Shown here one piece after another: positions 1 through 33,874 of a stretch of DNA of 33,874 bases. Below the pieces are notes generated by a model. The model did not search any database, was not told where the DNA came from, and saw nothing but the letters and a program-made list of their open reading frames with translations. Origin of the DNA: Nanobdellota archaeon (GTDB lineage: Archaea > Nanobdellota > Nanobdellia > Parvarchaeales > Parvarchaeaceae). Each line of letters begins with the position of its first letter. Position 1 is the first letter of the stretch. The translations under genes and the position numbers were made by a program. The stretch is from the NCBI GenBank assembly GCA_021850635.1, contig JAJZLM010000004.1, positions 1-33,874 of the forward strand, given 5' to 3'.

Positions 1-600
1 GTATCTCATTCAACGTCCACCAGCATAAATACATTGGATGGGCTGGGTAATTTCTATCTACAATTTACTCCTATAGGTCAAGGTCCTCTTTCTGTGTATA
101 TAAATGGGCAACAACTAACCGCTCTAACGACTGGCAATGACAACCCTACTACGATGATTATACCTTCTGAAATAGTAAACAATGCTACTGCTCAATCTAA
201 TTCTCCAGCCACTCCCGTCACTTTCAACACAGTATTTTCAGTAGAAGGTCAGGGCAGCTCTTATGAGATAGCCAACTGCAATATAGTATACTCTGAACCC
301 AATATAGCTTTGCAGAAAGTTGTGATCCCTTACTCAGTGAAACAAAGTTCTTCTGGTTACGTTCTTGTTCTATATGTCAGTTCCATATTAAAAGAAGGAG
401 ATACTAATTTTGAGTTGTATCCTTCTGGTGATATTTTCCAGATAGCTTCATCCGCTCTTACTGTTGGACAGAATGCCCTAGTTTTGCCGAGCGGCGCACT
501 TTCTGGAGAGCCTTTTAACGGTAATTTCACTGGCACAATAACGGTATCTTCGACTGGATTAATAATACCTAAGTATCTAGATCTAAAACCGTCTTCTTAA
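1..600 (+). CDS. C-terminal part of a secreted/surface beta-rich protein (5' truncated by window edge)
   Basis: Frame is open from base 1 (VSHSTSTSINTLDGLGNF...) through the listed TTG start at 34 to TAA at 598-600; Ser/Thr/Asn-rich extracytoplasmic-type composition. Confidence 0.7.
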   Translation, partial: VSHSTSTSINTLDGLGNFYLQFTPIGQGPLSVYINGQQLTALTTGNDNPTTMIIPSEIVNNATAQSNSPATPVTFNTVFSVEGQGSSYEIANCNIVYSEPNIALQKVVIPYSVKQSSSGYVLVLYVSSILKEGDTNFELYPSGDIFQIASSALTVGQNALVLPSGALSGEPFNGNFTGTITVSSTGLIIPKYLDLKPSS

Positions 601-652
601 TAAGACAATATCTGGAAAACATTAATAAGGAAAGAGTGGTTTATACTGTTGT

Positions 653-2014
653 ATGAGCCTACCTAACCGCGAAGATAAGAATGGTACAATTCCTCCGAAA
701 ACAGATGATAATGTTAGGGAGGAAGCTCTGCGTAAATTAGAGGCCAAAAAGATAGAATTAGAGATAAAACAATCCGAACGCGCAGAAAAACGTGAGAACT
801 CAGCATTTAATTTTGGAGGGGCAAAGCGAAGAGTTAAAAGAAGCGCGGTCTGGTTGATATTAATACTAATTATAATTACTCCTCTTATAGTCTTTTACTT
901 TGAGGCTTCATCGTCCCATAGCGGTCCATTCAATTATACTTTTGAAGCATATTATACCAGCGTGTTTGCACCAATCGGGTCTTTTATATCTCCTCTGACG
1001 AGTCTTATCTCGAGCCAGTCTATGTGTATATTTAACCCTATAAATTGTGTTGGACAACAGAATGTAAATATAACAAAGGTAGTGTATCCGACATTTACCT
1101 CGTTTGTAAGCTTTACCCCTGCAAGCAACCCCCAGACTGCTTTCTTGACTGGAAACAACACTCCTGTTAACTTATATTACGATGTAGAGAACACTGCAAA
1201 TATACCTCTGGGATTCGCGACTAACAATGCGCTTGTACTAAATGAATCGTGCGGAAGCACAAACAACCCGCCTGCGGCCCATATATGTACGGCGACTACC
1301 TCGCCTACAACGATGCTTAGTAACGCTAATTTCGTAAGTGCTCTGTTAGCTGGAGCGACCACTCCTAACCAGACTACAGTGTCAGTTTCATGTCCATTGA
1401 AAAACTCCCAGATATCTCTGCCGACTTTGGCGTCTATAATACTTAATTTTACGATAAAGAACTATAGCGCTGCGTCGTTGTTCCCGATACAGTTTGTCAG
1501 CAAACAATTCGACCAGCAGCTTTCTCTGTCCTCTCAGGCACTCATACCCAATCAGCCTTCTATATCATTCGTTAGCCCCGGCCCTGTACAGGTCACAATG
1601 AGTGCAGTCGAGCCGCTACCCATACTTACCGATAGTGGGAACGTGCCCATACTCATAGCTATAAAGAACAAAGGGAGCGGTAACAATGGTTATAAAATAA
1701 ATTCCTTATCTTTATTTGTACCTAAGAGTCTTTGGCCGTCCAATCCTCAAAGTACTGGATGGAATTGTAGTACTTCGACACATTCGATAAAGATGCAATT
1801 TGCGCTGCCAGGTAGCTCGTATTGGATGTGCACAACCAACGCTAGCAGCCAACAACTTGAATCGTCTGGGGCTCAATTCGTGCTCCCACAGTTGACTTCA
1901 CTGTCTACTATGCACTTTGACACTGTTCCAATACTGGCTTATATTAACTATGATTATTATGAGTATTCGGATATGCCTTATATAATAAGGTCGTCTGGAT
2001 CAGTCTGCGGATGA
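653..2014 (+). CDS. Single-pass membrane-anchored surface protein, charged cytoplasmic N-terminus and large beta-rich ectodomain
   Basis: ORF 453 aa; RRVKRSAVWLILILIIITPLIVFYF TM after a Lys/Glu-rich N-term; Asn/Ser/Thr-rich ectodomain with Cys; resembles the following ORF. Confidence 0.8.
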   Translation: MSLPNREDKNGTIPPKTDDNVREEALRKLEAKKIELEIKQSERAEKRENSAFNFGGAKRRVKRSAVWLILILIIITPLIVFYFEASSSHSGPFNYTFEAYYTSVFAPIGSFISPLTSLISSQSMCIFNPINCVGQQNVNITKVVYPTFTSFVSFTPASNPQTAFLTGNNTPVNLYYDVENTANIPLGFATNNALVLNESCGSTNNPPAAHICTATTSPTTMLSNANFVSALLAGATTPNQTTVSVSCPLKNSQISLPTLASIILNFTIKNYSAASLFPIQFVSKQFDQQLSLSSQALIPNQPSISFVSPGPVQVTMSAVEPLPILTDSGNVPILIAIKNKGSGNNGYKINSLSLFVPKSLWPSNPQSTGWNCSTSTHSIKMQFALPGSSYWMCTTNASSQQLESSGAQFVLPQLTSLSTMHFDTVPILAYINYDYYEYSDMPYIIRSSGSVCG

Positions 2015-2017
2015 GCT

Positions 2018-2971
2018 ATGTCATTAAATCAATCAAAAAAGGGTGTAAGCGCTCTAATAGTAATAGTAGGCTTTGTCGCATTAATCATCGTTATAATAGA
2101 GCTTATCCCCTATTTCGCGATAATCGATGGATACTTCTCTACGGCTCCAAAGCTAAACTACACGCAAGGAGTGGCGGTATCATTTATAAACGTTCCTGCA
2201 AGTGAGTCTCCTTCATCTATATTCGCGCTAAGTATGCAAGTTACCTCTAATAATAGAGGTGCGCCAGCGTCCAACGTGAATCTCTGCCTAGACAACATCG
2301 GATTATTCACGTTAAAATCCACTAGTCCATGCATAAATATACCGACTATGTTCGCGGGGGACTCTATACCCGAAACATTCTACTTAGAATCTCCGTCAAA
2401 TAGCGAATATGCAAATATACCATATGAGCAGCAGATAGGCTATTATCTAAACTATTCCTACAGCGCTAGTTCTTCGCAGTCATTGCAGTTTGTATCACAA
2501 CAGGAATACAATAGTGGCTCCTACTCTTCACTGCCATTGTCATTGGCGTCATTCGGTACTGGTGGTCCTATCTCTATATTCATGAGTGCACAACAGCCGA
2601 TAATCTACGGCTCTACAGGCCAGGTACAGCTGATTCTTTCAAATGTAGGCGATGGCATCGTGCTTGGGCCTGTTTCTGTGGCTATTTCGATGAATTCGAA
2701 CAGCATAGAAGTCAGTCCAGGGCTATTTGGATTCACGTCGAATAAATATTCGAATGGAACCGTTGTTTACAGCGGCAACCTTCCGGTCGGCAGCACTACC
2801 GAGAACATAACTATCCCAGTCATATTGAACCCTACCCTAGAATCGTCTCTATTATCAGAAAATACTCCATATATATCCCCTGCAAATATATACGTCTCGA
2901 TATCATACTCATACGAGATCGATGGGTTTGTGCCTATAAGGTTTAATGTGCAAAATTATTTTATAGGCTGA
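2018..2971 (+). CDS. Membrane-anchored surface protein, pilin-like N-terminus
   Basis: ORF 317 aa; N-term MSLNQSKKGVSALIVIVGFVALIIVIIELIPYF; ectodomain segment similar to ORF 653-2014. Confidence 0.8.
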   Translation: MSLNQSKKGVSALIVIVGFVALIIVIIELIPYFAIIDGYFSTAPKLNYTQGVAVSFINVPASESPSSIFALSMQVTSNNRGAPASNVNLCLDNIGLFTLKSTSPCINIPTMFAGDSIPETFYLESPSNSEYANIPYEQQIGYYLNYSYSASSSQSLQFVSQQEYNSGSYSSLPLSLASFGTGGPISIFMSAQQPIIYGSTGQVQLILSNVGDGIVLGPVSVAISMNSNSIEVSPGLFGFTSNKYSNGTVVYSGNLPVGSTTENITIPVILNPTLESSLLSENTPYISPANIYVSISYSYEIDGFVPIRFNVQNYFIG

Positions 2972-2972
2972 T

Positions 2973-3842
2973 ATGGAAAGGAACTCCCAAGTTAATGCAG
3001 GGGCGATTTTTATCATCGTTATAGTGCTGGTGATAATAGTATACCTGTACTATTCTGGTACGTTCAACTCTTTGTCAGGCCAGCAGAGAACAAATACACT
3101 GATTCCTATAAGCATAAATGCTAGCGCGGTAGGACCTGTGAACAACTTATACCCAAACACGCCGTTTACTGTTTCGTCTATAATATCGAATAAAGGAAAT
3201 AAAAGCGTCAACGTGTCGATAATAGGATACGGTTGCAATCTTGCTCCGCAACAAACTAGTAAAATGTATGTTAATATACCAGCGGATAACAGCACTACGA
3301 CGAACTGGACGTTTGAATCGCCTGAAACTGGTAGCTGTGACGTCCAATTTATGACGTGTTTCAACGCTAAATCTAGCGCCAAATATTCGATAGTACTTGT
3401 GAACCCCTACTTCACCGGCTCTACACCTAACGCAGTCTCAAACTATTCTGAGTCTCCCGTTATAATATCATTGGGTGGATTTTCAAACAACTTCCGTGCA
3501 CCTGAACATCCAATAAATCAAACCCTTTATATTTACACCTACTTACAGGGCACAGGCTTCCTAGAAAACTCGTCTCTGAACTGGCTTTCTATCGGTATAG
3601 AAGGGCAAGCGTATTTACCCTTAACGAGGGGCCTTAGACCTATCTCAAACTCTACTGTAAATATAACTGAGTCTGGAGACTCTAGCCAGTTGTACGATAC
3701 TGGAAGCACTAATCTCCCAATTGAAGTTGTATTAAATCCTATAAGTAACCCGCCAGGATATTCTAACAATACTATTTTAAGCATAAGCACAGGATACACA
3801 TATTGCCTTAAATCAGAAATAGTTCCTGTATCGGTCGGTTAA
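2973..3842 (+). CDS. Single-pass membrane-anchored surface protein
   Basis: ORF 289 aa starting 1 nt after the previous stop; N-terminal TM AGAIFIIVIVLVIIVYLYYSG; Asn-rich ectodomain with CARDB-like 'SNKGNKSVNVS' strand pattern. Confidence 0.8.
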   Translation: MERNSQVNAGAIFIIVIVLVIIVYLYYSGTFNSLSGQQRTNTLIPISINASAVGPVNNLYPNTPFTVSSIISNKGNKSVNVSIIGYGCNLAPQQTSKMYVNIPADNSTTTNWTFESPETGSCDVQFMTCFNAKSSAKYSIVLVNPYFTGSTPNAVSNYSESPVIISLGGFSNNFRAPEHPINQTLYIYTYLQGTGFLENSSLNWLSIGIEGQAYLPLTRGLRPISNSTVNITESGDSSQLYDTGSTNLPIEVVLNPISNPPGYSNNTILSISTGYTYCLKSEIVPVSVG

Positions 3843-3859
3843 ATCGGTTAAAATATCAA

Positions 3860-4498
3860 TCAAGATTTCTTAGGATCTCTTGTCATGAAGAATACAGCCA
3901 TAGCCATTGCCGCCATAGATAAAATAAGAGATAGGACTGTTGGAGCGGTAAGTATAGATATGATATATTGAGATGTTATATCAGAGAAGGATATACGTAT
4001 TGGGATGCCTTTATTGCTGTTTGTAGGTGCGGATACCCCTGGGTTATTGCTTGTCGTCGTCTGGCTAGTCGAGGTAGGAGTAGTACTGCCTAGGATCTGT
4101 GTTGATTGCTGTACAGGGACGTTGCCGTTTACTAAAGTGGCTGTCTCGCCGTACGCTATCATCCCGAATATGAACACTATAAACACTAGGGAAATTGGTA
4201 TAATTGTGCTTTTCTTTAGGTAGCTGGAGATGCTATCTATTGGCACCATAGCGGTACTTAACAGCAGTATAAGTGCGAATATGAACACTAGGAGCGCAAG
4301 TATATACGGTATGAAGGAAACCACAAAGACCACGAAAAACTGGGATACTACGGCAGCGAGCCCTACCGCCACAGATATCAACGCTGGTATGTCTGATCTA
4401 TAGAAAAATTTGGATCTTGATAGTATCGCATAAGTAATGGAGAACACCAATGCAAAGACCAGCAGATACGCGATAGCAGTTTGTGGTAAAAATAACAT
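3860..4498 (-). CDS. Multi-TM membrane protein, DPANN-type hypothetical family
   Basis: ORF 212 aa; LVFALVFSITYAILSRSKFF...IPALISVAVG shared pattern with 4512-5090 and 5161-5730. Confidence 0.75.
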   Translation of the reverse strand: MLFLPQTAIAYLLVFALVFSITYAILSRSKFFYRSDIPALISVAVGLAAVVSQFFVVFVVSFIPYILALLVFIFALILLLSTAMVPIDSISSYLKKSTIIPISLVFIVFIFGMIAYGETATLVNGNVPVQQSTQILGSTTPTSTSQTTTSNNPGVSAPTNSNKGIPIRISFSDITSQYIISILTAPTVLSLILSMAAMAMAVFFMTRDPKKS

Positions 4499-4511
4499 AT
4501 TTTGAGACCTC

Positions 4512-5090
4512 TTATGGCTTAGTGCTGGCGCTTCCTCCTTTAAACGCCAATGCGTATACGAATATACCTATTATCGCTAGTACGAGTATGAGCACACCGT
4601 AACCGCTACTCAAAAACTCGGATATTACAGATGATATAGCGCTACCCGCCCCTCCAGACCCCACTGCTGATGAAGGAACGACTGCATACGAGAACAAACC
4701 GCCTGCAAAAAGCACAATTATAGCTACTATGAACAGCACCTGTGCCGACCTACCTTTTATGTCATACCCTATCATCGCTGCGACTACTAGTATAGCCACC
4801 AATATTATTGCAGTAACCGCAAGAGTAGACGACATATAGAGCAATACGGGACTTAACCAAGCTGCAGTAACTGCAAAATATGATATTATCAAGGCTGTTA
4901 TCGCCCTAGCATTGCTGTTTTCTCTAGCGCTGAAGAACTCGACTTTCTTAAGAACAGTGCTTAATATAGATAATATAAGGAGAAAAGCCAGCCAGAACTC
5001 TAGCGGGTCCGTTACATTAGCTGGTGTTATTATCCTAAGAGCATTCTCTACAGATGTGTATAAAGACACCGTAGCCGCTGCCATTACCAT
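4512..5090 (-). CDS. Multi-TM membrane protein, related to neighbours
   Basis: ORF 192 aa; LAFLLILSILSTVLKKVEFFSARENSNARAITALIISYF. Confidence 0.75.
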   Translation of the reverse strand: MVMAAATVSLYTSVENALRIITPANVTDPLEFWLAFLLILSILSTVLKKVEFFSARENSNARAITALIISYFAVTAAWLSPVLLYMSSTLAVTAIILVAILVVAAMIGYDIKGRSAQVLFIVAIIVLFAGGLFSYAVVPSSAVGSGGAGSAISSVISEFLSSGYGVLILVLAIIGIFVYALAFKGGSASTKP

Positions 5091-5160
5091 ACTTTTCTAT
5101 GTATTCTTATAGTATTTAAACGTTTACTGCTTTGTTTTCACTAGAAAGTAGAGTATAAGT

Positions 5161-5730
5161 TTATTTTCTGTGGCCGCCGGATAGGACGTATCCGACCACT
5201 ATAAGGAACACAAAAACCGCTACGTACGGCCCGTATATGGAAAGTGAGTTTATAACTCCCTGCTGGCTTATGCCGCTGAAGGCTAGATTCTGGTTTATCA
5301 ACACCCATAATATAAGGATTATTCCCAGCATTACTGAAAGAACCACTATTATCTTCTTCGCACGTGCCGGTAACCCAGCTGTGTCCCCGTATACCATGGA
5401 AGCAAGTATAAGGAGCATGAAAATTATAATGGCTATTACCCCGACTATAGGTAATATAAGGTAGGTAAGATTTAGAGTATAATTGGTGGTGGCAAACACT
5501 ATACCAAGGACAAAGGCTATTATAGACTCTATGTCCTTTTTACCTTCGAATATCTTGCTCTTCTCCAAGACGCCGTATACTATGGCAAACACCAGTAAGA
5601 ACGGGAATAAAAAAGACACTACGCTATTATAGAGCAACGAAGCCGATGAAGCAGGAGCTGTGAGCGGGGAACTGCTTGTATTGTTACTTACGTTGGTTAA
5701 GTTTGAGAACAATAATTGTGTGATGCCCAT
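5161..5730 (-). CDS. Multi-TM membrane protein, related to neighbours
   Basis: ORF 189 aa; FLLVFAIVYGVLEKSKIFEGKKDIESIIAFVLGIVF. Confidence 0.75.
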   Translation of the reverse strand: MGITQLLFSNLTNVSNNTSSSPLTAPASSASLLYNSVVSFLFPFLLVFAIVYGVLEKSKIFEGKKDIESIIAFVLGIVFATTNYTLNLTYLILPIVGVIAIIIFMLLILASMVYGDTAGLPARAKKIIVVLSVMLGIILILWVLINQNLAFSGISQQGVINSLSIYGPYVAVFVFLIVVGYVLSGGHRK

Positions 5731-5782
5731 ACTGTAATAATTACCTCACATTCTATATAAATATTGAGTGTAGATAACCTTT

Positions 5783-6052
5783 ATGATGGCCATACCTAAA
5801 AAGAGGGTGTTTCTTGCCGTGGGCGCGCTCGGTCTTACAGTTGGCTTTATTCTCCTAGGTTTTACACTGTATTACTTCGCTGGCTTCAATTCGGCTGCTT
5901 TGGCAGTCGAGCAGTACAGCGGTTTCGGCCAGAGTGCCGTAGAGGCTGGGTACATACACTATTACATGTCTATATTCGTGTCGTTTCTTCTGATTATAAT
6001 GGGAATCATATTGATATATAGGAACGCACGGATTGCTAGGACAAAACGCTAG
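5783..6052 (+). CDS. Small two-TM membrane protein
   Basis: ORF 89 aa, two hydrophobic segments, TATA-like sequence upstream (tatataaatatt). Confidence 0.6.
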   Translation: MMAIPKKRVFLAVGALGLTVGFILLGFTLYYFAGFNSAALAVEQYSGFGQSAVEAGYIHYYMSIFVSFLLIIMGIILIYRNARIARTKR

Positions 6053-6944
6053 AAATGAACGTTTTTGCGCCTTCTATATCATAACCTGAAAATAGGAAAT
6101 CCCCCTCATCCGATATTAGTACGCTCCTGCTACCGCTATCCATACGCAGAAGCCTACCGTCCTGCATGTACACTGCCGACGGGAAGGCCACTGCAATCCT
6201 CTTAAGATCTATTTTTTTCTGGAGAGAGAACTTTATACCTTCTCCACATATCTGTATAAAACCGCCGCCCGCTCTATCCAAATGGATATGTTTTTGACAG
6301 GTTTCGCAGTTCGAATCTTTTTTAATATAAGTTTCCAATGTAGAACCAGTATCGGCATTTACGTTGGTGAAAGGACACTCTGTCCTGTACATCAAAAAAT
6401 TCACCACTGCATCCACGGCCTTGACACCCACTGTCTGCGCGCGCTGAGCTGTCACGCTCGCGCACCCGCTACTATCCACTTTCTTTCCGTTCCTGTATAT
6501 GCAATTAAAGCATGCATTATTTCCATCTACTATATATAGTAGCCCATTGTTCGCGCGTACCGAAGCAATAGCTAGCGGTATTCTTTTCCTTACGCATGCA
6601 TCGTTTATCACCAACCTGGTTTCGTTATTGTCAGTGGTATCTATCACTATGTCCACCCCTTCTATAACTGAGTCTATACGTTCTTCGCCCACGTAGAATG
6701 GCTCGCTTACAAGCCTGACTGAACTTGTTGAAGAAAACTTAGATACTATAGCATCGGCTTTGTTGACGAAACCGTCCGCATCCTTCTTTGTAAACAACGG
6801 TTGATTAACTGAGTTTTTGGCGGTCACGACGTCGCCGTCCACTATTTTTATTGAAGCTGGCCCTGCTTGTATAAGTTTCGAGAGTACAGCTCCGCCGAGT
6901 GCACCAGCTCCTATAACCACGATATTAAACCTATTTAAATCCAT
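6036..6944 (-). CDS. E1-like adenylyltransferase, ThiF/MoeB/HesA family
   Basis: VVIGAGALGGAVLSKLIQAG Rossmann motif, DTTDNNETRLVINDAC, zinc-type CFNC and CETC pairs. Confidence 0.85.
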   Translation of the reverse strand: MDLNRFNIVVIGAGALGGAVLSKLIQAGPASIKIVDGDVVTAKNSVNQPLFTKKDADGFVNKADAIVSKFSSTSSVRLVSEPFYVGEERIDSVIEGVDIVIDTTDNNETRLVINDACVRKRIPLAIASVRANNGLLYIVDGNNACFNCIYRNGKKVDSSGCASVTAQRAQTVGVKAVDAVVNFLMYRTECPFTNVNADTGSTLETYIKKDSNCETCQKHIHLDRAGGGFIQICGEGIKFSLQKKIDLKRIAVAFPSAVYMQDGRLLRMDSGSRSVLISDEGDFLFSGYDIEGAKTFISSVLS

Positions 6945-7010
6945 ACTCTGTTTATAATCTACTGGTAAATTATTTATATTTAGGGGATATTAAGATTCGG
7001 TGAAAAAGGT

Positions 7011-7559
7011 ATGTACGAGATAGTTACTCTTCGTGATAAGATAAGGGTCGAGCCCAAATCTCTTGGAGCGGATTACAAAAAAGCGATAGAAGCGATAATA
7101 AGGAAAGATTATACTGGCAAGATTGTCGAAGACAAAATGCTTTTCGTCGGGCTTGTATCCATCGACAGCATAGAAGAAGGCCTAATAATACCGAACGACG
7201 CATCCGTGTACTATGATACTATATTCAAGATGCTTGCATATGCTCCGCTTTTACATGAAACGGTAAAAGGACAGGTATCAAACATAAGCGAGATAGGGGC
7301 GCTAGTGAACATAGGACCTATAGACGGACTTACTCATATCTCACAGGCGATGGACGATTTTGTCGATTTCACACGTAACGCCCTAATTGGTAGGAAAACA
7401 AAACTTTCGCTAAAAGTAGGAGACAGCGTCCTTGCTGGTATAATAGCAGTAAGCACGAAGGGGATTATGAAAGTTGGGCTTACTATGAGATCTCCTGGAT
7501 TAGGAAAACTAGGCACAAAGAAAAAAGAGCTCGCTGTAAAAGGCAAGAAGAAAGAGTGA
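7011..7559 (+). CDS. rpo7: DNA-directed RNA polymerase subunit Rpo7 (E')
   Basis: MYEIVTLRDKIRVEP N-term, S1 domain VKGQVSNISEIGALVNIGPIDGLTHISQ; followed directly by spt4. Confidence 0.93.
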   Translation: MYEIVTLRDKIRVEPKSLGADYKKAIEAIIRKDYTGKIVEDKMLFVGLVSIDSIEEGLIIPNDASVYYDTIFKMLAYAPLLHETVKGQVSNISEIGALVNIGPIDGLTHISQAMDDFVDFTRNALIGRKTKLSLKVGDSVLAGIIAVSTKGIMKVGLTMRSPGLGKLGTKKKELAVKGKKKE

Positions 7560-7560
7560 T

Positions 7561-7746
7561 ATGGTCGTAAAAGCGTGCAAAGTGTGTAGTTATCTGACAG
7601 AGGACAAGAAGTGCCCAGCTTGTGGTAGCGACGACCTTTCCAGCAGATGGAAAGGGGAAGTAATGATAGTAGACCCAGAAAAGTCTGAGACCGCAAAAAA
7701 ATTGGGTATAACCAAGCCTGGCAGGTATGCACTAGCTGTTGATTAA
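7561..7746 (+). CDS. spt4: Transcription elongation factor Spt4 (RpoE'')
   Basis: ACKVCSYLTEDKKCPACGSDDLSSRWKGEVMIVDPEKSE...PGRYAL; syntenic with rpo7. Confidence 0.93.
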   Translation: MVVKACKVCSYLTEDKKCPACGSDDLSSRWKGEVMIVDPEKSETAKKLGITKPGRYALAVD

Positions 7747-7747
7747 A

Positions 7748-8047
7748 ATGGAATTTAAAATAACTTTGAAGAAGGAAGACAAATTGTTCGATAGAATCGT
7801 TGTGAACTTCACAATAAAAATAGAGCCAAAGGAGACTGTGAAGCTCGAAGACATAAAAAGCAAACTATCTGAAGAGTTTAAAGACGGGTTAATAATAATA
7901 TATACCATGAAAAACGTGTATGGTAAGCGTGATATCAACGGTATAGCGCAAGTGTATAAAAATGAAGACGTCGCTAAAAAGATACTGCAGAAGTACGTGC
8001 TGAAGAAAAACGGGATAGAATATGCCAAAGGAAAAGAGAAAAAATAG
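7748..8047 (+). CDS. rps24e: Ribosomal protein S24e
   Basis: MEFKITLKKEDKLFDR...YGKRDINGIAQVYKN; ATG at 7748 preferred over TTG at 7739. Confidence 0.88.
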   Translation: MEFKITLKKEDKLFDRIVVNFTIKIEPKETVKLEDIKSKLSEEFKDGLIIIYTMKNVYGKRDINGIAQVYKNEDVAKKILQKYVLKKNGIEYAKGKEKK

Positions 8048-8207
8048 ACCTTCCAACAAGATTTGGAAGCTGTATAAAATAGAAGGATCTGACGTAAAAT
8101 CTACTCATGAAACTTGCCCAAAATGCGGGCAGGGAGTCTTCATGGCGAAGCATAAGAATAGGCTTAGCTGCGGAAAATGCGGGTACACAGTATTTGCTGG
8201 AAAATAA
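8022..8207 (+). CDS. rps27ae: Ribosomal protein S27ae
   Basis: 61 aa, CPKCGQGVFMAKHKNRLSCGKCGYTVF zinc ribbon; overlaps the S24e end. Confidence 0.93.
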   Translation: MPKEKRKNRPSNKIWKLYKIEGSDVKSTHETCPKCGQGVFMAKHKNRLSCGKCGYTVFAGK

Positions 8208-8289
8208 TCCGTGTCACGCTTTTTCAGGTTTGATTTTTAGATTCTCGTATAATCCTAAAAGTTAAATTAAGAAAAATATAGGATACACT

Positions 8290-9252
8290 ATGTACGTACT
8301 CGGTATAGAAAGCACTGCCCATACTTTTGGCGCTGGCGTAGTGAAGGATGGGAAGATATTATCCAATGAAAGAGATACTTATAAGCCTAAACAAGGGGGA
8401 ATAATACCGAACGAGGCTGCGCACCATCATTATATGCTTGCGCCTGAGATAATAAGGCGGTCCCTAAAAAAGGCCAATGTATCTATGGATAAAATAGATA
8501 TATTCGCGGTGTCTCAAGGTCCTGGTCTTATGCCATGCTTAAGAGTAGGATATCAGATATCTAGATTTCTCTCGGATAAGTTTAATAAGAAGATTATAGG
8601 AGTAAACCATTGTATAGCGCATATAGAGATCGCGAGAAGATCTACAGGTCTTATGGACCCTGTAATGCTTTACGTAAGCGGTGGAAACACTCAAGTGATA
8701 ACGTACGAAAATGGTCGATACATCGTGTTTGGTGAGACCCAAGATATCGGGGTAGGGAACATGATCGACAAAATAGGGAGAAAAATGGGTATACCGTTCC
8801 CAGCGGGTCCTATAATAGAGGACCTATCCAAAAAAGGAAAAAATTATATCAAGCTCCCTTATTCTATAAAAGGCATGGATGTTAGCTTCTCTGGAATGGA
8901 AACGTTTGTGTCAAGACTCCTAAACACAAAGAAAAAAGAAGATTTATGCTTCTCTATTCAGGAGACTGCTTTCGCGATGCTTATAGAAGCGAGCGAAAGA
9001 GCCATGGCCTACTGTAAGAAAGAGAGCCTTGTAATAACTGGGGGCGTTGCTGGAAATGACAGGCTAAATGAGATGGGCAGGATAATGTGTAAAGAACGTG
9101 GTGCAAAATTTGTGCGCATGGAGAAGGAATTTTCAGGTGATAATGGTGCGATGATAGCTTATACTGGCTATCTAATGCGAGACTACGAGACTATGGACGT
9201 TACACCACTGCCGACTTACAGAACTGACGCTGTAGAGATAAAATACAGGTAA
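8290..9252 (+). CDS. kae1: KEOPS subunit Kae1, tRNA t6A37 threonylcarbamoyltransferase
   Basis: LGIESTAHTFGAGVV, NEAAHHHY metal-binding histidines, YVSGGNTQV, GGVAGNDRLNEM. Confidence 0.96.
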   Translation: MYVLGIESTAHTFGAGVVKDGKILSNERDTYKPKQGGIIPNEAAHHHYMLAPEIIRRSLKKANVSMDKIDIFAVSQGPGLMPCLRVGYQISRFLSDKFNKKIIGVNHCIAHIEIARRSTGLMDPVMLYVSGGNTQVITYENGRYIVFGETQDIGVGNMIDKIGRKMGIPFPAGPIIEDLSKKGKNYIKLPYSIKGMDVSFSGMETFVSRLLNTKKKEDLCFSIQETAFAMLIEASERAMAYCKKESLVITGGVAGNDRLNEMGRIMCKERGAKFVRMEKEFSGDNGAMIAYTGYLMRDYETMDVTPLPTYRTDAVEIKYR

Positions 9253-9253
9253 T

Positions 9254-9949
9254 ATGCCAATAAACGCACCCCAAGAATATTATGATTTAGAAGAGAGGTA
9301 CAGCAAAGAGAAAGACCTGGAAGAAAAACAGAACATCTTAAAGGAGATGATGCGGATACTTCCAAAGCATAAAGGTAGCGACAGAGAGTTCGCTTCACTA
9401 AAAAGGAGGATGTCTCTTTTAAAAAAAGAATCTGGTCGACATCCTCAGATCCACCGAACCATATCTATAAGGAAGAGATGGCCAAGAATATGTTTAGTCG
9501 GCTACCCACCAGAGGAAATTATTAAGCTGTTCAACCTCACAAAAATCTCATCGGTGTATTATGGCATCGTTAGGACGGGTACAATACAAGTGCAGTTGAT
9601 ATGCGTCCAAGAAGCCTCTAGATACAAGGACTTGATAAGCCAGAGCGAGATAGTGATATCAAAAGAAAAGCTTCCTGATTTTGGTAAGCTGCAGTTGGTC
9701 GAAGCCGTACCCGATGTCGAAGGCGCTGAAAAAATGTACGGTATTATAGGAGTTTATACGGAAGAATCAAAAGACGCAATAGCCATCAAAAAAGGCGAAA
9801 GCGTGCGTGATCTCTCAAAAAGACTGAAAATTGATGTGAAGAAAAACTCGTATGCGATAGTTTACGGCACGAATTTAAAGTTTCAAGGACAGAGAGTCGG
9901 ATTGGATTATAAGTTAAACGATGGAGACAGGGTGTTCATAAAGGTATGA
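9254..9949 (+). CDS. TGS-domain protein of the DRG/OBG GTPase type with a degenerate GTPase domain
   Basis: N-term EYYDLEERYSKEKDLEEKQNILKEMMRILPKHKGSDREFASLKRRMSLLKKE and C-term TGS YAIVYGTNLKFQGQRVGLDYKLNDGDRVFIKV are family-like; RICLVGYPPEEIIK replaces GxxNxGKS/T. Confidence 0.75.
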   Translation: MPINAPQEYYDLEERYSKEKDLEEKQNILKEMMRILPKHKGSDREFASLKRRMSLLKKESGRHPQIHRTISIRKRWPRICLVGYPPEEIIKLFNLTKISSVYYGIVRTGTIQVQLICVQEASRYKDLISQSEIVISKEKLPDFGKLQLVEAVPDVEGAEKMYGIIGVYTEESKDAIAIKKGESVRDLSKRLKIDVKKNSYAIVYGTNLKFQGQRVGLDYKLNDGDRVFIKV

Positions 9950-10542
9950 AAAAACTATCCTCTGGTGCAGAGGCCATACTTTACGAAGATGGTGATGTAG
10001 TCATAAAATACCGCAAGAAGAAAAGCTATAGGATAAAGGAGATAGACGAACCAATAAGGTACCACAGAACAAAAGCAGAGTTCCAAGCACTTAAAAGATG
10101 CAACGAAACCGGAATAAACGTGCCTTCCCCAATAAAGATATCCAAAGAAGGCGACAAGCTTTACATGAGCAAGATAGATGGAAAACAAATGGACTACTCC
10201 TTTTCTCTGAGTAATATGTCTCAAATCGGTGAGATGGTCGCGTCTATGCATACTGAGGGAGTCATACATGGGGATCTTACGACGGCGAACATCCTTATAA
10301 ACAGATCTGGGGCTGTCATTATAGATTTTGGCTTAAGTTATTTCTCCAGGAAAGACGAGGACAGAGCAACTGATATTGCAATGCTGAAAAGCGCACTGAG
10401 ATCGCGACATCCAAAGGAGGCTGAAGACGCGTATAGACTGTTTATAGCTTCTTATAGAAAACGCCTAGGAAAAGAATTTAAAGGGGTAGAAACACATCTT
10501 AAGGATATAGAACGTAGAAGAAGGTATCATGAAAACGGTTAA
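9946..10542 (+). CDS. bud32: KEOPS kinase/ATPase Bud32
   Basis: SGAEAILYEDGDVVIKYRKKKSYRIKEID; GVIHGDLTTANILI; VIIDFGLSYFS. Confidence 0.95.
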   Translation: MKKLSSGAEAILYEDGDVVIKYRKKKSYRIKEIDEPIRYHRTKAEFQALKRCNETGINVPSPIKISKEGDKLYMSKIDGKQMDYSFSLSNMSQIGEMVASMHTEGVIHGDLTTANILINRSGAVIIDFGLSYFSRKDEDRATDIAMLKSALRSRHPKEAEDAYRLFIASYRKRLGKEFKGVETHLKDIERRRRYHENG

Positions 10543-10954
10543 GATAAAAAATAAGTTTGTCCCGCACTGGCTAACGTACACTCCAGAAGAAGTGGAAAAG
10601 CTTGTGATTAACAAGAGCCAGAAAGGTCTGACTAAATCGCAGATAGGCTTGGCACTCAGAGATCAATATGGCATACCGTCCGTAAAGGACCTTACTAAAC
10701 AAAATATCGGTAAACTCATAGCTAAACATGATATAAAGGAGGAACTGCCTGAAGACTTGATAGCTATGTACAAAAAGGCAGTAAAGTTACACATGCATCT
10801 AGACAAGGAGAAAAAGGATAATAAATCGAAGAGAAGCCTTGTAGTACTAGAAAATAGAATAAAACGGCTTATAAACTACTACAAATACAAGAAAGTTCTG
10901 CCCGCATCGTATACATATAGTTTAGCGAATGCCAGATTGGTGGTCAAGTTATGA
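10529..10954 (+). CDS. rps15: Ribosomal protein S15 (S13e type)
   Basis: GLTKSQIGLALRDQYGIPSVKDLTKQNIGKLIAKHDI; RLINYYKYKKVLPASYTY. Confidence 0.93.
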   Translation: MKTVKIKNKFVPHWLTYTPEEVEKLVINKSQKGLTKSQIGLALRDQYGIPSVKDLTKQNIGKLIAKHDIKEELPEDLIAMYKKAVKLHMHLDKEKKDNKSKRSLVVLENRIKRLINYYKYKKVLPASYTYSLANARLVVKL

Positions 10955-11484
10955 ATGAGAACAGCGCATGGTTCAAGGTTGTCTCACGTGACTTCGAAAA
11001 TTCTGAGATAGGGGATATCTATGGTACGGAAACTAACCTTATTGGTAGAAAGATTGCTTACAGTGCATCAGAGCTAAAGGACCTGAGGACACGATCTGGA
11101 TACAGGCTTATTTTTAAGGTATCTGCGGTAAAAAAAGGCGAAGCCGAAACAGAATTAGATTCGCTGGTACTGTCGAGGGAACAGGTTGGGCGGTTGGTAA
11201 GGCATAGGTCTTCTAAGATGGATATTGTTGTGCCTGTGGTAATAGACGGTAAAAACTACGCAGTCAAACTAATGTGCGCCATAAATAAAGCAGAGAACAA
11301 GTATAAGAAAGCCGTCAGGGAAGAAACCACTACTTTCATAAAGGAAGAAGCAAAGGACGTGAAACTAAAGGACTTCATAATAGGTGCGCTTACGAACTCT
11401 ATACAGAACAAGCTTCACAAGAAGCTGAGCAAGATATACCCCACGAGGGTTGCTGAGATAAGAGCGATAGTTCCTATAAACTGA
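10951..11484 (+). CDS. rps3ae: Ribosomal protein S3Ae (S1e)
   Basis: WFKVVSRDFENSEIGDIYGTETNLIGRKI; CAINKAENKYKKAVREE; IYPTRVAEIRAI. Confidence 0.9.
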   Translation: MNENSAWFKVVSRDFENSEIGDIYGTETNLIGRKIAYSASELKDLRTRSGYRLIFKVSAVKKGEAETELDSLVLSREQVGRLVRHRSSKMDIVVPVVIDGKNYAVKLMCAINKAENKYKKAVREETTTFIKEEAKDVKLKDFIIGALTNSIQNKLHKKLSKIYPTRVAEIRAIVPIN

Positions 11485-11490
11485 TCATAG

Positions 11491-12324
11491 TCAACGCAAT
11501 CTGCACTCGAATGCATCCAGCTTTCCTATGCGTTCACAACGCATTTTTGTCTGCGCATACATGGATTCTATAAGTTGTCCTCCTATCACAGATGCAAAGA
11601 CTATTGAAGCTGGCTTATACTGAATTACATTCCTAAGAACAACCATGGCGGTTACTTTATCGACTACGATGTCATCTACTACTAATATGTTCTTACCAGT
11701 AATTAAATCAGCTGCATATGAATACGAAGAGGAGGACGGCAACATAATATTCAAATCATTCCTGGTATGATAAGAATACCTTATAGGCAATATTTTACTA
11801 TCTGGAAAAGCGTAGCCAGCTACAAAGGCTGGCAAAAATCCTCCGTCTGCTATACATATGACTGTGTCAAAATTATAACCAGTATTCTTTAGTTTATTCA
11901 TATTTGACCCGAAGTTATCTATGGTACTGTAATGACAGGCATATAGGTTTGGTTCTTGTGCCACATCCTCATAATCTATCGTCTTCAACAATTCTTTATA
12001 AGCTGCCCTAATAGTTTCTCTAGCTGGGATAAAAACATCGTCTTTCCTTTCTAAAAATGACTCTGCCGCAACCCTACCAATCGATATCAAATCTTCAAGA
12101 GCTTTGCTCTGTTCAGGCCACCTGTCTTTAGTCCAATTTTTGTCGACCAACGCATCAAAATACATCTGTGATATCTTGCACACATCCAGAAGCCGCTCGT
12201 AATAAAAGCAAGATAACCTACTTCCACCTGCTTTCTCCAGAGCGCTATCATCAGTAGTTTTAAAATTGTTTATTTGCAATAATATCTCCCGCAAGTGTTT
12301 GCCATTAGAGTTTTTGTATCCCAT
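11491..12324 (-). CDS. Phosphoribosyltransferase-fold protein with helical N-terminal extension
   Basis: DTVICIADGGFLPAFVAGYAF; KNILVVDDIVVDKVTAMVVLRNV (degenerate PRPP loop). Confidence 0.7.
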   Translation of the reverse strand: MGYKNSNGKHLREILLQINNFKTTDDSALEKAGGSRLSCFYYERLLDVCKISQMYFDALVDKNWTKDRWPEQSKALEDLISIGRVAAESFLERKDDVFIPARETIRAAYKELLKTIDYEDVAQEPNLYACHYSTIDNFGSNMNKLKNTGYNFDTVICIADGGFLPAFVAGYAFPDSKILPIRYSYHTRNDLNIMLPSSSSYSYAADLITGKNILVVDDIVVDKVTAMVVLRNVIQYKPASIVFASVIGGQLIESMYAQTKMRCERIGKLDAFECRLR

Positions 12325-12344
12325 AAAGCACCGAATTCTTCAAC

Positions 12345-12417
12345 TGGACTCGACGGGGTTTGAACCCGTAGTCTCTCCCATGCCATGGGAGCGCGTTGCC
12401 AATTGCGCCACGAGCCC
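12345..12417 (-). tRNA. tRNA-Ala (anticodon GGC)
   Basis: Reverse complement GGGCTCG-TG-GCGC-AATTGGCAAC-GCGC-T-CTCCC-ATGGCAT-GGGAG-...-ACGGG-TTCAAAC-CCCGT-CGAGTCC-A folds as a cloverleaf; G3:U70 present; no encoded CCA. Confidence 0.96.
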
Positions 12418-12475
12418 TTGATAAAATATAGAGATAGTTTAAGAATAAAAACATGGCACAGCTAATATTGTGTTA

Positions 12476-13780
12476 TCATCTATGTATGTCTCCACCATGT
12501 TTTCTCAACCTATAATCAATCCTATCCATCTCGTTCTTAGCGTTTTTAAGGCTCTTCCCAGACATTTTTCCTGAGTTTATCTGATTAGACAAGAATTCTC
12601 GCCTATGTTTCAACGCCTGATTCTCTATTTCATGTTGCATGTGTGAATCGAGTTTACCTTTATCATCCACAGGTGATTTTAACGAAAACCAGAGCGGTGG
12701 TTTTATTCTTCTATCTAACACACTAACCCCACCTATGTTAGTGTTATATTTTTCGTCTTTCTCTTCTCTTCTTCCAAAGAAACCCTTTTTTGCCTGTTGC
12801 GACCCGCTAGGTAATGATATGGCCTGTCCGCCTGATTTTGTAATACGCTTCTCAATCTCTGCAGAAGCGTTTATATCTCCTTTTGCAGCCATTTTAGAGA
12901 GTTCCTTATCATTGAAACTTTTATAGTTTGCTGTCAGCTGTAGCTGCTGTGGCGCGGGTAGCTGCTTTAGTTGCCGCTCTTGCAACTGTTTTATCTGTGA
13001 TTTTTGTTCTACCTCCATAGGGTGTTTCTTGTCTTTATTACCTCCTCTAGCAATATGTATAAGGATTGCAATCACCGCAACTATCACAATAACATAAAAG
13101 GCTAGCATTACTGGCTGCAGAAGGAACGCACCCAATCCAGGTACGAAAATTGATAGGAGTATATAGATGACTATAAATGGCACTACTATCCTTACCAATG
13201 GGGCCCTAGAACGTCTAAAGAGCCTTACAAATGAGATTATAATCAGCGCAAGCACTACTAGTACTATCACATATGAGATTATTGCTGCTATATTGAAGCC
13301 AACTGCTCTATTAGCAGAAGCAGAGAAGTTAGACCACGCGGGGTTCGTGAATATCAAATACATCATTACCAACAGAACCAAAGTACCAATCAATTTTGTT
13401 GCTGTTCTTCCCTTTAACTGTTTGCTAGGTACTATCAGCATAGCTAAGAGGAATATAAAGATAAGCAAAGTAGCTGAGATATTAAGAAATATCTGGAGCA
13501 AAGCCGAATTGGTATATAACAAAACAGACGTTATCGCTCCAAAAAGGAGAGATATGGAGGCTGCTCCCCCTCTCAAAGAGGTGCGCTGAAGTGCCTGGTT
13601 TAATATTACGAATATCGCCATGCCGAATATAACCGCGTATAGAATGGAGGTATATGGAGTTATGCTGAATATACTACCAGAACCGGAGCCTGTTTCTAAA
13701 CCTGGGACAGTAAGTGCACTTACTGTAGGCAATGCTAAAGCCACAACGGCTGCAATCGCAAAAAGCAAACCTTTTGACAT
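12476..13780 (-). CDS. Multi-TM membrane protein with long charged/Gln-rich C-terminal cytoplasmic tail
   Basis: ORF 434 aa: signal-like N-term, ~6 TM helices, then ~180 aa polar tail (KQLQERQLKQLPAPQQLQL...). Confidence 0.75.
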   Translation of the reverse strand: MSKGLLFAIAAVVALALPTVSALTVPGLETGSGSGSIFSITPYTSILYAVIFGMAIFVILNQALQRTSLRGGAASISLLFGAITSVLLYTNSALLQIFLNISATLLIFIFLLAMLIVPSKQLKGRTATKLIGTLVLLVMMYLIFTNPAWSNFSASANRAVGFNIAAIISYVIVLVVLALIIISFVRLFRRSRAPLVRIVVPFIVIYILLSIFVPGLGAFLLQPVMLAFYVIVIVAVIAILIHIARGGNKDKKHPMEVEQKSQIKQLQERQLKQLPAPQQLQLTANYKSFNDKELSKMAAKGDINASAEIEKRITKSGGQAISLPSGSQQAKKGFFGRREEKDEKYNTNIGGVSVLDRRIKPPLWFSLKSPVDDKGKLDSHMQHEIENQALKHRREFLSNQINSGKMSGKSLKNAKNEMDRIDYRLRKHGGDIHR

Positions 13781-13954
13781 AGTATTTATAAGAATTGGAG
13801 ATATATTAATCTGACATCCTCCTACAGATTAATTCGCGGGATCTATCTAGTTTGTTGTTGTAGAGAATGGCTTTCTGCTCAACTTTATGTAATCTATTAA
13901 TCGACTCAAAACTACTTTTATCATATTTATAAGATTATGAAAACATAAGATTAT

Positions 13955-14194
13955 ATGGAAAATGACGACATAATCTTGAAGGGTAAAAGCAAACACCCAA
14001 GACTTAAAAAAGTCGAAGAAGCCCCCTCTGAGGACGAGATAATGGAAGACACTGAGTTTGAGGAGATTGCTTGTCCTAAATGCAATGCCAAGAAAGCAAT
14101 ATCTTGGGTCGAACAGACGCGAGCTTCCGATGAACCGCCCACTAGATTCTATAAGTGCGCTAGTTGTGGATATACATGGCGCGAATACTCCTAA
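13955..14194 (+). CDS. tfs: Transcription cleavage factor TFS-like protein, C-terminal zinc ribbon only
   Basis: CPKCNAKKAISWVEQTRASDEPPTRFYKCASCGYTWREYS with catalytic DE; 79 aa; in-frame stop just upstream of ATG. Confidence 0.88.
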   Translation: MENDDIILKGKSKHPRLKKVEEAPSEDEIMEDTEFEEIACPKCNAKKAISWVEQTRASDEPPTRFYKCASCGYTWREYS

Positions 14195-14209
14195 ATCTAA
14201 AAACGTATC

Positions 14210-15205
14210 ATGGAAGAAGTTGACTTAGTGATAATTGGTGCGGGCCCTACCGGACTATTTGCCACTTTCTGTGCAGGCTTAAGGGACATAACCAGCGTAA
14301 CTCTAGAGAGTATGAATACATATGGCGGACAGATACCCACTTTATACCCAGAAAAAACAGTGTATGATGTGCAGGGTATACCAAGGATAAAAGCGCAAGA
14401 CTTGGCTGATAAAATGTATGAACAATCACAGTTATTCCACAATAAAATACAATTCAATAGCAATGTAACAGACATAATACCTACTAACGACAAAAAGTTC
14501 ATAATCGAGGTAAATAACGAGAAATCATACACATGTAATGTCGTGCTTTTATGCTCTGGTATAGGACGCTTTTCTCCCACTAAATTAGGCGCTGTGGGGG
14601 AGTCTGAATACGATGGAAAAGGAGTGTTCTATGCTGTAAAATCAATAGAAGATTTCAGAGGAAAAAAAGTAATGATAGTAGGAGGCGGTGACTCTGCATT
14701 TGATTACGCAAACATGATAGAGCCAGTCGCGTCTAAGGTTATCATATCCCAACACAATGAAAACCTAAAGGCAGCAGATAGCAGTATCAACACATTCAAG
14801 AAGAGCAAAAAAGCAACGATAATGCTTAACACTGAAGTAAAGGAAATAATCGGCGATGGTAATAATCTGACTAAACTTAGGATAGTTAATACATCCAACA
14901 ACAATACTGAAGAGTTAGACATAGACGCGCTTATAATTGCAATAGGACATAAGGCCGTGATTAACACATTCAAGTCTATTAAGTTAGAAGTTGTAAACAG
15001 ATACATAAAAGTAGACGGCGATTACAAAACTAATATCGACGGTATATACGCAGTCGGCGACGTTGCAAATCTGACGGATCAGCCAAAATTCGCGCTTATA
15101 GCTATAGGCGGTGCAGAAGCTTATTCAGCTATAAACAACATCAAAAAATACTTGGCACCTACGGCCCCACGATTCGGCGGCCACAGTAGTGAACTTAACA
15201 TATGA
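14210..15205 (+). CDS. FAD/NAD(P)-dependent oxidoreductase, ferredoxin-NADP+ reductase type 2 (thioredoxin-reductase-like)
   Basis: LVIIGAGPTGLFATFCAGLR, YGGQIPTLYPEKTVYDVQG, VMIVGGGDSAFDYA, DGIYAVGDVA; no CxxC redox site. Confidence 0.85.
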   Translation: MEEVDLVIIGAGPTGLFATFCAGLRDITSVTLESMNTYGGQIPTLYPEKTVYDVQGIPRIKAQDLADKMYEQSQLFHNKIQFNSNVTDIIPTNDKKFIIEVNNEKSYTCNVVLLCSGIGRFSPTKLGAVGESEYDGKGVFYAVKSIEDFRGKKVMIVGGGDSAFDYANMIEPVASKVIISQHNENLKAADSSINTFKKSKKATIMLNTEVKEIIGDGNNLTKLRIVNTSNNNTEELDIDALIIAIGHKAVINTFKSIKLEVVNRYIKVDGDYKTNIDGIYAVGDVANLTDQPKFALIAIGGAEAYSAINNIKKYLAPTAPRFGGHSSELNI

Positions 15206-16053
15206 GCTACACAATTTTAAACAACACTTGTTTGAGAGGTATATACAAAAAGAGAGAGAACTGGTCACACAAAGGTGATTTTGGTAAAATCCTAGTTATA
15301 GGAGGAAGCGAAGAGTATACTGGTTCACCAGCTTTGGTGGCGCTTTCAGCGCTTAGAACAGGAGCAGACACGGCAAAAATATTCACAACGAAGCGTGCGG
15401 CGGACATATGCGCTTCTTTTTCGCCGGAGATTATAACGATACCTTCTAGTGGAAGGTACTTGTCTTATGAAGATATTGACAGAATAAGGGAAAATATTTC
15501 ATGGTCTAATGTTATCGCGTTGGGTAACGGTTTAGGCACAGGTGACGGACAAAAAGAACTTGTAAATGCTCTCCTTAAGGAATCAAGGAAAAAATTTGTT
15601 ATAGACGCTGATGGCCTGAAAATATTGAACAAGGAATTGCTAGATAATAATATGCTATTAACCCCGAATACACATGAATTCGAAGTCCTTTTCGGCTCTA
15701 AACCGTCCAATAATATCGAAGAAAGAGTATCATTAGTTAAAGAAAAAGCACGCCAGTATGGGACTACCATCCTGCTTAAAGGACACGTGGATATTATATC
15801 TAATGGTGAACATTCCTTTATCAATAAAACTAACAGTGTTTACATGACAAAAGCAGGTACCGGCGACGTTTTAGCAGGTATATGTGCGGGAATTATAGGG
15901 CAGGGCAACCGCCTTCTCGAATCTGGATGCGCGGGCGCATTCATAAATGGATATACAGGCAGATACGTTTCTAAGTCAAAAAGAGAATCTATATCTCCGA
16001 TCGATATAATAGACAACATGTATCTTACTATAACCAAATGGCGCTATCAGTGA
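15202..16053 (+). CDS. nnrD: ADP/ATP-dependent NAD(P)HX dehydratase (YjeF C-terminal type)
   Basis: KGDFGKILVIGGSEEYTGSPALVALSALRTGAD; LLTPNTHEFEVLFG; TKAGTGDVLAGICAGII. Confidence 0.9.
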   Translation: MSYTILNNTCLRGIYKKRENWSHKGDFGKILVIGGSEEYTGSPALVALSALRTGADTAKIFTTKRAADICASFSPEIITIPSSGRYLSYEDIDRIRENISWSNVIALGNGLGTGDGQKELVNALLKESRKKFVIDADGLKILNKELLDNNMLLTPNTHEFEVLFGSKPSNNIEERVSLVKEKARQYGTTILLKGHVDIISNGEHSFINKTNSVYMTKAGTGDVLAGICAGIIGQGNRLLESGCAGAFINGYTGRYVSKSKRESISPIDIIDNMYLTITKWRYQ

Positions 16054-17558
16054 GCTTCAAACTTCTCCCTCAGTCTTTTAAAAGAATTGTCTGCACTGAA
16101 CTCTATTAGATTGTCCATATCCTTTACATTGAATCTAAATTGCTCCATGCTGTCTCTATCCCGTAGGGTTACTGTGCCGTCTTTCAGGCTTTGATAATCT
16201 ACTGTTATTGCGATTGGCACGCCTATTTCGTCCGCTTTCCTATACATCTTTCCGATATTACCGGAAACCAACAAGTATAACTCTTTTTTATACCTGGAGC
16301 CGCTGACGTGTTCATTCACAAATTTAACTAATTCGTCCTTCGAAAGCAGCGGGAATACCGCAGCTTTAAACGGTGCGATATGCCCATTTAGAACGAACCA
16401 TCTCCTTTCGCTGTCGTATCTTAGATCATTGTAAAGAAGCATGTAAAATATCCTGTCCGTACCGGCGGATATTTCGAATATTTCTGGTATCTTGTCGCCT
16501 ACCTGTGCTATGTCGCCGCCATATTTCTTATAGACGGACAAGTCATAATTGCTCCTGTAATTGCACGCTATTAGTTCTACCCACTCACTGTCTTTCTTTA
16601 CCTCAACGTCGAAAGATTCCTTTGAATAGAAAGCCTTATCTTCATAGAGTTTTCTTAACCTTATGTCTGACCGCGCAAAACCCAATCTATTAAGGAAATC
16701 AGACACGACAGACACTGCGTATGCGGTAATTTTATTCTCTATAATCTTTTTATTGAGAGCTTCGGATATCATTATCTCTGATATGTTTGAATTAGCTTTA
16801 TCATAGATTGTTACCTTTGTATCCTTGAATTCTGGAAAACTAGAGTCATCGACAAAAAACATCTCTATATCATTCTGGAAAAACTCTCTCTGTCTTATCA
16901 GACTATTTCTCGGGGAAATTTCGTTCCTAAAAGCTTTTCCAACCTGTGCGATTATGAATGGCATGCGTTTCCCATAGAGCGTGAACAGCCTCTTAAAATC
17001 CAAGAATATAGATTGGCACGCCTCTGGTCTTAAATAAGCGTTTACTTCGTTGCCGTCATGTGCCTGTACGCCTACCTCCAAACCGAACATCGACCCAAAT
17101 TTCTTTATTTTTGTCAGGTTCCCACCGCACTTTTGGCATTTTATATTGTATACCTTTATCCAGCTTAGATAATCATCGTCCGACAATCCCTCATAGTTTC
17201 TAGACGGTTCCTTCTCCTCCAAAAGTTTATCTACGCGGTATGCAGACCCACACTTTTCGCATATAACAGCTACGTCGAAGAAGTTGTCCTCGTGTCCAGA
17301 AGCTTGTAGTACTTTTCTTGGCAGTATCACGCTACCTGATATCTCGACTGCATTTATTTCGTATAAAGTATTTCTCCATTCTGACAGGATATTGCTGAAT
17401 ATCTTTAGACCTAAAGGACCGTAATCCCACAGTCCGCTCAAATTTTCCCCGAATATTTCGGAAGAGGGGAAGAACATACCTCTTGATAACGCTACCTTTG
17501 AGAGAACATCGTCCTTGTTTTCTTTTATGTCTTTAGATTTTTGATTCTCATTCTCCAT
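16047..17558 (-). CDS. glyS: Glycyl-tRNA synthetase (alpha2 type)
   Basis: RGMFFPSSEIFGENLSGLWDYGPLGLKI; RNEISPRNSLIRQREFFQNDIEMF; ATG at 17558 preferred over TTG at 17570. Confidence 0.95.
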   Translation of the reverse strand: MENENQKSKDIKENKDDVLSKVALSRGMFFPSSEIFGENLSGLWDYGPLGLKIFSNILSEWRNTLYEINAVEISGSVILPRKVLQASGHEDNFFDVAVICEKCGSAYRVDKLLEEKEPSRNYEGLSDDDYLSWIKVYNIKCQKCGGNLTKIKKFGSMFGLEVGVQAHDGNEVNAYLRPEACQSIFLDFKRLFTLYGKRMPFIIAQVGKAFRNEISPRNSLIRQREFFQNDIEMFFVDDSSFPEFKDTKVTIYDKANSNISEIMISEALNKKIIENKITAYAVSVVSDFLNRLGFARSDIRLRKLYEDKAFYSKESFDVEVKKDSEWVELIACNYRSNYDLSVYKKYGGDIAQVGDKIPEIFEISAGTDRIFYMLLYNDLRYDSERRWFVLNGHIAPFKAAVFPLLSKDELVKFVNEHVSGSRYKKELYLLVSGNIGKMYRKADEIGVPIAITVDYQSLKDGTVTLRDRDSMEQFRFNVKDMDNLIEFSADNSFKRLREKFEAH

Positions 17559-17609
17559 AGATAATACCAAATAATTGGTAGTATTTATTGTTGTATAGAT
17601 GGCTAGCGC

Positions 17610-19547
17610 TCATCTTCTTGCTTTACTCTTCCTATGGACTGTCCTTCTATTTTTGCGCTTGATGGACTTATTTTGCGTAACTACTATTTTGATATTTTTG
17701 CCGAGCCTGCCCTTCTTTACCATTTTGAAGAGCTTATATTCGTATATAAACCCGCCTATCGCTATACCTAATACTACCCCGAGCAATAAGTACAGTATAT
17801 ATTCGCTGTTGAAGGGAAGGGTAGTGCTTATCGGCTGAAACAAGGCTGGACTCTGCACAAACGATACATTTGCCAATGAAGCTTCAAAATCTGTATACAC
17901 TCTAGAATAGGATTCGTATTCTATTAGGAGTGGTGTGGATGTATTCGCGAAATTCTCTCCAAACTGATAATAGCTTATCCCTAAGAACGGTGTTACGCCA
18001 GCGCTCTCGGCTCTATCTATGTTCCTTAGAGCAGAGTCAATTATTTCATTAGTTATAACTGGAACAGAGCTATTCAGGACTATGCTGTTTTCCTCTATTA
18101 CTAGTTCAGCAGATGCGATGCTTTCCAGCGAATCGAATATAGAAGAGATGTAATTTCCTTGCTCCTGGCGATACTGAGCCTTGTTGAAAAAATCTTGCAT
18201 GCTTGTTGATGCACCGGATGAAGCGGCATTAGGGTTTAACAGACCCGCATAGTTAATGTACGATGACGCTTTGTAAAGGTAATATTGGCTCAAGTTGTAA
18301 TAAGACGCTTCTGAGAAATTAGAGTCCCCTCTTGGTAGAAGTGAAAGCCAGAATATAGACGATACTCTCTTGACTTCAGATAGCGCATAAAAGTACGCAG
18401 CCGTAGGAATATTCGACTGTGCGCTTGAACTCGCGTTATCTAGAAATGTTGATGCTTGTGCCAACCTGTCTATTGCTATGAACTTGAGGTCCAATGTGCT
18501 CATATTAGTAAGGTAATCTTCAGTCACAGAGTGGTATGTCTGTGATATTGATGCGTTCTCTGATGCTATAAGGCTGTCCATATATGCAACGGGGTCGCTC
18601 TGCGTATTCAATTCCTCGAGCGTTCTCGCATAGATAAGGTCGGTTGCGGACGTGTTTACTATGTAACTAGCTGCAGTGTAATAATTGCCTTGAGAGACCA
18701 AAACTTCTTCTTGTTGCATCGTCGCCAACGCTGAGTTTATAAGACTGTTTATGGACGAGTTCGAGCTAGTCTTGGACGGCAGCGAATCATACACAGTCTG
18801 CTGATACACATTGAATTCTTGGTAGGTATTCTGCATAAGTTTATTGTAAAAAGGGGTGGTTATGTTATAATTCAATTCTGGTGTTATATTGTATCCTGTG
18901 AAATACTGATAAGCCAGATAAAGGGAGTCCACTGGCACAGTAGCCATTCCGTGAGCTGCATCATACTCTATAGCTTGTTGTGTCATATTATCTGAGGACA
19001 ACGGCGGCTCGCCTACAGGGTATAAGAAAAGCGTCATGCCTTGATTTGCAGCTGCTTCACTTTTAGCAGCTACGTCCCCTACCAGACCGATGCTGCCATC
19101 TGGATTCGCTGTGCCGGTCATTGCAACTTTCGGATTAAGAGGGTGTCCTGTTAATATGGACATCGCTGCTACAGCAAAAGCTGCTCCCGCGCTCGGACCG
19201 CTTATCTGAGGCGATTCTGACTGAATGTAATAATAAAAATTGTAATTATCACAGTTTACATTAACTAATTCACACGCAACTAATGCAGATACTACGGCCT
19301 GTGCTTGTGTATCAGTCCCAGTAAGAGGTGTAGAACCAAGAAAAACTTTACCACTACCCTGTGTCACAACCAGAGAAAGTTTGGCAGGTACCCCTATGAC
19401 GGAGCCATTAGGCTGCGTGGATACCCCGAATATGTACAAACTGGTGCTCCCTACCTGCTGTATAGTGGCAGCACCTGAGATATGCAGTCCAAATAATCCT
19501 ATGAATGCTATAGCAAGGATAACGGACACTACAATGTTCTTATACAT
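17610..19547 (-). CDS. Secreted/membrane-anchored Lon-like (S16 family) serine protease without AAA domain
   Basis: N-term signal, ESPQISGPSAGAAFAVAAMSILTG (Ser) and GLVGDVAAKSEAAANQG (Lys) dyad motifs; C-terminal TM LYLLLGVVLGIAIGGFIYEY then basic tail. Confidence 0.88.
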   Translation of the reverse strand: MYKNIVVSVILAIAFIGLFGLHISGAATIQQVGSTSLYIFGVSTQPNGSVIGVPAKLSLVVTQGSGKVFLGSTPLTGTDTQAQAVVSALVACELVNVNCDNYNFYYYIQSESPQISGPSAGAAFAVAAMSILTGHPLNPKVAMTGTANPDGSIGLVGDVAAKSEAAANQGMTLFLYPVGEPPLSSDNMTQQAIEYDAAHGMATVPVDSLYLAYQYFTGYNITPELNYNITTPFYNKLMQNTYQEFNVYQQTVYDSLPSKTSSNSSINSLINSALATMQQEEVLVSQGNYYTAASYIVNTSATDLIYARTLEELNTQSDPVAYMDSLIASENASISQTYHSVTEDYLTNMSTLDLKFIAIDRLAQASTFLDNASSSAQSNIPTAAYFYALSEVKRVSSIFWLSLLPRGDSNFSEASYYNLSQYYLYKASSYINYAGLLNPNAASSGASTSMQDFFNKAQYRQEQGNYISSIFDSLESIASAELVIEENSIVLNSSVPVITNEIIDSALRNIDRAESAGVTPFLGISYYQFGENFANTSTPLLIEYESYSRVYTDFEASLANVSFVQSPALFQPISTTLPFNSEYILYLLLGVVLGIAIGGFIYEYKLFKMVKKGRLGKNIKIVVTQNKSIKRKNRRTVHRKSKARR

Positions 19548-19592
19548 AGATATTTATCTATATCCGCGCGGTGTTTAAAAGCATTTGCATCT

Positions 19593-19859
19593 TTACTCGA
19601 AATCACTAGACTCTAACTTATTTTTGAAGGATTGCAGAGCACCTATAAGCTCACCCAGTTCGTCGAAACTCAAGGATATACTTGACTTTATCCTTTCTTC
19701 AGATTTACCGTCTTTATCTATGGTATATCCTTTCTTTAGGCTGATAAAAGTTATCTCTTTCTCTCCTTCTTTTCCTCTTGTTAGGTTTATTTTTAGGAAG
19801 TTGTTGGATCCTTGTCGCGTGACCTTTTCAGACGGCTCGTCTAAGTCTTTGAATTCCAT
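19593..19859 (-). CDS. Small hypothetical protein; possibly PC4-like nucleic-acid-binding
   Basis: 88 aa; FLKINLTRGKEGEKEITFISLKKGYTIDKDG...SISLSFDELGELIGALQSFKNKL strand-helix pattern. Confidence 0.6.
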   Translation of the reverse strand: MEFKDLDEPSEKVTRQGSNNFLKINLTRGKEGEKEITFISLKKGYTIDKDGKSEERIKSSISLSFDELGELIGALQSFKNKLESSDFE

Positions 19860-19924
19860 GGTAAGTAGACTCCATCACAACTTAAATAATTAACATAACT
19901 CCTAGATTTTAGTAGATTAGTGGT

Positions 19925-20749
19925 TTATTTTTCTAACAAAGTCTTTGCTCTTTCCACATCGTCTTTAGTTTTTATGTGTATCCACTGGCCGTTGTAAACG
20001 TAGCCATACAATACCCCATCCTTCGCTAACATCGGTAACAGATCCTTCCGTATATCCCACGCCATCTCACCAGGCGGGATGTACTTGAATATTGTCTTAT
20101 CAAATAAGAAAATCGAGGTAGGCACCAATTTCGAAGGGATAGGGGAAGGAAGCCTCTCGTATTCTACTATCTTGTTACCTTTTATATCGAGTTTGTCATT
20201 GACTTCTTCTGCATGCATTGCTGACGCTGATACTGCCATCGATGCTATGCTATTGTGGGCAGAATGGAACCTTACCATATCTTTGAGGTCTACGTCAAAG
20301 ACTACGTCTCCTGGCACAAAAAGAGTGGTGGAACCTACATATTGCTTGACTCTTTCAAGAGCGCGCGCGCTGCCCTTCATGACGTTGTCGTCTACGTACT
20401 TGATGTCTGCGCCGTATCCTTCTCCGTTCCTTAAGATTTGAAACACTTCTTTCAGAAGAGAGGTCTGACCAGATATGAGTATGTTCCTAAATCCATTCAT
20501 TCTAAGCTTTGTAACAGTATTTTCTATTATAGTGTTATTCCCTATTTTAATTAGAGGCCTGTACTGGTCAGTCCCGTTCAAAGTAAAGTCTCCGCCGCAC
20601 AATATTATGGCTGTGTGCTGTTTTTCAAAGAATTTTCTAAGTATGTCCTCCACTGCATCGCTTTTGGACCTGTACGTTATATTGTCGACAATGGAGTCTA
20701 ACTTCGCTAGAACGTCTGCTTCTATCGTAAAGGAAGCTCTTGCTTTCAT
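19925..20749 (-). CDS. Ribbon-helix-helix domain fused to sugar-nucleotidyltransferase (NTP_transferase family)
   Basis: N-term RASFTIEADVLAKLDSIVDNITYRSKSDAVEDILRKFFEK (RHH); then IILCGGDFTLNGTDQYRPLIKIGNNTIIENTVTKLRMNGFRNILI...PGDVVFDVDL. Confidence 0.83.
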   Translation of the reverse strand: MKARASFTIEADVLAKLDSIVDNITYRSKSDAVEDILRKFFEKQHTAIILCGGDFTLNGTDQYRPLIKIGNNTIIENTVTKLRMNGFRNILISGQTSLLKEVFQILRNGEGYGADIKYVDDNVMKGSARALERVKQYVGSTTLFVPGDVVFDVDLKDMVRFHSAHNSIASMAVSASAMHAEEVNDKLDIKGNKIVEYERLPSPIPSKLVPTSIFLFDKTIFKYIPPGEMAWDIRKDLLPMLAKDGVLYGYVYNGQWIHIKTKDDVERAKTLLEK

Positions 20750-20768
20750 ATCATTTTTATAGAGTCAC

Positions 20769-20803
20769 CGTAGTATTTAAAATAACCGATTTTTATAACT
20801 ACG
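20769..20803. repeat. Imperfect inverted repeat (CGTAGT ... ACTACG) in promoter region of the RHH-nucleotidyltransferase gene
   Basis: CGTAGT at 20769-20774 and ACTACG at 20798-20803; the extended 11-mers match at 8/11. Confidence 0.4.
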
Positions 20804-20813
20804 TTATTAATAC

Positions 20814-20915
20814 TTAATTTTCCCCGCTTTTAAAGCAATGTGGAATCTTGACTGGTTGGGTCTTTGCTATTATATCTTCGTACTTAACTTCTGAAAGACA
20901 TAAGGAACAACCCAA
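20814..20915 (-). CDS. Candidate micropeptide, zinc-knuckle-like (speculative)
   Basis: TTG-initiated 33 aa reading MGCSLCLSEVKYEDIIAKTQPVKIPHCFKSGEN, stop TAA; CxxC and HC residues. Below ORF-track size cut-off. Confidence 0.25.
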   Translation of the reverse strand: MGCSLCLSEVKYEDIIAKTQPVKIPHCFKSGEN

Positions 20916-20969
20916 AATCCCATAAAAGCCGGCTGAAAAAAGTCAAATATATTATTATTTGGACAAACT

Positions 20970-21245
20970 TCAATCCGTACGTTTTATTATATGGTACCCA
21001 AACTGTGTTTTTACTGGGGGAGAAACTTCTCCCTTCTTTAAGCTGAAGGCGGCATTTTCGAATTCTTTAACCATCATCCCTCTCCCAAAATAGCCGAGGT
21101 CTCCTCCTCTTCTTCTAGAACCATCCATAGAATATCGCTCCGCTAAACTAGCGAAGCTCTCTCCTTTCTTTAGCCGTTCCTCTACTTCAAGTATAGTTTT
21201 TTGGTTTGGCACTAATATGTGCGAACATCTTATCTTATCTGCCAT
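20970..21245 (-). CDS. Parvulin-type peptidyl-prolyl cis-trans isomerase
   Basis: [10 protein letters not shown]...[65 protein letters not shown]. Confidence 0.93.
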
Positions 21246-21384
21246 ACAATAAATGGTAGCGCTAGTAGGTATTTATATTTTAATCGATTTGAACGCGAAG
21301 ACCACTCTCAATATGATCCAACTGTATACAAAAAGCTTTTTATACTATTCAAAGTATATAAATAATGATTCTGAAGGATTTATT

Positions 21385-21996
21385 ATGGACGAAATAAAAA
21401 CAGGCACCACGACTATTGGTATGATATACAAAGACGGCGTGGTCCTCGCAGCGGATAAAAAAGTATCTGAGGGAAACATAGCTTTAGCTACGTTCGAAAA
21501 GATAGACAAACTAAGTGACAGCATGGGTATAACTATGGCTGGATCAGTTGCTGATGTCCAGGCTCTTATAAAAATAATGCAATCTGAGATAGCACTCTAT
21601 GAAGTAAGATCTGGCACTAGGATGAAGACGAAGGCCGCAGTAGGACTCTTTGCCACTATACTATTTAACAATAGAATGGGACTGATAGGCAGTGCTTTTA
21701 TAGTTGGAGGGTACGATACAAAACCTGAACTTTATATTCTTGACACTGCAGGTTCGAAAATACCGGACAAATACACGTCGATAGGTAGTGGTAGTGTTAT
21801 ATCACTAGGTGTAATGGAAGCTGAATATAAGGATAACATGACAGAAGAAGAGGCTATAAAGCTTGCACATAAATCTATAGCAGCCTCGACCAGAAGAGAT
21901 GTTTTCACCGGAAACGGGATAGACATAGTGATAGTCGATAAAAAAGGCTACAGAAAACTCACCGAAGCTGATATGAGTAAGATTCTATCCAAGTAA
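21385..21996 (+). CDS. psmB: 20S proteasome beta subunit
   Basis: KTG|TTTIGMIYKDGVVLAADKKVSEG (N-terminal Thr after Gly), GSGSVISLGVME; ATG at 21385 preferred over the long upstream extension of the listed ORF. Confidence 0.93.
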   Translation: MDEIKTGTTTIGMIYKDGVVLAADKKVSEGNIALATFEKIDKLSDSMGITMAGSVADVQALIKIMQSEIALYEVRSGTRMKTKAAVGLFATILFNNRMGLIGSAFIVGGYDTKPELYILDTAGSKIPDKYTSIGSGSVISLGVMEAEYKDNMTEEEAIKLAHKSIAASTRRDVFTGNGIDIVIVDKKGYRKLTEADMSKILSK

Positions 21997-22029
21997 CCTT
22001 AAAATTAATCCTGTTTATCGAGAGGTTTT

Positions 22030-23922
22030 ATGACCGACATAAAAAAAGAAATAGAAGAATTAATTGGGGATTCCTCACTTATAGAAGACATAAACTTCGA
22101 AGTATCGAATGTTATAATATACACAAAGAACAAGAACTTCTTTCTTAATAGCTCCGAGCTAATCAAGTCAATAGTCAACAAGGAGAGGAAAAGAGTTGAA
22201 GTCAGGTTGGATCCGTCATTATTAGAGGACGGAGAAGAATCAAAAAAGATTATAAATAAGATAGCTGGCGATGAAGCTGACATAAAAGAGATATGGTTCG
22301 ATAAAGAGAGGAGCACAGTGTCCATAGAAGCCCTTAGACCGGAGGCTATTACGGCCGACAGTAGGCGGCTTATGAACGAAATAAAGGAAAAAACTGGATG
22401 GTCTGTGTCGCTTAGCAGATATCCCATAATAAAATCCGATATTGTAAAAGCTATAAGAGAGATGCTATATGCAAACTCAAAGTTTAGAAGGAAGCTGCTG
22501 AATTCCATAGGGGAAAAGATATACAACTCTAACCTAGAAGTTACCGACAAGTACTGGGTAAGAATCAGCGCGCTAGGAGGATTCAGACATGTGGGAAGGT
22601 CCGCTGTGCTGTTACAGACTCCTTTCAGTTCTGTTCTAATGGATTGTGGGGTCGATGTAAGCAACCAGAGGGAACTTGCTCCTAGAATAGACGCCCCTGA
22701 ATTCGACATATCAAAACTGGACGCTGTAGTAATAACCCACAGCCATCTGGACCATTGCGGCTTTTTGCCGGTGTTATACAAATACGGATATAAAGGACCA
22801 GTTTACTGCACCGCTCCGACTAGGGACGTAATGACGCTTCTTCACTTAGATTACATTTCCCTCGGGAACAAAACCAATTCTAAGCTATTGTTCGATGTAG
22901 CCGACGTAAAAGAAATGTTGAAATACTCTATACCAATAAATTACAAGGAAGTGACGGATATAACTTCAGATATAAGGATAACTCTGCATAATTCTGGGCA
23001 CATCTTAGGTTCTTCGATGATACACGCGAATGTCGGCAACGGCTTTTATAACATAGTATACACTGGAGACTTCAAATATGCAGCCTCAAAAACACTTAAC
23101 CGCGCAGATAATACATTCGAACGGGCAGAAGCAATAATAATGGAGAGCACATACGGTGGCGACAGAGACCAACAGCCATCGCGTGAAGAAGCCGAGCAGT
23201 TCTTCTTAGACATAATAACAAAAACCGTAGCTAAGGGCGGCAAGGTTCTTGTGCCGGTTTTAGGGGTCGGCAGAGCCCAAGAACTAATGTTGCTGATAGA
23301 AGAATGGCAGCGCTATGGTCTGTTGCCTGAAATACCTGTAGTAGTTGATGGAATGTTGTGGGATGTGACAGCTATATACACAGTATATCCTGAGTTCATG
23401 AACACAGAAACCAAAAGAAGGATAGTAGAGCACAACAACAACCCGTTCTTGTCTCCAATATTCAGACACACTGTCAGCGAAGAAGAACGCCAGCAAGTGC
23501 TGTCAGGCGGACCAGCCGTCATACTGGCAACGTCTGGTATGATGAATGGCGGACCGTCGGTTAGCTACTTCGCGAACCTTTGTGAAAGCGACAAAAATGC
23601 AGTGGTCTTAGTTTCATACCAAGGAGCTGGAACGCTTGGAAGAACCCTACAAAACGGAGGCAGAGAAGTAGACATAGAACTAAATGGAAAAGTGAGACAC
23701 TTCTCCGTCAGCTCTTTAATATTCTCGATAGAGGGGTTCTCAGGACACTCAGATCGGGACCAGCTAGAGAGATACATACATGACATGAAGCCAAAGCCAA
23801 GGAAAATCATACTAAACCACGGAGAAGAAAGTAAGATACTAGAATTATCCCATTACCTTAGAAAGAGATTTAGAATAGAGACTGTTGCACCGCATGTTCT
23901 AGATGCTATACGACTTAAGTAG
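22030..23922 (+). CDS. fttA: aCPSF1/FttA, beta-CASP ribonuclease with N-terminal KH region
   Basis: VVITHSHLDHCGFLP, HNSGHILGSSM, YTGDFKYA, GFSGHSDRDQ, LNHGEESK. Confidence 0.96.
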   Translation: MTDIKKEIEELIGDSSLIEDINFEVSNVIIYTKNKNFFLNSSELIKSIVNKERKRVEVRLDPSLLEDGEESKKIINKIAGDEADIKEIWFDKERSTVSIEALRPEAITADSRRLMNEIKEKTGWSVSLSRYPIIKSDIVKAIREMLYANSKFRRKLLNSIGEKIYNSNLEVTDKYWVRISALGGFRHVGRSAVLLQTPFSSVLMDCGVDVSNQRELAPRIDAPEFDISKLDAVVITHSHLDHCGFLPVLYKYGYKGPVYCTAPTRDVMTLLHLDYISLGNKTNSKLLFDVADVKEMLKYSIPINYKEVTDITSDIRITLHNSGHILGSSMIHANVGNGFYNIVYTGDFKYAASKTLNRADNTFERAEAIIMESTYGGDRDQQPSREEAEQFFLDIITKTVAKGGKVLVPVLGVGRAQELMLLIEEWQRYGLLPEIPVVVDGMLWDVTAIYTVYPEFMNTETKRRIVEHNNNPFLSPIFRHTVSEEERQQVLSGGPAVILATSGMMNGGPSVSYFANLCESDKNAVVLVSYQGAGTLGRTLQNGGREVDIELNGKVRHFSVSSLIFSIEGFSGHSDRDQLERYIHDMKPKPRKIILNHGEESKILELSHYLRKRFRIETVAPHVLDAIRLK

Positions 23923-23989
23923 TTAAGTGCGCTATAAGCAGAAAACGCGGATAACCTAAGTTTTTAATCTGGTGGATGCTATTCTGATT

Positions 23990-24556
23990 ATGAAAAGCGT
24001 ATCCCCCCATATGATAATAGGGCTCAGCTCACTCCCTGGGGGCGGAAAAGATTTCGTTGCAGACCTTCTCGTAAAGGAACATCATTTCTACAAGGTTTCC
24101 CCAGGAGATATTATAAGGGACCTTCTAAAAAGACACAATAAAAACATAACTCGCGAAGCACAACAGGATATACAAGCGGATCTAAGAAAAGAATATGGAG
24201 ACGATTATATAATGGAGCTATGCTATAGAAGGATACTAAAATCTGGCAAAGAAAAAATAGTCATACCCGGAATAAGACTCCCTTCCGATGTATTATTTTA
24301 CAGAAACAAGTTCGATGGTGACTTCATAAACATATTCATACGCTCTTCAAGAAAAATTAGATATGCACGCTTGGTGAAAAGGAAACGCGTAGACTCTCCA
24401 AAATCTTACGCTGAGTTCCTAAGACACGACGCAAGAGAGATAAAGATGTTCGACTTAAACAAGACAAGAAGGATGTCAGATATAGAGATAATCAATAACA
24501 GTACTGAAACTTTCTTAAAATCTGAGTTACGAAAAATAGTAAGATACCATAAATAA
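23990..24556 (+). CDS. P-loop nucleotide kinase, dephospho-CoA-kinase/adenylate-kinase-like
   Basis: IIGLSSLPGGGKDFVADLLV Walker A; ATG at 23990 preferred over GTG at 23972 because tttttaatc lies at 23961. Confidence 0.75.
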   Translation: MKSVSPHMIIGLSSLPGGGKDFVADLLVKEHHFYKVSPGDIIRDLLKRHNKNITREAQQDIQADLRKEYGDDYIMELCYRRILKSGKEKIVIPGIRLPSDVLFYRNKFDGDFINIFIRSSRKIRYARLVKRKRVDSPKSYAEFLRHDAREIKMFDLNKTRRMSDIEIINNSTETFLKSELRKIVRYHK

Positions 24557-24557
24557 T

Positions 24558-25241
24558 ATGAAATTAGCTGCGGTTTTTAGTGGTGGAAAAGACAGTACAT
24601 TCTCCATATACAAGTCGCTTAAAGAAGGGCACGAAATAAAGTATCTGATAACTATATCACCGGATAGAGATGACAGTTATATGTTCCATGTGCCTGATAT
24701 AGAGTGGACCAAACTGCAGTCCGAAGCACTCGAGATACCGCAAGTGTTCAAAAGAGTCTCAGGCGAAAAGGAAAAGGAAGTTGAAGAGCTAAAAGACATA
24801 TTTTACTCCATAAAGGGAGATATAGACGGCATAGTTAGCGGAGCAATAGCAAGTAGCTACCAAAAATCTAGGATAGACCGCATATGTTCTGAGTTAGGAT
24901 TGAAGAGCTTTGCTCCGATATGGGGTGTTGACCAAGGACAGTACGTTAAGGAACTGGTGAGAGATGGTTTCGAGGCGATTTTCACCGGAGTAGCTGCCGA
25001 TGGTCTGGATGATGAATGGCTAGGTAGAGAACTAAATACAGATAGCATAGATAAGCTGATAGAGTTGAATAGTAAGTACGGGATAAATATAGCCGGCGAA
25101 GGTGGAGAATATGAAAGCTTTGTCGTAGATTGCCCCATCTTCAAAAAAAGAATAACAATAACAGAGTCTAAAAAAATTTGGGATAAAAAAGCAAAAAGCG
25201 GCTACTTACTTATAGAAAATGCGAAGCTAGAATACAAATGA
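24558..25241 (+). CDS. dph6: Diphthine-ammonia ligase Dph6 (PP-loop ATPase)
   Basis: AAVFSGGKDSTFSIYKSLKEGHEI; GVAADGLDDEWLGREL; NIAGEGGEYESFVVDCPIFK. Confidence 0.93.
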   Translation: MKLAAVFSGGKDSTFSIYKSLKEGHEIKYLITISPDRDDSYMFHVPDIEWTKLQSEALEIPQVFKRVSGEKEKEVEELKDIFYSIKGDIDGIVSGAIASSYQKSRIDRICSELGLKSFAPIWGVDQGQYVKELVRDGFEAIFTGVAADGLDDEWLGRELNTDSIDKLIELNSKYGINIAGEGGEYESFVVDCPIFKKRITITESKKIWDKKAKSGYLLIENAKLEYK

Positions 25242-25315
25242 CCTCTAGAACATCAATGTACATTAACAGTGTGACTAAACTTAACCTTATAACTTTATGT
25301 TGTTTAGATAGTAGC

Positions 25316-25921
25316 ATGGACAAAGACGTCATGTTGCCAGACGAAAAAACCATAAGCTATAGAAAATCATCTGTCCTAATAGAAAGATCATTCTGGATCG
25401 GCGCTGCTATGCTAGTGCTGTCAATAATTAGTTTTGTGGTACTTTCTGACGTATTCAAGGGATTCTTGTCCATATCAGATATAGGAAACAGAGTAGGACT
25501 ATCTCTATCGGGTTATTTCTGGGGCTATATACCTATAGTACCTACTGTGCTAGCAATTGTAGGATTCATATATATTTTGTACGGCGAACTGAAAGTTTAT
25601 TTCCGTGAGTATATAATAACATCTTCAAAAATAGTGATAAAAGAAGGAATAATAAACAAAAGGTCGAGCGTTTTGCTGCCGTCAAAGATAGAGGACGTAA
25701 ATGTTGATTTAGGACTGTTTGAGAGAGTATTGAAACTAGGTAAAGTCATTATTGTGATGCAGATGGATTCTAGACCGCCAGTCATAATGGGTGGAGTAAA
25801 GGAACCTTACAAGTTGCAGGCAGATATACTTAAACTGATAGGCAAATCTACGGACGACTCCATGGAAAGCGGTACAAGGAAGGAGAACACTGATGACAAT
25901 GGAAATGATAAGAATAGTTAG
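25316..25921 (+). CDS. Membrane protein with bacterial-type PH domain (bPH2/DUF304)
   Basis: Two TM helices then YFREYIITSSKIVIKEGIINKRSSVLLPSKIEDVNVDLGLFERVLKLGKVIIV; start at 25316 inferred (longer ATG start 25238 possible). Confidence 0.75.
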   Translation: MDKDVMLPDEKTISYRKSSVLIERSFWIGAAMLVLSIISFVVLSDVFKGFLSISDIGNRVGLSLSGYFWGYIPIVPTVLAIVGFIYILYGELKVYFREYIITSSKIVIKEGIINKRSSVLLPSKIEDVNVDLGLFERVLKLGKVIIVMQMDSRPPVIMGGVKEPYKLQADILKLIGKSTDDSMESGTRKENTDDNGNDKNS

Positions 25922-26483
25922 AAGCTCTGGGTTCTTTCTGTCGAGCGCAGTAACAATAGGGATAGGTATAATGTTATTGGAGATAATAGCAACGCCGATT
26001 GCGTCTTTGTTCTGGACTCTTATATTAGTGCCTATATTTTTTGGAAGTCTGGTTCTGAGGAGCAGATTATGGCTATCTGCATATAGAAGATCCATAGATA
26101 GAAACTTAGTCTACCTAGTAACAGCTCTAGCACTAATTCCATTAGGGATAGTGATTTTTGTGCTGTTCACAGTTTACGCGTCTATGCAAACTGTGCTGTT
26201 AAGTCTAAGTGAATACGCAGGAGTCAGCTACTTGATAGTTATCGCCGCAGTCTGGAGCATCTACTCTTTGATGGAATTATTGTGTGTTTACAAGTTGTTT
26301 GGAAAGTCGTTTTTACCTATAGGATTACTGATTGCTTCCATAGCACTTATAGACTTGTCCATAGTTTTCGCGCTCAGGTTATATGTCTACCTTCTCCCTT
26401 CTGCTATGTTCCTACTTTCTCTTACTACGGCTGTAATCGGCGCAGAGTTAGTATTAGGCAAAGAAAAAATAAACTTAGGGTGA
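25893..26483 (+). CDS. Multi-TM membrane protein
   Basis: ORF 196 aa, about 5 hydrophobic segments; overlaps the PH-domain gene by 29 nt. Confidence 0.65.
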   Translation: MTMEMIRIVRSSGFFLSSAVTIGIGIMLLEIIATPIASLFWTLILVPIFFGSLVLRSRLWLSAYRRSIDRNLVYLVTALALIPLGIVIFVLFTVYASMQTVLLSLSEYAGVSYLIVIAAVWSIYSLMELLCVYKLFGKSFLPIGLLIASIALIDLSIVFALRLYVYLLPSAMFLLSLTTAVIGAELVLGKEKINLG

Positions 26484-26636
26484 GAGTTGCCTATATTTTC
26501 TAGCTTCCATTGCTTCTATAGATTTTTCAGCTACCTCTAGTTTGCAACTGTCATGTTTAGAGCACCAGTCATAACACTCTTTCGCGAGCTCCTCACTTCT
26601 ATAATGCAATCCACATATATTGCATTTGTATTCCAT
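26475..26636 (-). CDS. Small zinc-finger-like protein (53 aa), absent from the ORF track
   Basis: Reads MEYKCNICGLHYRSEELAKECYDWCSKHDSCKLEVAEKSIEAMEARKYRQLSP*; CxxC and C-x3-C/H/C ligand pattern. Confidence 0.75.
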   Translation of the reverse strand: MEYKCNICGLHYRSEELAKECYDWCSKHDSCKLEVAEKSIEAMEARKYRQLSP

Positions 26637-26701
26637 ATCTTAATATGAGGGTTCTTCTATATACTCATTTGTTTTTCTAGAGTGTATTGATAATTAGGGA
26701 T

Positions 26702-26786
26702 TGCAGAAGGGGGGATTTGAACCCCCGAAGGCCTAAGCCACTAGCCCCTGAAGCTAGCACGTTTGACCGGGCTTCGCTACCTCTGC
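26702..26786 (-). tRNA. tRNA-Leu (anticodon CAG)
   Basis: Reverse complement GCAGAGG...CTAGC-TTCAGGG-GCTAG-TGGCTTAGGCCTTC-GGGGG-TTCAAAT-CCCCC-CTTCTGC-A; class II long variable arm; no intron. Confidence 0.95.
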
Positions 26787-26895
26787 GTCTTACTCGAAAT
26801 CCAAGCATTCTACATTTATTATAGTTTCCTGTATAGCAGTATCTGAAGCAGAATCTATGCACGTCTACCATGATTTCCGCGCGTGATAACCTTTT

Positions 26896-27342
26896 CTAAG
26901 GAGAAGTTATCAGTATGGCCTTTGTTGGACAGGACTGCTGGCATGCCATACAGAATATGCAGTCAGCCTCACGAATAGGGTCTGATTTGTCACTGCGGTA
27001 CTTGTTCCAGTCGTCTGATCCCTGCTGCAGGACTTTATCGTTGCCTGTTCCTTTGTGCCCAGGATTCAAAAACCATTCAAAAACATCTACGGGGCACACA
27101 TCCATACATACTCCATCCGCCACACAGGCTTCCCAATCAACTCCGACGGACGTACCGTGTATCCCAAATTTTGTAGGGTACGGCTTGCCATCTGCATCCA
27201 TACGCTCTTTTCCTTCCGCTCGTACCTTGTGACCGCTATGCTCGCCTGTTATAGGATATTCATCTGTTCTCTTGAGAAATGAATTATTTGGATCGTCTAT
27301 ACCTGCTATTGGTACAGTTTTGTAGCCGACATCTCTTACCAT
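26896..27342 (-). CDS. Zinc-containing-type ferredoxin (3Fe-4S/4Fe-4S)
   Basis: His-containing N-term extension (EHSGHKVRAEGKERMDADGKPYPTKFGIHGTSVGVDWEAC), CVADGVCMDVCP and CIFCMACQQSCP cluster motifs. Confidence 0.9.
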   Translation of the reverse strand: MVRDVGYKTVPIAGIDDPNNSFLKRTDEYPITGEHSGHKVRAEGKERMDADGKPYPTKFGIHGTSVGVDWEACVADGVCMDVCPVDVFEWFLNPGHKGTGNDKVLQQGSDDWNKYRSDKSDPIREADCIFCMACQQSCPTKAILITSP

Positions 27343-27438
27343 AGTCTTTATATGAATCCTTTCTATTTATTCGTTTCCATATCACTGGAAAAACGCAGAT
27401 AGGTATAGCTATATATAGAAGAAAGTGTATGTCTAAAA

Positions 27439-29622
27439 ATGCCAGAAAAGGAATCTGTAACCGAGAAAGTCGTAAGACTGATGACCCAGCAAAACAGGAT
27501 AAGGAACATGGGTGTTATCGCCCACATAGACCACGGTAAAACTACTACTTGTGACAGTTTATTGGCTGGATGCGGTATGCTGTCTGAAGAAAAGGCAGGT
27601 AAACAACTTTACTTGGATTCCGAGAAGATAGAACAGGAAAGACAGATGACAGTGAAATCCTCAAACGTAAACATGGTCTACGAATTGAAGGAAAACGATG
27701 AATACTTGATAAACTTAATAGACACACCTGGACACGTTGACTTTGGTGGACATGTTACACGCGCCGTCAGGGCAATAGACGGAGCAATAGTTGTCATGGA
27801 CTCTGTCGAAGGGGTTATGCCACAAACGGAGATGGTACTAAAACAGGCATTAAAGGACAAGGTAAAGCCTATACTGTACATAAACAAGATAGACCGACTC
27901 ATAACAGAACTCAGGTTCTCTCCTGAAGACATGCAGAAACACCTGATAAAACTTATACTCCAGATAAACTCTTTCATAAAAGACTTGGCACCCACGGAGA
28001 TGAAGGAAAAATGGCAGGTGAGTGTGCAGAACAACACAGTCGCCTTCGGTGCATCGAGGGATAATTGGGCTTTGTCAATAGACAGAATGAAGGAAACTGG
28101 TTTGTCATTCAAGGACATCTACGATGCTTACACATCAGTAGACAAAGAAAAGATAAAGGAGCTTGCAAGACGCTCGCCTGTCCATAAAGTACTTCTCAAC
28201 ATGGTTATACAGCATTTACCTAGTCCCATAGAAGCGCAAAAATACAGGATACCTGTGATATGGCACGGAGATACAAACAGTGATCTGGGCAAATCACTGC
28301 TAGAGTGTGATATAAACGGTCCTCTTATGATTTCAGTTACAAATATAGAAATGGATCCTCAGGCGGGTGAAGTAGCTGTAGGGAGGATATTCTCAGGTAA
28401 GATGACAAAAGGAGAAGATGTATTCTTGGTTAACAACAAACAGATAAACAAAGTGCAACAGATATACATTTGGAAAGGCCCACATAAATTCCAGGTGGAT
28501 TCTGCGACGGCTGGTAACCAGATAGGGATGGCCGGTCTTAAGAACATAGTTGCTGGTGAAACACTGTCTTCGTTAGAGAACGTAACTCCTTTCGAGCCGG
28601 TAAAACACATACTGCAGCCAGTCATGGTAAAAGCTATAGAGCCAAAAAATCCTAAAGACTTGCCTAAACTCATCCAAGCACTGCGTGATATCGCGATATC
28701 AGACATAACCTTAAAAGTGTCTATAAATCACGAAACAGGTGAGAACCTTATCGCTGGACTCGGGACTCTACACTTAGAGATAGTCGAAGACAAACTCAAA
28801 AGAACGTATGGGCTAGATATAGTAAGCTCCCAACCTATAGTGGTCTACAAGGAGAGTATAAGCTCAAGAAGTCCGGTTATGGAGGGAAAGTCGCCAAACA
28901 AGCACAATAGGTTCTACATATACGTCGAACCTATGTCTCCGGAAGTGGATGCTGCTCTAGATGAACTGGATATACAGTCTGGCAGGGTCAAAACTATAAC
29001 CCCTGAGCAGCTGGAGAGATTGATGGCTGCAGGAATGTCAAGGGAAGAAGTAAAAAGCATAGCGGCGTTCTATGGCGATAACATGTTCATAGAGGCAACA
29101 AAAGGAGTCATACATATAGGTGAAATCATAGAGATGTGCGTGGAAGCTTTCAACGAAGTGATGAAGACGGGACCGCAAGCTAAAGAGGAAGTAAGAGGGG
29201 TTAAAGTCGTCCTAACCGACACTGTGCTGCACGAGGACGCTATACATAGAGGTCCTGCTCAGGTCATACCAGCTGTAAGGGACGCTATAAAGGATGCTAT
29301 GCTAGCGGCAAACCCTTCGCTGCTCGAGCCTATACAGATTATAAGAGTAGATCTCCCTATGAATTTCCTAAGTAACGTCAGTGCACTCATACAATCAAAG
29401 CGTGGCATACTCGATGATATAAAAGAAGAAGGCGACAAGGCGGTTATGATAGCTGACCTTCCTGTCGCGTCTTCTTTCGACTTCACGAACGAATTGCGTT
29501 CAAACACTGAAGGAAGGGGATCTTGGTCGTTGTCTGGTGAAAAATTCAAAAAGGTACCTAAAGAACTCTACCCTCAAGTATTGAAACAGATACGCGAGAG
29601 AAAGGGTCTACCCCCTGCATAA
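27439..29622 (+). CDS. fusA: Elongation factor 2 (aEF-2)
   Basis: IAHIDHGKTTTCDSLL, LIDTPGHVDFGGHVTRAVRAIDG, NKIDRL, diphthamide-loop DAIHRGPAQVIPAVR. Confidence 0.97.
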   Translation: MPEKESVTEKVVRLMTQQNRIRNMGVIAHIDHGKTTTCDSLLAGCGMLSEEKAGKQLYLDSEKIEQERQMTVKSSNVNMVYELKENDEYLINLIDTPGHVDFGGHVTRAVRAIDGAIVVMDSVEGVMPQTEMVLKQALKDKVKPILYINKIDRLITELRFSPEDMQKHLIKLILQINSFIKDLAPTEMKEKWQVSVQNNTVAFGASRDNWALSIDRMKETGLSFKDIYDAYTSVDKEKIKELARRSPVHKVLLNMVIQHLPSPIEAQKYRIPVIWHGDTNSDLGKSLLECDINGPLMISVTNIEMDPQAGEVAVGRIFSGKMTKGEDVFLVNNKQINKVQQIYIWKGPHKFQVDSATAGNQIGMAGLKNIVAGETLSSLENVTPFEPVKHILQPVMVKAIEPKNPKDLPKLIQALRDIAISDITLKVSINHETGENLIAGLGTLHLEIVEDKLKRTYGLDIVSSQPIVVYKESISSRSPVMEGKSPNKHNRFYIYVEPMSPEVDAALDELDIQSGRVKTITPEQLERLMAAGMSREEVKSIAAFYGDNMFIEATKGVIHIGEIIEMCVEAFNEVMKTGPQAKEEVRGVKVVLTDTVLHEDAIHRGPAQVIPAVRDAIKDAMLAANPSLLEPIQIIRVDLPMNFLSNVSALIQSKRGILDDIKEEGDKAVMIADLPVASSFDFTNELRSNTEGRGSWSLSGEKFKKVPKELYPQVLKQIRERKGLPPA

Positions 29623-29665
29623 GATTATAGGTTAGTTTATTAAAGTTGGTATACAGTAATCTTGT

Positions 29666-30136
29666 ATGGAATGCATGTTCTGTAACGTTATTAATATAGA
29701 TTCAAATAAGTTCTATGAGGACGATCTGTTCATGGCTATATACAATATACGGCCCGTAACTAGAGGTCACTCCTTAGTCATACCCAAGAGGCACGTCAAT
29801 GGTCTGCTGTCTCTGGATGAAGAAGAGAAAAAGAACATCATGTCTTTCATCAGAAAAACAGTATTTATAGCCTTAAAGTTCGCAGACGCCTATCAATTCG
29901 ACGTCACTTTACAGGAAGGAAAGGATGCCGGTCAAAGCATAAACCACTTGCATTTCCACGTTATACCCAGGAAAGCTGACGATGAATTGTCAAAGTATCA
30001 TTATTGGCTAGCGAAATCTGAGCATAATCTTGAAAATACTCGTACGCAGGAGCTTGCTGCAGAAGATAGAGAAAAGGCTTTGAGGGAGCTTAGGTTCATA
30101 GCCAAGTCCCACGCTGCTCAGTTAGAATCACTTTAG
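29666..30136 (+). CDS. HIT-family hydrolase
   Basis: CMFCNVI; TRGHSLVIPKRHV; INHLHFHVIPR. Confidence 0.93.
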   Translation: MECMFCNVINIDSNKFYEDDLFMAIYNIRPVTRGHSLVIPKRHVNGLLSLDEEEKKNIMSFIRKTVFIALKFADAYQFDVTLQEGKDAGQSINHLHFHVIPRKADDELSKYHYWLAKSEHNLENTRTQELAAEDREKALRELRFIAKSHAAQLESL

Positions 30137-30816
30137 ATAGAGCCATTACAGAAAGCCGTACTGTTCATGTGGCTACAGAGCACCGACAGAAGCTGATTTG
30201 ACGTAAGGTACCCTTTAACGACATATTTGCCGTTTATCACTATAGCTGGATAATCTGACGAACTAAGATTATAAGAGGACACTACAGCCTGTACTACAGG
30301 GAGATTCCATTCGCCATCGAGTCCTACGAACGTCAAGTTAGAGTCTATACCTTGCAGATATGAAAGCTCGCTAGTCTCCAGTACACAATACTCACAGTTC
30401 TGTGGCTTATAAAATATTAGGACAGTGGTGAGCTTTCCACCGCACTGCGAATTGATTCTCTGTGAAAGTAGCCAATACTCTATCCTTGCATAGCTCAGTT
30501 GATTGACGAGGTTTACGTACTGAGCTCCGGATTGATTCTCCATATCGGCTGCCTGCACCTCTGAACCTATCTGTGACAGCTGTGTGGACAGTGTCCCTAG
30601 GCCTGCCGTGAGTATTCCGCAGTTTGACGTAGAGTTCGAGTTGCCCAAAAGCGACAGCACTTGCAGAGTTTGGAGGTTTTCTTCGGCCTGTTGAAGACTC
30701 TGCGACACCTGTGACAGGTTGTTGTAACTCATATACTGTGATAGCAGCATAACTATTGCTATGACCATGAGCGAAGCTAGTATCGCAAAAGTGAACATTA
30801 TGTAGCGATTTTCCAT
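30133..30816 (-). CDS. Membrane-anchored thioredoxin-like protein
   Basis: N-terminal TM, coiled region, then TVLIFYKPQNCEYCVLETSELSYL...YPAIVINGKYVVKGYL (CxxC and cis-Pro-like region). Confidence 0.8.
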   Translation of the reverse strand: MENRYIMFTFAILASLMVIAIVMLLSQYMSYNNLSQVSQSLQQAEENLQTLQVLSLLGNSNSTSNCGILTAGLGTLSTQLSQIGSEVQAADMENQSGAQYVNLVNQLSYARIEYWLLSQRINSQCGGKLTTVLIFYKPQNCEYCVLETSELSYLQGIDSNLTFVGLDGEWNLPVVQAVVSSYNLSSSDYPAIVINGKYVVKGYLTSNQLLSVLCSHMNSTAFCNGSI

Positions 30817-32051
30817 ACGTAACCTCTCCTAGTCACAGCCAGTGCCACCGCTGCGTACAGCCAAACGAACGATAAGAAAAACGAATAGAATATTATGTAG
30901 CCTAGCACTCCTGCAGTGTCTTTATACTTGTTAAGCTTTATCCCGCTGTAATTCAGTGCATAATATATCGCTATTATACCCAACACCGACGCAGCTATAC
31001 CGAGTATGAAGTTTTGGCTTATGCCGAACGGCACCGCACTTATCTGATTCGACAGCGCGAATCCTATGTTAGTGTTCGATACAAGCAGATACTCGTTTAG
31101 TATGAAACTGTATGCTGGGACACTTATAGCGATTATAGCCACAATACCCAACACCATCGACAAAAAAACTAATGGAAGCACGAAGAAGCCGAGCCGTGCG
31201 TTGTCCTTGCTGAAGAAGCTTTTCCTATATTTTATTATGTTCACAAAAAACCCTGAGTACCACCTTTTCCTCTGTTCAAACAAAGCCCTGAAGTTTTCAG
31301 GCGCTATAGTGTAGGATATTGCTTTTGGGTCCGCCTCGACTAGATATCCATTTGTTATCAATCTAAGCCCTATCTCAAGGTCTTCAGTTGGATTGCCGCT
31401 ATCATCAAAATACCCTAGTTTCTTTATGGTGGATGTTCTAAATGTTGATCCTGCTCCATGCGTTACCAGCAGCCCTGCCATGGCGCTTAACACTTTCCTC
31501 GAGATTATAGACAGAAGGTACTCATAGTGCTGGAGTTTTTCCGCTACGGTTTTTGGATTTAGGACTTTCACGGCTGAAACTACTGCCCCGACTCTCTCAT
31601 CATCAAAGAACGGCACGGATCTCAGCAATAACTTGTCGTCCACTAATGTATCTGCATCCAGGACCACAAAAAGATCCTCTTTTATAAAGTGCTTAAGCAC
31701 GTAGTTCATAACCTTTGATTTCCCATTCATAGGGCATTGTATTGCTTTGACTCTGGCGCTCTCTACCGAGTGTGCTGTGTCTATCGTTTCCTTTGTGGAA
31801 CTCTTATTCAATGCTATATATATAGTATACTTTTCATGTGGATATTTCAAATTAAGTACTGAGAGGATGGTTCTCCTTATGAATTTGCCTTCCCTTATAG
31901 CTGGTATCAATATAGCCACAGAGCGATAACGGCTTATATGCCTGGCTTTCTCTTTCTTTTCACCTATATCAAAATACATGAAAAGCCAGAAGAAAGAGGA
32001 CAACAGCACTACAAAAAGAAACACCATTTCGCCTATTTTAGTAGCATCCAT
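30798..32051 (-). CDS. Processive GT2-family glycosyltransferase with TM helices
   Basis: VAILIPAIREGKFIRRTILSVL, FVVLDADT, GAGSTFR, TEDLEIGLRL, QRKRWYSGF; ATG at 32051 preferred, alternative start 32114 overlaps truD. Confidence 0.88.
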   Translation of the reverse strand: MDATKIGEMVFLFVVLLSSFFWLFMYFDIGEKKEKARHISRYRSVAILIPAIREGKFIRRTILSVLNLKYPHEKYTIYIALNKSSTKETIDTAHSVESARVKAIQCPMNGKSKVMNYVLKHFIKEDLFVVLDADTLVDDKLLLRSVPFFDDERVGAVVSAVKVLNPKTVAEKLQHYEYLLSIISRKVLSAMAGLLVTHGAGSTFRTSTIKKLGYFDDSGNPTEDLEIGLRLITNGYLVEADPKAISYTIAPENFRALFEQRKRWYSGFFVNIIKYRKSFFSKDNARLGFFVLPLVFLSMVLGIVAIIAISVPAYSFILNEYLLVSNTNIGFALSNQISAVPFGISQNFILGIAASVLGIIAIYYALNYSGIKLNKYKDTAGVLGYIIFYSFFLSFVWLYAAVALAVTRRGYVWKIAT

Positions 32052-32091
32052 TCTTATAATAATGGACAATCTCGTATAAAAAGCTGATTTG

Positions 32092-33291
32092 TCAGAAGCG
32101 CTTAAACATTTCAAATAGAAATATCGTTGCGTATGCGCCTTTGTCTAGATCGAAGGACAGCACCAAGTCATCATATTCTCTCACGTAGCTTACGTTCTTT
32201 GGATATGTTTTAGACGGCCTAATGAAGCTTTTCAGGCTAACTTCGGGCATCTCCTTTATCCACAGGGCAGTTGGATCGCTTATGCCTTGGCTCTGCATAA
32301 CCGACATAACTAATCCCTGTGCATCTTTGTCCGCTCCGTTGTTTTCCATGTCGTATCCTATTGTCGGCAGATATTCCTTAAGCGAATCCTTCTTTATGGA
32401 CTCGCTTATCGACAGATTGAAAACGTAGGACTGGAACGACTGAAGTATCAGTAATCTCAGGTATTTTGGGATTATTCTCAAAGCACCTATATAATCGTGC
32501 TTGTTTGCTATCAAATGTTGTATCATGTCTCTTTCTGTGCGCATCCCAAGGAAACTGTCCACTCCACTACTAGTATCGTCATGCTGCTCAGAATCTCCAA
32601 TCACGCGATTACGGAATTTTTGCGCTAAGATGAGTCTGTTCTCTGCAAATGCGCTGCTCTCGCTCCTTTCGGCGAATAGATATTTATCAACGGCAGCTTT
32701 GAAATCCTTGGACAGTATATCTTTTGATATTTGTATATTTAGTGCGGAAGCACCGAAATGTTGCGGTCCGTAAAAATTCGGCACTCCTTTGTTCACAACC
32801 TCGGAGATAAACGAATCCAGCCTTTCGAATCCTTTGAATTCCCGTATCCTTACGATGAAATGGTTGCCTTGGAGTTCTCCTATCTTACAGCCTGTATCGC
32901 TGTATTGAAGGTCTTTAAGGAACATCTTCCGGTATTCTTTCTTCAAGCGATTAGGCATGACTTTGAAAAAACTCAGCCTTTGTGAAGTTACAGCGTTCCT
33001 GTCCTTGTTACCTAAGTACCCTATCCTCCTTATGTTAAGATTGTTCTCTCTCGAAAGTATGCTTAGTGCTTCGTGAGTTGACAGCCCATCCTTTACTAAT
33101 GTAGCCGCAAGAAAGCTCTTTTGCTTCCCCATCTCCTCGGATGATTCGCCGCTGTTCTCTATACTTAGAGTCTTTCCGTCTAATCCTATCTCCTGTACTA
33201 TGAAATCTTTTCTTTCTGTGAACAGCTTGCCTTCAAATTTTCCGTCTGTAATGAACGCCGAGGATATTCCTATTTCCTTTGGATCCGTCAT
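32092..33291 (-). CDS. truD: tRNA pseudouridine synthase TruD (Pus7-like)
   Basis: GYLGNKDRNAVTSQRLSF catalytic motif; GCKIGELQGNHFIVRIREF; VPNFYGPQHFG. Confidence 0.94.
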   Translation of the reverse strand: MTDPKEIGISSAFITDGKFEGKLFTERKDFIVQEIGLDGKTLSIENSGESSEEMGKQKSFLAATLVKDGLSTHEALSILSRENNLNIRRIGYLGNKDRNAVTSQRLSFFKVMPNRLKKEYRKMFLKDLQYSDTGCKIGELQGNHFIVRIREFKGFERLDSFISEVVNKGVPNFYGPQHFGASALNIQISKDILSKDFKAAVDKYLFAERSESSAFAENRLILAQKFRNRVIGDSEQHDDTSSGVDSFLGMRTERDMIQHLIANKHDYIGALRIIPKYLRLLILQSFQSYVFNLSISESIKKDSLKEYLPTIGYDMENNGADKDAQGLVMSVMQSQGISDPTALWIKEMPEVSLKSFIRPSKTYPKNVSYVREYDDLVLSFDLDKGAYATIFLFEMFKRF

Positions 33292-33293
33292 AC

Positions 33294-33701
33294 TCAGCTT
33301 AAAGACTGCTTCAGACAGAGCCCGCTTACAACTACTTGAGTGCTAGTCGCTGCATCGCACAGGCAACTCAGTGCATTTTGCACTACTGGCGCTGCGTAAG
33401 CGCAGTTCTGTGAATAATAGCAGTAGAACACTGCTCCACACACTCTAGATGAATTTAACGATGCATTGACATTACTTAGGCACGTAGTCGAGTTGGCTGC
33501 GAAATAGTTAGTAAGTTGACTGCCATATGCTGCACACTCTATACCAAGAGTATTGAGTTGCTGTGCCGCGTTAGCAGAAGTTATCGAGACAGATATAGCA
33601 TAGCCTACTCCTATGGCTACCCCTATCATGACCACAGAAAAAAGTATCCACTTGTCTATCTTTTTTCTTTCTTTTTGCTCTTTCCTAAGTGTTATCTTCA
33701 T
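33294..33701 (-). CDS. Cys-rich membrane-anchored protein, apparently a divergent/short thioredoxin-like homolog
   Basis: N-terminal TM after basic segment; CGAVFYCYYSQNCAYAAPVVQNALSCLCDA resembles the CxxC region of ORF 30133-30816. Confidence 0.65.
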   Translation of the reverse strand: MKITLRKEQKERKKIDKWILFSVVMIGVAIGVGYAISVSITSANAAQQLNTLGIECAAYGSQLTNYFAANSTTCLSNVNASLNSSRVCGAVFYCYYSQNCAYAAPVVQNALSCLCDAATSTQVVVSGLCLKQSLS

Positions 33702-33780
33702 ACCTTATAAGCCGCCATTCAGAAGACTATATCCTAGAGAATTAAATACATTTGATAGATTATAAATAGAAGAAAAAGCC

Positions 33781-33809
33781 AAAAAATAAAAAAGGGCCCT
33801 TTCGGGCCC
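33781..33809 (-). terminator. Hairpin plus U-tract terminator
   Basis: Minus-strand reading GGGCCC-GAAA-GGGCCC-TTTTTTATTTTTT, 20 nt after the stop codon at 33830. Confidence 0.75.
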
Positions 33810-33829
33810 ACTTAATTATTTGGTTTATT

Positions 33830-33874
33830 TTAAGATGAGCTTACTACGGTCACGCCAGAATATGACGATCCGCT
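33830..33874 (-). CDS. C-terminal 14 residues of a protein running off the window
   Basis: Minus-strand frame ...SGSSYSGVTVVSSS* ends at TAA 33830-33832, directly upstream of the terminator. Confidence 0.55.
   Translation of the reverse strand, partial: SGSSYSGVTVVSSS

Follow-up and report, generated by a model that had tools for sequence, protein, structure and literature searches.

A ribbon-helix-helix domain fused to a degenerate nucleotidyltransferase: a candidate transcription regulator made from a former enzyme in DPANN archaea

What is the function of a protein that joins a DNA-binding domain to an enzyme fold whose catalytic signature has been altered? Here we address this question for a gene of a Nanobdellota archaeon (GCA_021850635.1, contig C11; genome of 0.57 Mb, about 90% complete) that lies in a stretch of 33,874 nucleotides, hereafter the window. 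The uninterrupted minus-strand open reading frame (ORF) 20749-19925 starts with ATG and encodes a protein of 274 amino acids (the window protein), composed of an N-terminal NikR-like ribbon-helix-helix (RHH) domain and a nucleotidyltransferase (NT) domain of the RmlA/MurU fold (Table 1). The original prediction had proposed an RHH N terminus of about 40 residues and an NTP-transferase domain in a single ORF, together with an altered signature and altered or lost catalysis, and had suggested a one-protein sugar-nucleotide regulator with the NT domain as sensor. The first three of these proposals hold, and the fourth is likely. As set out below, the gene probably encodes a transcription regulator made from a former enzyme, with the NT pocket as its most likely ligand sensor.

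The RHH domain was identified by homology. Residues 4-43 of the single sequence match the RHH of NikR (NCBIfam NikR, 1.1e-4), and a profile of 13 orthologous N termini (residues 1-44) searched against all PDB sequences retrieved NikR alone at E ≤ 0.01 (2bj1, 3.5e-6; 1q5v, 1.1e-4). Pfam RHH_1 gave no match with the window protein alone and matched 8 of 22 orthologues. Residues K2, R4, S6, D18, D22, S28, S30, A32, V33 and E34 are invariant among the orthologues, and both R4-S6-T8 and S28-K29-S30 are kept in all 22 proteins of the genus. The helices predicted by AF2 (residues 11-20 and 31-41) are placed as in RHH proteins; this part of the model has low pLDDT, as expected when an obligate dimer is folded as a monomer. 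The N terminus is a β-α-α domain of about 45 amino acids homologous to known RHH proteins. In such proteins the first β-strand contacts DNA, and DNA binding by the window protein is likely.

The remainder of the protein (residues 60-269) matches NTP_transferase (PF00483, 1.3e-13), above the curated cut-off, and belongs to this fold family. The mean pLDDT of the model is 81, with the NT core mostly around 90, and Foldseek aligned the model with RmlA (3hl3, TM 0.81) and MurU (4y7v, TM 0.86; both target-normalised); GMPPA and GMPPB were also among the structural and sequence matches of the NT domain. The altered signature, LCGGDF...YRPL in the window protein, is common to all orthologues, reading LCGG[DEHN]F---...YRPL in 22 of 22 members. 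The GxGTRLRP loop, the EKP motif and the second metal Asp are gone in all 22, whereas GD is retained; in the window protein the lysine after the loop (the PKP lysine) is replaced by Arg. The window protein thus lacks the loop and PKP lysine of an active sugar-1-phosphate nucleotidyltransferase and has lost its EKP motif and second Asp, and catalysis is likely lost. What persists in the family is an invariant Asp148 and the YIPPG and GxW motifs.

Table 1 Positions of the gene, its domains and its promoter element within the window
Feature	Positions	Strand	Basis
RHH-pseudonucleotidyltransferase gene, 274 aa	19925..20749	(-)	ORF, domain matches and orthologues
Ribbon-helix-helix domain, residues 1-43	20621..20749	(-)	NikR profile matches, invariant residues, AF2 helices
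Presumed DNA-contacting β-strand, residues 2-9 (R4-S6-T8)	20723..20746	(-)	Aligned to NikR RFSIS / RVTIT
NT-fold domain, residues 46-270	19940..20614	(-)	PF00483 and Foldseek
Degenerate nucleotide-binding signature LCGGDFTLNGTDQYRPL, residues 50-66 (intact: LAGGxGTRLRPxTYExPKPM)	20552..20602	(-)	Alignment, 87 RHH-NT proteins
Retained first metal-site motif GD, residues 147-148	20306..20311	(-)	D148 invariant
EKP sugar-phosphate motif position, now YERLP, residues 197-201	20147..20161	(-)	Alignment, 87 RHH-NT proteins
Second metal Asp position, now GQWIHIK, residues 254-260	19970..19990	(-)	Alignment, 87 RHH-NT proteins
TATA box TTTTAAATA, about 25-33 nt before ATG (leaderless promoter)	20774..20782	(-)	Sequence; clearly shared with closest orthologue L003

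Of the 27 same-genus genomes, about 23 have a full-length orthologue that starts at residue 1 (61-85% identity); those that carry the gene are recorded as metagenome-assembled genomes of Candidatus Parvarchaeota / Nanoarchaeota (DPANN). This conservation excludes a fusion by chance or by assembly error. When 371 genomes of the phylum were searched with a profile, 190 gave matches; among the matches listed, nearly all of the strong ones span position 1-3 to about 268, and RHH-NT fusions are thus widespread there. Judged by sequence, the fusion is common in DPANN archaea, in active-looking and degenerate forms, and is not peculiar to the window genome. We found no description of an RHH + NT architecture in the open-access papers searched. 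Gene order is also largely kept in the genus, with PpiC, the window gene, an 88-aa protein, a Lon-like protein, GlyRS, NnrD and TrxR on one side and PsmB and CPSF on the other. The loss of catalytic residues might suggest a functionless, decaying relic, a reading that is largely excluded and to which we give almost no credence, given the absence of frameshifts, the kept synteny and the strong conservation in the genus. We also rejected an origin from a mobile element or phage, the plasmid and phage matches listed having included no RHH fusion, and a role in a defence system, for which PADLOC gave no match.

Three other genes of the window, all on the minus strand, have features of their own. 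The 88-aa protein (19593-19859), which adjoins the window gene, is 67-89% identical across the genus, has no Pfam match and has a TATA-like box of its own some 25 nt upstream of the start codon. The Lon_C-domain protein (17610-19547) has an N-terminal signal-like segment and a C-terminal membrane segment and, at 40-71% identity, is less conserved than most neighbours. A protein with a phosphoribosyltransferase domain and a long extension at its N terminus (11491-12324) is convergent with an S3Ae-like gene.

An alignment of 87 RHH-NT proteins separates a type I group from a degenerate group. Type I proteins have an intact active site (LAGGxGTRLRPxTYExPKPM, NGD and EKP, with the C-terminal Asp in most) and share with Escherichia coli NikR the residues R-T-T at the aligned positions of the strand. 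Degenerate proteins of type II read GGPEEKLRISD-EYRPTA, QKP and EKEIHIH, often with the Lys of EKP kept. In a tree of the NT domains, which is unrooted and has long branches, the degenerate proteins, including the window protein, form one side of a 100/99 branch; support for type I is 99/95, RHH-bearing and RHH-less NT proteins are separated at 99/96, and the window family groups with L050 and L101-L104 at modest support (88/67). The simplest reading would be a single deep loss of catalysis, with a few later losses within type I (L128, L129, L031 and L124). The two domains also differ in constraint: the RHH is the better conserved domain in all 210 pairs of the window family (83% versus 67% for the NT domain) and in 290 of 378 type II pairs (63% versus 56%), whereas type I shows the reverse, with the RHH ahead in only 7 of 120 pairs (43% versus 56%), all of these being counts of pairs that share ancestry and are not independent. 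Such a shift is consistent with type I proteins being enzymes and the degenerate ones being regulators. In one genome, an RHH-NT protein from which the entire glycine loop is deleted (L037, 3702-4475, minus strand) is encoded beside a type I copy, and the operator TCTTACCTTTATCCTACTTTGTAGG abuts its ATG.

Conserved operators precede the genes of both types. At type I genes of the window's genus, AGTATGA-N5-TCATACT lies behind the TATA box with its end some 6 nt ahead of the start codon, a position observed in several genus genomes; 19 sites of the type I operator were counted in 55 genomes, against 2 for the reversed control. Type I genes of other families are followed by phosphomannomutase/phosphoglucomutase, some with a SIS isomerase gene ahead. 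Two related genomes also have a palindrome, GTATTACTTAGTAATAC, directly at the initiation codon of a phosphoglycerate-kinase-like ORF (L187 and L194, 1501-1517; G047 and G034), possibly a further target of type I RHH-NT proteins. A whole active site together with an operator at its own start codon, as the type I relatives have by sequence, is what characterizes a trigger enzyme like trifunctional PutA. Could the window protein likewise be an enzyme, of unusual catalysis, that doubles as an autogenous RHH repressor? Asp148 persists, as does Arg or Lys at the Lys position, but the active site is lost (glycine-rich loop, EKP and second Asp in 22 of 22), the domain constraint is reversed and a conserved operator is missing, and we consider this very improbable.

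The type II operator is linked to nucleotide-sugar genes. Across the whole RHH-NT set, 26 of 40 loci have the RHH-NT gene in divergent orientation to a UDP-glucose/GDP-mannose dehydrogenase (UGDH) gene, 23 of these 26 pairs being without an intervening ORF (hand count), and in most cases genes for a canonical nucleotidyltransferase and an epimerase come after UGDH; within the 40 loci examined, type II genes are divergent from this operon in most. Their intergenic region, TTTAAATATCTTACC.tTATCCTACtTTAT.CgATaa.tTTATATA, contains direct repeats of 11 bp, flanked by two TATA boxes that face outward. The candidate operator ATCTTACN4ATCCTACNTTA has 26 exact sites across 279 genomes, compared with 0 for the reversed pattern. 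Of these, 23 lie beside an RHH-NT gene, and another two have only UGDH as a neighbour; for one of these two, the RHH-NT gene of the genome sits on a separate contig, as would suit regulation in trans. Of 31 upstream regions, 24 scored at least 17/22, a level attained by 10 of 3100 shuffles and by 2 of 284 control ORFs; the 22-position consensus was derived from those same upstream sequences, and the genome-wide site count is thus the cleaner test. One exact site (L163, 1501-1522; G114:C11) lies by a TATA-like box distant from RHH-NT or UGDH genes and may mark an extra regulon member. Among the relatives of the window family, L104 adjoins the UGDH operon and L050 adjoins UGDH.

These operators also bear on a different role for the NT domain. 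GMPPA, which pairs with GMPPB as a regulatory subunit, offers a precedent for a non-catalytic regulatory subunit of an active nucleotidyltransferase, in which case the RHH would mainly be a dimerisation module. The GMPPA/GMPPB matches, the one other NTP_transferase protein kept in the window's genome (on C17) and the active-looking NT gene near type II genes are consistent with such a subunit. However, the presumed DNA-facing residues R4-S6-T8, invariant in the genus, are not needed for dimerisation alone, and conserved operators precede type I and type II genes; we regard a subunit role as quite unlikely.

For the family as a whole, the idea of a one-protein, sugar-nucleotide-responsive regulator is well supported, because relatives have conserved operators next to nucleotide-sugar operons. 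For the window member, whose promoter has no conserved operator and which adjoins no sugar genes, we infer it. The promoter shares a TATA box clearly, and no operator, with that of the 85% identical orthologue L003, and autoregulation of the window family was rejected since upstream regions across 23 genomes clearly share the TATA box only. Exact half-sites are weakly enriched upstream of the family (9 of 23 versus 3.1 expected, and 0-2 in control gene sets), several of the nine coming from close relatives. We likewise rejected action of the family through the type I operator or through GTATTA-N5-TAATAC: neither GTATGA-N5-TCATAC nor GTATTA-N5-TAATAC has an exact site in the window's genome, and sites elsewhere gave no consistent regulon. 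The divergent UGDH operon with ATCTTAC-N4-ATCCTAC is absent from this genome, in which UGDH was not found, although at about 90% completeness such absences are soft; what the window protein has in common with type II appears to be the degenerate clade only.

Counted against a regulator were thus the missing conserved operator, the housekeeping neighbours (PpiC, the 88-aa protein, the Lon-like protein and GlyRS), the UGDH gene not found and the low-confidence RHH model. The neighbourhood, the failure to find a UGDH gene and the heavily eroded pocket would suit a DNA-binding regulator in which the dead NT domain has ceased to sense sugars, serving as a scaffold or responding to another ligand, and which controls housekeeping or other genes. 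We consider this unlikely, as the NT domain still shows 67% mean identity, the invariant Asp148 and the YIPPG/GxW motifs. The window gene's own promoter may be the wrong target for the DNA-binding test that the original prediction proposed.

In the mechanism that we favour, a regulator with a sensing NT pocket, the N-terminal RHH dimer would bind short operator half-sites beside archaeal TATA boxes and thereby block or tune initiation. The C-terminal NT domain would no longer catalyse; its pocket, most likely retained, would sense a nucleotide, sugar phosphate or nucleotide sugar and alter DNA binding in response. For type II, the target would be the promoter shared with the UGDH/nucleotidyltransferase/epimerase operon.

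Several known systems resemble parts of this arrangement. Trifunctional PutA, an RHH with proline dehydrogenase and P5C dehydrogenase, is an autogenous repressor of its pathway genes (PMC5293562). It shares the N-terminal RHH on a metabolic enzyme and is resembled by the type I proteins, but its enzyme is unrelated and catalytically active, whereas the window protein is predicted to be inactive. The best mechanistic parallel is BtAraR of the NrtR family, in which a winged helix-turn-helix is joined to a Nudix domain without catalytic residues that senses L-arabinose (PMC4666351): a dead enzyme domain acts as ligand sensor on a DNA-binding domain, although there the helix-turn-helix is C-terminal and the fold is Nudix, compared with the N-terminal RHH and NT fold here. 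NikR, the closest RHH by sequence, carries a nickel-binding domain and reads GTATGA-N16-TCATAC (PMC7055735); type I operators have the same GTATGA/TCATAC half-site but N5 apart rather than N16, and the sensor domains are unrelated. RmlA, MurU and GDP-mannose pyrophosphorylase (PF00483) match the C-terminal domain in fold and sequence, and differ from the window protein in that the latter has lost the catalytic signature and gained an N-terminal RHH.

We lean, if only slightly, towards a broader account in which these proteins form a previously undescribed transcription-factor family of DPANN archaea: an RHH captured an NT domain, catalysis was lost once at a deep branch, the domain became a nucleotide-sugar sensor controlling nucleotide-sugar supply, and a derived Parvarchaeota branch was re-targeted to new genes. 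To our knowledge, very little is known about gene regulation and surface-sugar supply in these reduced, host-dependent archaea. With an operator that can be read from sequence, a predicted class of ligand and a catalytic relative nearby in the tree, sugar-nucleotide control would become open to culture-free testing in vitro, and the RHH-NT family would illustrate clearly how an enzyme becomes a transcription factor.
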